A stretch of DNA of 64,000 nucleotides from Novosphingobium sp. Gsoil 351 (GTDB lineage: Bacteria > Pseudomonadota > Alphaproteobacteria > Sphingomonadales > Sphingomonadaceae), in assembly GCF_009707465.1 (NCBI RefSeq), contig NZ_CP046120.1, positions 3,687,501 through 3,751,500 of the forward strand. Reading direction: 5' to 3'. A model generated the notes under the pieces. That model saw only the letters and a program-made list of their open reading frames with translations. It was not told the origin of the DNA and did not search any database. The position numbers and the translations under genes were made by a program. Shown one piece after another: positions 1-64,000 of the stretch (positions are counted from its first letter, which is position 1; each line of letters opens with the position of its first letter).

Positions 1-490
1 GCATCGATGGCAAGGGCGCCTGGACGATGCGCTCGCAGGTCCGGCAGCTGAAGCGCGGACGGACGTGACGGATGACGCGGAAGCTCGCCGGAACATAGTC
101 GAGCTGCTCGGTGACGTCGGACCCGATCTTGCGCAGCGCGCCGCCGCAATCGGGACAAGCGCAGGCGGGCTCGTGCAGCACCTCTTCGCGCGGAAGATGA
201 TCGGGCAACGGTTGGCGGAAGGGCTTGGCGGCCTCACGCATCCTGGCCAGCGCCGGTGCGGTCACCGCAGCAACATCGGCCTCGACTTCTTCGAGGCCCA
301 GCTCGAGCTGATCGGCCTGGCGCGCAAGCCGCTCCGACGACGCGCCGAACTGCATCCGTCGAAGCTTGGCGAGCTGCATCTGGAGCCGCTCGATGAGCAG
401 GTCGCGCTGGCCGAGCTCGGCCTGCGCGGCGACCAGCATCGCCTTCAGGACGTCGATATCGTCGGGGAGAAGATCGGCGTCGAGCAACAT
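1..490 (-). CDS. tnpC: IS66 transposase TnpC, N-terminal part (cut by window edge)
   Basis: This is the DDE transposase subunit of IS66 elements. The frame opens at an ATG at 490 and runs off the left edge, leaving about 163 residues. Visible features are a Leu-rich coiled-coil-like segment near residues 15-45 that ends in the family signature KLRRMQFGASSERL, followed by a zinc-finger-like region with the pairs CACPDC and CRTC. The catalytic core lies outside the window. It lies downstream of tnpB with a gap of about 60 bases. Confidence 0.85.
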   Translation of the reverse strand, partial: MLLDADLLPDDIDVLKAMLVAAQAELGQRDLLIERLQMQLAKLRRMQFGASSERLARQADQLELGLEEVEADVAAVTAPALARMREAAKPFRQPLPDHLPREEVLHEPACACPDCGGALRKIGSDVTEQLDYVPASFRVIRHVRPRFSCRTCERIVQAPLPSM

Positions 491-552
491 GGCCACTTAT
501 ACCAGATACGGCCCGCCACGGCACGCAAAAAGCACGCAAAACCGCCGTTCTA

Positions 553-900
553 CTACCACGCCAGCGAGGGTTGCGCGGTGCGGATCGGGTGCCGCCACTC
601 GACCCCTTCGAGCAGCATCGACAACTGCGCCGCGCTCAGCACGGCAACACCCTCGGCGGTCGCAGGCCAAGTGAAGCGGCCGCGCTCGAGACGCTTGGCG
701 AACAGGCACAGACCCTGTCCGTCCCACCATAGCAGCTTGACCAGATCGCCGCGCTTGCCACGGAACGCATAGACCGCGCCGCCGAACGGATCGCGCTTCA
801 GCCGATGCTGGACCAGTGCCGCGAGGCCGTCGAAGCCCTTGCGCATATCGGTGACGCCGGCCGCGAGATAGACCCGGACCCCAGCCGGCGGGCCGATCAC
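553..900 (-). CDS. tnpB: IS66 accessory protein TnpB (IS66 Orf2)
   Basis: A 115-residue protein of the IS66 Orf2 family, which is required for IS66 transposition although its exact role is unknown. The family core is clear: TDMRKGFDGLAALV near the N terminus, then VYAFRGKRGDLVKLLWWDG and LCLFAKRLERGRF. I chose the GTG at 900 because it overlaps the tnpA stop as GTGA and gives the normal family length. The open frame continues further upstream, but that stretch is tnpA read in another frame. The overlap suggests translational coupling. Confidence 0.88.
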   Translation of the reverse strand: MIGPPAGVRVYLAAGVTDMRKGFDGLAALVQHRLKRDPFGGAVYAFRGKRGDLVKLLWWDGQGLCLFAKRLERGRFTWPATAEGVAVLSAAQLSMLLEGVEWRHPIRTAQPSLAW

Positions 901-1283
901 GTCAACCCGGCAAGCACGGCCTTGAGCACGCGCGCGTCGATCGGCGGAGCGAACCGCACGCGATGGCCGCTCGCCGCAATCACCTCGATCGCGCCCGCGG
1001 ACAGTGCTTCTGGAGCAGCCGCAACCGGCCCGGCGACTTCCACAGGCACGAACCCGCTGGGCGGCAACAGTGATCGCTCCGCCCGCACCAGGCTCGACCC
1101 CACCAGCGTCCTGCGCCAGCGGTAGATCAGCGACCCACACACCCCATACCGGCGGCCGACCTCGGCCACCGACGTGCCGGGCATCATCGCCTCCGACACG
1201 ATCCGCGCCTTGTCGTCCTCGCTGAACCGCCGGCGCGGACCAGCCGGGGCCGCGTCCACAACATCGATGATGCGCGTAGCCAT
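897..1283 (-). CDS. tnpA: IS66 accessory protein TnpA
   Basis: A 128-residue protein of the IS66 Orf1 (IS3/IS911-like HTH) family. The helix-turn-helix is seen as RRFSEDDKARIVSEAM followed by VAEVGRRYGVCGSLIYRWRR, expected to bind the element's ends. The C-terminal half is the usual variable linker. It is the first gene of the element, about 85 bases inside the terminal repeat, and overlaps tnpB by four bases. Confidence 0.88.
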   Translation of the reverse strand: MATRIIDVVDAAPAGPRRRFSEDDKARIVSEAMMPGTSVAEVGRRYGVCGSLIYRWRRTLVGSSLVRAERSLLPPSGFVPVEVAGPVAAAPEALSAGAIEVIAASGHRVRFAPPIDARVLKAVLAGLT

Positions 1284-1368
1284 AGTGCCGCACCAGTGCC
1301 TGCCACAGTGCTACACCTGTGGCTTGCTCGTCACGGCAACTGCAAGGTGGGGATCACCGGACGCTTAC

Positions 1369-1783
1369 TCCGGCAGTACGCCGTTCCTTCATTGTGCTCA
1401 TTGCGCAGGGTAAACAGCGAAGCTGTCGCGGTCCCTTCCACAAATGGCAACGGGTATTTCCGGTCGTTCGAAAGGACGATGCATATCGCTTCGCTGCTGC
1501 CATGCAGATCAAGATGTCGATGTGCCGATTATCTCATTTCGAACGCGCGGAGAGGTACGGCTGCAAATTCTCGCGCGTGATTAAATATTGATACAAACGG
1601 GTGATGGCGCCTTACTGCGTAAAAGCACGCCGCATCAAATCTGCCGCCAAATAAGCAGATTTCCTTACAATTTGCCGTTCGCTTATTTTCGGTCGCCAGT
1701 CACTTCTGGTCATTTTACTCCGTGAATCCCCGGATGTTCGCTCGATACAGCGCCGATGCCAGCAGGCGGAGCGCCTTGGGCGC
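1369..1783. other. No convincing gene
   Basis: Between the IS66 end and the phage-gene relic I see no open frame with a plausible start and no recognisable protein. The stretch is less GC-rich than its neighbours and probably decayed DNA. Confidence 0.5.
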
Positions 1784-1990
1784 ACGCGATCGGCCCAGCA
1801 ATACGACCCGCGACAGAACAACGATGCCGCCGCACCCAGGCCCGGTGCGCGGGGCACGAGCGGGTGGGATTGACGCGTCGCTCGCGGACGAGCCGGGGAG
1901 GGAGGTACATCCTAGCCATGCTCGATCACTCCTTGTTCTGCGCCCAGCGCCGTTGCGCGTTTGGCCCGAGCCGGCTTTGCCGGGCGGGTC
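1784..1990 (-). pseudogene. Decayed second copy of the ERF 3' end and HNH/DUF968-like 5' end
   Basis: Read on the minus strand, the frame ending at 1912 gives AKPARAKRATALGAEQG and a stop, matching the C terminus of the ERF gene at 11898 (AKPERAKRASTIAVAEG). The overlapping next frame starts at ATG 1919 with LPPRLVRERR and CPAHRAWVRRHRCSV, nearly identical to the HNH-like protein at 11567. The overlap CATGGCTAG is conserved in both copies. Here the second cysteine of the first Cys pair is Arg (CSVAGR for CSVPGC), and similarity ends after about 45 residues, so this copy is dead. The other segments of the cassette are missing. Confidence 0.75.
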
Positions 1991-2062
1991 GTTTGGGTGT
2001 CAGTAAGATTAGCGGTCGAGTCTGCACACCCAGAGGCAACCGCACGGGCCTTGCCGCCGTGA

Positions 2063-3028
2063 TCATGCAATTTTTAGTGCCGAGCGAAAATAGGCGATCG
2101 TCCGCCGCAGTCCTTCCTCGAGTTCCACCGTCGGTTCCCATCCGGCAAGCTCGGCCTGGGCGATGGTCGTGTCGGGCTTGCGCTGGGTCGGATCGTCGGC
2201 GGGCAGCGGCATCGTAACCAGCCGCGAGCGCGAGCCGGTCTGAGCGATAATGGCTTCGGCGAGCTCGCGGATCGTGAACTCATTGGGATTGCCCAGGTTG
2301 ATCGGACCGTGCACGTCGGGTCCGGCCTCCATGAACCGGAGGAAGCCCTCGATCAGGTCGTCGACGTAGCAGAACGAGCGGGTCTGCGAACCATCGCCGA
2401 AGATCGTGATGTCGTGCCCTTGTAGCGCCTGGACGATGAAGTTGGACACCACCCGCCCGTCGGCGGCGTGCATCCGCGGCCCATAGGTGTTGAAGATCCG
2501 CACCACCTTGATGTCGAGCGCATGCTGGCGATAGTAGTCGAAGAACAGCGTCTCGGCGCAGCGCTTACCTTCGTCGTAGCAACTGCGGATCCCGATCGGG
2601 TTGACGTTGCCCCAATAGCTTTCGACCTGCGGGTGAATGTGCGGATCGCCGTAGACTTCGCTGGTCGAGGCCTGGAGGATCGGCACGCGCAAGCGCTTCG
2701 CGAGGCCGAGCATGTTGATCGCGCCGATCACGCTGGTCTTGGTCGTCTGCACGGGATCGTGCTGGTAATGGATCGGCGAGGCCGGGCAGGCGAGATTGAA
2801 GATCTGGTCGACCTCGACGTACAGCGGGAAGCACACGTCGTGGCGCATGAACTCGAACCGGGGATTGGCCGCCAGGTGATCGATGTTGCTCTTGTCGCCG
2901 GTGAACAGGTTATCGACGCACAGCACCTCGTCACCGCGGGCCAGCAGCCGGTCGATCAGGTGCGAGCCGAGAAAGCCGGCACCGCCGGTGACGAGCACGC
3001 GGCGCCGTCCGTAAGTGATTCTAGCCAA
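2063..3028 (-). CDS. UDP-glucuronate decarboxylase-type NAD-dependent sugar epimerase
   Basis: A 321-residue extended SDR protein most like UDP-xylose synthase, which converts UDP-glucuronate to UDP-xylose in the cytoplasm for polysaccharide synthesis. The NAD-binding Rossmann motif GGAGFLGS lies at residues 15-22. The catalytic TSEVYGDP and the Tyr-x3-Lys motif CYDEGKR follow, with NTYGPRM and [15 protein letters not shown] as further family landmarks. Length is normal. It stands alone here, with no glycosyltransferase nearby, and is followed by decayed DNA. A dTDP-glucose 4,6-dehydratase is the main alternative, but [12 protein letters not shown] favours decarboxylase. Confidence 0.85.
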
Positions 3029-3404
3029 GGAAATCCCAATCCAAGTTTATGAACAGCGTCCGCACTAGAAGTTGCCCTTACCGCTGCCAATGTCGAGACA
3101 TTTTAGATCCGGCGAACCGCAAGGCGTCTTGAACGCCTGCAAATCTTCGTCGGCGCTGATCATAAGAGCGGCCAAAACTAAGGAACGGCCAACCTCTGTC
3201 AACCGGCGCTGGATCGCGACCCTCGATCGGCGCCCAACATTGACCCCATTGGTGAAAAGCGTTTTCGGGTTGCCCCGGTAGTCCGTGGAGGGACCCGCGG
3301 GCAGAGCGAGCGCCGTCAGGAGCGCTGGCGGCCGCGTCTTGGGAGGTGCCTGTGGGCCCTCCGGGTCAACCCGGGGCATGGGGGTCCGGAGGAAGGGGTT
3401 CAGG
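3029..3404. other. Upstream region of the decarboxylase gene, no gene seen
   Basis: Open frames here have biased composition and match nothing I recognise. The part near 3240-3404 probably belongs to the 3' flank of the IS21 relic that follows. Confidence 0.45.
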
Positions 3405-3492
3405 TGGCGTTGCGGATTTTGAACCGCTAGCTCTCGTTGCCAGTCTCGACGATGTCGCAGCGGTGAGCGAGCCGGTCGAGCAGCGCGGTTGT
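3405..3492 (-). pseudogene. IS21 istB relic, C-terminal piece
   Basis: On the minus strand the stretch reads TTALLDRLAHRCDIVETGN followed by ES, a stop codon and RFK. This is the C-terminal end of IstB, the ATPase helper of IS21 elements (usual ending LLDRLTHxxDIVETGNESWRFK). The stop stands where Trp is usual. The rest of istB and istA are missing. Confidence 0.7.
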
Positions 3493-4030
3493 CAATGGGC
3501 ACTGAAGTTTCCGCAGAAGTGGGCGCTTCAAATTCCCTATGCTGGCGGCGGAGCGGTGATCAGCCGTATTCGGGATCGCGTTTTGCTTTCTTTCGTGGTC
3601 GTTCAGCCGCCGCGCGAACGGCCGATCGACAATTCAGTCACGCCGCCAGGCTCGATCATGGTCAGGACGCTGTGTTGCTCGAGATTATCAGGAAACTGTC
3701 GGGAGCCGCGGCGAAGTAGAGCCCGAGCCCCGGTCTGGCTAGTCGATCGTCTCGCCCATGGGCAGAGGTCTTCTCCTCGACCAACAGATCGGGATAGGGC
3801 TGTCACAGCTCCAACGCGTCGTTGGATCCATGTGGACTCGCCACGCTTTAGCGCGTTCCTCAAAATCCCTTATTGATTTGTTCCACGCACCAGCCTCGTC
3901 TCGTTTTGAGACACACGATTGAGTCGCGTCGCGCGTTAGGTTCGTGTTAGTTTTCGACGAGCCGATCCCACCGCATCGTCCAAGTTTGGAGCGCCTGCAC
4001 CGATCGACGTTTTATCTTGGGGGGCACCCG
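3493..4030. other. Decayed intergenic DNA before the PEP-CTERM gene
   Basis: No recognisable gene. A purine-rich run GGGGGGCACCCG just before 4031 supplies the ribosome binding site of the next gene. The promoter of that gene should lie in the last 150 bases but I cannot place it. Confidence 0.45.
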
Positions 4031-4804
4031 ATGAGCAGACCATTCACCACTCTTTGCGCGGTGGCACTCGGCATGATCGCCACCTCTCCAGCGCTTGCAG
4101 CAACCGTCCTCTTCACGGGCGGGAGTTCGGCGCTGGACGGCACTAACGGCAACGTCCGCGCGTTCTCGAGCGGTGGCATCAGCGTTCAGGCATCGGCCTG
4201 GACATGGAATAATGATGTTCTTGAGCAGGCTTATCTCGGCTATTATTCGTCCGGTCTGGGCGTCACCAGCAATAGCGACGGCACCGGCGCAAGCAACAAC
4301 AGCCACACTGTGGATAACGTCGGCCCTGATGATTTCATTCTGCTGGTGTTCAATCAGCTGGTGAACATCTCGTCCGCCCGGCTGACCCAGTTCGATGTGA
4401 GTAGTACCATTGACGACAACGACGCGACGGTCAGCTACGCGACGGTGGCCAACGCGTTTGTCTCGCCGACGCCGGCTACTGTGCCGATCAACAGCCCCCT
4501 TTTCGGCGCGCTCCAGATCGGCGGTGCGCTCCAGAACAACGACTACACGGTCTCGGGGCACAACTCGGCACCCTACGACACCATGCTCAATTCGGCGGGT
4601 CTTGTCGGCAACGTGTAGATGATTGGGGCCGCGAGGCAAAACCCGGATTCGCGAGACGACGGCTTCAAGCTGGGTGCGATCACCGTAAGTGCGGCGGTCC
4701 CGGAACCGGCGACCTGGGCGATGATGCTGATTGGCTTTGGCTTTATTGGCGGCGCAATGCGGAGTCGCGGCAAGGTGCGGCGCCGCGTCGCATTTACTTT
4801 GTGA
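4031..4804 (+). pseudogene. PEPxxWA-CTERM protein split by an in-frame amber codon
   Basis: The first 196 codons give a signal peptide (cleavage expected after SPALA near residue 24) and an exported beta-rich domain of unknown role. A TAG at 4616-4618 then stops the frame. In the same frame, directly after it, come about 61 more codons with NPDSRDDGFKLGAI and the anchor VPEPATWAMMLIGFGFIGG plus an Arg-rich tail. Without the stop it would be a normal PEPxxWA-CTERM protein of about 257 residues. As it stands the product would be secreted without its sorting signal. The start is ATG 4031, eight bases after a G-rich ribosome binding site. Confidence 0.85.
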
Positions 4805-4946
4805 GCAAAGGCAAAAGGCAGAACAATTCAGCCGCGGTCCAGAGCGGCGCGTAACCAGGCTTCCCACTTCCGGCGTTTTTACCCCAGCGAACCATCGCCC
4901 AAACCCAGGACGAAGGTGAAGCCAGCCAACGCCTCGAGCGCGGCGG

Positions 4947-5162
4947 CTACTCGAACAGGGTGGGGTGGGCACCGGCCAGGTCCCATCCCGCGGTTAACTC
5001 GAAGGAGTCGAGCCGCTCGGCGAGATAAAGAGCGAGCCAGCGGATGGCCTTTGTCCGATGATAGCGGTCGGCGTGAGTGAGCGCTGCAATGGCGGCGGGC
5101 GGGCTGCAGGCGAGGGCGACCTCAAGGTGGGTCGCCAGACTCTCGGGGTCGACTCGGGTCAT
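4947..5162 (-). CDS. Small hypothetical protein, 71 residues
   Basis: Not recognised. From the ATG at 5162 the product is a soluble, Ala/Leu-rich, probably helical protein (SLATHLEVALAC, KAIRWLALYLAERLDSF). The frame could start 27 bases earlier. The composition is protein-like, but the ribosome binding site is weak. It stands alone between the broken PEP-CTERM gene and a gene-free stretch. Confidence 0.4.
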   Translation of the reverse strand: MTRVDPESLATHLEVALACSPPAAIAALTHADRYHRTKAIRWLALYLAERLDSFELTAGWDLAGAHPTLFE

Positions 5163-5818
5163 AGCGTTCTTGGAACATAATAAGAACACCGTATCAACTG
5201 CGGTGAGGCATCCGTCGCCTCCGGTCTCACATGTGCGGTTCGTGCATCACCAGCTACACCACGCCCCGGGACAGGACCCCCAACTATCAAGCTGTTGGAC
5301 TGCGTTAGGGAGTGAGGGGAACGGCCACGATCAAACGGAAACATCGACCTGCTCGTCAGCCAGCCCGCACTGCACACCTTTGAGACTTAACAAACTCAAG
5401 TTCCCAAGCAGGTCCGTACCCGGCCTGAGGAACATATCCGTTGCTGGTATGGCGACTTGTCTTGCTCCCGATTACAGTCTGGGACTTACCGAACCACAAT
5501 TCGAAAGTAGGCCCGTGTCGCTTGATGCAAAATTCGCTGGTTCAAGGGAAGTCCCCTTGCCAACGAACTCACGCTGCACCCGCAGCGCGCGCGCGAGCAG
5601 GCGCTGGCGAGTTCGATTGAGGCCGTGAAACCAGCCGAGGGTGGAGGCAGCTTGGCAATGGCCGCTCTCGTTGTCACGGCAAGCTAAGGTGTGCTCGGAA
5701 GGTTTTCGACCAGGCCGGGACGGCCGAAGTTCGACTGAGCTCTCCCCCACCGCATTACACGAATTCGATTGCGCACTCAGGAATGATCGGCGAGCGCTGA
5801 GAGGGCGGGAATGACGCT
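5163..5818. other. No supported gene
   Basis: Several open frames cross this stretch on both strands, but none has a good start, a protein-like composition or a recognisable match. It is probably decayed DNA. The promoter of the gene at 5819 must lie near its right end. Confidence 0.4.
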
Positions 5819-7159
5819 GTGACATCCCCGATGCTCGTGACGCCTGACGGCACCGGGAAGAGCTCGGACGCGCTCAACAACCTGCGGCTCCGGCTTCTGC
5901 GACTTTGGCGGTACTGGGCTTTTCGGCGTACCTTCTACTTCATTTCTGCGCTCGTCGCCCTTTGGTTTGCCATGACTAGTGAGAGGCCTTGGGTAGAATC
6001 GAGGAGTGCCCCTACTGCCGAAGAGGCTGGCGCTGCTCGGTCCGCGCTTTGGCAACTACGCGGTAGAAGCTCTGGTCTCGCTGAGGGCATTCCGGTCAGG
6101 CTGTCCGACACCGAGATGGCCGGTATCAGCGCGCTGGTCAGCCACGGACTGCATCCCTGGCGATTGAAAATGACGGCACGGCATGGCCAATTCGAAGTTC
6201 AAACTAGTCGCCCCCTAGTGGCTGGACGTTGGCTCAACTTGCGGGCCACTTTTGCGGGCGAAAGCACAGGATTTCCATCACCTCAGCTGTCAGCGGGCGT
6301 TATTACTCTGCCCGCCAGCCTAGGTCGGTATCCCTTTGAACTGGCCCGCTGGGTGCTGACATTAAGCGGTACTGACCTTGCCCCGCTCGACGAGATCTTG
6401 CGGGCCGTCGTCGTCGATAAGAATGTCGTGAGCGCGACCCTAAAACTCCCGAGCAAGACGGGGTTAGTCGATCGACTAGCTGGCCTGTACGGCAACGCAA
6501 TCGACTCCAAATCTGTGGTCGAGCTGTATTGCGAGCTTACGGCCCAGCAGCGTGCAAAGCCCGAGCGCGACTTTGCAGCTCAGGTCCGACGAGCCTTCGC
6601 TTCCAGCAATGTTCCGCCTTCTCCCAGTCGCAATGCAGCTACCCTAGTCGCCTTGGCTATGTTGGTCGGCGACGAGAAAGCGGGCTACCTCGCTGGAGTT
6701 GAACCAAGCCAGACAAATAGCTGTCGCATCAATCCTCCCACGGTGACGCTTTATGGCCGGGGTGACTTGCCAAAGCATTGGGCGTTGTCGGCCGCCATTT
6801 CAGCAGCCCAAGGAACGCAGCTTGCGCGTGCCGTAGGCGAGTGGAAAGAGCTTGCCGATAGCGTCTCCCCGCAATCGAGCTTTGCGGCTAACGACCCGTC
6901 TGGCTTCTCCTTTGTCGATTTGGCAGCGGACCGGGCGGGGGTTCAGATAGCAAAGGTCGCGATTGCACCGCAGTCCGCCAGCGCGACAGCGAAGTGGCTC
7001 TCAATTGCCACTGCGGATCAGCTTTTGCCACAAGTGGTGCTGCAAGGGCCGGAAGGGATTACCGAGGGCGAGTTCAAACGTCGGTTCGGCGCGCTCGATG
7101 CGAACCGATATCAAACCGCGGTTGCCGTGATAGACCGCGCGCTGGCCACCGCTCGGTAG
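5819..7159 (+). CDS. Membrane-anchored protein of unknown function, 446 residues
   Basis: I do not recognise the family. The N terminus is a short Arg-rich cytoplasmic segment (LRLRLLRLWRYWAFRR), followed by one hydrophobic helix at about residues 40-52 (FYFISALVALWFAM). The remaining 390 residues should face the periplasm. This part has no Cys cluster or obvious catalytic motif, and mixes beta-rich and helical segments. Start choice is open between ATG 5819 and the ATG at 5831. The gene is intact and long, unlike its decayed neighbours, which argues for selection. It stands alone, so context gives no role. Confidence 0.7.
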   Translation: MTSPMLVTPDGTGKSSDALNNLRLRLLRLWRYWAFRRTFYFISALVALWFAMTSERPWVESRSAPTAEEAGAARSALWQLRGRSSGLAEGIPVRLSDTEMAGISALVSHGLHPWRLKMTARHGQFEVQTSRPLVAGRWLNLRATFAGESTGFPSPQLSAGVITLPASLGRYPFELARWVLTLSGTDLAPLDEILRAVVVDKNVVSATLKLPSKTGLVDRLAGLYGNAIDSKSVVELYCELTAQQRAKPERDFAAQVRRAFASSNVPPSPSRNAATLVALAMLVGDEKAGYLAGVEPSQTNSCRINPPTVTLYGRGDLPKHWALSAAISAAQGTQLARAVGEWKELADSVSPQSSFAANDPSGFSFVDLAADRAGVQIAKVAIAPQSASATAKWLSIATADQLLPQVVLQGPEGITEGEFKRRFGALDANRYQTAVAVIDRALATAR

Positions 7160-7509
7160 ACGCGCTGGTGGCTATGGCCGGCGGGAGCTCGCTCTCTGGG
7201 TGCCTCACAGACGAAAACCCGGTAATTAACGGTGAGTGCCGCGCCGGTCGCCTTTTGCTGTGCTTTTGATTGGTGGACACGATCGATTCATCCTCCATTG
7301 ACGTGGATCTCCGGCAATTGGCATTCGAGTGATCTGCACGAGCGGATCGCGGATCACGTGTATTCTGCTCTTTCCTGGCGCGAACCGCCGCGGCGCTTCC
7401 GGCTCGGTGCGAGTTGAGCAGCGAACCGGTACAGCGGGCGCCACGAACGGGATGGGCGGCGCTGGCGCGACACGGACGTCCCCCCGGCAATGGCAAGCTG
7501 GTACTGCGC
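7160..7509. other. No supported gene
   Basis: A gap between the membrane protein and the IS630 relic. Overlapping frames on both strands give low-complexity products and no family match. Confidence 0.4.
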
Positions 7510-7917
7510 ATGGCGCGGGTGATTGCCTGGGCTGAGGCCGAGGACGACAACTCCGTGCCTGAGGTGGCGGTCTGGCTGAAGACCGAAGCCAGCCCCACGG
7601 TGCATCACGCTACACTTTTTAAGGACCTGATCACAGCCGGTCTTAGCTTGGAAAAGACTGTGCTGGCATCGGAGTACTGATGCGAGGATTTGCGGCGGGC
7701 ACGGCCGGACTGCCGGATGCACCCACTGCCTTTGATGCAACGTGGCCCCCATCGCCTAGAGTTCGTCAACGAGACCGCAACCTTCACCAAGATGATACGG
7801 GTGAAGGGGCGAGCGCGTAAAAAAAGTACACTTCTCCATGGGCGCCCACCGTACGAACACGGAAACACCCAGACTTTCATTGCCAGGCTCAGAGCCGATG
7901 CTCTGACCATCCTAGAT
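7510..7917 (+). pseudogene. IS630-family transposase relic
   Basis: In one frame, broken by a TGA at 7678-7680, the sequence shows VPEVAVWLKTEA, then GLSLEKTVLASE (usual IS630 text LSYKKKTLHASEQDR), then after the stop RLEFVNETATFTKMIRVKGR (usual RLVFLDETWATTxMTRRYGR) and HGNTQTFIARLRADAL (usual HGHWKTTTFxAALR). The first catalytic Asp has become Asn in FVNET. The C-terminal DDE residues are missing. This is a dead fragment. Confidence 0.7.
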
Positions 7918-8110
7918 TGTCGATCGTCCGGTGATCTGGGAGACCAGGCTGTCCAAGATCGAGGTGCAGGTCAGAACCCTGCATCAAAAGCGGCTGGGGG
8001 TCCAGAAGCGGAAAGCACCTCAGTCACTGAAATCTTTCAGCTCTGAACCGCCCAGGACTCGAAAGCCGGTCACATTTCAGCTGAAACCGGGTCTCAATAC
8101 AAGGAAACAA

Positions 8111-8140
8111 ATGCGCGCCGAAGCCGGATTCGGCGCGCAT
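8111..8140 (-). terminator. Rho-independent terminator of the PEP-CTERM gene
   Basis: A perfect 12-base stem (ATGCGCGCCGAA with its complement, loop of 6) lies 27 bases past the stop of the gene at 8168-8815. On the minus strand it is followed by a T-rich run. Confidence 0.8.
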
Positions 8141-8167
8141 CTAAAAGAGCTAATCGAAATTCACTGT

Positions 8168-8815
8168 CTACGAACTGAACCGAACCCGGGCTACTCTAGA
8201 ACCGCCACGACGGCGCATCACCGTCCCAATGCCCGCAAACCCGATCAGCATCATCAACCATGCAGCAGGTTCCGGTACAGGCACCGCGACGTTGTCAATT
8301 TCAAACGAGTTCTTCGAAGATTCGAGTCTAAACCCATTGAATAGCGTGTCTCCCGTTCCGAACGCCTGAAAAAGGCCATTCGTTCCGGGGTCAACCTGAT
8401 CCCCGTTAGCGGGAGTGAAGAAATCGCTGCCAGGAATTACCGTTTCCAGCCCATCACTCGTCAGCAGAGTCAACGTGTTGTAATCGTCGATTGATCCCCA
8501 ATCGAAGCTGAATGCGGAGACCGGATTGAGGAAACTGATCGTGGCCATACCACCAGCCAGGACAGAGAGATATTTGGTGCCGGCAGGCGTAGAATTTGCC
8601 GGAGGAGCACCATTGCTGTCGCCGGGAGGACTTTTAATCTGCACAGATGAACTCAGCACCAAACTGGCTGGAGTTGTTGAGTCGAAATCGTACACGACTG
8701 CCTGACCGGCGGGCGGGCTGGAACCACCGGGGGTAAAGCTGATCATCGTCGCGGCGTTCGCTACACCAGCGGGAAGTAACGCCATTGCGCCCAAAAACGC
8801 GAGAGATTTACGCAT
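8168..8815 (-). CDS. PEPxxWA-CTERM sorting domain protein
   Basis: A 215-residue exported protein. It begins with a signal peptide (MRKSLAFLGAMALLPAGVANA, cut near residue 21) and ends in the sorting signal PVPEPAAWLMMLIGFAGIG plus an Arg-rich tail. Such tails are removed by an exosortase, and the proteins are thought to reach the cell surface or the exopolysaccharide. The middle part (FDWGSIDDYNTLTLL, DNVAVPVPEP) is a beta-sandwich-like domain common in this group. I chose ATG 8815 because GGAG lies eight bases upstream. The longer frame start at 8890 lacks a signal peptide at the N terminus. Confidence 0.85.
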   Translation of the reverse strand: MRKSLAFLGAMALLPAGVANAATMISFTPGGSSPPAGQAVVYDFDSTTPASLVLSSSVQIKSPPGDSNGAPPANSTPAGTKYLSVLAGGMATISFLNPVSAFSFDWGSIDDYNTLTLLTSDGLETVIPGSDFFTPANGDQVDPGTNGLFQAFGTGDTLFNGFRLESSKNSFEIDNVAVPVPEPAAWLMMLIGFAGIGTVMRRRGGSRVARVRFSS

Positions 8816-9249
8816 GACCAAACTCCAACAAAACCGAGGAAAACTAGATTGCGCCCACTCTCGACCCTTTGGCCGATTCGAAGTCACCATACCTGTCGAA
8901 AAAGCGAAAGGGAAGGTTAACTAACAGAGAGATAGCGTTGCTGGCCATTGGGTTGCCATCTTGTCCCAGATTGAAACGAAATCCTGGCAAGGGACGAACT
9001 TCGCGTTGCCGGTTATTCCCCCGCGGTGACGGTGGCTGGTCGCCGATTGCCAGGGATATCAATCGCGTGTGGATGACGGCTTGATAGAATGACTAGGAAT
9101 GTCGGCTCCCAAAGATTGCCGTCTGCGCGGTCTAGGCGCCAGCCAGCTCGCGCAACGCCAGAATCTTGGGCTCGTTCGCCTTTTTGAGCTAACTCACTCG
9201 TGGCAGCTAAGCGCCCAGCCGCCTCATTTGAATACGTGAGCACCGCGCG
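8816..9249. other. Intergenic, decayed
   Basis: It holds the promoter region of the PEP-CTERM gene at its left end. The right part runs into IS21 relic DNA. No gene is supported. Confidence 0.4.
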
Positions 9250-9454
9250 CGCGCAAGACAATACCAAGGTCCAGAACGCCCTCCGTCTCGGGAAGGCCGG
9301 CGTGCTCGCGGCCCAGCTCTCCGGCCTCGACTTCGTCGACTGCGAAGAGCTGGGCTATCCGCCGTTCGCCCACTCGTAGGCCCGGCGGCTGTTCCACCTC
9401 GTCAGGAGGCTCTACGAGCGCACTTCGGCGATCGTCACCACCAACCTGGCGTTC
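9250..9454 (+). pseudogene. IS21 istB relic, central piece
   Basis: The plus strand reads LDFVDCEELGYPPFAHS, a TAG at 9377-9379, then RLFHLVRRLYERTSAIVTT and NLAF. This is the central ATPase region of IstB (usual LDELGYLPF with LLFHLISRLYERTSVIVTTNLAF). Similarity stops abruptly at about 9454, exactly where the IS66 relic on the other strand begins. Confidence 0.75.
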
Positions 9455-9661
9455 CCGAAAATCTCGCCGCCATGCGTAGACCTGAGAAGGATCAAGCCCA
9501 TGCCGACGTGCCACGGCGCTGACGCCCTCGCGGCCAGAATAGCACTCCGCGAAAATCGAAGCCTTGACCTCAGGCGGCCAGTCACGGCGCTTGCCCGCAC
9601 CCGTGAACACCTCGAACCGCTGCACGCCCCTGCTCACAGGATTATCACCCGAGATTATCAT
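9455..9661 (-). pseudogene. IS66 tnpA relic, N-terminal HTH piece
   Basis: From an ATG at 9661 the minus strand gives FEVFTGAGKRRDWPPEVKAS and VSAVARRHGLDPSQVYAWRR, the helix-turn-helix of an IS66 TnpA of a different type from the one at 897. The frame then crosses into the istB relic, so the rest of the protein is not TnpA. No tnpB or tnpC follows. Confidence 0.75.
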
Positions 9662-9823
9662 AGTAGCAGCGCACTCCAGCCCGATCGGGGCGCGGAGACT
9701 CGGCGCTGCGCTTCAGCCACGCAATGTGGCGGTGGGACAGCGCCTACGCATCATCGAACCCGCAGCGCGGTATATTCTTCTTTAAGATGAAGAGGTCATA
9801 CCCAGGTCGCAAGGAGCTGGGTG

Positions 9824-10336
9824 ATGCATTTCAATGCAGTTCTTCAAGTCGGCGCGAGTGAGGGTTTAAGCGGCGCGGAGCGACCGGCTCGTAGGGCGGC
9901 CAGTCGAAGGTCTCTCACTCTTTCGGCGATTAGCCGTTCGCAATCCCAAGGCGAATTGCCGGTTATAGTGCGTGACATTTCCCCCATGGGCTTCCTGATC
10001 GAGGCCGAGACCGAGGCCTTGTCGCAAGGGGAAGTGATCGGAATCGAGTTACCCGGCGCGGGCACGGTGATCGCACGCGTGGTGTGGGCGAACCACAGAT
10101 ATTTCGGTTGCAGCCTGGACGAGGAGATCTCGCCTGGCACAATCAGTGCAGCGCTCCTCAAAGCCGACGCTCGCGGGCATCAAGGCGAACCCACAGCTGC
10201 GACACGCGAGATGGTTTTTGCTCCCAGGGCGGGAGCTATCCGATTGGGCCCAGAACTCAACTTCTCGGTGGCGTTCCGACTGACTGTGCTGTTTTGGACC
10301 CTGATTGGCTCGGTAATCTATTTTGTCCTGAACTGA
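9824..10336 (+). CDS. PilZ domain protein with C-terminal membrane helix
   Basis: A 170-residue protein. A PilZ domain spans about residues 20-110: an Arg-rich start (ARRAASRRSLTLSA), the sequence DISPMGFLIEAE equivalent to the D/NxSxxG motif, and the following beta strands. PilZ domains bind cyclic di-GMP and control exopolysaccharide or motility. The C terminus carries one hydrophobic helix (FRLTVLFWTLIGSVIYFVLN), which would anchor the protein with PilZ in the cytoplasm. ATG 9824 sits seven bases after AAGGAG. The GTG just before it is too close. Confidence 0.8.
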   Translation: MHFNAVLQVGASEGLSGAERPARRAASRRSLTLSAISRSQSQGELPVIVRDISPMGFLIEAETEALSQGEVIGIELPGAGTVIARVVWANHRYFGCSLDEEISPGTISAALLKADARGHQGEPTAATREMVFAPRAGAIRLGPELNFSVAFRLTVLFWTLIGSVIYFVLN

Positions 10337-10556
10337 GCTTGCCGCGGGAGCTACGATTGCAGGCGCCGGCATTATGGCTAAAAAGCCCGTTTAGGCGTTG
10401 GCGACGCGGAAACGATAATCCCATCTAGATGGTTGGGCGATGTGGCCGCTAGGAAACCAGAAAGACCGACCAATACAAGGTCGGCAAAGGCTAGCGTAAA
10501 CGCGGGGTGCACTCCTTAGATAATAAGTCGAAACATTGCACCGCTGCGAACTTTCC

Positions 10557-10763
10557 TTAGGTCCGTTGAGGGAAGAAGGCGCTAGGATTGCGGACCCCGA
10601 CAGCCCGTTTCATCTGAGCACCGACCCTGTCGAGGTCAGTCTGCAACCCGATGATGGCGGCATCGATCTCCTCGACACTCAGGCATCCAGCGGTCAGCGG
10701 TTCCTTTTTGACGACAACGAAGAGCCCATTCGCGCCATCATCAAAACCAAAAGCTCCAGCCAT
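10557..10763 (-). CDS. Small hypothetical protein, 68 residues
   Basis: Not recognised. The strong ribosome binding site GGAGGTG three to four bases before ATG 10763 supports translation. The product begins MAGAFGFDDGANGLFVVVKK and continues with an acidic helical part (VEEIDAAIIGLQTDLDRVGA). It has no signal peptide or membrane segment. It lies alone, with gene-free DNA to its right. Confidence 0.55.
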   Translation of the reverse strand: MAGAFGFDDGANGLFVVVKKEPLTAGCLSVEEIDAAIIGLQTDLDRVGAQMKRAVGVRNPSAFFPQRT

Positions 10764-11566
10764 GATCACCTCCAAGCAGTGGCGGGAACATACAGATACC
10801 CTCGATTAGGTGCGATTGGCAATTCTAGAGGACACCGCAGGCCGCGTCGATCCTGAGGGCGCCTTGACGCGGTAGTGAGATAATGCCGTGCGTTCCTCGA
10901 TCTCACTTCCAACGCGGACCACAATACGCCGCTTTCGACCAAGAAGCCTTTTCGCGGGCGGCGAGCGTTGGGCCTTGCCGCCCGCGGTGACATGCTCAAC
11001 ATGGGCCTCCTGCGCGACCTTCATCGCCTCATGTTTGGCCAAGCCTGGAACTGGGGACGGGCTATTCCTGCGAAAACAATCGCCGCAAGTTTCGGCTAAT
11101 TCGGAATCGGAAATAACTCGAGCGATTTACCGGATCCGGCAGAAGAGATCGCTTCGATCGCGAGCTAGATACTCGAGCTTGCCGCGACGAAAGATGCCCG
11201 GCTTGCGACCATGGGAAGCTGCGCTGGCGGCCTCATCGCCTCCCTGCATCTGACCAACAAAGTCTGGGAAAGTGGCTTTGCCGAGGAGCGCGTTCTCTAA
11301 CCAGTTACTATTGGCGCAATATACGAGGCTGACGCCAGCAATCCGATCAGCCTCCCGCCGGTCCTAAGCGCGATCGCCGGAGCTATCGACCAGATGCTCT
11401 GGGAGAAAAGGCGCATGCGATGGTGCGGCCGCAGGCAGATGGTAAAGTTCGAGATCCGACAGCCCGCGGCAATATCAGCTGCGGCGGTGAGCCAGGGTCG
11501 TCTAGCGGTAAGTGCGGCGCGGTGCGGCTGCTCAGGGTTGGCCGGACTGGTTGGTGGCGGTGCCAT
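10764..11566. other. About 800 bases without a supported gene
   Basis: On the minus strand around 11127-11370 one frame reads protein-like (DRREADRIAGVSLVYCANS, then KPGIFRRGKLEYLARDRS) but has no start codon and a stop just before it, so it may be a gene fragment. Nothing else is convincing. Confidence 0.4.
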
Positions 11567-11905
11567 CTATATAGTAAGCACACGTCGATGCGGCGAACGC
11601 CGTGCAAACACCTCCGCCAGCGCAACCAGATCGAGCCCGTAGCGGATCTCAAACGCTGGCTCACCGATCTGGTGCTGCTCGGCGTGGTGGGCGCGACACA
11701 GGCTGATGGTCCAGCGATCGGAGGGTTTGAGCGCAATCCCGCCGTCGGTCCCGGTGCGGACGTGGGCGCACTCGATGGGCCCGGCAAGGCAGCCGGGTAC
11801 CGAGCAGCGATGCTTGCGCACCCAGGCGCGGTGCGCGGGACAGGACCGCGCGGGGTTGGTGCGGCGCTCGCGGACGAGCCGGGGCGGGAGGGACACGCTA
11901 GCCAT
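11567..11905 (-). CDS. HNH-type nuclease, DUF968-like, phage derived
   Basis: A 112-residue basic protein. Cys/His positions fit an HNH-type zinc fold: CPAHRAWVRKHRCSVPGC, then CAHVRTG and a final LCRAHHAEQH. Such proteins occur next to phage recombination genes and may cut branched or nicked DNA. ATG 11905 lies inside the end of the ERF gene, overlapping it by eight bases. It is the last gene of the cassette DUF3489, YqaJ, ERF, HNH. A truncated copy is at 1784-1919. Confidence 0.75.
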   Translation of the reverse strand: MASVSLPPRLVRERRTNPARSCPAHRAWVRKHRCSVPGCLAGPIECAHVRTGTDGGIALKPSDRWTISLCRAHHAEQHQIGEPAFEIRYGLDLVALAEVFARRSPHRRVLTI

Positions 11906-12719
11906 GCGCGGCGAGCCCTTCCGCGACCGCGATGGTGCTCGCCCGCTTCGCCCGCTCCGGCTTGGCCAGGCGACTGGCTTTGGCCCCGGGATGCGCCGCG
12001 GGAACACCCGCGGCCTCCGGGGTGACGCTGGCCGCCACCGGCTGCGCCAGCACCTTGCGCCGCGAAGCAATGGCCCACCCGACCCGCGCGTAGGCGGTGG
12101 GCTGCTCGCGCGCCAGCGCGGAGAGCTGGGCGCGGTTGCTGGCGAGCAGCCGCTCGATCGCCTCGGGGGTGACGCAGCTCTCGACCACCGCGGCGATGTC
12201 CTCGGCCCACTGGACCCAGCCTTCGACCGGCGCGGGGAGGGCTGCGATACCGCCGCGGCCCGACGAGCTGCGGCCCGACGAGCTGGGGCAGGGCGAACTG
12301 CGATCCGGGTCCTCGCGTCCGCTGGCGGGGATGCAGAACGCATGGAGTACCGCGTGCTTGTAGGCCGAGGTCATCGCCTTGGCGCTGGCCTTGTCGCCAT
12401 GGTCGAGCGCCTCGCCGATCGCCTCGATGGTGTGCGACGAGCCATCCTCGACGCTGACCAGGTCGAACGCGACGCGCAGGACCACGTGGATGAGGTTTTG
12501 TCCCTCGGGATCGGTCCGCTCGCCCTGGGTCCGCTCGAGCACCCGGGGCAGGATACACAGATTGTGCTCGGCCAGCAGCGGCGCGAGCCGCTCGACCACC
12601 TCGTCGATGGCGCGATAGGCATAGCCCTCGTCGCGGTTGATCCGCTCTTTGGGCAGGCCGTGATGGGCGAAGGCGGCGGTGATGGCGCTGATCGCACCGT
12701 AGACCCGGGGCAGGCTCAT
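11898..12719 (-). CDS. ERF-family single-strand DNA annealing protein
   Basis: A 273-residue protein of the ERF superfamily, phage recombinases that anneal complementary single strands. The N-terminal core shows VYGAISAITAAFAHHGLPKE, GYAYRAIDEVVERLAPLLAE and ALDHGDKASAKAMTSAYKHA with FCIPASGREDPD, the family's typical order. The C-terminal third is an Ala/Lys-rich tail. ATG 12719 overlaps the stop of the exonuclease gene as ATGA, so the two are probably co-translated. An exonuclease plus annealing protein is the classic phage recombination pair. Confidence 0.85.
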   Translation of the reverse strand: MSLPRVYGAISAITAAFAHHGLPKERINRDEGYAYRAIDEVVERLAPLLAEHNLCILPRVLERTQGERTDPEGQNLIHVVLRVAFDLVSVEDGSSHTIEAIGEALDHGDKASAKAMTSAYKHAVLHAFCIPASGREDPDRSSPCPSSSGRSSSGRGGIAALPAPVEGWVQWAEDIAAVVESCVTPEAIERLLASNRAQLSALAREQPTAYARVGWAIASRRKVLAQPVAASVTPEAAGVPAAHPGAKASRLAKPERAKRASTIAVAEGLAAHG

Positions 12720-13735
12720 GAGCGTTGCCCGCGGATCGGAGCGGCCTCCCTGATGGTGATCGCGCCGGCCTTGCTGCGTTTGGCCTCGATGCCGTGGCCG
12801 TAGGCGCGCGCGACATCGGCCTCGACCAGTTCCTTCAGCGACGAGGTTGCCGTGGCATGCGTCTTTGCCGCCTCCCGGTGCGCGAGCCAGTCGGCGGCGA
12901 ACGTCGCCCAGGCGTTGTGCCCGGTCATGCATACCTCGCGCACCCCCACCGGTTTGGGGGCATAGCTGATAATGCTGATCACCGGAGGCTCGCCGCTTCG
13001 GACACAATGCCAGAACCGCATCTCGGCCTCGAGCAGATCTTCCTGGTACATCCAGTCCGAGGCCACCTCGTAGACCTCCCACTTGGAGTTGCCGTAGAGC
13101 ACCGAGAGCAGCGCGGTCTCGCAGCCCACCACGGCCATGGTGTGCTGGAGCTGGGGCATGTAGCGTTGCAGCACTTCGTCGGGACTGCCGAACGGACTGG
13201 TGTGCTTGGCCTCCCAGATCGCACCTTGCTCCATCACGTACCCATCGAGCGTGGCGCTGCGCCAGGGTCGGACCGGGCAGCGCACGCGTTCCCCGACGCG
13301 GGTGACTGCATGCCCGACCAGCTTCTCGTACCACTGGCGGTTGAACGCCTCGGTCCAGCTGCCGAGCATGACCGCAAGCTTGTCCGACAGGTCTTCGGGC
13401 GCCACCTCGCCGCGCTTCTCGCGCCAGAGGCGCAAGATCCGCTCGGCCGAGCCCGACAGGATGGTGTTGGCGTCCGAACCGCCGATACTGCCCACCCGCT
13501 CGGCGATTGCCGCTGCGCTGAGGCCAAGCGAACCAAGCTCGGGCCAGATGGCCGATCCCCGCAATGGCACGCGCTCGGGTTGCGCGGCCGATCCTGGCCG
13601 ACCTTGCGGAGTGGGCAGCACCTGCGCTGCCTGATCGTGTTTTGCCACGCGGGTTGATCCCCGTTTACCCGGGCGCGGGTTACCGGCATGAACCTTGGGC
13701 GAGGGTGCGGCGCGGGATGGCTGGGGGTTGCTCAT
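12716..13735 (-). CDS. YqaJ-type viral recombinase exonuclease
   Basis: A 339-residue protein. After a basic disordered N terminus of about 65 residues comes the YqaJ/lambda-exonuclease-like PD-(D/E)xK fold: RVGSIGGSDANTIL, LGSWTEAFNRQWYEKLVG, ATLDGYV with the metal-binding Asp, and GAIWEAKHT with the ExK pair. It should degrade one strand of double-stranded ends to feed the ERF partner. Overlaps of four bases occur on both sides (ERF and DUF3489 genes), indicating one operon read leftwards. Confidence 0.85.
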   Translation of the reverse strand: MSNPQPSRAAPSPKVHAGNPRPGKRGSTRVAKHDQAAQVLPTPQGRPGSAAQPERVPLRGSAIWPELGSLGLSAAAIAERVGSIGGSDANTILSGSAERILRLWREKRGEVAPEDLSDKLAVMLGSWTEAFNRQWYEKLVGHAVTRVGERVRCPVRPWRSATLDGYVMEQGAIWEAKHTSPFGSPDEVLQRYMPQLQHTMAVVGCETALLSVLYGNSKWEVYEVASDWMYQEDLLEAEMRFWHCVRSGEPPVISIISYAPKPVGVREVCMTGHNAWATFAADWLAHREAAKTHATATSSLKELVEADVARAYGHGIEAKRSKAGAITIREAAPIRGQRS

Positions 13736-14106
13736 GACAGCGCGCTCCCAGTGCCAGTGGTGGTGTCGGTGATGGTCTCACTGACCGCCGGGTCCGCCGG
13801 GGTGATCGCGTAGCGCGAGATGCCATCGCGCGTTGTCCGTACGATCGCGTGGCGCTTGTGCCGCAGCGTGGTGAGCGCGGCGCGAACGCTGTGCGACTGC
13901 CATCCCGTGGCCGCCATCAGCTCATCGATGCTGACGCCGCCGGGTTGACCAAGCAGCTCCATGACCAAGGTGTTCTTGCTCCGGGGCGGCGGCTGCAGCC
14001 CCTTGGCGTTCTCTGGCGCTGCGCCCTTTCTGGCCTGCGCTTGGGATCGTGGTTTCCGCCCGCGCGTGGCGACGCGGCTCGGGGCGTTGGTGGTCTTGCG
14101 GATCAT
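13732..14106 (-). CDS. DUF3489 domain protein
   Basis: A 124-residue protein. A basic N terminus (RKTTNAPSRVATRGRKPRSQ) precedes a winged-helix-like DUF3489 domain: KNTLVMELLGQPGGVSIDEL, then MAATGWQSHSVRAALTTLRH. Its role is unknown, but the fold suggests DNA binding. ATG 14106 is preferred. The longer open frame upstream lacks any family similarity. It is the first gene of the recombination operon and overlaps the exonuclease gene by four bases. Confidence 0.75.
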   Translation of the reverse strand: MIRKTTNAPSRVATRGRKPRSQAQARKGAAPENAKGLQPPPRSKNTLVMELLGQPGGVSIDELMAATGWQSHSVRAALTTLRHKRHAIVRTTRDGISRYAITPADPAVSETITDTTTGTGSALS

Positions 14107-14382
14107 GGGGTGTCTTTCGGTGTTCGAAGCCGCACCAGTGCTGCTTCCACCGACCACACCCCCGCCGGTCAGCCGGTCGGGGGTAACGCGCCGCTCAAGC
14201 GGCTGCATTCGCACGAGCAACCAATGCTCGCTTCGCCAGCACAGTCCACTCGAATGTCGAACACCCGAGCACAAATCCGCGTCCGGCAAAAAAGCTGGAG
14301 GTGGACTTGGCGGCCACATCGCGGCGAGGTGGCCTTGCAAGTGTGAACAATGATCAAAAGCGAGACCAGGAGGAGGAAACCG

Positions 14383-14562
14383 ATGTCATCGCGACCGTTT
14401 GCACTGCTAACCGCCCGGTTTGAAGATGACGCGACCATCGCTGCGAAGGGGAAGGAACGCAGATCGCGCGAGGAACTCAAACACCGCGCCCAGCTGATAG
14501 CTGGCCACTTTGATGAGGTTGTGACCATTAACCGTGCGATCTTGGCTCTTACTGAGGATTGA
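14383..14562 (+). CDS. Small hypothetical protein, 59 residues
   Basis: Not recognised. ATG 14383 follows a very strong purine-rich site (AGGAGGAGGAAACCG). The earlier ATG 14350 lacks one. The product is charged and helical (FEDDATIAAKGKERRSREEL, KHRAQLIAGHFDEVVTINRA). It is divergent from the recombination operon and may be its regulator or an unrelated small gene. Confidence 0.55.
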   Translation: MSSRPFALLTARFEDDATIAAKGKERRSREELKHRAQLIAGHFDEVVTINRAILALTED

Positions 14563-14839
14563 GCCACTTTCGGGGCGCGAGCGAACCATGCCCTAAACGG
14601 GAAGGCTCCGGGCAGAAGGCAGAAAGCATCCGCCAGCCTCTCGGACGTCGTCGCTGTGGGGTTGCGCTTTCCCCGCTGCACGGGGCACTACTCGCGACTG
14701 ATCGGGCGCACTACCTGGCGCCCGACGTTGTTACCGCCATCCTAAATGGAACGCAGCCAGCGAACCTTATGCCGGCCCAGCCGAGTACGACCCGGAAACG
14801 GGCATTCGCAATCGTCACAGGCACCGCTCAAACGATAAA

Positions 14840-14864
14840 GGGCGCAACCTTTCAGACTGCGCCC
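14840..14864 (-). terminator. Probable terminator of the PEP-CTERM gene at 14888
   Basis: A 7-base GGGCGCA stem with an 11-base loop lies about 25 bases past the stop. On the minus strand it is followed by TTTATCGTTT. The stem is shorter than the one at 8111. Confidence 0.6.
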
Positions 14865-14887
14865 CCAATCGAGTTCGAAGACAAATG

Positions 14888-15553
14888 TTATGCTAGCTGG
14901 AGCAGACCGTTGCTCTGCCGACGACGACGCAACGCGAAGCCGATCACGCCGAAGCCTAATAGCATCATGGCCCAGGTCGCAGGCTCGGGAACCGGTGCGA
15001 CCGCACCCTCGCCGATCTGCGCAAAGCTAGTAATAGTGTTACCGCCTGCAGAGAGATCGATACGATAGGTATTATTTTGGCTGGCGTCGAAGTTATTTCC
15101 GAATAGGAAACCGAAATTCAAGCGCGCGCTGTTCTGAACATCGCCCGTCGCGGTGGTGAAATTGTCGTTTCCGGGGAAAAACGGATTATAGCTGACAGCT
15201 TGACCGGTGAGCAGGCTGGTAAGTAGGATGTTCGCGTTCGAAGTATCAAAGCCGCCGTCGGAAAAAACGTTGCCGATGCTGAAGTCGTAGCTGATCGGGC
15301 TAGTGCCGAGTGCGAACGCGTAAACACCATTCGTCGATGCTGGCGCCGATACGCCGGTCTGATGAAAGCGAACCGCGAGCTCATTGTTATCGTTCACCAG
15401 AACGGTTGCATTTGCCGGCGTATAGTCGTTGCCAGCTCCATACTGAAATCCGCCAGTCGGATTAGAGTTATATGTGACAACCGACGCCGCATAGACCGCC
15501 GGAGCCGAGCTAAATGCAAGCGTGGCAACCAGCCCAATAACAAAATGCTTCAT
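14888..15553 (-). CDS. PEPxxWA-CTERM sorting domain protein
   Basis: A 221-residue exported protein. The signal peptide is MKHFVIGLVATLAFSSAPA (cut near YAA, residue 22). The body is Asn/Ser/Gly-rich and beta-like (NSNPTGGFQYGAGNDYTPAN, NNTYRIDLSAGGNTITSFA). The C terminus is the sorting signal VPEPATWAMMLLGFGVIGF with an Arg-rich tail. ATG 15553 has a GGAG about ten bases upstream. It is the third of five such genes between 4 and 20 kb, each in its own transcription unit. Confidence 0.88.
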   Translation of the reverse strand: MKHFVIGLVATLAFSSAPAVYAASVVTYNSNPTGGFQYGAGNDYTPANATVLVNDNNELAVRFHQTGVSAPASTNGVYAFALGTSPISYDFSIGNVFSDGGFDTSNANILLTSLLTGQAVSYNPFFPGNDNFTTATGDVQNSARLNFGFLFGNNFDASQNNTYRIDLSAGGNTITSFAQIGEGAVAPVPEPATWAMMLLGFGVIGFALRRRRQSNGLLQLA

Positions 15554-16080
15554 GTTCCATCACTCCATTTCGCTGGTCGGCTGGAGTTGCGAATAGATCG
15601 TAGTGGCAAACTATTATGCCAATTAATCATAGGTAAAGTGCGACAATCACCAGGGAGGCCCTGGCCATCAGCCTATTTTTACCAGTCCGCCCCCACTCAC
15701 CCTAACGCTACAAGACGCGTTAACGGAGGTCCTAAATTTAAACTAACGATGTTGCAACCGGAATTTTTCGACTTTTCGTCAAAATTCAGAGCCTTAGCCT
15801 ATATCAAATGACATAGACCGATAGTCCAGGCGCTCAAAACCGCAAATGTGCACTGCGCAATCTTCCTTTCTGATGGGTCACCCGAATGACTCCACAATTG
15901 GGTTCTTCGCCGCCTTGAGCTAGCTGGAAAAAACGGTGTGGTTGAGGGTGCCCGGGCTCAACGTTGCCGAGACACTTACGCTGCATTTTTGGGCGCTTTA
16001 GGACGGGCGATGCCCACTTTCGCAAACTGCCATTTAGGCGAAGCCAGCGGAAGCCGGCGTGTCAATTCCAAGCGATGCGG
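15554..16080. other. Intergenic, no gene seen
   Basis: AT-richer at 15600-15640 and 15720-15810, which may hold the promoter of the PEP-CTERM gene on the minus strand. No open frame is convincing. Confidence 0.45.
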
Positions 16081-16350
16081 TTAAAGCAGGGCGATCGGCT
16101 TCCTCGGCGCGGACGAGGCTCTACCCGCAAGCTCCGCGGGCATCATGACCCCTATCAGGTCGCCCTCGTCGCGCCACACAACTCCTGCCGCTAGAAACGC
16201 CTTTTCGATCCGCTCAAGCATCACAACGTTGTTTGTACCAACCGCTTCAAAGTTGAAAACCGTCGAGCGGCTCACGCCTGCCATCTTGGCCAATCGATTC
16301 GTCGACCACCCAAGAGCCGCCCGAGCCATCCTTGATTGCATTCCGTCCAT
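16081..16350 (-). CDS. XRE-type HTH regulator, short
   Basis: An 89-residue protein. The helix-turn-helix is clear: QSRMARAALGWSTNRLAKMA followed by GVSRSTVFNFEAVG. After it comes a single helix (MLERIEKAFLAAGVVW) and a basic tail. This form, with the sequence AALGWS..LA..AGVS, is common as a stand-alone regulator in rhizobia and sphingomonads. Starts at 16350 or 16341 are both possible. I chose 16350, since the frame upstream has only a TTG. Target unknown. Confidence 0.7.
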   Translation of the reverse strand: MDGMQSRMARAALGWSTNRLAKMAGVSRSTVFNFEAVGTNNVVMLERIEKAFLAAGVVWRDEGDLIGVMMPAELAGRASSAPRKPIALL

Positions 16351-16677
16351 CTCAGACAGACTATCTCGGACTAACTTGCGGTGCAACGTACGGAAAGCGC
16401 TTGGTCCCGCTACAGGAATTGGCCGGTGGATGCCGCAAGTTCGGCAAGCATTGCTACAGAGACGTGCAACGGCGAGATCGCATTATGCTGTAATTCGCGG
16501 GCTGGCCCGGTTCGGCTGCCACAGCACGTTGCAGCGCACCCCACAAGTCGGCGGCTTGGCAATTGCCCGCTCGTTCATTCTCATGACGCGCATTCGAGAC
16601 GAGGGCGAACGCAGGGTTCCAAGAATATTCTTCACGTAGGCTAGCCAGGCCGAGTGGATAGAAAGCAGGTTCGGAAT
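16351..16677. other. No supported gene
   Basis: Between the HTH gene and an IS66 relic. The frames present show no family match. Confidence 0.4.
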
Positions 16678-16815
16678 TCATGCATCCATCCGGTGAGGGC
16701 CGCGGCCCCGGGAGGCGGGAAGGTCGGCGATACGAGCGAGGACATCGGCGAGCAAAGCTTGCGGATCGATGTCGTTGAGCCGCGCGATTTGGATGAGCGT
16801 GTAGAGTAAGTCAGA
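16678..16815 (-). pseudogene. IS66 tnpC relic, C-terminal piece
   Basis: The minus strand reads SDLLYTLIQIARLNDIDPQA and LLADVLARIADLPASRGRG before a stop at 16678. This is the extreme C terminus of IS66 TnpC (usual YSLIETAKLNDVDPQAWLADVLARIADHPAS). The Trp of the motif is Leu. Nothing else of the element remains. Confidence 0.75.
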
Positions 16816-16854
16816 GCCGAACGGGCTAGCTCGAATGGATAAGCGCTTCGGCGT

Positions 16855-17451
16855 TCAGGCGTAAGTTACTGCGACCTTTTGCCCACGCCGACGCATTGCC
16901 GCTCCACTGATCCCAAAACCGATCAGCATCATTGCCCAACTCGCTGGTTCGGGTACCGCGGGTGCATTGATCAATCCATTGAAGTTCAGAGCGAGCCGCG
17001 AAGGTGGACCGCCCCGTACGTCGACTGTTCCGATGTTGACGAATGAACCACTCGCTCCATCGAAGATTCCAGTCCCGCCAGCGATGTTGTAAGTGAACTG
17101 CTGATCGAAGAGTCCCGCCACTCCCGCACGCGCAACTGATAAGCCATCGAACGCACCGTTGAGCAGCGATCCTCCAAAATCGAGCGCAAACGTACCTGTA
17201 ACTGGCCCGGTCGCCCCCTGAGTGCAGGCGTCGTGGCTGTAGGTGAAGCTGCCCAGGTTCGAAGTGCCCGAACTGTTTTGAGGCATGACGATGCCGCGAA
17301 ACGGTAGGGGGGTGCAGGCCGCACTGGCACTCACCGTGGCGGTGGCATTGGCGGACCCGATAAAGATCAACTCTGCGGCCTGAAGCGGCGCAGCAACACC
17401 AATGGCACCAAATCCGATCGCAGCTGACACAAGAATCCTGCGCTTGCTCAT
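16855..17451 (-). CDS. PEPxxWA-CTERM sorting domain protein
   Basis: A 198-residue exported protein. It starts with MSKRRILVSAAIGFGAIGVA (cleavage expected near PLQAA), continues with a beta-rich body that holds two cysteines (AACTPLPF and HDACTQGA, possibly a disulfide), and ends with VPEPASWAMMLIGFGISGAA and a basic tail. ATG 17451 follows GAGGGAG at a normal distance. The longer frame beginning at 17529 would bury the signal peptide. It lies beside an IS66 relic, with no partner gene. Confidence 0.85.
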   Translation of the reverse strand: MSKRRILVSAAIGFGAIGVAAPLQAAELIFIGSANATATVSASAACTPLPFRGIVMPQNSSGTSNLGSFTYSHDACTQGATGPVTGTFALDFGGSLLNGAFDGLSVARAGVAGLFDQQFTYNIAGGTGIFDGASGSFVNIGTVDVRGGPPSRLALNFNGLINAPAVPEPASWAMMLIGFGISGAAMRRRGQKVAVTYA

Positions 17452-18229
17452 GACACTTACTCCCTCAGCTTTACAGGTCAGTCGCCTGCCAACTGACAGC
17501 ACGCGAACGGCAGGAGGTGAGTGGGTCAAACGGCGGCTGCGGTGAATGATGGGACGCCGATGATTTGCCGATGATTTGCCGAGGGTGGTTCGGGCCGCGC
17601 CTTTCGCATCGCGGACGAACTCACTCCGGAAGCCATACTATGATCGCATCCGGCGGCGCCTGGTGTGCCCCGAAACCGCCCGCCATTGCTGGCATCTGAA
17701 ACGTGCACCTGATCAGGGAGGCGGTTCAATCGATTGCGCTCGCCGCCGGACGCTCCACGAACAATGCGGGACCGGCTGCAGTGTTTCGCGGCCACAGCCG
17801 GTCCCGCAAGCTCTGGTCGATTGCGACCCAACCAGGGGAGCCCGGCCGAAATGCTGTTAGGTCGGACAGATACTAGACTCTCGTTCCACGCACGGGTTCC
17901 GTCTCGACGGCTTCCGGTTGATCAGATCGGGGTTTTTTGTGGAGGTCGCATAAGTCGCGCCCACTTTCTGATGGGCGGGGCACGGCTCCGTGCTCTTCGA
18001 TCCAATTGGCGTGCAACTCCATGTCCGTGGAGATTTTCAAAAAAAGTTGCGCTCGATCGGGTTCGGCAACGGCGCGTGCACGATAGTCGCCCCCAGCTTG
18101 CACCGCACGCTGGGATCGCGGGTATGCACCGCCTCTGCTCCCCCCGAAGCGAACGTGACTGCCGCCAATTATACCCGATCAAACTGGGTGGGGAGTTTCC
18201 TATGCCCAGCTTGGCGAAGCCGCCTTAAC
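17452..18229. other. About 780 bases without a supported gene
   Basis: A short direct repeat TGATTTGCCGA occurs twice at about 17559-17580. A minus-strand frame at 17873-18103 has a fairly protein-like segment (KISTDMELHANWIEEHGAV) but no family match or good start. It may be a small real gene or a relic. Confidence 0.35.
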
Positions 18230-18517
18230 TCAACTTCGGGCCTTCGTCGGATCGATAGTCTCACCAAGTTGAACGCCGAAACGATCGCCGAGAACCCACG
18301 CAACTGTGCCCTCCACCCAACCAATATTGCGCAGATCGAAACCAACGGACGAACCAGGCCGTACGGGCACATCGCCCTCCGCCAGAAGGCCGGTTTCGGA
18401 CAGGTTCCGAACCTTCACACGATATTCCGCATCCTCGCCAGCCAAGCGCAGAGTCGCAAATAGGAAAACGCTATCGCGCGGAGCGCGGCGGTTTTCATCC
18501 TCGACCAATGGCGGCAT
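18230..18517 (-). CDS. PilZ domain protein
   Basis: A 95-residue single-domain protein. The cyclic di-GMP binding signature is present as ENRRAPRDSV (RxxxR-like) and NLSETGLL (D/NxSxxG). The remaining strands (RVKVRNLSE, GFDLRNIGWVEGTVAWVLGD) complete the barrel. It probably works as a small c-di-GMP adaptor. ATG 18517 is directly after AAGAGG, so a TTG nine bases inside may be the true start. It overlaps the plus-strand HTH region only by frames that are not translated. Confidence 0.8.
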   Translation of the reverse strand: MPPLVEDENRRAPRDSVFLFATLRLAGEDAEYRVKVRNLSETGLLAEGDVPVRPGSSVGFDLRNIGWVEGTVAWVLGDRFGVQLGETIDPTKARS

Positions 18518-18657
18518 CCTCTTCGTGGAACCTTACCATGCTTCTGGCCAATCATAGCGGCAGTTTGGGCGACGCTGAAATGATTGATCCAGAATGCAAC
18601 ATGCCAAGACTTCGGGCTTGCCTCGGCCGGCACAGTCCGAGAAAGCTCTCCCTCTTC

Positions 18658-18891
18658 ATGAGTTTAGAAGCACCCATGGTCTCTTCGCGACCTATCCGCG
18701 AAGTCGTGGTCATCGGACCGGATGGGCATTTACGAAAGTGGGAGCACATCAAGGCCGAAATCATCGACAACGCGCTGCTGGCTTGCGACCTGAACGTCAC
18801 CCAGGCTTGTGAAGCGATCGGGGTGGGACGGAGCAGTTTCTATCGCAGGCGTCGCCCTTCGCGCACTCGCTCTAAGTCGCGGCTGGTTTAG
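18658..18891 (+). CDS. Fis-type HTH protein, short
   Basis: A 77-residue protein. The C-terminal 40 residues form a Fis/HTH_8 helix-turn-helix: IKAEIIDNALLACDLNVTQA followed by CEAIGVGRSSFYRRRR. The N-terminal part reads VVVIGPDGHLRKWEHIKAE. Such short Fis-like proteins are frequent in sphingomonads, often with PilZ or PEP-CTERM genes, and no target is known. Starts at 18658 and 18676 are both possible. The ribosome binding sites are weak. Confidence 0.6.
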   Translation: MSLEAPMVSSRPIREVVVIGPDGHLRKWEHIKAEIIDNALLACDLNVTQACEAIGVGRSSFYRRRRPSRTRSKSRLV

Positions 18892-19118
18892 CCCAAGGAT
18901 CGCTAGTTTGCACCCTGACCATCAAGTCGGGATAGGGCCGGCACAGCACGCGGGCGTCATCGGGCGAGACGTCCGGCCACTCTCTCCAATCCTGCCGTCT
19001 GAGAATCACGGGCATGCGGACACGAACCCGAACCCCATGTGCGCGTGTGAGATCGCAGGCTTGCCAGCGCTAATCTGGTCTGTTGTAAGCTAATCCGGCA
19101 GGACTAGGGGGCTTGGCC
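18892..19118. other. Short intergenic region before a PEP-CTERM gene
   Basis: No gene seen. GGGGGC six bases before ATG 19119 is the ribosome binding site of the next gene. Confidence 0.5.
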
Positions 19119-19751
19119 ATGGCGCTTCGATCGATCGCGATACTGATGGGGTTGGCCGTGTTGGGACTTTCGACCCCCTCGGCAGCCGCCGTGCAGCTAG
19201 TGTCGGGCGGGAAGCTTACTGGGGCAAATGGTGTCGACGTCGGAGGGGCGCTTTACGACGTGACCTTTGCGGAAGGGACGTGTGCAGGTGTTTTCGGCGG
19301 CTGCAACGAGCTTTCGGACATAACTTTCACTTCGCTAACTGCTGCGAATGCCGCGTCGCAAGCATTGCTCGATCAGGTATTCCTCGACAGCGATCTTGGC
19401 CAATTCGATTCTGACTTCAGTCGCACATTTGGCTGCGCAGCAAATTCGGACGGCTTTTGCTTTGTAATCGTTCCGTATGAAGTGTTCGACGACGCAAGCT
19501 TCTCCGGAGCAGGAGCGGTGAATTACAATTCTCTTGCTGACTCAGTTGGTTCGATCGGCGCCAGTTCGGCCTTCAACACGGCGAATGCCAATGCCAACAA
19601 TAGCGTGTTCGCCCGCTTTAGATCGTCATCCCTCGCGGCGGTGCCGGAACCAGCTACTTGGGCGATGATGTTGCTCGGTTTCGGCATGATCGGATTTGGG
19701 ATGCGTCGGCGGATGACAGCCAACACGCAGGTCCGGTTTTCAAACATTTAG
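19119..19751 (+). CDS. PEPxxWA-CTERM sorting domain protein
   Basis: A 210-residue exported protein. The signal peptide MALRSIAILMGLAVLGLSTP is cut near SAAA. The body contains paired cysteines (GTCAGVFGGC and FGCAANSDGFCF), suggesting disulfides outside the cell, and the sorting signal VPEPATWAMMLLGFGMIGF follows with an Arg-rich tail. This is the second of the five that reads on the plus strand. Decayed SRAP DNA begins about 100 bases after its stop. Confidence 0.87.
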   Translation: MALRSIAILMGLAVLGLSTPSAAAVQLVSGGKLTGANGVDVGGALYDVTFAEGTCAGVFGGCNELSDITFTSLTAANAASQALLDQVFLDSDLGQFDSDFSRTFGCAANSDGFCFVIVPYEVFDDASFSGAGAVNYNSLADSVGSIGASSAFNTANANANNSVFARFRSSSLAAVPEPATWAMMLLGFGMIGFGMRRRMTANTQVRFSNI

Positions 19752-19859
19752 CGACAGCCCTATTCGGCCAAATCCGAGGCGATCTCAAAGACCGAGTTCT
19801 CGCAAGCGATCGAGTCGCAACGCTGCTCGAGCCACAGCAAGTGAAGGGTCGTCCACACC

Positions 19860-20480
19860 TGCGACCTATACCGTATGACAAAGGCGCGCGGGGAAGTGGC
19901 AAGACTTTTCAAATCCGCGATCGGCCAAGTCGGCAACGCTGGTGGCGAGGTTTACCCCGGCTATCCCGGCCTGGTAGTTGCCGGTGGCGATCTGCGATCC
20001 ATGACCTGGGGCTTCCCGCTGGTGCTCAAAGGCAAGACCGGCCAACCGCTCAAACCCAGACCGGTCAACAATACGGGCGCCGACAAGCTGGCCAGCTTCA
20101 TGTGGCGCTACTCGTTTCAGGATCGTCGCTGCCTGTTCCTGGTAACCGAATTTGCCGAGGCGGAAGGCGAGAAGGGCGCCAAGACCCGGACCTGGTTCCG
20201 GTTGCCTGACCAGGGACGTGTTCGCTGTCGCGGGTATCTGGAGGGTACGCCGGAGTGGGGTCCGGCCTATTCGATGATCATGATCGAAACCTGTATGAAT
20301 GTCGCCGATGTGGATGATCGCATGCCCGTAATCCTCCGGCCGCAGGATTGGCGAGACTGGCTGGACGGCGCGCCAGATGATGCCGCGATCCTCTGCCGCC
20401 CATACCCCGACGTGATGGTGAAGGAGCAGACCACTGTTCCATGGGTGAAGCGGGCAAGCACAGAGGTGATCTACACGTAA
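19860..20480 (+). pseudogene. SRAP (YedK/HMCES) family gene without start codon and catalytic Cys
   Basis: SRAP proteins bond their second residue, Cys2, to abasic sites in single-stranded DNA. Here the codons for CDLYR at 19860-19874 precede ATG 19875, but the codon before the Cys is ACC, not a start, and a TGA lies five codons further up. Translation can only begin at 19875 and omits the Cys. The rest of the family is clear: EVYPGYPGLVV, MTWGFPLVL, RCLFLVTEFAEAEG, DDRMPVILRPQDW. The usual His of the HDRMPV motif is Asp (VDDRMPV). Both changes would abolish the known chemistry, although the frame from 19875 stays open for 201 codons. Confidence 0.8.
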
Positions 20481-20508
20481 CTCAGGCCACCGGAGGGGGG
20501 AGAACGCG

Positions 20509-20739
20509 ATGAATAACCATGGGGTTCTAGTCGGATGGACTCACCAGGAATTTGGGCAAAAGCTCGTTCTGAATCTCCAGACGGTGAAGCAAATTGGGTC
20601 ACCCGACGACATTGATCGCACTACGATCCTGCTCACCAAGAACCAAGCGGCCGTTCTTGGAAATTACCTATTCCAGATCGCTGGGCACTCGCCCCCGGTT
20701 CCGGGAGAGCGTTCCTGGCTCAGACGGGTGTTCGGCTGA
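20509..20739 (+). CDS. Small conserved hypothetical protein, 76 residues
   Basis: The product (VGWTHQEFGQKLVLNLQTVK, then ILLTKNQAAVLGNYLFQIAG) resembles a small protein of unknown function that I associate with sphingomonads and with SRAP neighbours, though I cannot confirm this here. It starts at ATG 20509 after GGAGGGGGGAG, a strong site. There is no membrane segment. It follows the SRAP relic by 28 bases and may have been in one operon with it. Confidence 0.65.
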   Translation: MNNHGVLVGWTHQEFGQKLVLNLQTVKQIGSPDDIDRTTILLTKNQAAVLGNYLFQIAGHSPPVPGERSWLRRVFG

Positions 20740-21082
20740 GGCCGCGTGTTACAGGCGCCGCAGGCATCGCCAAAATACGCGCAATTTGCCCGTCGATGCC
20801 TGCTGGGCGTAATGACGGGGGCTTGCGGCCGTGCCCACGGGGGACGCCACTGTCGCTGTCTGAGCGCCTCGCACAACACCCAGAGGGTTGTCTTACGGTG
20901 CCACAGCCCCAGTTTAGAGGCGCGCAAACGTCCCTTCCTGTTCCAACGTCCCATGGCAACGACAACATCGCGGAACTGCGCACGAAAGCGACTAGGCTGA
21001 ACGCTGATTGGCCGCGCTGCGTAGGGCCGGCCCAGGCTATCAACCTTGGCTGGCACGACCGCTGGGGCGCAGGGCGGCGATC
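20740..21082. other. No supported gene
   Basis: Gap between the small gene and the end of the terminase gene. I see overlapping frames without family match. Confidence 0.4.
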
Positions 21083-22542
21083 TCACCATGGGCGCGTACG
21101 CAGCCGTAGCGCGCGCTTCACCCTGCCGCTCGCTGTGCGTTCCTTGAGAATCCGCTTCCAGTGGATGAGTTGGAACCGCACGAACTGGCTGAAGCTGTCG
21201 ACCTGATCGTCGTAGCGGCCCGCAGGAAAGGCTTTGAGCTCATTGCGGAAGTCTGTGAGCCACGGGGCTTCTGCAGGGAGTAAAAACTGACCGGCTTCGA
21301 CTTCGGCCAAACAGCCTGCGAATCGCTCTTCCTTGCTGGCGGACGGACGGATCATCACTGGGCGGAAAGGACCGGTCGCCGCCAGTTCCTGGCAAAGGCA
21401 AAATCCACTGCCGGCCTTCTCGATTAGCACTAGGTCAGCAGTCCAACGGCGCTGCAGCTCGATTACCGCGCGCTTCAGGTCTGGAAAATCCAACCGATGG
21501 CGGAATACTTCCAGAAGGTACCAGTTTTTGGTTGCTAGCTCGAACCCCCAGGTGGTGCAGACCGAATAGTCGCTGGTCGGCGCGGCCGACATGCCGGTGT
21601 CCCAGCTCTGCACGACTTTAAGAAAGCGATGCCGCTGGGGTGCCGTGCTGTAGGTCCCGAACCACTCCATACGGATGAGGTTGCCCTCTGGAGCGATCGG
21701 ATCCTGCTGGTACTGGGCGGAGAATACCGGGGAGCCCAAATCGCGGCGTAGTTGATCCAGCACAGCCAAGCTCTCGCGCTGGGGGTCCAGCAAGTCTCCG
21801 ACCATGCGCTTGTGAAACCGGCCCGCTCCGATGGCCACTTGCTCTTCCTTCTCGGCGATCGCCGGCAGGTTGAGGTGTTGGTAACCCTTTTCGAGCAGGT
21901 ACGCGGGTAGATCGTCCTCATGCAGCCGCTGCTGGATGGAGAGGATTACCCCGGCGCCCTTGGCGTCGAGCCGGGTTAATAGGGTATTGTCAAACCAGCC
22001 GTGCAGCTCCTCGCGCGTCGCCTGGCTGCGAGCCTCGTCCGCCTTCATGCAGTCGTCGACGATGATGATGTCGGCACCAAATCCCGTGACGCTTCCCCCA
22101 CCGAGACCGCCTTGCGAGATCCGCCGGCGGTGGTCACGAGTTCAAGCGCCCGGTTGCCTCCATCGCGAATCCGGGTTCCGGGAAAGTCCGCCTGGTACCA
22201 CGCCGCCTCCAGGATCGTGCGGGTCTGGTTCGAATGAAGCCGAGCAAGGTCCTGGCTATAGCTGGCGACCATGATCTTAAGGCCTGGATCGTGGCCCAAG
22301 AGCCAAGCGACGAGCGCAACCGACGCTGAAATCGATTTGAGGTGGCGCGGGGGAACTGTGATGACCAAGCGCCGGGTGCGGCCGGTTAGGACGCCCTCGA
22401 GCGCGTAGCACATCGCCTTAATATACCACGCAAGACGGAGCGGGGGCGCACCGGGATGGAGCGTCTCGAACACCTTCATGACGAACAGCGAAAGGTCTTG
22501 CCGTCGAGCGGCGGCCAGCGCGCTGGTCACACATACTGTCAT
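21083..22542 (-). pseudogene. Phage terminase large subunit, frameshifted
   Basis: TerL is the phage packaging motor and nuclease. The first frame (22542 leftwards) has the ATPase start with VTVPPRHLKS (Walker A type) and IMVASYSQDLA. Near 22094-22098, in a run of five G on the minus strand, one base is missing. The next frame then continues as GSVTGFGADIIIVDDCMKAD (Walker B), the coupling region SIQQRLHEDDLPAYLLEKGY, and the RNase H-like nuclease domain (VVQSWDTGMSA, GRYDDQVDSF) to 21083. Without the shift it would be about 486 residues, a normal length. The ATG at 22048 only restarts the second half. It overlaps the DUF5681 gene by four bases. Confidence 0.85.
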
Positions 22543-23105
22543 TGGTCTGGCTCCCCTGTCGGGGCGAAGCTTGCTTTGAGTTCTTCGAGGATGGCGAGAT
22601 CGGTAGCGGTGAGCTCTTGGTTGGACATCGTTGCCAAAGCTGGCGCGGGGGCGTCGGGAACCGCGCTTGCGTAGAGCGCATACAGCTGCTGGAGCGCGCG
22701 TTGATTGCCCTTCATCGCCAGCTCGACGGTCTTGTGAAGCACCGCCTCCATCCGGCTCATCCGTTTATCCCCCGCGGCGGTGCGAACCGCGACCTTCTGG
22801 GTGAGCGTCTCGCGAACCATGGTCTTGAGCCCCTTGGCACCCCGCGGGCGGCCCTTGGGGTTGCCCGACCGGCCGGGTTTGAACCGGCTCTCGAATGGGG
22901 GCTTCTTGTAGCCGACATCGTAGTCGGTCCCCGTCTCGAGCGGGATCCCAACCTCGCTTGGCGGCTTTACTACTGCCGGAGGCTCGCAAGTGGGTGCTGG
23001 TCGTTCTCGCTGGCGGATCCGCGGTCCGGGGATCGGGCGCGGGTCGGTTTGGGCCCCGCTGGCGGCAGCAAAAGTTGGCGTTGAGGTATTGCGGTCGGTC
23101 GACAT
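22539..23105 (-). CDS. DUF5681 protein, possible small-terminase role
   Basis: A 188-residue protein. The DUF5681 signature is YKKPPFESRFKPGRSGNPKG followed by RPRGAKGLKTMVRETLTQKV. The C-terminal half is helical and ends with a Leu-rich acidic segment. DUF5681 genes are regularly found just before terminase large subunits, so a DNA-recognition role in packaging is a fair inference. I chose ATG 23105, since the open frame beyond overlaps the methyltransferase end and lacks similarity. Stop and terL start overlap as ATGA. Confidence 0.75.
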   Translation of the reverse strand: MSTDRNTSTPTFAAASGAQTDPRPIPGPRIRQRERPAPTCEPPAVVKPPSEVGIPLETGTDYDVGYKKPPFESRFKPGRSGNPKGRPRGAKGLKTMVRETLTQKVAVRTAAGDKRMSRMEAVLHKTVELAMKGNQRALQQLYALYASAVPDAPAPALATMSNQELTATDLAILEELKASFAPTGEPDQ

Positions 23106-23172
23106 TGGGCGATTCCAAACGGTAGAGGGTTTGGCGAGAAAGATGGCGGCCTTGATGGGCCTGGCCGGTTCG

Positions 23173-24582
23173 TCAGGCGCCGTCGCCAGCGCCCGGAAGA
23201 GTGCCATCCACGCTGGGCGATCTGCGGCGCTCGGCGACCGCGTCAAAGGTCTCGCCAGTGTCGACCAGCGTCGCCTTTTGCCCGGTCATTTTTTCCCAGC
23301 GGCGGATCGCAACGTCAATGTAGCGCGGGTCGATCTCGATACCGTACCCGACCCGTCGGGTTCGTTGGGCAGCCAGGATGGTGGTGCCCGACCCCATGAA
23401 GCCGTCAATGACGATCTCATTAGGGTTCGTGACGTCGCGTATGGCATCCGCAGCAAGCGCTGCAGGCTTTTTGGTCGGATGCTCCGCGAGTTCCGCTAGG
23501 CGGTTCTTCCCGAATGTGTTAACTCCGGGGTAGTCCCAGACGTTAGTGCGGTAGCGGCCGTAACGGCCCAACTCGACGTTGTTGGTGTGCTTGGCAGTGC
23601 CCTTCTTGGCGATCCAGAACAGTTCGTGTTTGGAGCGGTATAAGGAGCCCATGCCGCCGTTAGTCTTGTTCCAGACACACAGGTTGAGCAGGGTTAGGTT
23701 GTTGGATTCCATCGCCGCCAGAATCTCGGGGCTGTGACGCCAATCCATCGCCAGCGTGAGCACGCCACCGTCCTTGAGCACGCCCGCCATATGACCAATA
23801 CTTGTGGCCAAAAAGACGGTAAACTCGCCCGCGCTCATTTCGCCCGAGGCCATCGCGAACTCCGCGTGTTTAACCCTTCCTAAGCCGCTAACGTGCCCGT
23901 TGACCGGAAGGTTGAACGGCGCGTCGGTGAACACCATCGCCCCGGTCTGGCCGTCCATCAGCCGAACCCAGTTTTGGCCGTCGAGGCTCGACCCGCAAAG
24001 CAAGCGATGCGGTCCCATAAGCCACAGGTCACCCAGACTCGAAACAGGTATGGAGGGCGGCTCGACAATCTCGTCTGCGGGATCGCACGTGTGCTCCTGA
24101 TAGGCCGGCGCATCGAGGATCAGATCGATCTCGGCGGTGTCCCAGCCGAGGATTTCGACGGGCGCTTCGTCGATGGCTATGATCGCATCCAACTCGATCG
24201 CCAGTTGCTGCTCGTCCCAGGTGGCTAGTTCGGCCAGGCGGTTGTCAGCCAACCGATAGGCGCGAACTTGCGCTTTGGACCAGTGGCCCGCGACAAGCAC
24301 CGGAACCTCGCCAACACCGAGCCGCCGCGCCGCTTCGACTACCGCTTCGCCGGCGACAATAACGCCGCCTTCGTCAATCAGCGCAGGCATCGCGAAACCG
24401 AACTGGGTGAGCGAAGCCATCAGTTTGACGATCTGCTTTTCGGGATGCTTCCGCGGGTTGCCAGCGTAAGGAATCAGGCTTTCCAGGGATTGGTAGTGGA
24501 TCGGGCCGAGCTTGTGCTCGAGCATCGCGAGCTGGTTGGCGAGGCGGGTAGAAGAGGCGGTCCGAGCTGGTGACTTTCGCAT
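23173..24582 (-). CDS. ParB-domain / N6 or N4 DNA methyltransferase fusion
   Basis: A 469-residue fusion. An N-terminal ParB/Sulfiredoxin-type domain (about 25-130: YQSLESLIPYAGNPRKHPEK, VVEAARRLGVGEVPVLVAGH) precedes a beta-class methyltransferase (about 180-450) with the SAM motif FMGSGTTILAAQ near residue 400. The catalytic motif, normally DPPY/F, reads DAPF at residues 220-223. Such fusions occur in prophages and islands and methylate DNA without a partner nuclease. ATG 24582 follows AAGGAACAAGTC. It is upstream of the DUF5681 and terL genes and reads with them. Confidence 0.85.
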   Translation of the reverse strand: MRKSPARTASSTRLANQLAMLEHKLGPIHYQSLESLIPYAGNPRKHPEKQIVKLMASLTQFGFAMPALIDEGGVIVAGEAVVEAARRLGVGEVPVLVAGHWSKAQVRAYRLADNRLAELATWDEQQLAIELDAIIAIDEAPVEILGWDTAEIDLILDAPAYQEHTCDPADEIVEPPSIPVSSLGDLWLMGPHRLLCGSSLDGQNWVRLMDGQTGAMVFTDAPFNLPVNGHVSGLGRVKHAEFAMASGEMSAGEFTVFLATSIGHMAGVLKDGGVLTLAMDWRHSPEILAAMESNNLTLLNLCVWNKTNGGMGSLYRSKHELFWIAKKGTAKHTNNVELGRYGRYRTNVWDYPGVNTFGKNRLAELAEHPTKKPAALAADAIRDVTNPNEIVIDGFMGSGTTILAAQRTRRVGYGIEIDPRYIDVAIRRWEKMTGQKATLVDTGETFDAVAERRRSPSVDGTLPGAGDGA

Positions 24583-25416
24583 GACTTGTTCCTTCGCGTT
24601 GCCAGCGAAGGAAGCAGCAGGGCAGGCAGCAAGCGCGGCGAAGCCGAACAACCGTCACCCCGCCGCGCTTTCGCGTGGCAGTGTTGAGTTGTCCTTTTCG
24701 TGCTGCCAACTGCCGCCGGTGGCGAATGCTGAATGCTCTAAAGAGACGGCGATCTCTTAGCCTTAGGCAGGCGTCCTGTAAAGTATAAACTTTTCTTTCG
24801 AGCCCACCCGCACAAACGTGGAAAGTCTATATGAAAATCGTCTAACAAACAGACAGGTATTAATGGCAAAGTGTAAGTAAATACGTGATGAGAAGCATAG
24901 CGCCGTGTGGCCCGGGATTTTGAACAGGGTCGAGCGTTGCCTCGCAGGTGGACCTCGGTTGTTCAGGCCGGTGCCAGTGGCGATGATCCTGCCGCCGCAG
25001 CCCAAGAGGTGATGGTCAAGCTAAAGATCACTCTTTTGGTGCCAACATCCCTGAAGGCGATCCTAAGCTCGCTGTTTGTGCCAGAAATTTCCCTGTTCCG
25101 ATTCTAGGGAATCATCAGAGCGAACTTGGGGCTTTCCGAGGATATCGACGCCTTTCCGACATCTGTTGAAGACATCGATTCCGCGCATTCCCTGTAAATT
25201 CCCGCATATCAGTGAACCCCACCAAGGAGCGGTTTGCGCTCGACTGCTTGCACCGGCGGTTTAGCAGCCTTCAAGGCAACCTCGGTCAGGTGCACTTAAC
25301 CGGCCCGCACCTACAGCGAGCGCGCCAAAGATTATGCCTGAAATGAGGGCGCCCGAACCGCTAGTTGGCTTTGCGCGCTACGGTGTTAGCGCGGCTCAGA
25401 GATCCAGAAACAGTTA
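24583..25416. other. About 830 bases without a supported gene, before the island edge
   Basis: The left part holds the promoter region of the methyltransferase operon. A less GC-rich stretch at 24770-24900 may carry it. No frame is convincing. The gap ends at the left att repeat. Confidence 0.45.
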
Positions 25417-25430
25417 TGGCGGAGACGGAG
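25417..25430. repeat. Left attachment repeat (copy of tRNA-Ser 3' end)
   Basis: TGGCGGAGACGGAG, identical to the last 14 bases of the tRNA gene at 37763-37776. Flanking bases differ, so the match is exactly 14 bases. Confidence 0.7.
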
Positions 25431-25510
25431 TCCGCCAAACCATCGGCCGGATGCAGCCTATTCCGTCCAAACAATTCTCGCAAAACCGGTGATATTCGGC
25501 GATAACCGCT

Positions 25511-25589
25511 GCCAGCCGTTCATATCTGTTCGTTTGCGTTCCCATAAAACCGCGCTATTATCGGGGAGCGGTTATGGGAACGGCTGGCG
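25511..25589. repeat. Nested inverted repeats upstream of the integrase, probable arm sites
   Basis: Two pairs of inverted sequences: GCCAGCCGTT at 25511 with its complement at 25580, and CGTTCCCATAA at 25537 with its complement at 25572. The right arm is part of TCGGGGAGCGGTTATGGGAACG (25561-25582), which recurs with one change at 37699-37720. Position and repetition fit integrase or excisionase binding, and may also regulate int. Confidence 0.6.
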
Positions 25590-25642
25590 AAACGCGCAAC
25601 GGTGGCGCGGCGCAAGGTTTGATTTCCTGACAGGGAGCCGAA

Positions 25643-26896
25643 ATGCCTCGCAAGCTCAGCAACGCGCTTACCCCGCTGGCAGTGAAGAACGCCAAGCCTG
25701 GCCGCCATGCGGACGGTGGTGGGCTGCATTTGTTGGTGAAGCCGACCGGCGCGCGCTCGTGGGTCTATCGTTTCATGCTGGCGGGCCGGACGCGCGACGT
25801 TGGCCTTGGCGCGGCTGGGCCGGGCGCAATGTCGCTTGCCGATGCCCGCGACGAGGCGGCGGCGCTGCGGCAGAAGGTTAAAGCCGGGACCGATCCCCTA
25901 GCCGAACGCGAGCGAGAAGCGGCTCAGGCACTCGCCACTGCTCAGGCGTCCAAGGTGGCCGGGACTACGTTCAAGGAAGTGGCGACCACCTACATCGCCT
26001 CGAATGAGGAGAGCTGGCGCAATCCCAAGCATCGCCAGCAATGGGGAAATACGCTTGCCAGCTACGTCTATCCGGTGATCGGCGACTTGGCCGTCGCGGA
26101 CGTGGAAACAGCGCACGTGCTCAAAATCCTTGAGCCGATCTGGAAAGGCAAAGCCGAGACTGCCAGCCGAGTGCGCGGGCGGATTGAAACCATCCTCGAT
26201 AGCGCCAAGGCGCGCGGATACCGCCAAGGCGAAAACCCGGCGCGTTGGCGTGGCCACCTTGCGCAAATCCTTCCCGCGCGCACCCGTCTGTCGCGCGGCC
26301 ACCACAAGGCCATCGCCTACGACGAAATTCCGGCATTTGTTCGCGCACTCCGCGCGCGCGAGGCGGTCGCCGCGCTGGCGCTGGAATTTACCATCCTCAC
26401 TGCTGCCCGCTCCGGCGAGGTGATCGGCGCACGCTGGAGCGAGGTCGATCTGGCCAAGGCCATTTGGACCGTCCCAGCGGACCGCATGAAGGCCGCGAAA
26501 GAGCATCGGGTTCCCCTGTCAACCCGCGCGGTGGCAATCCTTGAAAGCCTCCAGCCGTTGGAGAGCGAATGGCTCTTCCCCGGCGCGAAGGGTAACAAGC
26601 TGTCGGGCATGGCCATGGCGATGCTCATGCGCCGGATGAAGGTTGACGCGACCGTGCACGGCTTCCGCTCGGGCTTCCGCGATTGGGCAGCCGAGTGCAC
26701 CGCCTATGCCCATGAGGTCGCCGAAATGGCCCTGGCGCACACCATCGAAAACAAGGTGGAGCGGGCCTATCGGCGCGGCGACCTGTTCGAAAAGAGACGG
26801 CGGCTTATGACTGATTGGGCCGCCTATTGCGCCAGCGACGGCGGGGCTAGTGGGAAGGTTTCTCCGATCCGAAAGCCCTTTGAAAACCGCGCTTGA
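25643..26896 (+). CDS. int: P4-type tyrosine recombinase (integrase)
   Basis: A 417-residue site-specific recombinase that would integrate and excise the island. The N-terminal DUF4102 arm-binding domain (LTPLAVKNAKPGRHADGGGL) is followed by a core-binding helical domain and the catalytic domain with Arg256 (AARSGEV), His339 and Arg342 (HGFR), a second His near 365 (AHTIENK) and nucleophile Tyr376 (RAYRRGDLF). All catalytic residues are present, so it may be active. ATG 25643 has AGGGAG six bases upstream. It lies just inside the left att repeat. Confidence 0.93.
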   Translation: MPRKLSNALTPLAVKNAKPGRHADGGGLHLLVKPTGARSWVYRFMLAGRTRDVGLGAAGPGAMSLADARDEAAALRQKVKAGTDPLAEREREAAQALATAQASKVAGTTFKEVATTYIASNEESWRNPKHRQQWGNTLASYVYPVIGDLAVADVETAHVLKILEPIWKGKAETASRVRGRIETILDSAKARGYRQGENPARWRGHLAQILPARTRLSRGHHKAIAYDEIPAFVRALRAREAVAALALEFTILTAARSGEVIGARWSEVDLAKAIWTVPADRMKAAKEHRVPLSTRAVAILESLQPLESEWLFPGAKGNKLSGMAMAMLMRRMKVDATVHGFRSGFRDWAAECTAYAHEVAEMALAHTIENKVERAYRRGDLFEKRRRLMTDWAAYCASDGGASGKVSPIRKPFENRA

Positions 26897-26947
26897 TGTG
26901 CCGCATTAGATGGGGATGCTGGGGCTAGTACAAGGGGGGGATTCGTG

Positions 26948-27382
26948 ATGCGCAATAGCTGGGTCATTACGATCGCTGTTTTGGGCCTTGGTATGGGTTC
27001 CGGAGTTGAACCTGCATCGGCGCAAAGTGCGGCTCTCCTGCTATTTGACGGCGAAAAAGGGGAGCAGTTTGCTGGCTGCTTAAATTGCGGCCGATACGAT
27101 CAAGCTTCAGTGTGCAACCGTTACGGGGACTACGGATCGCGCTACTCGTCGAAAAGCATATGGAATCGATACGGCGATTTTGGATCACGTTACGCGACAA
27201 ATAGCCCCTGGAGCCGCTATGGCGCGGGTCTGAGAGTCGTTGATCCCAAGGGCAATTATTATGGTCGATTTTCGCTCTCAAGCTATGGGCAATCCAAGCT
27301 CCCAATAGTTCGCGCGCTGCTCGCGGCTTATGAAGCCGACGATGATCTTGAGAAGCTTCGGGACGCCCTCTGCGACAGTTAA
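26948..27382 (+). CDS. Exported protein with Arg-Tyr-Gly repeats, function unknown
   Basis: A 144-residue protein. The signal peptide is MRNSWVITIAVLGLGMGSGV with a cut near ASAQ. The mature part opens with CLNCGRYDQASVCN, then carries a repeat of about 16 residues: NRYGDYGSRYSSKSIW, NRYGDFGSRYATNSPW, and a partial third SRYGAG. It ends with a short domain (KGNYYGRFSLSSYG) and an acidic tail. I recall similar repeats in exported proteins of unknown role. ATG 26948 and GTG 26945 are alternatives after AAGGGGGG. It directly follows int. Confidence 0.7.
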   Translation: MRNSWVITIAVLGLGMGSGVEPASAQSAALLLFDGEKGEQFAGCLNCGRYDQASVCNRYGDYGSRYSSKSIWNRYGDFGSRYATNSPWSRYGAGLRVVDPKGNYYGRFSLSSYGQSKLPIVRALLAAYEADDDLEKLRDALCDS

Positions 27383-27528
27383 GCCTTTGCGGCAATTTGC
27401 GTCGATCAACGTTTGCCCTTCATGAGACTAGCCCTAAATTTTAAAGGGGATAGGCCGGCCAGCCGACAAGCGCGCATCCCACGCGCTTCCCCGCCTCACC
27501 TCTTGGGAACCGCTCGGGAGGCGGATGC

Positions 27529-28134
27529 ATGGAACTTGCGTTAGCAGAAGAGGAACGGCTTTTTTGGGCGGCTTTTTGGATGCGTGATCGAAGAGTAACG
27601 CGCGACTTCGATGACGCCGGACGCAGTTTGTGCGCCTACCATATCAAGGCCCTTGTCGAGAATGCCGAGCTTGAGATCTCGACTTTTGCAACGAGACTTA
27701 AAACGACCGGTTATCCATCATGGGACGTCAATATGCGTGCCAGCGCAATGTTGCAAAAATTCGCCGTCGATAAGCGGATGGTCGGCAAAAGCTGGCCATC
27801 GATCGCGCGAGAGGTGCTTGAGCGAGAGCTGACGCGAGCTTCAAAAGCCCTTTGGGAATACCTCAAGGCTACCGACACGTTACGTGGAGGTGCGAAGGAA
27901 GGATTCCAACCGCACCAATCTCGCGCGCCATCGGTGAAGAGCGGGCGACCTCCTGCCGACGACATAATTTTAGCTAAGGCCGATGAAATGAAAGCCAAGG
28001 GATTAAACACTTACGAGATCGCGAGTCTGCTGCGGATGGAGACCGGTTTCGAGAACGTTACAACGACGGCGGCGCGCAATCTCATCAAGGGGCGGTGGAA
28101 GCCGACTGGCAGGCCTAAAAGGGGTGAGACCTAA
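27529..28134 (+). CDS. Island protein with C-terminal HTH-like segment, unknown
   Basis: A 201-residue soluble protein that I do not recognise. The first 120 residues are helical and charged. After a linker (SRAPSVKSGRPPADD) comes KADEMKAKGLNTYEIASLLR with TTTAARNLIKGRWKPTGRP, which looks like a helix-turn-helix and a basic tail. ATG 27529 follows GGGAGGCGG. It sits between the exported protein and the excisionase-like gene on the same strand and may regulate island genes. Confidence 0.6.
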   Translation: MELALAEEERLFWAAFWMRDRRVTRDFDDAGRSLCAYHIKALVENAELEISTFATRLKTTGYPSWDVNMRASAMLQKFAVDKRMVGKSWPSIAREVLERELTRASKALWEYLKATDTLRGGAKEGFQPHQSRAPSVKSGRPPADDIILAKADEMKAKGLNTYEIASLLRMETGFENVTTTAARNLIKGRWKPTGRPKRGET

Positions 28135-28226
28135 AACACGCATCCTCATCGCGCACATGCGGAGTTAGCCGCGCATTTCTCGTTGGGCTTTGGAGGACCC
28201 GGTTCAAATGAAACCGAGGGAAACCA

Positions 28227-28415
28227 ATGCCAACCGAAAAACGCGAGCCGCCCAGAATTGCCTACAGCATCAAAGAGGCATGTCAGGCGTCCAGTCTGGG
28301 GCGGACCACTCTCTATTCCCATATTGCGGCGGGTCGCTTGCTGGCGCGGCGCATCGGCGGGCGCACCATCATCCCGGCGGATAGTCTGCACGCACTTCTG
28401 ACCGGGGAGGAGTGA
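28227..28415 (+). CDS. Excisionase-type helix-turn-helix protein
   Basis: A 62-residue MerR-like/HTH_17 DNA-binding protein: YSIKEACQASSLGRTTLYSH followed by IAAGRLLARRIGGRTIIPAD. This is the form of excisionases and small island regulators, and a role in directing int toward excision or in turning on the primase genes is likely. ATG 28227 has GAGGGAAACC upstream. The next gene starts three bases after its stop, so the genes from here to 31006 probably form one operon. Confidence 0.8.
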   Translation: MPTEKREPPRIAYSIKEACQASSLGRTTLYSHIAAGRLLARRIGGRTIIPADSLHALLTGEE

Positions 28416-28418
28416 TCC

Positions 28419-28604
28419 ATGCCCCAGACAAGCAAAACCCCGGCAGTTGAGGCCGGGGCTTCGCGCGATAGCTGTGGTGGGCGTTCGCAATCCCTTCCTA
28501 GCCTGGACCTCTACCGGGCGCAATTCCTGACTTGCGCTTACGCTGTCCGGCCCGAAATGGCCGTCATGGTCGCGGCGCTGGCTTTCGGGGGAGGGTCGGC
28601 ATGA
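28419..28604 (+). CDS. Small island protein, 61 residues
   Basis: Not recognised. It begins MPQTSKTPAVEAGASRDSCG and ends with SLDLYRAQFLTCAYAVRPEM and a hydrophobic Ala/Gly-rich end (AVMVAALAFGGGSA). ATG 28419 has AGGAG at a normal distance. Its stop overlaps the primase start (ATGA). The tight coupling on both sides is the main evidence that it is translated. Confidence 0.6.
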   Translation: MPQTSKTPAVEAGASRDSCGGRSQSLPSLDLYRAQFLTCAYAVRPEMAVMVAALAFGGGSA

Positions 28605-29504
28605 TCGACATTCATGCAATCCGCCGGGACAACCCCTTGCCGGACGTGGCGGGCAACGTGGTCGCGCTCAAACCCAGCCGCACCGAATGGCTGGGGTGCT
28701 GTCCGTTCCACGCCGAACGCACACCCAGCTTCACGATTTTCGCTGGCGGGGAGCGATTCCGTTGTTTCGGGTGCGGAGCTTCGGGTGACGTGTTTGATTT
28801 CGTGCAGCGATACTATGGCGTGACGCTGTCCGAAGCCGCGCGGTTGCTGTGTGCAGGCAACGTTCCCAAACAGGCCATGGCGACCCAGCCATCGCCGCTG
28901 AAGGCCAGCCGGACACCCGAGGCCATCGCCCTTTGGAACAGGGCCGTTCCGGCGGCTGGGACGCACGCTCAGTCGTATCTGGCGCTCCGGGGCATCCAAC
29001 CCCCGTTCCCCCCTGACATCCGCTTCCCTGACTCTTCCCTGCGACAATCTGGGGCCGTTGCCCTGCCTGGTTGCGGCGGTGCGCGACGTCGCGGGCGATC
29101 TGACCGGAATCCAGCGTATCTGGCTGGCGGACGATGGGGAGGGCAAGGCGAACGTGGCCAAGCCCAAACGTTCGCTGGGCAGCGTGAAGGGCGGAGCGAT
29201 AAGGCTGGGCGATCTGGACGCCAGCGGTATCGTGACAGTGTGCGAAGGCCCCGAGGATGGGCTGTCGCTGCTGGAGATGGTGGGCGGACCGGTATGGGTC
29301 GGGGCGGGGGCGACGTTTCTGCCCGCAATGCAGTTTCCCATCGGTGTGCGTAGTGTTGTGATCGCGGCGGACAACGACGGCGCTGGCGAGCGTTCGGCGC
29401 GCGAAGCGGCGTTGGCGTTTGCTCACCGTGGCCTGTCGGTTCGCATCATCAGGCCTCTGCCAGCCTTCAAGGACTTCAACGATGAATTGCGGGGAGCGGC
29501 ATGA
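28601..29504 (+). pseudogene. CHC2 zinc-finger / Toprim primase, frameshifted
   Basis: DNA primase of the phage or island type. The first frame from ATG 28601 has the CHC2 finger (GCCPFHAERTPSF and RCFGCGASGDVFDFV). It goes out of frame near 29031-29040 through one extra base. The second frame then reads LPCDNLGPLPCLVAAVRDVA, GIQRIWLADDG and the Toprim core IVTVCEGPEDGLSLLEMVGG with VVIAADNDGAGE. Joined, the protein would be about 300 residues, a normal size. The second half still overlaps the DUF3987 start as ATGA. Sequencing error or programmed shift are alternatives to decay. Confidence 0.8.
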
Positions 29505-31006
29505 GCGTGCGGCGCAAAATCGACCCGGCGCGGCTGGCGGATGCCGAAACCGTCACCCCCGCAGACATCATCGGCCAGCCGCAACCGCTGGTTCGGGCGA
29601 TCCCCGGAGGGTTGCCGTATCCTGTCGTCGCGCTGGGACCGCTGCGCGGGGCCGTGGAGGCGGTGCAGGGCATGACCCAAGCCCCGGTCGCGATCCCCGC
29701 GCAATCGGCCTTGGCGATAGCCGCGCTGGCCTTGCAGGGGTTTGCCGATGTCGAGACGCTGGGCGGGCCTCGACCGCTCTCGCTCTATTGCCTGACCATC
29801 GCGGCATCGGGCGAACGCAAAAGCAGTTGCGACGCCCCGTTGATGCGGGAGCTTCGCGCTTTCGAACGGGAACAAGCGGCGGCACATGGCGATGCCCGAA
29901 AGGCGTGGGATGTCGAACGCGCAATCTGGAAAGCTCGGCACGAAAAGGTGCTGGGCGAGGTCAAGAAAGGCAAGGCCGACAAGGCCAACCTGGCCGCGCT
30001 GGGAGCCGAGCCGTCGCCGCCAGCCATGCCAGACCGGCTGGTATCGGAGCCGACTTACGAAGGGCTGACCAAGCTGTTTCACTTAGGCCAGCCGACCTTG
30101 GGGCTGTTCTCCGATGAAGGCGGGCAATTCCTGGGCGGCTTCGCGATGTCGCAGGATAATCGGCAAAAGACGTTGGCGGCGCTGAACAGCCTATGGATGG
30201 GCGACCCGATCAAACGGACCCGGCAAGGTGATGGCGCATTCACGCTCTACGGGCGGCGGCTGAGCCTGCACCTCATGGTCCAGCCGATGGTCGCCCATGC
30301 TTTGCTGGCCGATCCGCTGGCAGCGGACACCGGTTTTCTGCCGCGCTGCTTGATTTGCCAACCGGCATCCACCATTGGCACCCGCCTGCATGATGCCAGG
30401 AAGTTGAACGGAGCGCCGCTGGAAGCCTTTGCCGAGCGGCTGGCGGAAATCCTGCACACTGGCATGGCGATGGACCCCGACACCCGAGAACTGAAGCCGC
30501 GCGCCGTGCTACTGTCGAGCGAGGCGAAAGCGCAGTTGGTCGCGTTCAGCGACTTGGTCGAGCGGGCGCAAGTACCCGGCGGCGATTACGAGCCGATCCG
30601 GGGCCATGCCAGCAAGGCGGCGGAACAGGCGGCGCGAATTGCTGGCGTGCTGACGCTGTGGGTCGATCTCGGCGCGCAACAGGTGTCGGGCGAGGCGATG
30701 GCCAACGGCATCGCGCTGGCGCAATTCTACCTGTCTGAAGCCGCGCGACTGGCAGGGGCGGCGACGGTATCGGTCGAGGTCGGCAAGGCCGAGGCGCTGC
30801 GCCAATGGATGCTGTCTGCCTCGTGGGGCAAGTCGTGGCTCACCGTGCGCGACGTGGTCCGGCTGGGACCGAACATGCTGCGCGAGAGCCCTGAGGCCAA
30901 AAGGGCGGTGCTGTTGCTGGCCGAGCACGGTTGGCTGCTACCCCTGCCGCCGGGCACAGTCATTGAGGAACAGGCGCGAAAGCAGGCCTGGCGGATCTGC
31001 ACATGA
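29501..31006 (+). CDS. DUF3987 (YfjI-type) ATPase
   Basis: A 501-residue protein of the DUF3987 family found beside island primases and thought to work as a replicative helicase-like ATPase. The nucleotide-binding region reads IAASGERKSSCDAPLM (Walker A variant), and GLFSDEGGQFLGG stands where Walker B is expected. The C terminus has a winged-helix-like end (KSWLTVRDVVRLGPNMLRES). It overlaps the primase by four bases. Primase plus DUF3987 suggests the island can start its own replication after excision. Confidence 0.82.
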   Translation: MSVRRKIDPARLADAETVTPADIIGQPQPLVRAIPGGLPYPVVALGPLRGAVEAVQGMTQAPVAIPAQSALAIAALALQGFADVETLGGPRPLSLYCLTIAASGERKSSCDAPLMRELRAFEREQAAAHGDARKAWDVERAIWKARHEKVLGEVKKGKADKANLAALGAEPSPPAMPDRLVSEPTYEGLTKLFHLGQPTLGLFSDEGGQFLGGFAMSQDNRQKTLAALNSLWMGDPIKRTRQGDGAFTLYGRRLSLHLMVQPMVAHALLADPLAADTGFLPRCLICQPASTIGTRLHDARKLNGAPLEAFAERLAEILHTGMAMDPDTRELKPRAVLLSSEAKAQLVAFSDLVERAQVPGGDYEPIRGHASKAAEQAARIAGVLTLWVDLGAQQVSGEAMANGIALAQFYLSEAARLAGAATVSVEVGKAEALRQWMLSASWGKSWLTVRDVVRLGPNMLRESPEAKRAVLLLAEHGWLLPLPPGTVIEEQARKQAWRICT

Positions 31007-31010
31007 CCCC

Positions 31011-31086
31011 TGCGACACTTGCGACATTGCGACATTTCCCACGTCGAGCGGAGCGGCCTTTGTCGCGATTGTCGCGGTTGTCGCAG
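31011..31086. repeat. Six GCGACA units in two opposed triplets
   Basis: Just after the DUF3987 stop, TGCGACA occurs three times at 8-9 base spacing (31011-31034). After about 24 bases the complement TTGTCGC occurs three times (31059-31085). The two groups could pair as a long hairpin, or act as iterons bound by a replication or regulatory protein. Confidence 0.7.
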
Positions 31087-31129
31087 GGGGTGGGGCGAAA
31101 ACACAAATTTGGAAAAAGGATCGATCGGC

Positions 31130-31798
31130 ATGACCAAAAGCAAATCAAAGCAGACTGGCACCACCTCGAAAGGGGCGGTTGTAGAATGCAAACCGGGTGA
31201 ATCCGAAGGTCGGAGCATGGCGGGCGCAATGGTCGATCCGTTCTTCCGCCACGGCGTCGTCGCCAAGGGGCTGGCGGACAAGATGGCGGGTAAGCTGCCC
31301 GGCGAACCCGACTTTGGAGACTACGGTGAAAGCCTGAAGGCCAAAGCGAATGCAGCCGCCAATGGCGAACTGAAGATGGCGAGCGAATTGCTGACCGTGC
31401 AGGCATTTTCATTGGATGCAATGTTCACCGAACTGAGCCGCCGGGCTACCCTCAACTTCGGCGACTACCCCCAAGCAGCGGACCGCTATGCCCGACTGGC
31501 CTTCAAGGCTCAGGGCAACTGCCGGGCCGTGCTGGAAGCGTTGGCCAAGCTGCACCAGCCGCGCGAACAGACGGTGCGGCATGTCCACGTCAACGAGGGC
31601 GGGCAGGCCGTCATCGCCGACGAATTCCACCACCACACCGGGGGGAGCGGAGAAAATGAAAAATTTGACGGACAATCCCATACAGCCGGATCGACTGGCG
31701 CAAGCCCCGCGTTGCCGTGCCCGGACCCGTTCGGGAACGGAGTGCCAATCGCCAGCGGTGCAGGGCAAGCGGCGATGCAGGATGCACGGCGGGACTAA
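31130..31798 (+). CDS. Island protein of unknown function, 222 residues
   Basis: Not recognised as a named family. The N terminus is a Lys/Ser/Thr-rich segment. Then comes MAGAMVDPFFRHGVVAKGLA and a helical domain (ASELLTVQAFSLDAMFTELS, RYARLAFKAQGNCRAVLEAL). The C terminus has RHVHVNEGGQAVIADEFHHH and a low-complexity tail. ATG 31130 has AAGGA about ten bases upstream. The frame above it overlaps the GCGACA repeats and is not needed. The 3' end overlaps the HGGxxG gene by 143 bases in another frame. Confidence 0.65.
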   Translation: MTKSKSKQTGTTSKGAVVECKPGESEGRSMAGAMVDPFFRHGVVAKGLADKMAGKLPGEPDFGDYGESLKAKANAAANGELKMASELLTVQAFSLDAMFTELSRRATLNFGDYPQAADRYARLAFKAQGNCRAVLEALAKLHQPREQTVRHVHVNEGGQAVIADEFHHHTGGSGENEKFDGQSHTAGSTGASPALPCPDPFGNGVPIASGAGQAAMQDARRD

Positions 31799-31919
31799 CC
31801 CCGGCGCTCCCAAGGGCAACCGCAACGCCTGGAAGCATGGGGCTAGGTCCGCGAGCGCGATGCACGCGGCGGCGTTCATCAGGTTGATTGGGCGACTGGT
31901 TGATGATGAAGAGGCTTAA
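31656..31919 (+). CDS. HGGxxG-motif protein, 87 residues
   Basis: A small basic protein with four cysteines in CRARTRSGTECQSPAVQGKR and RCRMHGGTNPGAPKGNRNAW, then KHG. This HGG motif with the GAPKGNRNAxKHG text is common in phage and island genes near terminases, and the Cys/His set suggests a zinc-binding DNA-recognition role. ATG 31656 has GGAG upstream. It overlaps the end of the previous gene in a different frame, an arrangement typical of compact mobile DNA. Confidence 0.7.
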   Translation: MKNLTDNPIQPDRLAQAPRCRARTRSGTECQSPAVQGKRRCRMHGGTNPGAPKGNRNAWKHGARSASAMHAAAFIRLIGRLVDDEEA

Positions 31920-32064
31920 TCACGCTGCCGGGTCAAACCGGACCGGCAGAAAACGACCTATTGCTGCCGTTCCCCGCTCATTGATGCGAAGGTTTGGAAT
32001 GGGGACGATTTCCGGCTGTCGGCTAACTGTTGGATTCTTACCACACTGCTGCTAAGGTCAAATC

Positions 32065-32187
32065 ATGACTAGAAAACGCGATATTTTAGCATGGGGGCTG
32101 ATTGGCCTTTTCGCTTTGGGCATCGTAGTTAACCGGCATTCTGTTCCACATTCGCTAGACACCACGATTAGCTACTTGGCCCGCTAG
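32065..32187 (+). CDS. Tiny single-pass membrane protein, 40 residues
   Basis: ATG 32065 (AAGG eight bases upstream) opens a short frame: a basic start MTRKRD, a hydrophobic helix ILAWGLIGLFALGIVV, then a polar end. The charge pattern suggests the N terminus stays in the cytoplasm. It converges with the SGNH gene, whose stop is 31 bases away. No family is known to me, so it may be chance. Confidence 0.4.
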   Translation: MTRKRDILAWGLIGLFALGIVVNRHSVPHSLDTTISYLAR

Positions 32188-32217
32188 CAACGAGGCGACG
32201 CCACAGGAGCGGCCAGT

Positions 32218-33393
32218 CTAGCGCCTGGTCTTATCCAACGTGATTGCCGTTTGGCTTCTTACCAGATCGTCCAGCGCCTTCCCCAAGCGATCATCGTTGG
32301 CGTCAGTGAAATGTCCGTCTGGAAGATAGCCGTTTACGTCGTTGGGCGAGATGAACTGGTGTGAACTTATGTAGGGCACATTGCTGGCTCGCAAAGCGGG
32401 CTCGACAGCTCGGAAGAGCACGTCCGAATATCCAAGATCATTGACCAGAAAGACAATTGGGATCCTGCCCTCGGCCCTGACATCGGCTGCGAATTTGAGG
32501 ATGATTGCCCGCGCAAGCTGAACAGCCTCGCTATCCTCGTTGAACTTGACGGGATCAAGAACGGCATGCTCGATTTTCTTGTGCCGGTCGGTGTTGTAAG
32601 CACGCCGAGCGAGGCGGGCCAGGGCAGAATGGTCCAACAGGTTCGACCGAAACGAGATGGAATCGAACAGCGGATCGTTTCTGGCGAAGAAATCGACGGC
32701 CCGCGACCAAGCGGCCGGGTTCGTAAGCGTTCGCTGATATTCCTCGAAGGAATCGTATGGTGGGTGAATCACTTTCAGCTCGCCATCGCGCACGACAAAA
32801 CGATCTCCGGTGTACGGCATTGGATTGTCGTTGTTCCACATGGTGGGCGAGAACGACGTGATCGCAGGCAGCAGATTCGTATTGAACGTCAAGACCACCG
32901 CAACGCTGCCCTTCCTCCCATCTTTGTCCCGAAGAAAAGCTCCGTATGACCAGTTCGACGATGCGCCAGGAGCCGCCACAGAACGCCAAGTGAGGTCGTC
33001 GGTGACCCGGACAAGAGCGTGCGCAAGGCGGACGGAATGGGAACCGCCATAAATGGTCACGGCGGGTTTTCCGGCGGCCCCACTGGGTTGAGATGCGATC
33101 AGGGGCTGATACCATCCGGAAAGGGTAATCGGTGCCGTTTGCGACCTGTCCGCCCTGGTCCTGCGCTGCAGCGAGCCCTCGGCCGATCGACCATATTCGA
33201 AGAACGATTGCAGGCGCGACGGCATGGTCTTCGGATCGTCAGGGTACGGAAAAGCCAAACCGATGAAAGTGTCGATCGCAGCAAGGCCCACGCTCGCCCA
33301 TGCGATAATTCCCAGCAGCGGCCGGAACGTCCACCTGGCGCGGCGCGCGTGTTCAAGATCAGAACTGGAAATAGATAAACTGTGCTGGCTCAC
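32218..33393 (-). CDS. SGNH-type protein, partner of the MBOAT acyltransferase
   Basis: About 391 residues. An N-terminal membrane helix (LLGIIAWASVGLAAIDTFIG) precedes a periplasmic domain of SGNH/GDSL type: TIYGGSHSVRLAHAL with the expected nucleophile Ser near residue 120, and LPDGHFTDANDDRLGKALDD with Asp and His near 360. In alginate acetylation (AlgX/AlgJ) and in DltD such proteins receive the acyl group from an MBOAT and pass it to the polymer. No ATG is near the 5' end. GTG 33393 is my choice, TTG 33408 is possible. It overlaps the MBOAT gene by about 35 bases. Confidence 0.75.
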   Translation of the reverse strand: MSQHSLSISSSDLEHARRARWTFRPLLGIIAWASVGLAAIDTFIGLAFPYPDDPKTMPSRLQSFFEYGRSAEGSLQRRTRADRSQTAPITLSGWYQPLIASQPSGAAGKPAVTIYGGSHSVRLAHALVRVTDDLTWRSVAAPGASSNWSYGAFLRDKDGRKGSVAVVLTFNTNLLPAITSFSPTMWNNDNPMPYTGDRFVVRDGELKVIHPPYDSFEEYQRTLTNPAAWSRAVDFFARNDPLFDSISFRSNLLDHSALARLARRAYNTDRHKKIEHAVLDPVKFNEDSEAVQLARAIILKFAADVRAEGRIPIVFLVNDLGYSDVLFRAVEPALRASNVPYISSHQFISPNDVNGYLPDGHFTDANDDRLGKALDDLVRSQTAITLDKTRR

Positions 33394-34930
33394 GGGACAT
33401 CTCAACAATCATGGCTGTGATCGAGGCGGCGAGAACCAAGCCGCAGGCGGCCAGTCCGATTGCATTAGGTTGCCATTTGATGAAGCGAGTCCCTTCCGGG
33501 AGGGCGACATTCTTCCATTGGTTCCAATTCACCGAAGGGCGATAGGCCCTTAGGATCTGCTGCGTGTTGGGCAGAAATAGGATGATGAACCACCCCACGG
33601 CGACGAACATCAGCAATTCAGGGCGGTAGGGGGCGACGGACGCGGGATCGATGTCGAAGCCGAGCAGCGTTCCGTAATAGGCCAATGCGCCCGACACGGT
33701 TTCCGAGCGGAACATGACATTGGCTGCGAGGACGCACAGGAGGGTGAGCAAGTGATAGAGAAGACGCTCGCCCCTTGCAGGCTCGTGCGCACCCTTCAGA
33801 CCCAGCCGCTTCCGCCTACGCTTCCTCGCATTGCGCCAAATCTCGTTGATCGAAACGTAGCTGGCATGGAGAATCCCGAACAACACATAATTCCAGCTCG
33901 CCCCATGCCAGATTCCGATGACGACGAAGGTTAGGAAAACCGGGAGCACGACTGAGGCGAAAAAGGTGCCTTGGGAGCCGAAGCGCCGTCTGACGGCGGC
34001 GCGGGTCAGCTTGAGCGACAGGGCTGGCAGGAAATAGCGAACCATGAACCGGTTGAGGGTCATGTGCCAACGCCGCCAATATTCGATGATGCTGTTGGCG
34101 CGGAGCGGCGAATGGAAGTTCAGGGGAAGTCGGATACCGAACATCCTCGCCGAACCGATCGCCATGTCGGAGTAACCCGAGAAGTCGAAGTAAAGCTGGA
34201 CGGTGTAAGACAGCACGGCAATCCAAGCCGCCAGGACGCCAGGATTGCCCCCGTCCGCGACCATATCGAACACCGGGTCGCAGGCATATCCGGCGTTGTC
34301 GGCCAAGACCGTCTTCTTGAAGAGGCCAATGGCGAAAATGACCAATCCCACCGTCAAATTGCTCGCCGTCCGAGATCCCAGGTGGGAGCTATCGAATTGG
34401 GGCTTCGTCTCCCCGTATAGGATGATCGGCCCTGAAATCAGCTGCGGGAAGAAAACGGACACCGCGGCGAAATCGACGAACCGCCCGCGCGCGACCTCCC
34501 CGCGCGAGCAATCGATCAGATAGGATATGCGTTGGAAGGTAAAGAATGAGATGCCAAGGGGAAGAACTATATTGAGTGCCTGAATCTTGGCGTCGGCGAC
34601 AACATTCACATTCTCGATCAGGAAGTTGGTATATTTAAAATAGACGAGCAACGCGAGATTGCCCAAAACTCCCACGTTTCGCAGAAGTGCGATCCGACTT
34701 AAGTCTTCTGCACCATAAGCCCGTATGATCGCACGCCCCAGCACATAGTTTACGACCACCGATCCGATCAAAAGAGGCAGGAACTTCGCGCTCATCCAAC
34801 TGTAGAAATACAGCGAAGCCGCTATAACGAAGATTTTTGCGGCGTCGCGGCTGACCTTTGCGAGCAGGTAAAACGCGATCAGCGACAGCGGCAGGAATGC
34901 AAAAAGATAGGGAGCGGAGTTGAATAGCAT
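33359..34930 (-). CDS. MBOAT-family membrane acyltransferase (AlgI/DltB type)
   Basis: A 523-residue multi-pass inner-membrane protein, the normal size for AlgI-like MBOAT. The fold landmarks are present: LPLGISFFTFQRISYLIDCS, FFPQLISGPI, YFDFSGYSDMAIG, EYWRRWHMTLNRF and the invariant His342 in GIWHGASWNY. Such enzymes move an acyl group from a cytoplasmic donor across the membrane. In DltB the donor is a carrier protein, in AlgI it is unknown. An ACP gene two genes upstream makes a carrier-bound donor likely here. The gap to the FkbH gene is 24 bases. Confidence 0.9.
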   Translation of the reverse strand: MLFNSAPYLFAFLPLSLIAFYLLAKVSRDAAKIFVIAASLYFYSWMSAKFLPLLIGSVVVNYVLGRAIIRAYGAEDLSRIALLRNVGVLGNLALLVYFKYTNFLIENVNVVADAKIQALNIVLPLGISFFTFQRISYLIDCSRGEVARGRFVDFAAVSVFFPQLISGPIILYGETKPQFDSSHLGSRTASNLTVGLVIFAIGLFKKTVLADNAGYACDPVFDMVADGGNPGVLAAWIAVLSYTVQLYFDFSGYSDMAIGSARMFGIRLPLNFHSPLRANSIIEYWRRWHMTLNRFMVRYFLPALSLKLTRAAVRRRFGSQGTFFASVVLPVFLTFVVIGIWHGASWNYVLFGILHASYVSINEIWRNARKRRRKRLGLKGAHEPARGERLLYHLLTLLCVLAANVMFRSETVSGALAYYGTLLGFDIDPASVAPYRPELLMFVAVGWFIILFLPNTQQILRAYRPSVNWNQWKNVALPEGTRFIKWQPNAIGLAACGLVLAASITAMIVEMSREPAQFIYFQF

Positions 34931-34954
34931 CGCGGGCCTATTTTCGCTATCTGA

Positions 34955-36865
34955 TCAAGCGGTCTGGTTGTCGTCGATCTTCATGGGAAGCTCGGGCGCC
35001 GCATAGCTTTCCAACGCAAGTTCCCAGATCGTCGCGCCGTCGGGGCAACTTTCGACCAGTGAAAATCCGAGACGTTCATAGAGGCCAGCGACCATCTGGT
35101 TTTTAGCCGTCGGGAGGTATGTGCCAACCAGCTTCGGCACCCCCTCCGCCAGCGCAGCAGCGGCAACATGCGCAAGCACTGCTTCCTCGACGCGGCGGCC
35201 CAGCACCCGACAGCTCATCAGCCACAAATCATTAGACCATTGCGATGTGCTTTTGTCGAAGGAAACGACGCTGATCATTCCGTTGTCGCCGAACTTGTCA
35301 GCGAGGCGGACCTGCATCGTAAATTTGTCGGCCGCATTTTCCATGCCGGCGATTTCTGCTTCGGTGTAACGTCGTGTCGTCAGATTGAATTGGTTCGACT
35401 TGTTGATGAGTTGGGCCACGCGCGCCCGCCCGATCGAATCGAATGGCCTGATCGTGCAGACCATGTCGAGGGATCGAAGATAGCCTTCCAGATCGGTCGA
35501 CGAGGCGAGCATCGAAGTGCGCTCGGCGTTGGCTTTGTAATACTCGGCACGCTTGCGATCCTCCAGCGAGATCGCAATTGCATCGAAATAACCGGCCAAC
35601 GCGAGGATGGTGGCGTATTGGGCGGGATCGTCGGTCAGTTCCGGGACCGCGACGAACGGCAATTCCCGCCGGATCAGCTCGCGTTCAAAGGGGTTATCGT
35701 CAAGGAACACCAGCGCGTCGATGCCGATATTCAGGCTCTGGGCGATATGCCTGATGTTGGTCGCCTTGTCCTGCCAATTGGCCTGGAACACCGAGATATG
35801 CTCTTTCCTCAGCAGCATGTCGGGATGCTCGCTGAACGGCCGCCAAGCCACCGCTTCGTCGTTCTTTGAACTGATCGCGATCACGATCCCGCGAGCACGA
35901 AGGTCCAGCGCTGCACGTTGCACCGAGAGGAATGCCTCGCCTTCGGCCGAACCCTGGCCGATCACAATGCCATCCAGCCCGTCATCGCCGATGACGCCGC
36001 CCCAGACGGTGTTGTCGAGGTCGAGAACGAGGCACTTGCGGGTCTTCCCCCTGATCGCGGCGACCGTCCGCGCGATGAGGTCCGTAAGCAGAGGAATGAA
36101 CTGAGGAGCGACGGGCAACTTCGCCGAATGCCAATGGACCGGATCGAGCCACCGTGCCGTGCCGACCGCAGCCGCGAACCGCGCTGCGTCGACGAGTACA
36201 ACGTCACTCTCACTGACCCACTCGACAATGCTGCGATTGAGCGCTTGCACCATTGCATACGGGCTCGAGGCCTCGGTGGCGTCGAGGCTGCCAAAGAGCG
36301 GCTCGACAGGCGGAACTAGCGTCTGCACCAGAATTGGCCCGGTCAGGGATGGCCGCAGACTTTCCGCGACAGCCTTGATGTAGGCGAGGGCGTGTTCGAC
36401 CTGCGCGTGGGCTGTGTCGGCATCGCTTGCGGCAGTGTTCAAATGAAGATCGCGGTAATCGAACGCTAGGAATGCACTGTCGAGACCGGAAGACCGAAGC
36501 TGGCTGGTCGGGTCCATCGCTTGTTCGAGAGACCGTCCATATTCCGCTTCCACGACATCGATGAGCACGAAGTGGCGTAGGCCTGAACCCGGGATCGCCG
36601 TCCCGATCAAACTCAGCGTGCCGCTTCCGATCAGGCCAAGCTTGAACCGCGCGAGCACGCCGCCCGCATCGCTTTGGCTGCGTCTTGCCGCGAGTTTGCC
36701 GAGACGTCCGAGCTGGTTGAGGTCGAGCGCATGATTGGCAAGGTCGATTAGCTCAGCGTCCGCCTCCGCATCGATGCCTCCTGTCCGACTATCGAGTTGT
36801 TTGCAACGTTGCCTGAAATCTCCGGGGGCGCGGCGCAGCCATCCTAGGTCCGCAAGTAAATCCAT
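34955..36865 (-). CDS. FkbH-type HAD-IIIC protein
   Basis: A 636-residue protein. The N-terminal third resembles the SGNH-like or unknown head of long FkbH proteins. The HAD phosphatase core has CLVLDLDNTVWGGVIGDDG with Asp282 and Asp284, IAISSKNDEAVAW and VFLDDNPFERELIRRELPFV. The C-terminal 150 residues look like a GNAT fold (NQFNLTTRRYTEAEIAG, GLYERLGFSLVE). Known FkbH enzymes take 1,3-bisphosphoglycerate and load a glyceryl group on an ACP. The ACP gene ends 12 bases upstream, which supports the same reaction here. ATG 36865 follows GGGCAGG. Confidence 0.85.
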   Translation of the reverse strand: MDLLADLGWLRRAPGDFRQRCKQLDSRTGGIDAEADAELIDLANHALDLNQLGRLGKLAARRSQSDAGGVLARFKLGLIGSGTLSLIGTAIPGSGLRHFVLIDVVEAEYGRSLEQAMDPTSQLRSSGLDSAFLAFDYRDLHLNTAASDADTAHAQVEHALAYIKAVAESLRPSLTGPILVQTLVPPVEPLFGSLDATEASSPYAMVQALNRSIVEWVSESDVVLVDAARFAAAVGTARWLDPVHWHSAKLPVAPQFIPLLTDLIARTVAAIRGKTRKCLVLDLDNTVWGGVIGDDGLDGIVIGQGSAEGEAFLSVQRAALDLRARGIVIAISSKNDEAVAWRPFSEHPDMLLRKEHISVFQANWQDKATNIRHIAQSLNIGIDALVFLDDNPFERELIRRELPFVAVPELTDDPAQYATILALAGYFDAIAISLEDRKRAEYYKANAERTSMLASSTDLEGYLRSLDMVCTIRPFDSIGRARVAQLINKSNQFNLTTRRYTEAEIAGMENAADKFTMQVRLADKFGDNGMISVVSFDKSTSQWSNDLWLMSCRVLGRRVEEAVLAHVAAAALAEGVPKLVGTYLPTAKNQMVAGLYERLGFSLVESCPDGATIWELALESYAAPELPMKIDDNQTA

Positions 36866-36877
36866 GTCCTGCCCTAA

Positions 36878-37120
36878 TCAGCTCGGAGACTTCGAGTTGA
36901 GAGCCTTGAGCAGGTCACCTACGTTATGCAGGCTCTCTACCTCGCGGCTGGTAAAGCGGACATTAAATCGCTGTTCGACTGTGACCATGAAACGGATGTG
37001 GTTGAGACTGTCCCAACCTTCGACATCGCGGGCGGTCGTTTCCTCGGTGATTTCCGCAACTTCATCATCGAAGACATCACGCACGATTTCACCGAGTTGC
37101 TCGATAGTGACTACTGGCAC
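36878..37120 (-). CDS. Acyl carrier protein
   Basis: An 80-residue acidic four-helix protein with the phosphopantetheine site GWDSLNH (Ser38) and the usual flank FMVTVEQRFNVRF. It should carry the acyl group made by the FkbH protein. I prefer the GTG at about 37120, behind a GGGGGT site, since it gives the usual ACP length. The frame could also begin at GTG 37162. It is the first gene of the leftward operon ACP, FkbH, MBOAT, SGNH. Confidence 0.85.
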   Translation of the reverse strand: MPVVTIEQLGEIVRDVFDDEVAEITEETTARDVEGWDSLNHIRFMVTVEQRFNVRFTSREVESLHNVGDLLKALNSKSPS

Positions 37121-37465
37121 AGCGATACCCCCATTCGATTCGCGCCTGACTAGTCTCGACACTCACTCTTGGAAACCTCTCACAGCCAGGCGAGCCTAAG
37201 CGGTTGAGGTTTCGACAGGAACGATAGGGTTCGTACAAGCTCTCGCTACGGTAATTCGTCGTAGGTAGGGGATCGCCTCCGCATCTGAGCTTGGAGGGAG
37301 GCCATATCGGCCCTTGGGGGGCGCCCACCCCCTCAGGTTTTTTCCGCAGCGATGCGCCGAACAATCACATCGTTCACGTCCTCGTTCCACCCATTGTGGT
37401 CATAGCCAACCAAAGGGGCTTGTTTGCCGCTTGCCAAATCGTTCCTGCTACGTTCTCAAGGCCGG
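37121..37465. promoter_or_regulatory. Divergent upstream region of the ACP operon with a hairpin and T-run
   Basis: No gene seen. At about 37313-37345 the plus strand has a G-run and C-run hairpin (GGGGG cgccca CCCCC) followed by TCAGG and six T. It looks like a terminator read to the right, yet no plus-strand gene precedes it. It may end an antisense or leader transcript. The ACP operon promoter should lie here, but I cannot place its boxes. Confidence 0.4.
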
Positions 37466-37681
37466 ATGGCCGAGCGTTTCCCTCCACCGTGGACCATGAA
37501 AGGGAACGCGAACTGCTATTGGATAGTGGCCGCGAATGGGGTGCGGGTAGCCTACGTCTACTTTAGCGACGACCGGAGCGGCCACAGCCAGTTGCACCTT
37601 GTTTCCCGTGACAGTGCGCGCCGCCTCGCGAACAACATCGCCAAGCTTCCTGAATTGGTCCGGCTACGCAATCAACGTTAG
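37466..37681 (+). CDS. Small conserved protein, 71 residues
   Basis: A soluble protein starting MAERFPPPWTMKGNANCYWI and continuing with NGVRVAYVYFSDDR and ARRLANNIAKLPELVRLRNQ. It matches a common alphaproteobacterial small protein of unknown role (usual text RYPPPW, DANGxxLAYVYxR, ARRIAxxIARLPELL). ATG 37466 follows AAGG. It is the last gene inside the island, next to the right arm repeat, so it may be island-borne or a displaced chromosomal gene. Confidence 0.7.
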   Translation: MAERFPPPWTMKGNANCYWIVAANGVRVAYVYFSDDRSGHSQLHLVSRDSARRLANNIAKLPELVRLRNQR

Positions 37682-37698
37682 GGCAAGCGGCTGGTTTT

Positions 37699-37720
37699 TC
37701 GGGGAGCGTTTATGGGAACG
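37699..37720. repeat. Right-end copy of the integrase arm repeat
   Basis: TCGGGGAGCGTTTATGGGAACG differs by one base from 25561-25582 near the left end. It lies 43 bases inside the tRNA-derived att repeat, in the same orientation as the left copy. Confidence 0.6.
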
Positions 37721-37762
37721 ACACCCGATTGCTTGAAAAAGTTTCAATAAATCAGATTTGGG

Positions 37763-37776
37763 TGGCGGAGACGGAG
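37763..37776. repeat. Right attachment repeat within tRNA-Ser
   Basis: TGGCGGAGACGGAG, the 3' terminal 14 bases of the tRNA (minus strand, including CCA). It is the partner of 25417-25430. Confidence 0.7.
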
Positions 37777-37855
37777 GGATTCGAACCCTCGGTACCGGAT
37801 TTACCAGTACGACGGTTTAGCAAACCGTTGGTTTCAGCCACTCACCCACGTCTCC
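37763..37855 (-). tRNA. tRNA-Ser (GCT)
   Basis: Ninety-three bases on the minus strand fold as a class II tRNA: acceptor GGAGACG paired with CGTCTCC, T-arm GAGGGTTCGAATCCCTC, anticodon loop TTTGCTAAA in a GACGG-type stem (anticodon GCT, serine AGC/AGT), and a long variable arm as expected for serine. CCA is encoded. The gene is intact although it carries the island's right att site. Confidence 0.95.
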
Positions 37856-38068
37856 GGATCGCAGCGGCGAGGGCGCGCTATAGCGAGGGGCGGGGGGTCG
37901 GCAAGCGCCCTCGGCGGTCCCCGCGCGCAGCGGTTTGGAATCGGTTCACCGCAAAACGGACTCGGATCATCGCCGGTTCATTGCGAGGGGGGCAGGCATC
38001 GATTCTCTTGACGGATGGGTGCGCTCGGCGGGGATCGCCGGGTGCCACACAGGGACGGGAATCGTATT

Positions 38069-38827
38069 ATGGGGATTTCGAGAACGGCACGCGGATTGCT
38101 GCTCGCGGGCGTGGTGGCGCTGACCTTGAGTTCCGCCGGATCGGCGCAATCGCTCCAGCCCATCGACCCGAACCAAGGCCTGAACAGCGACATCGCGGCC
38201 CCCGCGCAGTCCGCGGCCGCGGCGCCGGGCGCCGACTATGCAACGCCGGTCGGCAGCGAGGCGGGAACAATTCCCGCATTGCCTGCCGAGTCGCCGCCGT
38301 CGTCGCCCGCCTCGCCTGCGTCCCCCGCAACGCAGGTTCAGGGCGCGACCTATCACAAGGACGACGTCATCGGCGCCGCCGAGGGGGTTTTCGGCAAGGG
38401 CGCCGAGGGCCTAGCGCGGATGATAGAGGACCTGCTCAAGAAGCAGGGCGAGCCCAACGGCTATATTGTCGGGCGCGAGGCGGGCGGCGCGTTCGTAGTC
38501 GGCCTGCGTTACGGCTCGGGGACACTATATCACAAAGTCGAGGGCCAAAAGCCGGTCTACTGGACCGGGCCGTCGGTCGGGTTCGACGCAGGAGCCAATG
38601 CGGGCAAGACTTTCGTGCTGGTTTACAACCTCTACGACAGCCAGGACCTTTACAAGCGGTTCCCGGCGGGCGAGGGGCAAGCGTATGTCGTCGGCGGGCT
38701 CAACGCCAGTTACATGCGCCAGGGCGACGTAGTCCTGATCCCGATCCGCATGGGAGTTGGCCTGCGGCTTGGAGTCAACGCAGGCTACATGAAGTTCAGC
38801 AAAACCGCCAAGTGGATGCCATTCTAA
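38069..38827 (+). CDS. DUF1134 exported protein
   Basis: A 252-residue protein. A signal peptide (MGISRTARGLLLAGVVALTL, cut near GSAQ) is followed by a Pro/Ala-rich linker of about 70 residues and a DUF1134 domain: AAEGVFGKGAEGLARMIEDL, REAGGAFVVGLRYGSGTLYH, WTGPSVGFDAGANAGKTFVL, VYNLYDSQDLYKRFPAGEG. The domain belongs to the YSC84-like lipid-binding group and is found in the periplasm of alphaproteobacteria. Function unknown. ATG 38069 is preferred over the earlier start because the signal peptide begins there. Confidence 0.85.
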   Translation: MGISRTARGLLLAGVVALTLSSAGSAQSLQPIDPNQGLNSDIAAPAQSAAAAPGADYATPVGSEAGTIPALPAESPPSSPASPASPATQVQGATYHKDDVIGAAEGVFGKGAEGLARMIEDLLKKQGEPNGYIVGREAGGAFVVGLRYGSGTLYHKVEGQKPVYWTGPSVGFDAGANAGKTFVLVYNLYDSQDLYKRFPAGEGQAYVVGGLNASYMRQGDVVLIPIRMGVGLRLGVNAGYMKFSKTAKWMPF

Positions 38828-38961
38828 CGACCGTCACAGCGGACGGTATCGTTCGCTAGGGTCGCAAGGTGCGTCGGACGGGTTCGCGTGGCGGATAACC
38901 TTTCGCAATATACAACCACCCGGTTGTCGCGGCGCGGTATGGGGGCTATGCGCGCGCCGCC

Positions 38962-40140
38962 ATGCTCGACACCCTGACCCAGCAACCGCCCGACGCGCTG
39001 CTCGCGCTGATCAAGCTCCACAACGCCGATCCGCGGACCGACAAGATCGATCTGGGCGTCGGAGTCTATCGCACCGGGCAGGGCGACACCCCGGTGTTCG
39101 CCGCGATCAAGGCGGCCGAGGCGCGGCTGCTCGAGACGCAGGACACCAAGGCCTACCTTGGGCCAGAGGGCGACATGGGCTTCGTCCATGCGCTGATGCC
39201 CTACATTTTCGGTGGTGACGATCCGACACTCGGTGGCCGGATTGAGGGGATGCAGACCCCTGGCGGTACCGGCGGGGTGCGGCTGGCGCTGGGTTTGGCC
39301 AAGAAGGCGGGCGTCGGCAGAGTATGGATGGGCACGCCGAGCTGGCCCAACCACGCACAGATTCTCGCCGATCTGGGCCTCGAACTGAAGCCATTCGCGC
39401 ACTCCGGGTCCGATGGCGCGGTCGATATGGATGGTCTGCGTGGCGCCATTGTGGCAGCCGAGCCGGGCGATGCAATCCTGCTCCACGGTTGCTGCCACAA
39501 CCCGACCGGGATCGACTATATCCCCGCGCAATGGGACGAGATCGCTGGGCTGCTGGCCGACAAGGCGCTGCTCCCGGTGCTCGACCTCGCCTACCAAGGT
39601 CTCGGCCACGGGATGGACGAGGATGCCTATGGCGTTCGCCGGGTGTTGACCGCGGTGCCCGAGGCGCTGGTCGCCTACAGCTGCGACAAGAATTTCGGGC
39701 TGTATCGAGACCGGGTTGGCGCATTCTATATCATGACCGCGGCGGACGGGCAGATGAGCGCTGCGCTCTCGAATGGTCACGCGCTGGCCCGCGCCAACTG
39801 GTCGATGCCGCCTGATCACGGCGCCGCCGCGGTGCGGATGGTACTGGAAGACACCGCGATGACCGAGCAGTGGCAGGACGAACTCGACACGATGCGCGCC
39901 CGGATGCGCCAGGTGCGCGCGCGGTTGGCCGAATCCGGCATCGTCGGCGGGATCGACTTGCGTCCGGTAGGGAGCCAGAACGGGCTGTTTTCGGTGCTCA
40001 AGCTCAACGCCGAGCAGATCATGCGGCTGAGGACCGATCACGGCATCTACATGGCCGGATCGGGCCGGATCAACATCGCCGGACTGACCATGGGCAACAT
40101 CGACGCGTTCGTCGTCGCACTGGCGGCGGTAACCGCTTAG
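38962..40140 (+). CDS. Aromatic amino acid / aspartate aminotransferase, class I
   Basis: A 392-residue PLP enzyme of the AspC/TyrB group, transferring the amino group of aspartate, tyrosine or phenylalanine to 2-oxoglutarate. Landmarks are KIDLGVGVYRTGQGDTPVF near the N terminus, CCHNPTGIDYIPAQW, LPVLDLAYQGLGHGMDED, the Schiff-base Lys in SCDKNFGLYRDRVG and the carboxylate-binding Arg in GSGRINIAGL. Substrate range cannot be told from this, but the text (PSWPNH, YQGLGHG) is closer to TyrB-type enzymes. The acetyltransferase gene follows after one base. Confidence 0.88.
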   Translation: MLDTLTQQPPDALLALIKLHNADPRTDKIDLGVGVYRTGQGDTPVFAAIKAAEARLLETQDTKAYLGPEGDMGFVHALMPYIFGGDDPTLGGRIEGMQTPGGTGGVRLALGLAKKAGVGRVWMGTPSWPNHAQILADLGLELKPFAHSGSDGAVDMDGLRGAIVAAEPGDAILLHGCCHNPTGIDYIPAQWDEIAGLLADKALLPVLDLAYQGLGHGMDEDAYGVRRVLTAVPEALVAYSCDKNFGLYRDRVGAFYIMTAADGQMSAALSNGHALARANWSMPPDHGAAAVRMVLEDTAMTEQWQDELDTMRARMRQVRARLAESGIVGGIDLRPVGSQNGLFSVLKLNAEQIMRLRTDHGIYMAGSGRINIAGLTMGNIDAFVVALAAVTA

Positions 40141-40141
40141 T

Positions 40142-40696
40142 ATGGACCGGCAGCCGACGCTCGAAGGGGAGCGGCTGCTGCTTAGGCCGTTGCGTGCGGA
40201 CGATTGGGAGGCGCTGTTCGCAGTCGCGTCGGACCCGCTGGTGTGGGAAGTACACCCAGCGCGTGATCGCTGGAAGGAGCCGACATTCCGCGCGTTCTTC
40301 GCTGACGCGCTGGCCAAGGGCGGGGCGCTAGTGGTGATCGACAAGACGAGTGGCGCGATCATCGGCTCCTCGCGGTTTCAGAGCCACAATGAGGAGCAAG
40401 GCGGATCGGTCGAGATCGGCTGGACGTTCCTGGCGCGCGCGTACTGGGGCGGTGACTATAACCGCGAGATGAAGCGGCTGATGCTGGCGCACGCGCTCGC
40501 GGCGGTCGAGCGGGTCCATTTCATCGTCGGCGAAGACAACATCCGCTCACGCCAGGCGATGACCAAGATCGGCGGCGTGCTCGACGACTGGACCGAAACC
40601 CGCGAAATGGCCGGCGGCCCGGTGCGGCACGTGCGGTTTACGATCGATCGGGCCGCGTTCGCGGACGGGCCACTCAACGTCCGCCACACCGACTGA
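40142..40696 (+). CDS. GNAT acetyltransferase, RimJ/RimL-like
   Basis: A 184-residue acyl-CoA-dependent N-acetyltransferase: GERLLLRPLRADDWEALFAV at the N terminus, VEIGWTFLARAYWGGDYNRE in the centre and VHFIVGEDNIRSRQAMTKIG before the end, the order of the Acetyltransf_3 family. The substrate is unknown; ribosomal proteins, antibiotics and small amines are all acetylated by relatives. The start lies one base after the aminotransferase stop, so the two are probably co-transcribed. A palindrome lies ten bases past its stop. Confidence 0.82.
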   Translation: MDRQPTLEGERLLLRPLRADDWEALFAVASDPLVWEVHPARDRWKEPTFRAFFADALAKGGALVVIDKTSGAIIGSSRFQSHNEEQGGSVEIGWTFLARAYWGGDYNREMKRLMLAHALAAVERVHFIVGEDNIRSRQAMTKIGGVLDDWTETREMAGGPVRHVRFTIDRAAFADGPLNVRHTD

Positions 40697-40705
40697 CTTC
40701 CACGT

Positions 40706-40777
40706 CCGCTCATGTCGAGCGAAGTCGAGACACGTGAAGTCGGCGCGTGATGTCTCGACTTCGCTCGACATGAGCGG
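40706..40777. repeat. Perfect 27-base palindromic repeat, possible bidirectional terminator
   Basis: Two 27-base arms (40706-40732 and 40751-40777, starting CCGCTCATGTCGAGCG) are exact complements around 18 bases. It lies between two convergent genes. A related element with four mismatches lies at 51382-51449, which marks it as a dispersed repeat. Confidence 0.85.
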
Positions 40778-40798
40778 CGCTGGGAGAAGTGACTGGCG

Positions 40799-41416
40799 TC
40801 AAACCGCCCGCAAGCTCTCCATGCGCTTTAAATAGCGTGCCAGCACGTCGATCTCGAGGTTGACCTTGCTCCCTTTGGTCAGCCCGCCGAGTGTGGTGAC
40901 TTCGCCGGTGTGCGGGATCAGGTTGAGCGCGAAATGGCAGGTGCCGTCCGCTTGGTCGGCCACTTCGTTGACCGTCAGCGATACCCCGTCGACGGTGATC
41001 GAGCCCTTGGCGGCGAGATAGGGCGCAAGCTCGGCGGGGGCGGAAATGCCGACTTTGATCGAGTCGCCCGCCGGGCAGGTGCCGAACACTTCGCCGACGC
41101 CGTCGACGTGGCCGGTGACGATGTGCCCGCCCAGCTCGTCGCCCAGCCTGAGCGCCTGTTCAAGGTTGAGCCTGGCCCCCGCGTGCCAGCGCGGCGCTGT
41201 GCGGGACACGCTCTCGTCCGAGACATCGACCGCGAACCAAGCGTCTCCGGCCGTGCCGCCGCGGTCGACCACGGTTAGGCACACGCCCGAGCAGGCGATC
41301 GAAGCGCCGATCGCGATCTGCGCGGGATCGTAGGGGCAAGCGACCGTCAGGCGCAGGTCGCCGCGCTGCTCGACGCTGGCGACGGTGCCGATCGCGGTGA
41401 CTATGCCGGTGAACAT
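40799..41416 (-). CDS. ribE: Riboflavin synthase, alpha subunit
   Basis: A 205-residue enzyme joining two molecules of 6,7-dimethyl-8-ribityllumazine into riboflavin. It has the exact N terminus MFTGIVTAIG and the twin-barrel duplication: GDELGGHIVTGHVDGVG in the first half and SITVDGVSLTVNEV in the second. ATG 41416 follows GAGAAAG and lies ten bases after the ribD stop, so both are in one operon. The longer frame upstream is ribD DNA in another frame. Confidence 0.93.
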   Translation of the reverse strand: MFTGIVTAIGTVASVEQRGDLRLTVACPYDPAQIAIGASIACSGVCLTVVDRGGTAGDAWFAVDVSDESVSRTAPRWHAGARLNLEQALRLGDELGGHIVTGHVDGVGEVFGTCPAGDSIKVGISAPAELAPYLAAKGSITVDGVSLTVNEVADQADGTCHFALNLIPHTGEVTTLGGLTKGSKVNLEIDVLARYLKRMESLRAV

Positions 41417-41426
41417 GCGCTTTCTC

Positions 41427-42401
41427 TTAGATGGCCAGCGGCCCCGAGCGCTCGTAGACTTCGAGCGTGTCGTTGCCAAGGCGGCGGATGTCGGTCTGCC
41501 TCCAGTCGGCTGCGTCGGCGAGCGCCGTCGCCGCCAGATCGGGCAGGGCGGGCCCGTCGCCGCCTACCACAAGCTGCGCCCGGTAGAGCATCAGCCGGTC
41601 TGCCAGCCCCGCGTCGAGGAACGCGCGCGCGGTGGCCGCGCCGCCCTCGACCATCAGCCACTGCGCATTGGTGCCGCCAATCGCGGCGGGCGAGGCTACC
41701 GCGCGCCAGCCATCCCGCGCCGAGTCACGCGTCAACAGCCAGCGTTCGGGGCTGCGATCCTCGATCCCCGGCAGACGGACGTCGAGCCGCGGCGCGTCGG
41801 CGCGCAGGGTGCCGCCGCCGACCAGGATCGCATCCATCTTCGCGCGCCAGGCGTGGACGTGGGCGCGTGCGATCTCGCCGGTCAACCATTGGCCTTGGAG
41901 GGGGGTAAGGCGGCAGTCTTCGGACAACGCGAGCTTGAGCGAGACGTGAGGGCGGCCGTGCCGGGTGCGGGTCAAGTATCCGGCGAGGCTATCGCGGCAC
42001 GCCGGGGAATCGATCGTAGCGACCGCGATCCCCGCCGCCGCGATCCGCGCGAGGCCTTGCCCCTGGGTGCGGGGGTCGGGGTCGCCGCAGCCGATCACCG
42101 CCCGCGCCACACCCGCTGCCGCGACAAGGTCGGCGCAGGCCGGTCCGCGCGGGCTGTCGTGCGCGCACGGCTCGAGGGTGACGTAGAGCGTCGCGCCACG
42201 CGCGGCTTCGCCCGCCATGGCCAGCGCCACCGCTTCCGCATGGGGCCGTCCGCCCGGCTGAGTGCAGCCGCGTCCGACCACGCGGCCATCCTTGACCACG
42301 ATCGCCCCTACCGCGGGATTGGGCCGGCTTAGCGGCCTGCCGCGTTCGGCCAAGCGGGCGGCGGCGGCGAGCCAGTCGCGGTCGGATTTCTGTTCGGTCA
42401 C
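41427..42401 (-). CDS. ribD: Bifunctional riboflavin deaminase/reductase RibD
   Basis: A 324-residue protein doing steps two and three of riboflavin synthesis. The N-terminal deaminase has the zinc motif PHAEAVAL and TLEPCAHDSPRGPAC. The C-terminal reductase (about 150-324) begins PHVSLKLALSEDC and includes AILVGGGTLRADAPRLDVR and WLMVEGGAATARAFLDAGLA. Length is slightly short of the usual 360. It lies upstream of ribE on the same strand. No FMN riboswitch is seen before it. Confidence 0.9.
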   Translation of the reverse strand: MTEQKSDRDWLAAAARLAERGRPLSRPNPAVGAIVVKDGRVVGRGCTQPGGRPHAEAVALAMAGEAARGATLYVTLEPCAHDSPRGPACADLVAAAGVARAVIGCGDPDPRTQGQGLARIAAAGIAVATIDSPACRDSLAGYLTRTRHGRPHVSLKLALSEDCRLTPLQGQWLTGEIARAHVHAWRAKMDAILVGGGTLRADAPRLDVRLPGIEDRSPERWLLTRDSARDGWRAVASPAAIGGTNAQWLMVEGGAATARAFLDAGLADRLMLYRAQLVVGGDGPALPDLAATALADAADWRQTDIRRLGNDTLEVYERSGPLAI

Positions 42402-42541
42402 ACCCCCTCAAACCGCTCTCCCCGAGCGATGTCGAGGGTTTATTCAAGCGTGATGCAATACTGCGACGGGCGCGTCCGCGCCGATGTCCCGCCCGATCCC
42501 TCGACTTCGCGCTGGATCATCGGAAAAGGAGTTGTGCCGCG

Positions 42542-43001
42542 CTAATCGTTGATGCGCGCCACCCGCGCCTTGGGCATGCCATTGCCCGCGGCTTTGGCCG
42601 CCGCTTCCGCTTCGCGCTCCGCCTTGGCCTCGGCCTCAATCTTATCGACGTCCATCCCCGAGACCCGGCCCAGCGTTTTGTACATCTGGCGGATGCGTTC
42701 TTGGCTGGCGGCTTCCTCAGCCTCCGCGGCGCGCGAGGCGTTGGTCGCGGCGATGTTGCCGGCGACTATCTCGGCCTCGCTGCGGTTGGGATCGAAGCTT
42801 TGCACATAGGTGATCTGCGGCGGGCGCGGCAGCCCCGCGCCCCCCTTCCTGCCACATCACCGAGAACAGCCCTATGGTGACCATCGCCGCGACCGCCATG
42901 ATCTTGAAGCGGTGCGGGTGGGGCCTGGCCAATTCCCTGCTGAGATCGCCCAGCGCGGCGAGGGGGTTGATGCGGCGGAGGATGCGGTGGAACAGCGACA
43001 T
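42542..43001 (-). pseudogene. Membrane protein of sphingomonads, frameshifted
   Basis: The first frame from ATG 43001 gives MSLFHRILRRINPLAALGDL and one membrane helix (IMAVAAMVTIGLFSVMW). After EGGRG it leaves frame at a run of four G (about 42833-42836). Removing one G would join it to the second frame: LPRPPQITYVQSFDPNRSEA, then a coiled-coil-like Ala/Glu-rich end to 42542. The joined protein of about 150 residues matches a small one-helix protein common in sphingomonads, role unknown. Sequencing error is a real alternative. It converges on nothing and precedes the ribD promoter. Confidence 0.65.
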
Positions 43002-43045
43002 GGCGCCAAGATAGGGGCTGGCGGCTGTGCGCGCCAGATGCCGTG

Positions 43046-43792
43046 TCAGCCGAACGGGGCGTAGAGGTTGCGGCCTTCGCGCTTGAGCCAGCGGTTGGCG
43101 GCAGGCAGGTCGCCGTCGTAGATCGCGTCGAGAAATGCGTGGAAACCAGATCCATGGTCGAAATGGACCAAGTGAGCGACCTCGTGCGCGACGACCGAGC
43201 GGCGGACGAAATCGGGGGCCATGACCAACCGCCAGTTGAGCCTGACCACTCCCCCACTGGTGCAACTCCCCCAGCGCCGCCGGGCGCGGGAGAGCAGCAC
43301 GCGCGGGGCGGCGACATCCGCGGCGGCCGCGAACGCGGCGACGTCTTCGCCGAACAGCCGCAGCGCCTCCGCCTCGAGCCACCGCTGCAAGCGTCGCTGG
43401 AGCGACTCTTGCGGGCCTCCGAGCAGGATCGCGCCGTCATCGAGCACCGGACGGCGCGGCGCCCCGGACGACCAGGCGACGGTCAGGCGCTCACCCCGAT
43501 AGGCCAGGGCTTCGCCCACCTCCGGCGCGGTTCGCGGAGGAACAGCGGCAAGCTGGCGCGCGAGCCAGTCGCTGCGCTCGCGAGCGAAAGCGAGTGCCTC
43601 GCCGCTGCGGCCCCACGGCGGCATCGTGATCCGCGCCTCGCTGCCGTCGGGGGCGATCCGCAGCGTCATCCGCCGCGCGGTGCGCAAGGTGCGGATTTTC
43701 ACCGGCAGTTCGCGCCCGGCGATAGTCAGACTGCGCCGTTCGGAAGGGGCAACAGGGCGCGGCTTGCCCCCGCGGCGCAGCCAATCGATCAT
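43046..43792 (-). CDS. YgjP-type zinc-dependent metallopeptidase family protein
   Basis: A 248-residue protein of the UPF/DUF45 (M48-like) family. The zinc site is [15 protein letters not shown], with [20 protein letters not shown] as the family landmark upstream. These are soluble proteins whose substrate is unknown. ATG 43792 overlaps the stop of the YcgN gene by four bases. It lies downstream of SCO1- and YcgN-type genes, all on the minus strand. Confidence 0.85.
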
Positions 43793-44238
43793 CCGACCGG
43801 CTCGGTCGATACGATGTGGTCTTCGAGCGGCCCGGCCACCACTTCGCTCACCGCGCGGCCGCGCACGGAAATGCCTTCGCGGTGAACCGCCTCGCGATCC
43901 CCACATTCAAGGTAATGCCACGCTGGCAGCGGCTGGTCCTCCGCGCGCAGGCGATAGGCGCAAGTCTTAGGCAGCCAAGGCACCTCTAGCACCAGCCGCG
44001 GGGTCAGGCGCAGGCAATCCGGGACTTGCGCCTTGCGGTGGCGGTAGTCGGAACAGCCGCCTGTCTTGAGATCGAGCAGGCGGCAAGCGACGTTGGTGCG
44101 ATAGATCGCGCCCGTGTCCTCGTCCTCCAGCTTGTGCAGGCAACACTGGCCGCAGCCGTCGCACAGCGCTTCCCACTGGGCGCGGGTCAGGCGGTCGAGC
44201 GGCTTGTCCCAGAAGCGCGGTTCCTTCATTTCGTCCAT
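43789..44238 (-). CDS. YcgN family cysteine-cluster protein
   Basis: A 149-residue protein of the UPF0260 family. Eight cysteines lie in the typical spacing: [36 protein letters not shown] and KTCAYRL, fit for a metal or Fe-S site. Function unknown. ATG 44238 and the ATG at 44229 are both possible. The gene overlaps the end of the SCO1 gene by up to 13 bases, so it is part of that operon. Confidence 0.88.
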
Positions 44239-44828
44239 TTGGCGATGCTTTCGGCGACGGCGTCCGGGGTCTGATCGATCGGCAACAGCGCCAGTGGCTT
44301 GCCCTGCGGGTCCATCAGGTAGGCGACGCGCGAATGATCCATCAGGTAGCCGCCGTCTTTGGTCGGTTCGCCCTTGCTGTAGAACGCCTTGAACATCTTC
44401 GCGGCCTCGGCGACCTGCGTCTCACTGCCGGTCAGGCCGATCAGCTGGGGCGAGAACGCCGCGGCGAATTCGCCCACCGCCGCCGGGGTGTCGCGGGCCG
44501 GATCGATGCTGACGAACAGCGGCTGGACTCGTGCCGCGACCTCGGGCTCGGCCTTGGCGAATTTGGCGTAGCCCTGCATCAGCTTCTGCACGTCCAGCGG
44601 GCAGGCGTCGGGGCAAAAAGTGTAGCCGAAATACACGATCCGGTATTTGCCCGCGAAATCGTGAAAGCGGACCGGCTTGGCGGCCTTGTCGACCAGCGCG
44701 AAGTCGCCGCCGATTGCCGCGCCTTCGAGAGGCGGTGGCTCGGATTGGCCGGGGGAGCAGGCGGCGAGGGCGCAGAGCAGCGCAGCGGCAAGGGCGGCAA
44801 GGGGGCGAAGCATGGCGCGGCGGTTCAT
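44226..44828 (-). CDS. SCO1/SenC copper chaperone lipoprotein
   Basis: A 200-residue lipoprotein (lipobox LAAC, Cys24) with a thioredoxin fold. The copper-binding pair is Cys72 and Cys76 in [11 protein letters not shown], and the conserved His165 is in [11 protein letters not shown] proteins insert copper into the CuA site of cytochrome oxidase from the periplasmic side. It is the first gene of a minus-strand group with YcgN and YgjP-type genes and is divergent from the ankyrin gene. Confidence 0.88.
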
Positions 44829-44894
44829 GCTCTGCTAACGGCGGCTGGGCAAGGGACGACTCCCTTTGCGGCTGGGCATTTTCAGGAGGTTGGG

Positions 44895-45509
44895 GTGCAA
44901 TTGCGGTGGCGAATCGCGGCTTTGGCGCTGGCATTCGGGGGCTTTTCGCTCGCGCTTCCCGCGCACGCGCAATTTTCGACGGGCTACAAGTTCCTGGAGG
45001 CAGTGCGCAAGAAAGATGGCCAGGAAGTCACTGACATGCTCGCCACCCCTGGCAGCACCCTGGTCAACACCAAGGACATTTCGACTGGAGACAGCGCGTT
45101 GCACATCGTTGTGGCGCGCCGCGACCTGACTTGGGTGCAGTTCCTCGCGGCCAAGGGCGCTAACGTCAATGCGCGTAACAACAAGGGGGAAACCCCCCTT
45201 CAGCTCGCCAGTAACCTGGGGTTTTCCGAAGGCGTAGAGTTGTTGCTCAAGCTTGGCGCGCGTGTGGATGAACCCAACAGCACCGGCGAAACGCCGCTGA
45301 TCGCGGCAACCCATCGCCGCGACGGGGCTCTGGCGCGGGTGTTGCTGAAGGCAGGGGCGAGCCCCTCGCGCAACGACAACTCCGGGCGCTCGGCGCTCGA
45401 TTATGCCACGCTCGACGGCCGTAGCAATCCGGTGCTGGCGGAGATCGAGAACGCCGCCAAGGCCGCTGCTGGCAAGCCCAAGGGGTCTGCTTACGGACCG
45501 AAATTCTAG
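44895..45509 (+). CDS. Exported ankyrin-repeat protein
   Basis: A 204-residue protein. It starts at GTG 44895 behind AGGAGG, with a signal peptide (WRIAALALAFGGFSLALPAH, cut near AHA). At least four ankyrin repeats follow: TGDSALHIVVARRDLTWVQF, KGETPLQLASNLGFSEGVEL, TGETPLIAATHRRDGALARV and SGRSALDYATLDG. Its partner in the periplasm is unknown. COQ9 follows after one base, an arrangement likely to mean co-transcription only. Confidence 0.85.
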   Translation: MQLRWRIAALALAFGGFSLALPAHAQFSTGYKFLEAVRKKDGQEVTDMLATPGSTLVNTKDISTGDSALHIVVARRDLTWVQFLAAKGANVNARNNKGETPLQLASNLGFSEGVELLLKLGARVDEPNSTGETPLIAATHRRDGALARVLLKAGASPSRNDNSGRSALDYATLDGRSNPVLAEIENAAKAAAGKPKGSAYGPKF

Positions 45510-45510
45510 C

Positions 45511-46182
45511 GTGGCGATTTCAGCCGATCTCACGCTCGACGAATTGCGGATAGCTCTGGCTCCCGCCATCGCGGATGCCGCAGTGTTCGACGGATGGACG
45601 CCGCTGGCGGTGGCCAATGCGGCCGAGAGCGAAGGGGTCGACGCGGAAGTCGCCAAGTTCGCGTTCAAGGCCGATGGCTCATCATCGGCGATGGTGCTGA
45701 TCGGGGCGTGGATCGCGGCGATCGACCGGGCGATGGCCGAAGCGCTCCCGCTCGAAACGCTGGCGCCGCTCAAGATCCGCGAGCGCATCCGCCGCCTGGT
45801 CCAGTTTCGGCTCGACGCGGTGGCGGGGCAGCAGGAAGCGCTGCGCCGCGCGCTGGCAATCATGGCGATGCCGCAGAACGCAGCGCGGGCGCTGCGGCTG
45901 GGCTGGAAGAGCGCCGACGCGATGTGGCGCCTGGCGGGCGATACCGCGACCGACTACAACCACTACACCAAGCGCATGACCCTGGGTGCGCTCTATGCTT
46001 CGACCTTGACGGTGTTCGCGCAGGACGAGAGCGAGGGGTTCGCCGACACCAAGGCGTTCCTCGATCGCCGGATCGACAACGTCATGCAGTTCGAGAAGGT
46101 AAAAGCACAGGTGCTGCGGCCCGACGCAGAACGGTTCAGCCCGGCGCGGCTGCTCGGGCGGTTGCGGTACCCTGCGCGGTGA
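45511..46182 (+). CDS. COQ9 family ubiquinone biosynthesis protein
   Basis: A 223-residue protein of the COQ9 family, lipid-binding TetR-like proteins that help present the quinone precursor to hydroxylases. The family text is GWTPLAVANAAESEGVDAE at the N terminus and the C-terminal WRLAGDTATDYNHYTKRMTL, GALYASTLTVFAQDESE. Start is GTG 45511, one base after the ankyrin stop. Sphingomonads make Q10, which agrees with the presence of COQ9. Confidence 0.88.
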   Translation: MAISADLTLDELRIALAPAIADAAVFDGWTPLAVANAAESEGVDAEVAKFAFKADGSSSAMVLIGAWIAAIDRAMAEALPLETLAPLKIRERIRRLVQFRLDAVAGQQEALRRALAIMAMPQNAARALRLGWKSADAMWRLAGDTATDYNHYTKRMTLGALYASTLTVFAQDESEGFADTKAFLDRRIDNVMQFEKVKAQVLRPDAERFSPARLLGRLRYPAR

Positions 46183-46230
46183 TCGTGCTTCTCCCGTAAG
46201 GGGAGAGGGGTACCTTGACTCCTTGGTCAC

Positions 46231-46257
46231 CAGTTAATGAGAACCAGTTGCAATTAG
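46231..46257. promoter_or_regulatory. Possible Fur-type operator before feoAB
   Basis: The stretch TTAATGAGAACCAGTTGCAA followed by TTA lies about 30 bases before the feoA start and resembles alphaproteobacterial iron boxes (AATGAGAA with a GCAATT half). TTGACT at 46214 could be the -35 box. The match is imperfect and rests on eye inspection only. Confidence 0.35.
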
Positions 46258-46282
46258 CCTTGCCATCTGCCACGCGTGGCGC

Positions 46283-46522
46283 GTGCAGCTCGATGAACTC
46301 CCCCTCGGCCAGCCGGCGCGGATTACCGCGGTGGATTGGGCGCAGCTGGTACCCGAAGAGGGGCAGCGGCTGCGTGCGCTGGGAATCGACAGCGGGGCTA
46401 AAGTCACGCTGGCCTATCGCGGAGTGTTCGCGGGGCGCGATCCGCTGGCGCTGGAGATCGGGCGGATGACGGTGGCTTTGCGCCGGATTCATGCGCACGC
46501 GATGACCGTCGAAGCCGTCTGA
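46283..46522 (+). CDS. feoA: Ferrous iron transport accessory protein FeoA
   Basis: A 79-residue SH3-like protein: MQLDELPLGQPARITAVDW, then RLRALGIDSGAKVTLAYRG and DPLALEIGRMTVALRR, the normal FeoA text. It sits at the cytoplasmic face and assists FeoB. Start GTG 46283. Its stop lies four bases before feoB, so the two form an operon, probably iron-controlled. Confidence 0.9.
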   Translation: MQLDELPLGQPARITAVDWAQLVPEEGQRLRALGIDSGAKVTLAYRGVFAGRDPLALEIGRMTVALRRIHAHAMTVEAV

Positions 46523-46526
46523 CCTC

Positions 46527-48377
46527 GTGACCCGCGCCATCCGCACCGCCGCGCTGGTCGGCAACCCCAACGCCGGTAAGAGCGCACTGTTCAACGCACT
46601 GACCGGCGCGCGGCAGAAGATCGCCAACTATCCGGGCGTCACCGTCGAACGCAAAGCGGGGCGGATGCTGCTGCCTTCGGGCGAGCCGGTCGAACTGGTC
46701 GATCTGCCGGGCAGCTATGGTCTAGATGCCACCAGCCCAGACGAGGAAGTGACGAGGCGGGTCATCCTCGGCGAGATGGTGGGGCAGGCCCGGCCCGATG
46801 CGCTGATCGTCGTGCTCGATGCCTCGAACCTCGAGCAGCACCTCGTCCTCGCGCAAGAGGTTATCGCGCTGGGGTTGCCGACGGTGGTCGCACTCAACAT
46901 GATTGACCTCGCCGAGCGCGACGGACTGGTGCTTGATCCCGCTGCGCTCGAAACCGCGTTGGGGGTGTCAGTGATCCCGACCGTCGCGGTGCGCCGCCGC
47001 GGCCTGACCGAACTCGCTGCCGCGATCGCCGAGGCCGAGCGCCGGGCGACCGAGCCCCTCCACCCGCGCCCGCACCTCGATCTCACCGAGCGACGGATGG
47101 AGGCGCATGCCATCGCCGAGGGTGCGATCCTTTCGGAGACCCGCCGCCATCGGCTGCATTCGCGTATGGACCGGGTGCTGCTCCACCCGTGGCTGGGGCC
47201 GATCATCCTGTTCGCACTGCTGTTCGTGATGTTCCAGGCGGTGTTCGCCGGGGCGACTCCGTTCGCCGACGCTCTGGAGGCCGGGGTCGCCTGGATTTCC
47301 GGTCAGGTGCGCGCGGTAATTCCGCCGGGTCTGGCGCGCGACCTGCTGACCGACGGAGTGCTTTCGGGCGTCGGTTCGGTGATCGTCTTTTTGCCGCAGA
47401 TCCTGATCCTGTTTTTCTTTATCCTGGTGCTCGAGGCGACCGGCTATATGGCTCGCGCGGCATTCCTGATGGACCGGCTGATGGCCGGCGTCGGCCTCTC
47501 GGGCCGCAGCTTCATCCCGCTGCTGTCGAGCTTCGCTTGCGCGATTCCGGGGATCATGGCGACGCGAAGCATAGCCGATCCGAGGGACCGGCTGACCACG
47601 ATCCTGATCGCTCCGCTGATGACTTGTTCGGCGCGGTTGCCGGTCTATGCGGTGATTATCGCGGCGTTCATTCCCAATCGCTCGGTCGGGGCTGGGGTCG
47701 GACTGCAAGGCTTGGTACTGTTCGCGCTTTACGTGATCGGGATCGTCGGCGCGATGGCGGTGGCGCTGGTGCTGCGCCGTTCGGTGACCAAGGGCGCAGC
47801 GAGCGGCTTCATCATGGAGCTGCCCAAGTACCAGCTGCCCACGGTCAAGGACCTCGTCCTCGGGTTGTGGCAGCGTGCGTGGATCTTCCTGCGCCGCGCG
47901 GGAACGATCATCTTCACCGTCACCGTGGTGCTGTGGCTGCTGCTCAACTTCCCCCGCGCCGCGCCGGGCGAGGATCAGGTCGATGCCAGCTTGGCGGGCC
48001 ATCTCGCCAACGGTCTCGCGGTGGTGGTCGAACCGATCGGCTTCAACCGCGACATCGCGCTCGCGCTGATTCCGGCGATGGCCGCGCGCGAGGTGGCGGT
48101 GTCCTCGCTCGCTACGACTTACGCCGTCGCCGCGAGCGACGAGGCGCAGACCGCGCAGAAGCTGGGCGACCAGCTCAAAGCCCGCTGGACCCTCCCGACC
48201 GCGCTCGCCTTCCTCGCCTGGTTCGTCTTCGCGCCGCAGTGCATGAGCACGATCGCGGTAACCCGGCGGGAAACGAATGGGTGGAAGTGGCCCGCCTTCA
48301 TGTTGGCATACCTGTTCGGGCTGGCTTACGTTTTTGCCGGCCTGACATACTGGACCGCGGTGGCAATCGGTCTGTGA
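46527..48377 (+). CDS. feoB: Ferrous iron transporter FeoB
   Basis: A 616-residue inner-membrane Fe2+ transporter. The N-terminal G domain shows GNPNAGKSALFNALTG (G1), VDLPGSYGLDA (G3) and LNMIDLAE (G4). After the helical spacer come the Gate motifs with the conserved Cys in LSSFACAIPGIMATR and LMTCSARLPVYAVII. The length is at the short end of the family, with a short C terminus ([14 protein letters not shown]). Start GTG 46527. A very small frame with a similar ending overlaps its stop. Confidence 0.93.
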   Translation: MTRAIRTAALVGNPNAGKSALFNALTGARQKIANYPGVTVERKAGRMLLPSGEPVELVDLPGSYGLDATSPDEEVTRRVILGEMVGQARPDALIVVLDASNLEQHLVLAQEVIALGLPTVVALNMIDLAERDGLVLDPAALETALGVSVIPTVAVRRRGLTELAAAIAEAERRATEPLHPRPHLDLTERRMEAHAIAEGAILSETRRHRLHSRMDRVLLHPWLGPIILFALLFVMFQAVFAGATPFADALEAGVAWISGQVRAVIPPGLARDLLTDGVLSGVGSVIVFLPQILILFFFILVLEATGYMARAAFLMDRLMAGVGLSGRSFIPLLSSFACAIPGIMATRSIADPRDRLTTILIAPLMTCSARLPVYAVIIAAFIPNRSVGAGVGLQGLVLFALYVIGIVGAMAVALVLRRSVTKGAASGFIMELPKYQLPTVKDLVLGLWQRAWIFLRRAGTIIFTVTVVLWLLLNFPRAAPGEDQVDASLAGHLANGLAVVVEPIGFNRDIALALIPAMAAREVAVSSLATTYAVAASDEAQTAQKLGDQLKARWTLPTALAFLAWFVFAPQCMSTIAVTRRETNGWKWPAFMLAYLFGLAYVFAGLTYWTAVAIGL

Positions 48378-48478
48378 TCCCCGTGCAAAACGTGGCGCTA
48401 CCGGTTGGCGGAAGGCCGGCAGGGGCCTACATCGCGGCGGGAATCACTAACTGGAGCGCGGTCGCGCTCGGACTTTAG
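48374..48478 (+). CDS. Tiny frame resembling a repeat of the FeoB C terminus
   Basis: GTG 48374 overlaps the feoB stop as GTGA and opens 34 codons. They end with [17 protein letters not shown], closely matching the FeoB ending [17 protein letters not shown] (12 of 17 positions). This suggests a partial tandem duplication of the feoB 3' end, kept in frame and coupled to feoB. Whether it is translated is not shown. It ends 11 bases before the ssb start. Confidence 0.4.
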
Positions 48479-48489
48479 GAGCGCGAGCA

Positions 48490-49029
48490 ATGGCGGGCAG
48501 TCTGAACAAGGTCATGCTGATCGGCAACCTCGGCGCGGACCCCGAGGTCAAGAGCTTCCAGAACGGCGGCCGCATCGCCAACTTGCGCATCGCCACCTCC
48601 GAGAACTGGAAGGACAAGGCCACCGGCGAGCGCAAGGAACGCACCGAGTGGCACAGCGTGGTGCTCCAATCCGACGGGCTGGTCGGGGTCGCCGAACGCT
48701 ATCTGCGCAAGGGATCGAAGGTTTACATCGAAGGTCAGCTACGCACCCGCAAGTGGCAGGACGCCTCGGGCAACGACCGCTATTCGACCGAAGTTTCGGT
48801 CGGCGGGATCGGTGGGGTGATGACCATGCTCGACGGCGCGCAAGGCGGTGCAGGAGGCGGCGGTGGCGGCAAGTCGGGCGGCGACTGGGGTGGCGGCGGA
48901 TCGTCAGTCGGTTCGCGCGGCGGCAGTGGCGGCTGGGGTAACGAGAGCGGCGGCGGTTCGTCGGGCGGCGGCTCGCGAGGCGGCGGTGGCGGTTTCGCGG
49001 ACGATCTCGACGACGATATTCCGTTCTGA
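48490..49029 (+). CDS. ssb: Single-stranded DNA-binding protein
   Basis: A 179-residue SSB. The OB fold covers residues 1-115: [40 protein letters not shown] and [16 protein letters not shown] long Gly/Ser-rich linker follows, and the acidic tip DDLDDDIPF binds partner proteins. Length and order are typical. It is read after feoB in the same direction, with GGAGCGCGAGC before the ATG as binding site. Confidence 0.95.
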
Positions 49030-49078
49030 GGGCACAACTCGGCTATATACCCAACGCCGCTCGACACGTGCGGGGAGG

Positions 49079-49594
49079 TTAGTTGGTGTCGCGCTTGAGC
49101 GCAGCCAGCGCCGCGAACGGCCCGCTGCTGGCCTCGTCGGCCAACCCCGCGTCCTGGCGCACCCGATCCGCATTCGGGCCGGTCGCGTAGGGATCGATCG
49201 CCAGCGCCAGCGTTTGCGCCAGTTCCTCGCCGAGATCGAACCGAGTGCCTTCGTAAGAAATCTCGTCACAGGCGTCGGAGTCGATCTCCAACTCGACTTC
49301 CGGTTCCATCGAGCCCGTTTCGGGAACGAAGCGCAAGGTAACCGGCTCGTCCACCCGGGTCGCGAAGGGTTCATTCGAAATCGCGCACATTTGCGTGATG
49401 TCGGCGGTGATCCGCCCTGCCACGTCGATCGTGGGCCCGTCGCGTTGCATTTCGATCTCGGCCTCGAACCGTTCGATCGATTCGATTCCGATGCGCTTGG
49501 CCAGCGCGACGCGCTCGGCGGGATCGGCTTCGAGTCTGAGCGAACCATGCGGCAGCCCGCGGATGTCCACCCATCGCGAAAACTCGGGCGTCAT
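49079..49594 (-). CDS. DUF177 (YceD) family protein
   Basis: A 171-residue protein of the YceD/DUF177 family, in many bacteria encoded before rpmF and needed for 23S rRNA maturation. The text QMCAISNEPFATRVDEPVTL and SDACDEISYEGTRFDLGEEL is characteristic. No rpmF is near. ATG 49594 overlaps the stop of the chaperone gene upstream as ATGA, the usual pairing in alphaproteobacteria. Confidence 0.85.
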   Translation of the reverse strand: MTPEFSRWVDIRGLPHGSLRLEADPAERVALAKRIGIESIERFEAEIEMQRDGPTIDVAGRITADITQMCAISNEPFATRVDEPVTLRFVPETGSMEPEVELEIDSDACDEISYEGTRFDLGEELAQTLALAIDPYATGPNADRVRQDAGLADEASSGPFAALAALKRDTN

Positions 49595-50100
49595 GCGGTC
49601 AGCGTTCCTTCGAGCAGCGCCTCGTATGGTATGCGCTCGACCACAGCGTGAAAGCGCAGCAATTCTGCGGCCAGCGGCTCGGCATCGGCACCCTCGACCA
49701 AGGTAACGTTCCGCCCCACGGCCTCGGGCAGCGCCGCGCCGCCCACCGGCAGTGCGTCACGCAAGGCCCCAATCCGTCCGCCCAGCGTGGCCATGAGCTT
49801 GCCGACGTGTTTGCCGACCATCAGGTCGCCCACGCCCGACTGACGCAGTTGCGAGTCCATGTCCTCGATGAACAATTCGGTCAATGCGACCGAACTGGCG
49901 TTGTCGCCCTCGCGCTCGATGCGCAGCAGGACGATCGCCAGCACCAGCGTGATCATGTCGAACCGGCCCTCGATCGTGTCGGCGACGCTGCAATCGCGGT
50001 ACCAGCGCTTGTCGCGCGCCTCGGTGACCACTGCGTGCCACAGCGCCAGGCGTGGCGGCAGGATGGGGGCAGGGCGGAACAGGCGTTGGAGCAGGTTCAT
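49591..50100 (-). CDS. Ubiquinol-cytochrome c chaperone (CBP3-type)
   Basis: A 169-residue protein of the Ubiq_cyt_C_chap family, which helps assemble the cytochrome bc1 complex. Landmarks are ALWHAVVTEARDKRWYRDCS, DTIEGRFDMITLVLAIVLLR and ELFIEDMDSQLRQSGVGDLM with VGKHVGKLMATLGGR. ATG 50100 is chosen because homologous sequence begins there (MNLLQRLF). The frame could start at 50124. It overlaps the DUF177 gene by four bases and diverges from bamE. Confidence 0.88.
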   Translation of the reverse strand: MNLLQRLFRPAPILPPRLALWHAVVTEARDKRWYRDCSVADTIEGRFDMITLVLAIVLLRIEREGDNASSVALTELFIEDMDSQLRQSGVGDLMVGKHVGKLMATLGGRIGALRDALPVGGAALPEAVGRNVTLVEGADAEPLAAELLRFHAVVERIPYEALLEGTLTA

Positions 50101-50256
50101 GGCATTCCCGTGGAGCGCGATCATTCAGCGCCAATTCAACCGCCATGCGGCCTTGTCGTAACAGGGCCGAACCCCTAAAGGTCGCCCGCAGAACGATATA
50201 GGGTCGCGTTCGCCTCACGCCAAGCTGCGTGGCGGGCGGTCCCAGCGGAGATTTCG

Positions 50257-50751
50257 ATGCGCCTTTCAGGCCGACTTGTTTTGGGAACCGGCGTGCTTGC
50301 GCTCGCGTCCGCTTTCACTGGCGGCTGCGCCAGCATCAAGGATCATCGCGGCTATTATGCCGATGCAACGCTGATCGCTTCGGTCCAGCCGGGCGTCGAC
50401 AACAAGCAGTCCGTCGAGAAGACGCTCGGCCGCCCGACCTTCACCAGCGAGTTTGGCACGCCTTCGTGGTACTATGTCGCAACGAATACCTCGCAGGCTC
50501 CGTTCGGCCGTCCGCGGACCACCGAACAGTCGATCCTGAAGGTAAACTTCGATCCCGCGGGCAACGTCAGCGCGGTCAATCTGACCGGTAAGGAAAAGGT
50601 CGTCCGGCTCAGCCCCGATGGCGACAAGACCCCCACGTTGGGCCGCGAACGCAGCTTCTTCGAGGATCTCTTCGGCAATATCGGCGCGGTCGGCGCGGGC
50701 GGCGGCGCGCCACAAGGCGGCGTCGACGGCGGCGGACCGAACGGGAGCTGA
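50257..50751 (+). CDS. bamE: Outer membrane assembly lipoprotein BamE
   Basis: A 164-residue lipoprotein (lipobox TGGC, Cys24) of the SmpA/OmlA family, a subunit of the BAM machine that inserts beta-barrel proteins. The domain shows IASVQPGVDNKQSVEKTLGR, PTFTSEFGTPSWYYVATNTS and ILKVNFDPAGNVSAVNLTG. The Gly-rich C terminus is variable in the family. It is divergent from the CBP3-type gene, and hslV follows after 50 bases. Confidence 0.9.
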   Translation: MRLSGRLVLGTGVLALASAFTGGCASIKDHRGYYADATLIASVQPGVDNKQSVEKTLGRPTFTSEFGTPSWYYVATNTSQAPFGRPRTTEQSILKVNFDPAGNVSAVNLTGKEKVVRLSPDGDKTPTLGRERSFFEDLFGNIGAVGAGGGAPQGGVDGGGPNGS

Positions 50752-50801
50752 TTTGGCGGGTGGCTTGAAAAGGCGCGCCCTCAACTCCCATATCCGCCCC
50801 C

Positions 50802-51362
50802 ATGGACGGAAACCGGGCGAGCCACGGCCTCGAACAGTGGCACGGCACCACCATCATCGGGGTCAAGATCGGCGAGCGCACCGTGATCGCGGGCGATGGT
50901 CAGGTCTCGATGGGCAATACCGTTATGAAGCCCAACGCCCGCAAGGTGCGGCGGCTGCATGACGGCAGCGTGATCGGCGGGTTCGCCGGCGCGACCGCCG
51001 ATGCGTTCACCTTGTTCGAGCGGCTCGAGAAGAAGCTGGAAGCGCATCGCGGCCAACTGATGCGCGCTGCGGTCGAGCTGGCCAAGGACTGGCGGACGGA
51101 CAAGTACCTGCGCAACCTCGAGGCGCTGATGATCGTTGCCGACAAGGACGTGCTGTTGATCCTCACCGGCAACGGCGACGTGCTCGAACCCGAAGGCGGA
51201 ATAGCGGCGATCGGCAGCGGCGGTAACTACGCACTGTCGGCCGCGCGGGCGCTTGTCGAGTACGAAACGGATCCCGAAAAGCTCGCCCGCCGGGCGATGC
51301 GGGTGGCGAGCGAGGTGTGCGTCTTCACCAACGATCGGGTGACGCTGGAAGAGATTTCCTGA
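50802..51362 (+). CDS. hslV: ATP-dependent protease subunit HslV
   Basis: A 186-residue proteasome-type peptidase. The mature N terminus is the catalytic Thr after HG in [20 protein letters not shown]. Further text is [40 protein letters not shown] and [17 protein letters not shown]. It forms the inner ring of HslVU in the cytoplasm. hslU follows after 104 bases that contain a palindrome. Confidence 0.95.
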
Positions 51363-51381
51363 CCCGAGCTATCGAATTATT

Positions 51382-51449
51382 CCCGCTCATGTCGAGCGAA
51401 GTCGAGACACGCCGCGTGACATCCCTCGACTTCGCTCGGAATGAGCGGG
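51382..51449. repeat. Palindromic repeat between hslV and hslU
   Basis: Arms 51382-51409 and 51422-51449 pair with four mismatches in 28. The left arm starts CCCGCTCATGTCGAGCGAAG, shared with the perfect palindrome at 40706. It ends 16 bases before the hslU start, so it could fold in the hslVU message and damp or separate translation. Confidence 0.8.
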
Positions 51450-51465
51450 CCTTTTGGACGACGAA

Positions 51466-52767
51466 ATGAAAGACAACCTCACCCCCAAAGCCATCGTCGC
51501 CGCGCTCGACGAGCATATCGTCGGGCAGGCGGACGCCAAGCGCGCGGTCGCGGTGGCGTTGCGCAACCGCTGGCGGCGCCAGAAGCTGAGCCCCGAGCTG
51601 CGCGACGAGGTGACGCCGAAGAACATCCTGATGATCGGCCCCACCGGCTGCGGCAAGACCGAGATCAGCCGCCGCCTGGCCAAGCTGGCCGAAGCGCCGT
51701 TCGTCAAGGTCGAGGCGACCAAGTTCACCGAGGTCGGCTACGTCGGGCGCGATGTCGAGCAGATCGCCCGCGATCTGGTCGAGGAAGCGATCCGGCTCGA
51801 AAAGGAGCGCCGCCGCGAGGCGGTGCGCGAGGCCGCTTCGAGTGCGGCGATGGACCGCCTGCTCAAGGCGCTGGTTGGCGACGGCGCTTCGGAGGCGACG
51901 CGCGAGGCTTTCCGCCAGCGCATCGTCGAGAACGCGATGAACGACACCGAGGTCGAGATCGAGGTCGAGGACGCGCCATCGATGCCGTTCGACGTGCCCG
52001 GGATGGGCGGCAACGTTGGCATGATCAACCTGTCCGACATGATGGCCAAGGCGATGGGCAAGAACAGCACCAAGCGCCGCAAGCTGCGCGTGCCCGAGGC
52101 GTGGGACAAGCTGGTCGACGAGGAAGCCGAAAAGCGCATGGACCAGGACGACGTCGCTCGCGTCGCGCTGGCCAACGCCGAGACCAACGGGATCGTCTTC
52201 CTCGACGAGATTGACAAGATCGCAGTGTCCGACGTGCGCGGCGGATCGGTCAGCCGCGAGGGAGTCCAGCGCGATCTGCTGCCGCTGATCGAGGGCACAA
52301 CGGTGGCGACCAAGTACGGCCCGATGAAGACCGACCATGTGCTGTTCATCGCCAGCGGCGCGTTCCACGTCGCCAAGCCCAGCGACCTGCTGCCCGAACT
52401 GCAAGGGCGGCTGCCGATCCGGGTTGAGCTCGCCGCGCTCACCGAAGAGGACTTCGTCCGCATCCTCTCTTCAACCCGTGCCAACCTGGTCGAACAATAC
52501 CGTGCGCTGCTCGCTACCGAGAACGTTGCGCTGGCGATCGGCGAAGACGCGATCCGCGAGGTCGCCGCGATTGCCGCGCAAGTAAACGAGGCGGTCGAAA
52601 ACATCGGCGCGCGGCGCTTGCAGACGGTAATGGAGAAACTGCTCGAGCAAGTCAGTTTCGAGGCCGAGGATCGTCAGGGCGAAACCGTGACGGTCGATCA
52701 GGCCTATGTCCGCGAGCGCCTCGCGGTGCTCGCCAAAGACAGCGATTTGAGCCGCTATATCCTGTGA
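51466..52767 (+). CDS. hslU: HslUV ATPase subunit HslU
   Basis: A 433-residue AAA+ unfoldase that feeds proteins to HslV. Walker A is GPTGCGKTE near residue 60, the I-domain follows, Walker B is [11 protein letters not shown], and the sensor and C terminus ([19 protein letters not shown], needed to dock in HslV) are intact. Start ATG 51466 ([20 protein letters not shown]) is preferred over TTG 51454. Confidence 0.95.
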
Positions 52768-52777
52768 GTCGCTACGC

Positions 52778-53512
52778 CTAGTCCGCGATCTCCTTAGCCA
52801 GTTCGAGCACTTGTGCGGCCCACTCGGGACGGCAGATCAAAAGGTCGGGGATATAGGTGTCGGGCCGGTTGTAGACGAGTGGGCTGCCGTCGACCCGGCT
52901 GACGTGGAGGCCGCAAGCCGTCGCCACGGCGGCGGGCGCGCATGAATCCCATTCGTGCTGGCCGCCGGTGTGGAAGTAGATCTCGGCTTCGCCGCGCACG
53001 ATCGCCATCGCCTTGGCCCCGGCGCTGCCCATCGGCAGCAGCTGCGCGCCGAGTGCGTCGGCAATCGCCAGCGCCGCGCTCGGGGGGCGGGTGCGGCTGA
53101 CGACCATGCGCGGCACGGGGGAAGCGGCAGGCAATTGCGGCGGCCGGTCGGTGCTTAGGAGCAAGCCCAGGCCGGGTAACGCCACTGCGCCGACCGCCGG
53201 CGCACCTTCGATCGCCAGGGCGACGTGGACCGCCCAGTCGCTCCGGCCTTCGCCATACTCGCGCGTGCCGTCCACCGGGTCGATGATCCACACCCGTGGG
53301 TTAGCCAGCCGCTCCAGGTTGTCCTTTTCCTCCTCCGAGAGCAGCCCGTCGGCGGGGCGCTGCTCGCGGATCGCGTGGACCAGGAACTGGTTGGCGGTCT
53401 GGTCCCCGGCCTTGCCCAGCGCCTTGGCCGAGAGCGTCCCCGACTTGCGCACTTCTAGCAGCAGCTTGCCTGCAACATCGGCGAGATGCGCCGCGAGTTC
53501 GGCATCAGTCAT
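52778..53512 (-). CDS. cysQ: 3'(2'),5'-bisphosphate nucleotidase CysQ
   Basis: A 244-residue inositol-phosphatase-type enzyme that removes the 3'-phosphate of PAP formed in sulfate assimilation. Metal-binding text is LLSEEEKDN, VWIIDPVDGTREYGEGRSDW and GQHEWDSCAPAAVATACGL. It is downstream of cysD and cysNC on the same strand, fitting its job. It converges on hslU with a 10-base gap. Confidence 0.88.
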   Translation of the reverse strand: MTDAELAAHLADVAGKLLLEVRKSGTLSAKALGKAGDQTANQFLVHAIREQRPADGLLSEEEKDNLERLANPRVWIIDPVDGTREYGEGRSDWAVHVALAIEGAPAVGAVALPGLGLLLSTDRPPQLPAASPVPRMVVSRTRPPSAALAIADALGAQLLPMGSAGAKAMAIVRGEAEIYFHTGGQHEWDSCAPAAVATACGLHVSRVDGSPLVYNRPDTYIPDLLICRPEWAAQVLELAKEIAD

Positions 53513-53587
53513 TGCAAACTACCCCCCAACCGCTCGCGTCGAGCTCGTCTACGCCGCTCGACACGAGAGGACGGTGGGTTGCAAGAT

Positions 53588-55501
53588 TCACTTCAGCGGC
53601 ATGATCTGGCGGACGATGAAATCGGCGGCTTCTTGCGGGGTCATTGCCACCGTGTTCACCGTAATCTCCGGAGCTTCCGGCGCCTCATAAGGGCTATCGA
53701 TCCCGGTGAAGTTCTTGAGCGCTCCCGAGCGGGCCTTTTTGTAAAGTCCCTTCACGTCGCGAGATTCGGCCACTTCCAGCGGGGTGTCGACGAAAATCTC
53801 AATGAATTCGCCCGCGGGCAACATCTTGCGGACCATCTCGCGTTCGGCTCGGAACGGGCTGATGAACGCGGTCAGTACGATCAGTCCGGCGTCGGCCATC
53901 AGCTTGGCGACCTCACCCACGCGACGGATATTCTCGATGCGGTCGGCCTCGGTGAACCCCAGGTCCTTGTTGAGTCCGTGGCGGACGTTGTCGCCATCGA
54001 GCAGGAAGGTGTGGCGGTTCATCAGGGCGAGGCGTTTCTCGACCTCGTTGGCGATGGTCGATTTGCCCGATCCCGAAAGCCCGGTGAACCACAAGACGCG
54101 CGGCTTCTGGTTCTTGAGATCGGCGTGCGCATCGCGCCCGATGTCGGTGGCCTGCCAGTGGACGTTTTGCGCCCGGCGCAAGGCAAAGTTGAGCATCCCC
54201 GCGCCGACGGTGCGGTTGGTGATCTTGTCGATCAGGATGAACCCGCCGAGCGTGCGGCTGTCGACGTAAGGCTCGAAGACCACCGGCTTGTCGGTCGCAA
54301 GCTCGACCACGCCGATCGCGTTGAGCTCGAGCGTCTTGGCGGCGAGGTGCTCCAACGTGTTGACGTTGATAACGTATTTCGGCGCCTGCACTGTCGCCGA
54401 AACCATCTGGGTACCCAGCTTGATCCAATAGCCCCGCCCGACGTGCATCGCCGCGTCGTCCATCCATACCAGCGTCGCCTCGAACTGGTCGGAGACTTCG
54501 GGCGGGGCGTCGGCGGCGGCGATGACGTCGCCGCGCGAGCAATCGACCTCGTCGGCAAAGCACACCGTGACCGATTGCCCGGCGACAGCCTCGTCGAGAT
54601 CGCCGTCCAGCGTCACCACCCGCGTGATTGTGCTGGTCTTGCCCGAAGGCAGCACCCGCACCGCATCGCCGGGCTTGACCGAACCGCTCGGGATCAGCCC
54701 CGAAAAGCCGCGGAAGTCGAGGTTGGGGCGGTTGACCCACTGCACCGCCAGCCGGAACGGCTTGCGCTGGTCGGCCTCGTTGTCGAGTTCGACCGTCTCG
54801 AGATGCTCGATCAGCGGCTTGCCGCAGTACCACGGGGTGTTGGGTGAGGGGGCGGTGATATTGTCGCCCTTGAAGCCCGAGATCGGCATCGCGACGAAGC
54901 CGGCGAGGCCGATGTCGCGCGCGAACGCGGCGTAGTCGGCGACGATCGCCTCGTACCTTGCCTGGTCGTAGTCGATCAGGTCCATCTTGTTGACCGCCAG
55001 CACCACGTGCCTGATGCCGAGCAGCTTGGCCAGATAGCTGTGCCGCCGAGTCTGGACGAGCACCCCCTTGCGCGCATCGATCAGGATCACCGCGAGATCG
55101 GCGGTCGAGGCGCCGGTGACCATGTTGCGGGTATACTGCTCGTGCCCGGGGCAGTCGGCGACGATGAACTTGCGCTTCTCTGTCGCGAAAAAGCGATAGG
55201 CGACGTCGATGGTGATGCCCTGCTCACGCTCGGCAGCGAGCCCATCGACAAGCAGCGCGAAATCGATCTCCTGACCCTGCGTGCCGACGCGCTTGGAGTC
55301 GGCGGTGAGCGCCTCGAGCTGGTCCTCGAAGATCATCTTGGAATCGTACAGCAGCCGCCCGATCAGGGTGGACTTGCCGTCATCGACGCTGCCGCAGGTG
55401 ATGAAACGTAGCAGCGACTTGTGCTGGTGCGTTTCGAGATAGGCGTCGATGTCCTCGGCGATGAGCGCATCGGTGCGATAGACGGTCTCACCATCGGCCA
55501 T
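53588..55501 (-). CDS. cysNC: Fused sulfate adenylyltransferase large subunit / APS kinase CysNC
   Basis: A 637-residue bifunctional protein. Residues 30-440 are the GTPase Cys[47 protein letters not shown] and NKMDLIDY. Residues 450-637 are APS kinase Cys[21 protein letters not shown] and [19 protein letters not shown]. Together with CysD it turns sulfate into PAPS. Its start overlaps the cysD stop. Such fusions are common in alphaproteobacteria. Confidence 0.95.
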
Positions 55502-56406
55502 CAGAAGTAGCCCTCCTGCTTCTTCTTCTCCATCGACGCGTCGCCGCCGTCCTTGTCGATGATCCGGCCCTGGCGTTCGGACGTGGTGGTCAGCAGCATT
55601 TCCTGGATGACTTCGGGCAAGGTCGCCGCTTCGCTCTCGACCGCGCCGGTCAGCGGGTAGCAGCCCAGCGTGCGGAAGCGGATCGAGCGTTCGACCGGGA
55701 CTTCACCGGGCCGCAGCGGGAAGCGGTCATCGTCGATCATCAACAGCATCCCGTCGCGCTCCACGGTCGGACGCTTCGCGCTGAAATAGAGCGGGACGAT
55801 CGGAATCTCCTCGAGGTGGATATATTGCCAGATGTCGAGCTCAGTCCAGTTCGAGATCGGAAACACCCGGATGCTCTCGCCCTTGGCCTTGCGGGCGTTG
55901 TAGAGATTCCACAGTTCGGGGCGCTGGTTCTTGGGGTCCCAGCCGTGGTTAGCGGTGCGGAAGCTGAAGATGCGCTCCTTGGCGCGGCTCTTCTCCTCGT
56001 CCCGGCGGGCTCCGCCGAACGCCGCATCGAACCCGTACTTATCGAGCGCCTGCTTGAGTCCCTCGGTCTTCCACATGTCGGTGTGGAGCGGGCCGTGATC
56101 GAAAGGGTTGATCCCACGCTCACGCGCCTCGGGGTTCTGGTAGACGAGGAGCTCCATGCCGGACTCCTTCGCCATCCGGTCGCGCAGTTTGTACATCTCC
56201 TGGAACTTCCACGTGGTGTCGACGTGGAGCAGTGGAAACGGCGGCGGCGAGGGGTAGAACGCCTTGCGCGCCAGGTGCAGCATCACCGCCGAATCCTTGC
56301 CGACCGAGTACAGCATCACCGGATTCTCGGCCTCGGCCACCACCTCGCGCAGGATGTGGATACTTTCGGCCTCAAGCCGCTCGAGATGGGTCAGGGTGCG
56401 GGTCAT
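55501..56406 (-). CDS. cysD: Sulfate adenylyltransferase small subunit CysD
   Basis: A 301-residue PP-loop enzyme that forms APS from sulfate and ATP. The loop is [20 protein letters not shown], with [39 protein letters not shown] and [15 protein letters not shown] as family text. ATG 56406 has AGGAG eight bases upstream. It is the first gene of the operon cysD, cysNC, cysQ. No Cys-type or SAM leader was recognised before it. Confidence 0.95.
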
Positions 56407-56552
56407 GCCGGGGGCTCCTGTCAAAGCGCGGCGCGACCTGCAAACAAGACATTGTTGGGCCAGGCCAGTCTCAGCCTTGGACCCGCGGCACATTGACAGG
56501 ACCGCCGGACGCCGCGCATTGGCCAGAAGCCGCGTCCAGCCGAGGGTTTTGC

Positions 56553-57536
56553 ATGTTCAACGCAATCGTGATCGACAAGACCGGGGACGAGCAATCGGTC
56601 AGCCTGACCCAAGTCGACGAATCCCGCCTGCCTGAAGGCAACGTAACCATCGACGTCGCTTGGTCGACGCTCAACTACAAAGACGGCCTGGCGATCACCG
56701 GCAGCTCTCCGGTGGTGCGCAAGTTTCCCATGGTGCCTGGAATCGATTTGGCGGGGACGGTTCGATCGTCGGATCATCCCGAATGGAAGTCGGGCGACAA
56801 GGTCGTGCTCAACGGCTGGGGAGTGGGCGAGGTCCACTGGGGCGGACTGGCCCAGGTCGCGCGATTGAACGGCGACTGGCTGGTGCCACTGCCCGAAGCA
56901 TTTTCGGCCAGGCAGGCGATGGCGATCGGCACCGCCGGCTATACCGCCGCGCTGTGCGTCGATGCCCTGGTCCAGGCGGGGGTGACGCCGGGTCATGGCG
57001 AAATCCTGGTGACCGGCGCGACCGGCGGGGTCGGCAGCGTCGCCGTCGCCTTGCTCAAGCGCGCGGGCTACGCCGTCGCCGGATCGACCGGCAAGGCAAG
57101 CGAAAGCGACTATCTGAAGCAACTCGGCGCCGATAGCGTCATCGACCGCGCGGAGTTGTCCGAACCCGGCCGCGCCCTGGGCAAGGAACGCTGGGCCGGG
57201 GCGATCGACTCGGTCGGCAGCCACACCCTCGCCAACGTCTGCGCCCAGATCCGCTACGGCGGCGCGGTCGCGGCGTGCGGGCTGGCGCAAGGGGCGGACT
57301 TCAAGGCGACGGTCATGCCCTTCATCCTGCGCGGGGTGCGTCTGCACGGCGTGGACAGCGTGATGGCGCCCAGGCCCTTGCGGCTTGCAGCATGGGCGCG
57401 GCTGGCGCGCGATCTCGACCCGGCACTGATCGAGGTGATCGCGCACGAGATCGGGCTGGCCGAGGCGATTGCCGCCGCCGCAGATCTGCTGGCCGGAAAG
57501 GTCCGCGGGCGGGTCGTCGTCGACGTCAACCGCTAG
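56553..57536 (+). CDS. Acrylyl-CoA reductase (AcuI/YhdH) family oxidoreductase
   Basis: A 327-residue MDR-superfamily enzyme without the zinc ligands. Landmarks are [59 protein letters not shown] and the NADPH motif [20 protein letters not shown]. Relatives reduce acryloyl-CoA to propionyl-CoA with NADPH. The next gene is an enoyl-CoA hydratase 13 bases on, which suggests a CoA-ester pathway. Start ATG 56553. Confidence 0.88.
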
Positions 57537-57549
57537 CGAGGCGACCGAT

Positions 57550-58317
57550 ATGTCCGACGCCGTTCTCTACGAGTTGCGCGAAGCGGGGATCGCGGTGCTG
57601 ACGATCAACCGCCCCGAGCAGCGCAACGCCCTGTCGCGCGAGGTTCGCGAGGGCCTGCGCGCGGCGTGGGCGCGATTCGAGAGCGATCCCGCCGCGCGGA
57701 TCGCGATCCTGACCGGCAGCGGCGACAAGGCGTTCTGCGCGGGCGGCGATCTCAAGGAAATGGTCGAGACGAGACTCAAGATTCCCCCGCGCGACATGTT
57801 TCCGGTGCCGTACGAAAACCTGACCCTGAGCAAGCCGACCATCGCCGCGGTCAACGGCGTGGCCTTCGCCGGCGGCTGGATGATCGCGCAGGCCTGCGAT
57901 CTGTGCGTGGCCAGCACCACGGCCAAATTCGCGATCACCGAGGTCAAGGTCGGACGCGGCAGCCCGTGGGCCGCGCCGCTGATCCATATGATCCCGCAGC
58001 GCATCTTCATGGAGATAGTGCTCACCGGAAAGCCGATCACCGCCCAGCGCGCCTACGAGGTCGGGCTGGTCAACCGCCTGGCGGAACCCGCCGAGTTGAT
58101 GAATGCCGCCCTGGAACTCGCGCGCGAGGTGATCGAAGGCGCGCCGCTCTCGGTTGCCGCGGCGCGCGCCACCGTGATGCTCGCCACCGAAATGGGCCGC
58201 GCCGAGGCGCTCGAGGCGGCATGGGCGGCGCACGCAACCGCCTACAACAGTGCAGACGCCCAGGAAGGCCCGCGCGCCTTCGCCGAAAAGCGCAAGCCCG
58301 AGTGGCAGGGCCGCTGA
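57550..58317 (+). CDS. Enoyl-CoA hydratase/isomerase family protein
   Basis: A 255-residue crotonase. It shows INRPEQRNALSREVREGLRA at the N terminus, FCAGGDLKEMVETR with oxyanion residues, VNGVAFAGGWMIAQACDLCV and VKVGRGSPWAAPLIHMIPQR. The second acidic catalytic residue of classic hydratases is not obvious; position GRG may replace it, so another crotonase reaction is possible. It is co-directed with the AcuI-type gene. Confidence 0.85.
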   Translation: MSDAVLYELREAGIAVLTINRPEQRNALSREVREGLRAAWARFESDPAARIAILTGSGDKAFCAGGDLKEMVETRLKIPPRDMFPVPYENLTLSKPTIAAVNGVAFAGGWMIAQACDLCVASTTAKFAITEVKVGRGSPWAAPLIHMIPQRIFMEIVLTGKPITAQRAYEVGLVNRLAEPAELMNAALELAREVIEGAPLSVAAARATVMLATEMGRAEALEAAWAAHATAYNSADAQEGPRAFAEKRKPEWQGR

Positions 58318-58456
58318 TCCGGAAATCGCCACGGGTCTGACAGGGCGCATAAGCGTGCCCGAATATTTTTTCTAAACTTCCTTTTCGTCAGCCCGATCCT
58401 GCTCGTGCTGGGGGTGGTTCCCCCGGTTCTCCGTGACCTACTACGGCTAAGGCCAA

Positions 58457-60196
58457 TCAATTCACGCGATAGCGGACCTGTATCGAAAACTTGCCCGCCC
58501 CCGCGAAGCTACCGGCCGGACGGACGCGGAAGTGGGTGATTGCCGCATCGCAGCCGTCGCTGTCGAGCGTGGGCACGTAGGTCCAGGTCACCGCATTGTC
58601 GCGCGAGAATTCTAGGCTGTCGCCGGCATCGCCTAGCGCGACGTACCCGTAAGTCAGTGTCGAAGCGGGATTGCCTTCGACAAAACGAACGGGCCCGCCG
58701 CCGGGCGGAGCGATGTCGGTCAGGCACAGCTTGGTGTTCACCGGGGTCTGATCCGATACCAGGACGCTGTTCGCATCCATCGTGATCGCATTCGGATTGG
58801 TGACCGCGATCGTGTACTGCGCGATCGAGCCGGGGATGGCGAACGGGTTGACGGTGCCATTGACCGGATCGCTGTAGATCACGCTGGCCTTGGTCGCAGC
58901 GAGCGGGATGAGCGCAGCTTGATTGTAAGTTGCGGTGGCGACGGGAGTCGTCGCCTGTCCGAAGTGCGCCTGGGCCGTGTTGGCATACGAGCCCGCGGCT
59001 GCCGGCCGGTTGGCGGTATAGATCAGCGTGACCGAGCCGCCCGCCGGAATGGCATAGCTCTGACCGAGCTTGCCAATGAAGGTCAGGGTGCCGGTAGCGC
59101 CCGCGGCGGGCAGGCTGCTCGAGTTGGCGGTAGTCACAGTACCTCCGGTCGATAGCGCCGCGAAGCTGATCCCCGCCGGAAGGACATCGACGATCTTGTC
59201 GATCACGCTGGCATATGGTGAGGGATTGCTGACCGTAACCGTATAAGTCAGCGGGCCGGTGCTGCCGTTGATTCCAAGGGCTGGTGAGACCGACTTGGTG
59301 ATCGTGAAGGGGTTGGTCGCACCCGGATAGCTGACCGAGATGCTGCCGGTGCCATCATAGTTCCCTGTGTACTTGATATTGGTATTGCCCGAGGTCTGCA
59401 CCGCATAGGGCCGCGCGACCGTGCTGGTGTTGGCGCATCGATATTGAAAGCTGAACCGAACGGTGATGCGATAGCCATTGCCGGTCTGCGCGATCGGTTG
59501 AGTAAAATAGAGCCGATCCTTGGTCCCGACCGGCGCGCCTGCCACATTGGACACGAGAACCTCGGATCCGACGAGGCGGAAGCAGGCGGCGTTGAAGGCC
59601 TGTCCACCCGCGGGCTGGAGGAAGTACTCGTCGAGCGCCGACGTTCCGCCAAAATCGTAGGCGGCATCGAAATACACCGTCTGTCCCACCACGGCGCCGG
59701 GACCCAGAGTCGAGGACAGCACGTTGCCTCCCGCGTTCGCGCTGATCGCCTTGCGCAGCGTGAGCAGCAGCGGGGTCGATTGGGTTCCGAGGCTCGAGCT
59801 GATCTGCACGCTCGGCGTCGCCGTGGCATTCTCGGTACAGCCGTAACCGGTAAACCAGTAGACCCCGATGCTCTCGCCCGGTCCGAGCGCGCCAAGCGCC
59901 TGGCTCGATGCCTGGCCTCCCGCCAGGTAAACGTTTGCGTTCAGCCCGGAGAGGGTCGCGGTGACCGAACCGACCGTGCTCCCCCCGGTATTGGTGATCA
60001 CTCCCCCGACGTACATCGAGGTCGGCCCTTTGGCCGGGCACTGGTTCGAATCGAATATCATCGATTGCGAATTGGTCAGCGCGTTGCCGGTCCGCAGATC
60101 GAAGGTCAGCGCGGCGTGCGCGGGGTTCGCGGAGGTGAGGGCAAGCAGCCCGAGCATCGCTGCGACAACGCGCCGCGCCAAGGTCGGCCCGCTCAT
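58457..60196 (-). CDS. Secreted DUF11-type repeat protein
   Basis: A 579-residue exported protein. It has a signal peptide (VVAAMLGLLALTSANPAHAA), a Cys-containing N-terminal region (NQCPAKGPTSMYVGGVITNT, TGYGCTENATATP) and one DUF11 repeat around residues 290-400 (ITKSVSPALGINGSTGPLTY, VIDKIVDVLPAGISF), then further beta-rich modules ending RVRPAGSFAGAGKFSIQVRY. ATG 60196 overlaps the stop of the beta-barrel gene, so the pair is translated together. It is probably a surface or periplasmic partner of that barrel protein. Confidence 0.75.
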   Translation of the reverse strand: MSGPTLARRVVAAMLGLLALTSANPAHAALTFDLRTGNALTNSQSMIFDSNQCPAKGPTSMYVGGVITNTGGSTVGSVTATLSGLNANVYLAGGQASSQALGALGPGESIGVYWFTGYGCTENATATPSVQISSSLGTQSTPLLLTLRKAISANAGGNVLSSTLGPGAVVGQTVYFDAAYDFGGTSALDEYFLQPAGGQAFNAACFRLVGSEVLVSNVAGAPVGTKDRLYFTQPIAQTGNGYRITVRFSFQYRCANTSTVARPYAVQTSGNTNIKYTGNYDGTGSISVSYPGATNPFTITKSVSPALGINGSTGPLTYTVTVSNPSPYASVIDKIVDVLPAGISFAALSTGGTVTTANSSSLPAAGATGTLTFIGKLGQSYAIPAGGSVTLIYTANRPAAAGSYANTAQAHFGQATTPVATATYNQAALIPLAATKASVIYSDPVNGTVNPFAIPGSIAQYTIAVTNPNAITMDANSVLVSDQTPVNTKLCLTDIAPPGGGPVRFVEGNPASTLTYGYVALGDAGDSLEFSRDNAVTWTYVPTLDSDGCDAAITHFRVRPAGSFAGAGKFSIQVRYRVN

Positions 60197-63100
60197 CGGC
60201 CCAGCCCCAGGAAGTCGAGGCTGTTGGAGTCCAACTTGAGTTTCATCGTGGCGAACAGGCCCTTCCCGGTGCTCCGCGAGGCGCCGAAGTCGCGGTCGCG
60301 AAAGCCGCGGGAGTTGTAGCCGACCGCGAACAGCATGTCCTTGGCCGGGACGAAGCCGATCTGCGGGCCGAAGGCAAAGCTGGTCGTATGGTCGGCAAGG
60401 CTGGCGCGGACCGTGGCGCTGCCGCCGATCTCGAAGCGCTCGCCTAGACCGATCCGCGCATCGAGCCCGCCGAGCAGCGAGGTGCCCTCCAGCGCGAAGC
60501 CCTGGTATGTGTCCAAGTTGTGCCGCACGCCCAGGAACAGGCCGAATTCGGAGCGCTGGATCCGCGCGTCACGATCCCGGCCATAGGGAGTCCAGTTGGT
60601 CGAGAGGCTGCCGATCAGGCGGCGCGAACGGGCATCGCCACTGACAGTCAGCGCGGTGCGTCCGGCGGGGCCGATCCCACCTGCCAGCGCACCGACGACC
60701 TCGTCGCTGCGATATTCCACCTTGGCGAGGACCGCGAATTGCGCGTCCGCCGGGCGGTGGGCCGCGCTGATCGCGCCGTCGAACACGGTGGTCTCCGCGC
60801 CCCCGGTGGCTTCGGCATGGGTGTAGGTAAAGCCGGTTCCGACGACGCTGCCTTCGCCGAGTTGGCGGATCGCCCCGAAGGTGACGCCCGTGCGATCGGC
60901 CGTGTCGGCGTCGCGGTATTCGGCGCGCGCGGTCGCGCTCCACAGTCCGGCGCGATAGGTCGCGCCCACCGTGATCGCGGTGAAGTTCTCGGTCAGGATG
61001 CCGCCTTCGCCCAAGTAGCCGCCGCTGACGACCGGATGCCCGGGGTTGAGCACCCTGCTCGCATCGAACCCGCCAAGCACGCGGTTGCCGTCGAGCGAGG
61101 CGTCGACCTTCAACCGCGTGGTTACTGGCAGCGATTGGGCCAGGCCGAACGCGGCGAAGCTGCGCCGTCCCTGCTCGGCGATGGCCTGTTGGCCCAGCGT
61201 CGAGACGAACCGTGCGCCGTCCCATGGGGCGATCTCGAGCCCGACCCTTGCGGTGCGGGCATCGATCGCGTCGCCCTCGGCGATCTCGTAGGTGCCGATC
61301 AGCTTCATGTCGCGCCGCACCTTGTAGCGCGCGCCGATGCGGTGGCGGGTGGGTAGGTCGATCGAATTGGTATCGCTCAGTGCGATCGAAGTTGTCGCGT
61401 CGATTTCCAGTCTGTTGTCGAGCAGGCGCTGGGTTCCGCCGGCTTCGAGCACGGTCGAGGCGGCATGGGCGCCGTCGGCGAGGCGATCGCTGAAGTGGCT
61501 CGCGCCGAGGTGGACGTCGGTGCGGCCGCGGCGATAGTCGGCCCGCAGCGCCACCGCCTGGCGATGCGCGGCGTCGGTCAGGCTATCGTCGTACCAGGCG
61601 CTGCCGGTTACCGACAGGGGCTCGCCCAAGCTGACGCGTGCATCTGCACCCAGCTTGCGGCGGCCGCGCTCGGCGCCGTTCTGCTGGCCCAGGCCGAAAT
61701 CGGCATCGAGCGAACGGGCGTAGGCAAGGATGTCGACTTGGCCGGTGTGGTGCTCGGCCTCGATCAGCCAGGCCATTGCGCTTGTTCCCGCCGAGCGGCT
61801 GGCGGAGAGCTCGGCGCGCAGTTCGGTGGTGGCGGTGATCCGGGCTCTGACGTCAGCGGCGACGAGGTCGGTGCGCGGGCCGTCGCCTCTGTCGGTGATG
61901 GCCGTGGCGCCGACCCGCACGGTGCCACCGGGCGTGGTGTAGTCGGCGCGCAGCCCGGCATTGGTCTTGCCACCGGCCAAGTCGTCGATCTCGTAGTCGA
62001 TCACGATGAATTGCGGGTTCAGGTCGCCGTCGCGGCTCAGCACCGGTTCACTGAAGCGAATAGTGCCCGAAGGCAGGTCGATGTCGTAGTCGACGAAGCG
62101 AGTCAGCACGCGCTGATCGATCACCCGTTCCGAGCGGAAGCGATCGCGGCGCTCGATCGAGACGATCTCGCTGTTGGCAATGATCGCGCGGCTCGACAGG
62201 CGATAGGGACCGGACAGCCCATTGCCCTGGATCTCGTCGCGGCGATGACGCGAGGCGACTTTGGCCGCAAAGGCGGCGGCATGGACCCCGCCGCGCTCGC
62301 CCTCCGCCTTCACCCCCGTGACGGTGCGCTGGTAACGGGCAAGCTGGGTCTGGTCGAAGCCGGTGTCGAAATCGCCATACAATGCATAGAACGCACGCGC
62401 CTCGATCCGGACATACAGCTTGTGGCGCGAAGCGGCATCGAACCGGCGGTCCGAACCGTCGGCGAACACTGTATAATACGCCGACGGGTCGATCGTGCCG
62501 AGCAGGCGCTGGTCGGCGCGGTCCTTGGCGCTGTCGTAGGCGACCGTCAGCAGCACGCTGCCCAGCACGCGGCCCTTGGCGTAGAACGCAACCCGCGCGT
62601 TCTTACCCAGGTCGCTGTCGAAATGGCCTTTGCGCTCCATCCGGTCGGCGACGGTCTGCGAACCCAGCGCGCCCTCGGCCAGCCCCACCAGCATCCATTT
62701 CTGGTCGCCCGGCGTCACCCAGGTCTCGAGCGTCTCGCGGCGTCGGACTTCGCCGTCGGTAAAGTTGAATTCGATCTTGAGCGCGCCGCTGACCATCGTC
62801 GGCGCAAGTTCGATCAGTGCGATCCCGTCGTCGCCCTTGACTGTCCAGTGCGGTGCGGCGCGGTCGAGTCCGGAAAGCTGGCGCGACTGCATGGCGTCGA
62901 GCGCCTGTGCACTTTCGTAGGGCGCGGCGATGGAAAAGTCGCCCGAGATGCCGGCGTGGACCGGGCGGCCGTGGCGATCGAGCATCCGCACCGCGAGCAC
63001 CGGACGTGTCGCGCCGTCGGCGATGAGTTTGGAGGCCGCGGCGACGATTTCGGCGCGGGCGGGGGTCGCGGTGAAGTGGACGTCTCGGGAGAGCGTCGCG

Positions 63101-64000
63101 ACGATCGCGCCGCTGGAGTCCTTGATCCGCGCGGTCAGGAGGGTGCTGTCACCTTCGAGCGGGATGCCGCGCCAGATGCTGACGGCGTAAGTGTTGCTCG
63201 GCGAGGATTTGGTGCCGTCGAACAACAATTTCTCCGCGGGCTTGCCGTCGACGCTCAGCTCGACCGTGTGGCCCGCGCGATGACGGATCGCGACGCGAAT
63301 CGCAGGGGCGCGTGGATTGTAATCGGGCGCGGGGAAGATGAAATCGTCGGGGCCATCGCCGAGGCCGACGAAATCGATCTCGGCGCCAGCGGCTACCGGA
63401 TCGGAAACCAATTTTTCCACTGTAACATATGATTTTAAGATCCTATCTTCATCCAATACTGCAGCAAAATCCGCGACGACGAGGCTACCGCCTCCTCCGG
63501 TGACAAAACGCGAGCTGGCGGAGCCCGCGCTGCGGCTCGAGCGGGTGCAATCGACTAAGCGGCTGGCTTTGCCGGGTAGGGTTAATTCTTGGGCCTGTGC
63601 GACGTGGGTACCTGGGGGTAGACCTTCGAAGTGATAGCGACCATCGGCATCGGTGACCGCGAAGCTACCATCCTCGAGGACCACGCGGACCCCGGCGATG
63701 CCTTCGCGCGGTCCATCAAGCGAGCAGGCGCCGCGGGTGATCCGCCCGATCAGGGTCACGCGCCCGGCGATCGTTTCGCGCTCGATCAACAAATTGGCAC
63801 TGGCGGTGGCCTGGTTGCCCCGCGCGTCGGTGGCGACCGCGCGATTGAGCGCCTGGCCAGGAGGCGCATCGCCTCGCACGCTCATCGCGTAGGTAACAGT
63901 GCGCGTCGCGCCGGGACCCAAATCGCCGAGCGCGACCGTCAGGCTGCCGCCATCGGCGGTTATCTGGACCGCGGCAGGCGCTGCCGCGCCGTCGATGCGA
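60193..64000 (-). CDS. Large outer-membrane beta-barrel protein with adhesin-like head (5' end outside window)
   Basis: At least 1,268 residues are visible and the frame continues past the right edge, so the true start is unknown. The visible N-terminal part has a DUF11-like module and a carboxypeptidase-regulatory or SdrB-like repeat (GVRVVLEDGSFAVTDADGRY, HFEGLPPGTHVAQAQELTLP). The central 400 residues are beta-rich (WVTPGDQKWMLVGLAEGALG, KLYVRIEARAFYALYGDFDT). The last 500 or so show alternating strands of an outer-membrane barrel. The C terminus SLDFLGLGR lacks a final aromatic residue. Confidence 0.75.
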   Translation of the reverse strand, partial: RIDGAAAPAAVQITADGGSLTVALGDLGPGATRTVTYAMSVRGDAPPGQALNRAVATDARGNQATASANLLIERETIAGRVTLIGRITRGACSLDGPREGIAGVRVVLEDGSFAVTDADGRYHFEGLPPGTHVAQAQELTLPGKASRLVDCTRSSRSAGSASSRFVTGGGGSLVVADFAAVLDEDRILKSYVTVEKLVSDPVAAGAEIDFVGLGDGPDDFIFPAPDYNPRAPAIRVAIRHRAGHTVELSVDGKPAEKLLFDGTKSSPSNTYAVSIWRGIPLEGDSTLLTARIKDSSGAIVATLSRDVHFTATPARAEIVAAASKLIADGATRPVLAVRMLDRHGRPVHAGISGDFSIAAPYESAQALDAMQSRQLSGLDRAAPHWTVKGDDGIALIELAPTMVSGALKIEFNFTDGEVRRRETLETWVTPGDQKWMLVGLAEGALGSQTVADRMERKGHFDSDLGKNARVAFYAKGRVLGSVLLTVAYDSAKDRADQRLLGTIDPSAYYTVFADGSDRRFDAASRHKLYVRIEARAFYALYGDFDTGFDQTQLARYQRTVTGVKAEGERGGVHAAAFAAKVASRHRRDEIQGNGLSGPYRLSSRAIIANSEIVSIERRDRFRSERVIDQRVLTRFVDYDIDLPSGTIRFSEPVLSRDGDLNPQFIVIDYEIDDLAGGKTNAGLRADYTTPGGTVRVGATAITDRGDGPRTDLVAADVRARITATTELRAELSASRSAGTSAMAWLIEAEHHTGQVDILAYARSLDADFGLGQQNGAERGRRKLGADARVSLGEPLSVTGSAWYDDSLTDAAHRQAVALRADYRRGRTDVHLGASHFSDRLADGAHAASTVLEAGGTQRLLDNRLEIDATTSIALSDTNSIDLPTRHRIGARYKVRRDMKLIGTYEIAEGDAIDARTARVGLEIAPWDGARFVSTLGQQAIAEQGRRSFAAFGLAQSLPVTTRLKVDASLDGNRVLGGFDASRVLNPGHPVVSGGYLGEGGILTENFTAITVGATYRAGLWSATARAEYRDADTADRTGVTFGAIRQLGEGSVVGTGFTYTHAEATGGAETTVFDGAISAAHRPADAQFAVLAKVEYRSDEVVGALAGGIGPAGRTALTVSGDARSRRLIGSLSTNWTPYGRDRDARIQRSEFGLFLGVRHNLDTYQGFALEGTSLLGGLDARIGLGERFEIGGSATVRASLADHTTSFAFGPQIGFVPAKDMLFAVGYNSRGFRDRDFGASRSTGKGLFATMKLKLDSNSLDFLGLGR

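Follow-up and report, generated by a model that had tools for sequence, protein, structure and literature searches.

A mobile ACP, FkbH, MBOAT and SGNH operon of Novosphingobium sp. Gsoil 351 as a probable carrier-fed acylation system

Four minus-strand genes of Novosphingobium sp. Gsoil 351, arranged head to tail and encoding an acyl carrier protein (ACP), an FkbH-type HAD protein, an MBOAT and an SGNH-type protein, probably constitute a carrier-protein-fed MBOAT-SGNH acylation system that transfers ACP-bound glyceryl to an exported polysaccharide, the acyl group and the acceptor both being predictions. The window, meaning the whole stretch of DNA that was analysed, comprises 64,000 nt (GCF_009707465.1, NZ_CP046120.1 positions 3,687,501-3,751,500, forward strand). 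An earlier note on this DNA had described a minus-strand operon of these genes at 32218..37120 within a tRNA island. All four genes were found at that place and on that strand, the residues it had named were present (ACP Ser38 in GWDSLNH, FkbH Asp282 and Asp284, MBOAT His342, GGSHS and DGH of the SGNH protein), and the tRNA-Ser(gct), a 14-nt repeat of its 3' end and a phage integrase were all located. The features are as follows.

25417..25430, no strand: left att-like 14-nt repeat, identical to the tRNA-Ser 3' end at 37763
25643..26896, plus strand: phage-type integrase of the island
32023..37186, minus strand: operon cassette common to Tsuneonella troitsensis, 84% DNA identity
32218..33408, minus strand: SGNH-type protein, 396 aa, block I GGSHS (S123), DGH (D364, H366)
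33359..34930, minus strand: MBOAT O-acyltransferase, 523 aa, His289 and His342, PF03062 E 5.7e-25
33362..33379, minus strand: MBOAT C-terminal FIYFQF, an FxYxxF acyl-shuttle motif of PatA type, Tyr520
33974..34063, minus strand: long segment (MBOAT residues 290-319) that stands where DltB has helix HC and replaces the LGGNR loop
34955..36865, minus strand: FkbH-type HAD-IIIC protein, 636 aa, FkbH_N and HAD parts, predicted glyceryl-ACP loader
36878..37120, minus strand: ACP, 80 aa, with a GGGGG run ahead of its GTG start (37120)
37763..37855, minus strand: tRNA-Ser (gct), its last 14 nt (37763-37776) being the right att-like repeat

The ACP matched PF00550 (E 1.1e-7, scanned as a 94-aa frame), with Ser38 as its predicted phosphopantetheine site. 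The FkbH protein scored 307.1 bits against TIGR01686 (cut-off 146.65) and carries the HAD-part residues D282, D284, K334, D389 and D390 together with a conserved C552. These key residues are kept in 96 or 97 of 97 aligned proteins, Asp282 and Asp284 in 96 with one gap. No AMP-binding (DltA-type) match was obtained among the four operon proteins, and the FkbH protein stands in the loader's place. For tetronate pathways, the available text of PMC7489565 ascribes the loading of glyceryl on stand-alone ACPs to FkbH proteins. The family profile of the MBOAT matches DltB over positions 7-405; in the alignment of 88 rows, 86 have His342 and two have gaps. From His289 to His342 the window MBOAT spans 54 residues, and DltB spans 48 by the same measure. 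DltB receives its acyl group from a carrier, with FxYxxF supplied by DltX (PMC12148441, available text), and residues 290-319 correspond by sequence to the carrier-docking place of DltB; docking there is predicted. The presence of FxYxxF at the MBOAT's own C-terminus, PatA-like and DltB-unlike, had been missed by the earlier note.

The recurrence of the gene set was evaluated in whole genomes drawn by FkbH similarity. From three similarity listings 5 of 6 other-genome places, 35 of 43 such rows and 40 of 89 rows were sampled, mostly those with the best scores; the 89-row listing includes the own genome and repeats, and L060 was left out as the same locus as L051. An MBOAT lay within 3 kb in 34 of 78 FkbH loci, the chance expectation being about 0.28-0.46% per locus. 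The earlier concern that the genes might rarely co-occur elsewhere did not hold, as an MBOAT was found within 3 kb at 37 of the 72 FkbH loci having at least 3 kb on both sides, 34 of these with an ACP within the same distance. The remaining 35 loci had no MBOAT within 3 kb. In the starred FkbH clade of the window, 30 of 40 rows have an MBOAT, 6 do not and 4 lie at contig edges. Linkage to ACP and FkbH is found on several MBOAT lineages, the labels changing at least 8 times along starred branches. An annotated Rhodobacteraceae plasmid has the same gene order as the window operon.

Near the 37 full-flank loci with both FkbH and MBOAT, additional genes were observed that had escaped the earlier note, namely MaoC-type (14 loci), class I methyltransferase (11) and VOC genes (3), the Pfam identity being that of one example each. 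Because related loci often add such a gene, the acyl group probably varies. It is thus conceivable, if unlikely, that the window operon is the same machine with another acyl group, FkbH loading a non-glyceryl group or enzymes from other loci of the genome converting glyceryl-ACP, ahead of the transfer, to its lactyl or O-methylglyceryl counterpart; in bryostatin, lactyl is loaded by FkbH plus a dehydratase and a ketoreductase. Against this, 14 of the 37 loci have none of the three gene types nearby, and both the window and the T. troitsensis cassettes are among them. Glyceryl remains our preferred group for the window.

In order to compare MBOATs, the first-to-second histidine distance was called long at 44 residues or more and short at 43 or fewer. 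The long form was present in 45 of 47 complete FkbH-linked MBOATs vs 6 of 39 unlinked ones, and an LGGNR-type loop was seen in 31 of those 39. The 47 are 49 linked rows minus the incomplete L017 and L136; L169, fetched as unlinked, was counted as linked because its contig has an FkbH gene at a distance of about 13 kb. Exceptions among the linked proteins were L116, short and with no ACP found, and L075, short yet with an ACP. For four of the six long unlinked MBOATs (L165, L178, L179, L182) no ACP was found nearby. In a held-out set of 40 MBOATs, of which 34 were measurable, four of the 6 long forms had an ACP nearby and none of the 28 short ones did, L232 at 43 residues being counted as short; upon removal of the FkbH-linked L231 this became 3 of 5 vs 0 of 28 (p 0.0018). 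No ACP was found near the long L229 and L230. The six that could not be measured by the pattern include L233, which has an ACP, and L228, which shows a GGNR loop. When the tree was controlled for, 3.3 of 6 pairs of linkage and long segment went the same way and 0.0 the other (median p 0.25, not significant), a direction that agrees with the association on too few pairs. Net charge of residues 290-312 differed between the groups (p 6e-5), where gaps also differ between them, and that of the wider region 296-330 showed no difference between them. Two observations support the earlier proposal of a Dlt-like logic of loader, carrier, MBOAT and SGNH protein: the set recurs, and the long segment stands where DltB binds its carrier.

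These results bear on a second alternative, in which MBOAT and SGNH protein form an ordinary acetyl-CoA O-acetyltransferase and ACP-FkbH is a mere neighbour serving another pathway. The MBOAT has the PatA-type C-terminal motif and PatA is an acetyl-CoA user (PMC12148441, available text); furthermore, ACP-FkbH has other uses, since 20 of the 35 full-flank FkbH loci without MBOAT have an ACP. The repeated linkage of MBOAT to ACP and FkbH on several lineages and the occurrence of the long segment together with ACP, held-out MBOATs included, nevertheless make this alternative quite improbable. The absence of FkbH at the 40 comparison loci is no evidence here, because these loci were chosen as not adjacent to an FkbH match. 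The ordinary acetylation pair stays on as a rival reading.

The SGNH protein had no Pfam or NCBIfam match up to E 0.1, and a search of PDB sequences likewise returned no match below E 0.1. Its structural model was of low confidence (mean pLDDT 50.7). With this model, Foldseek returned 8gr2 and 8tlb as best matches (prob 1.00; E 4.1e-3 and 7.3e-3; none at 0.001 or below), the best fold matches being C. jejuni Cj0610c and PatB structures. No significant similarity was detected by hhalign between SGNH group A2 and two other downstream SGNH groups, A4 and A5. Fold comparison alone pointed the SGNH protein to PatB; profile and sequence comparisons did not. By a rough motif count, 36 of 49 linked MBOATs are followed by an ORF of at least 250 aa, and 20 of these ORFs show both SGNH patterns; for unlinked MBOATs the numbers are 25 of 39 and 7. 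The window protein does not match the DxxH pattern, its own motif being DGH.

A paralogue of the SGNH protein, 47% identical and not seen in the earlier note, lies beside a second MBOAT in a resident polysaccharide cluster of the same genome, about 38 kb from the operon. This MBOAT has a short loop of 41 residues and no ACP was found within 3 kb of it; a sugar transferase, a flippase-type protein and glycosyltransferases are encoded nearby. T. troitsensis also has a second SGNH copy, a short 285-aa frame, beside which no MBOAT was found.

MBOAT, SGNH-like, ACP and FkbH genes are also found on two plasmids of S. meliloti, and therefore a genetic model exists. Near one of these copies are an annotated glycosyltransferase and a capsular polysaccharide gene, which argues against a third alternative, in which ACP-FkbH supplies the synthesis of a secondary metabolite (polyketide or nonribosomal peptide) and this metabolite is what the MBOAT acylates. 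An FkbH domain and an MBOAT do occur together in the suomilide and varlaxin clusters, and a literature search for FkbH, MBOAT and ACP led to such aeruginosins (PMC10143770, available text); the relative L086, left out of the tree and of the 72- and 78-locus counts, is a 4,988-aa frame. Judged from ORF sizes, however, no synthase-sized ORF lies near the operon in either the window or T. troitsensis, and we regard a secondary metabolite as very unlikely. Further searches, mostly without subscription papers, gave no match for HAD-IIIC with MBOAT, FkbH with O-antigen, a gellan glyceryl acyltransferase in Sphingomonas, or a glyceryl exopolysaccharide with ACP and MBOAT. Only unrelated titles were returned for MBOAT, ACP, polysaccharide and HAD, and for FkbH-like with polysaccharide acyltransferase the only titles dealt with pathway software for gene clusters and with products of cyanobacteria.

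The operon sits within an integrase-bearing element at tRNA-Ser, with CHC2-zinc, Toprim and DUF3987 ORFs between the island ends and no polysaccharide genes seen within the island. The cassette is 84% identical to its T. troitsensis copy over 5,167 bp of DNA, and the surroundings differ. That it is a decaying or silent passenger of the mobile element, for which this setting and the lack of a sigma-70-like site on its own strand upstream of the ACP in a simple scan might speak, is hardly credible with all four frames open, the expected residues in place and the three larger proteins 85-88% identical to their T. troitsensis counterparts.

For the preferred carrier-fed system the following course is proposed. 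As in its family, FkbH would take glyceryl from 1,3-bisphosphoglycerate, perhaps via Cys552, and load it on the ACP. This source would give D-glyceryl. Judging from sequence and position, glyceryl-ACP would then dock at the cytoplasmic side of the MBOAT around residues 290-319, and His342 would move the glyceryl to the protein's own Tyr520 in FxYxxF, by analogy with PatA and DltX. The SGNH protein (Ser123, Asp364, His366) would then collect the group from Tyr520 and, beyond the inner membrane, attach it as an ester to a polysaccharide that has been exported. This polysaccharide is probably the one made by the resident cluster. As that cluster has an MBOAT of its own, the island would thus provide a further kind of acyl substituent for a surface polymer that is already there.

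More broadly, Gram-negative bacteria may well hold a wide class of carrier-fed MBOAT-SGNH systems with exchangeable loaders: FkbH for glyceryl; FkbH with MaoC-SDR, methyltransferase or VOC genes perhaps for lactyl, O-methylglyceryl or inverted forms; elsewhere an AMP-binding ligase or other genes. In such a class, sequence would be enough to tell MBOATs that use a carrier from those that use acyl-CoA, the former having the long segment instead of LGGNR where DltB has its docking helix, and the window operon would be the mobile, minimal glyceryl version. MBOAT-SGNH pathways other than Dlt are said in the available text of a 2025 account to have no carrier protein (PMC12148441). If the operon works as proposed, this rule has many exceptions, and the histidine distance (at least 44 vs at most 43 residues) would predict which MBOATs they are. 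Esters of glyceryl and related hydroxy acids on bacterial polysaccharides, a modification whose chemistry is known from gellan, would also gain an explanation at the gene level, and surface-sugar decoration would travel as a four-gene cassette on a tRNA element.

Among known systems, Dlt (DltA, DltC, DltB, DltX, DltD), which D-alanylates teichoic acids, resembles the proposed scheme in having a carrier that feeds an MBOAT and an SGNH-type partner that finishes the transfer. The window ACP with its phosphopantetheine serine matches the Dlt carrier feature, and the window MBOAT is also long where DltB binds DltC (54 vs 48 residues). Dlt differs in its adenylating loader DltA, where the window has an FkbH-type HAD protein, and in carrying FxYxxF on DltX, where the window has it fused to the MBOAT C-terminus. 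Membership of Dlt itself was ruled out, as there is no DltA-type loader, the motif is not on DltX and the MBOAT scored 164.2 bits against the DltB equivalog TIGR04091, under its 375-bit cut-off. PatA-PatB, AlgI-AlgJ/AlgX and WssH likewise combine an MBOAT bearing C-terminal FxYxxF with an SGNH-type protein, the SGNH fold of the window protein being putative, as its low-confidence model suggests. PatAB/AlgIJ-type pathways are described as carrier-less and acyl-CoA-fed (PMC12148441, available text), whereas the window operon has an ACP and a predicted acyl-ACP donor; the LGGNR-type loop that a longer segment replaces in the window MBOAT is that of 31 of the 39 unlinked MBOATs in our sample. The glyceryl-ACP branch of tetronate and methoxymalonyl pathways also places FkbH beside a stand-alone ACP (PMC7489565, available text), but no tetronate or oxidation genes were seen in the window operon and the next step appears to be the MBOAT. 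The link to gellan of Sphingomonas is a lead only, firstly because D-glyceryl would be expected here. Secondly, gellan is an exopolysaccharide bearing L-glycerate groups for which no glyceryl transferase is named in the available text of PMC9104527. The window system is most likely a hybrid, carrier-fed like Dlt and equipped with a fused tyrosine shuttle plus SGNH protein like PatAB/AlgIJ.

The four minus-strand genes, which the earlier note had described as close together or overlapping, were confirmed to run in the order ACP, FkbH, MBOAT and SGNH-type protein, the first three spaced 12 and 24 bp apart and the last pair overlapping by 50 bp:

36878-37120, minus strand: ACP (PP-binding family match)
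34955-36865, minus strand: FkbH (FkbH_N and TIGR01686 matches)
33359-34930, minus strand: MBOAT (PF03062 match)
32218-33408, minus strand: SGNH-type protein (motifs and a low-confidence fold comparison; no match in the family searches that named the other three)

For the ACP, a GTG at 37120 preceded by GGGGG serves as the start codon, which bears out the earlier numbering of Ser38. A 14-nt repeat of the tRNA-Ser 3' end bounds a 12.3-kb element that carries the operon on its tRNA side and the integrase at the opposite end; CHC2-zinc, Toprim and DUF3987 ORFs lie between the two. The operon cassette is mobile; Tsuneonella troitsensis carries a copy in different surroundings, where 5,167 bp match window 32023-37186 with 84% DNA identity and the neighbours include a GT25-like ORF and a protein whose end is PEP-CTERM-like. 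Left of the island, an ORF at 22045-22542 resembles part of a phage terminase and a second phage remnant may adjoin the island. Small ORFs at 897-1283 and 9224-9661, on the stretch from the polysaccharide genes to the island, resemble parts of IS transposases; these names, like the last two in T. troitsensis, were read from sequence.

Recurrence of the gene set was evaluated at FkbH loci chosen by FkbH similarity alone (18 loci and 80 genome stretches, one a repeat), and 98 loci, the window included, were labelled using profiles built from the matches. An MBOAT lay within 3 kb in 34/78 FkbH loci of the whole-genome draws, where random placement gives 0.28-0.46% per locus. The gene-neighbourhood check suggested in the earlier note, run here from FkbH, showed that the set recurs: among 72 loci flanked by 3 kb or more in each direction, an MBOAT was present within 3 kb in 37 and an ACP in 34 of those 37. 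The 35 loci without MBOAT had an ACP in 20 and MaoC with SDR in 15. Similarity to the window FkbH matters for the presence of an MBOAT, which was found in 25/33 such loci at 430 bits or more against 5/25 below 300 bits. On the FkbH tree the starred clade that includes the window has 40 rows, of which 30 have an MBOAT and 6 have none; the other 4, at contig edges, were undetermined. In one other genome (G030) ACP and MBOAT lie together roughly 13 kb away from the FkbH gene. At four loci (L082, L083, L090 and L093) FkbH stands with MaoC-SDR and no MBOAT was found near, perhaps reflecting another use of FkbH-derived acyl-ACP; L082 and L083 hold additional ORFs resembling nonulosonic-acid genes.

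FkbH matches were found in 61 plasmid records, 40 of them Sinorhizobium, and gene order was examined in 4 of the 61. The annotated order was ACP, HAD-IIIC, MBOAT, hypothetical protein and VOC on a Rhodobacteraceae SC52 plasmid; a Paroceanicella plasmid carried ACP, HAD, methyltransferase and VOC, with no gene annotated MBOAT in that stretch. Two S. meliloti plasmids carried MBOAT, a protein annotated as TonB-dependent receptor, ACP and HAD:

L204:2386-3615: S. meliloti "TonB-dependent receptor" beside MBOAT-ACP-FkbH
L205:8301-9530: S. meliloti "TonB-dependent receptor" beside MBOAT-ACP-FkbH

This label is probably a misannotation; the L204 copy, the one read, has SGNH-like motifs and gave no match in a Pfam scan.

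Among 97 aligned FkbH proteins, residues D282, D284, K334, D389, D390 and C552 were conserved in 96 or all 97. In tetronate pathways FkbH proteins are considered to charge stand-alone ACPs with glyceryl (passages of PMC7489565). The labelled stretch around the window operon lacks MaoC, SDR, methyltransferase and VOC genes, and given the proposed machine the acyl group is therefore quite likely plain glyceryl, our best guess. The glyceryl product expected of this system is the D form. A link to gellan, which bears the L form of glycerate in the passages of PMC9104527, would for that reason be a lead only.

The segment between His289 and His342, both kept in the window MBOAT, contains the place of DltB helix HC, through which DltB binds DltC by Met302, Val305, Ile306 and Met309 plus Lys312 and Arg317, as given in passages of PMC11035591; the ACP would dock here on the MBOAT. 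Most MBOATs without FkbH at their locus (unlinked, by selection and not by outcome) carry a short loop here (for example YIPLGGNR), and FkbH-linked ones a longer segment without it (linked: 46 long-type, 2 GG-type, 1 unreadable; unlinked: 8 long-type, 31 GG-type). The His-His length, 54 residues in the window, was at least 44 in 45/47 complete linked MBOATs and at most 42 in 33/39 unlinked ones (Fisher p 2e-15, for rows related by descent). On a tree built without the segment columns, independent pairs ran 3.3 the same way and 0.0 the opposite way of 6, too few for significance. Counting starred branches only, the MBOAT tree requires at least 8 changes of the linked label, so the link to FkbH was gained or lost several times.

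The long form goes with an ACP. In a held-out set of 40 further MBOATs (34 measurable) an ACP lay within 4.6 kb of 4/6 long against 0/28 short forms. Two of the 6 long unlinked MBOATs (L152, L188) had an ACP within 2 kb and none was found for the other four; of the short linked exceptions, L075 had an ACP near and for L116 none was found. At some loci a long MBOAT has an ACP nearby but no FkbH, among them L243, where an AMP-binding ligase adjoins the ACP, and L241, which also has VOC and methyltransferase genes. At L233, where the MBOAT length could not be measured, an ACP is accompanied by a ketosynthase-III-like gene, with matches below cut-offs. Together these suggest a wider carrier-fed class of MBOAT systems beyond FkbH. 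L243 is a putative Dlt-like set with an adenylating loader:

L243:4605-9103 (genome of the same phylum): ACP, AMP-binding ligase, SGNH-like ORF (by reading; no match in a Pfam scan) and long-type MBOAT together

An AlphaFold2 model of the SGNH protein from three sequences had a mean pLDDT of 50.7 with a better core. Foldseek of this model returned no PDB match reaching E 0.001, the top two being C. jejuni Cj0610c (E 4.1e-3) and the PatB catalytic domain (E 7.3e-3), both at prob 1.00. Ser123, Asp364 and His366 are invariant across three copies. Close relatives of this protein are rare: outside its own genome one was found in 1/384 class genomes (E 8.6e-4, marginal), and in 37 further genomes (36 same-genus and T. 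troitsensis) only T. troitsensis had any, in two copies; the second is surrounded by ORFs that, by reading, resemble export, chain-length and exosortase genes, and a neighbouring MBOAT was not found. PF03062 has two matches in the own genome. The second MBOAT lies beyond the window, at a distance of roughly 38 kb; its loop is short (41), no ACP was found within 3 kb of it, and it adjoins a paralogue of the window SGNH protein (47% identical). The same region contains glycosyltransferases, a bacterial sugar transferase and a Polysacc_synt_3 (flippase-type) protein. From this distribution and these surroundings, the two halves of the system seem to differ in history: the donor half (ACP, FkbH and MBOAT) would belong with the FkbH-linked group and the acceptor half (SGNH) with the resident polymer cluster, and the acceptor would be a polymer. 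In a pattern search, five window ORFs at about 4699 (+), 8275 (-), 14989 (-), 16953 (-) and 19643 (+) ended in what we take to be PEP-CTERM-like sorting signals, and the genome may thus have an exosortase system.

A literature search, with most subscription papers outside its reach, found no description of such an ACP-FkbH-MBOAT-SGNH acylation system, in agreement with the earlier note, which knew of none with this make-up. With the window MBOAT family profile, DltB gave a match spanning positions 7-405 (E 1.8e-59), and the DltB His-His length of 48 is on the long side, like FkbH-linked MBOATs. The window MBOAT ends in FIYFQF, a form of the FxYxxF acyl-shuttle motif; strict F.Y..F was found in the last 12 residues of 37/49 linked and 38/39 unlinked MBOATs. 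Of the 12 linked ones that miss it, several are incomplete or have a near form. According to passages of PMC12148441, the Tyr of this C-terminal motif bears the acetyl group in PatA, and in Dlt the same motif sits on DltX. The operon is probably, in the reading we moderately favor, a hybrid of the two, carrier-fed as in Dlt and sharing with PatAB/AlgIJ the fused Tyr shuttle.
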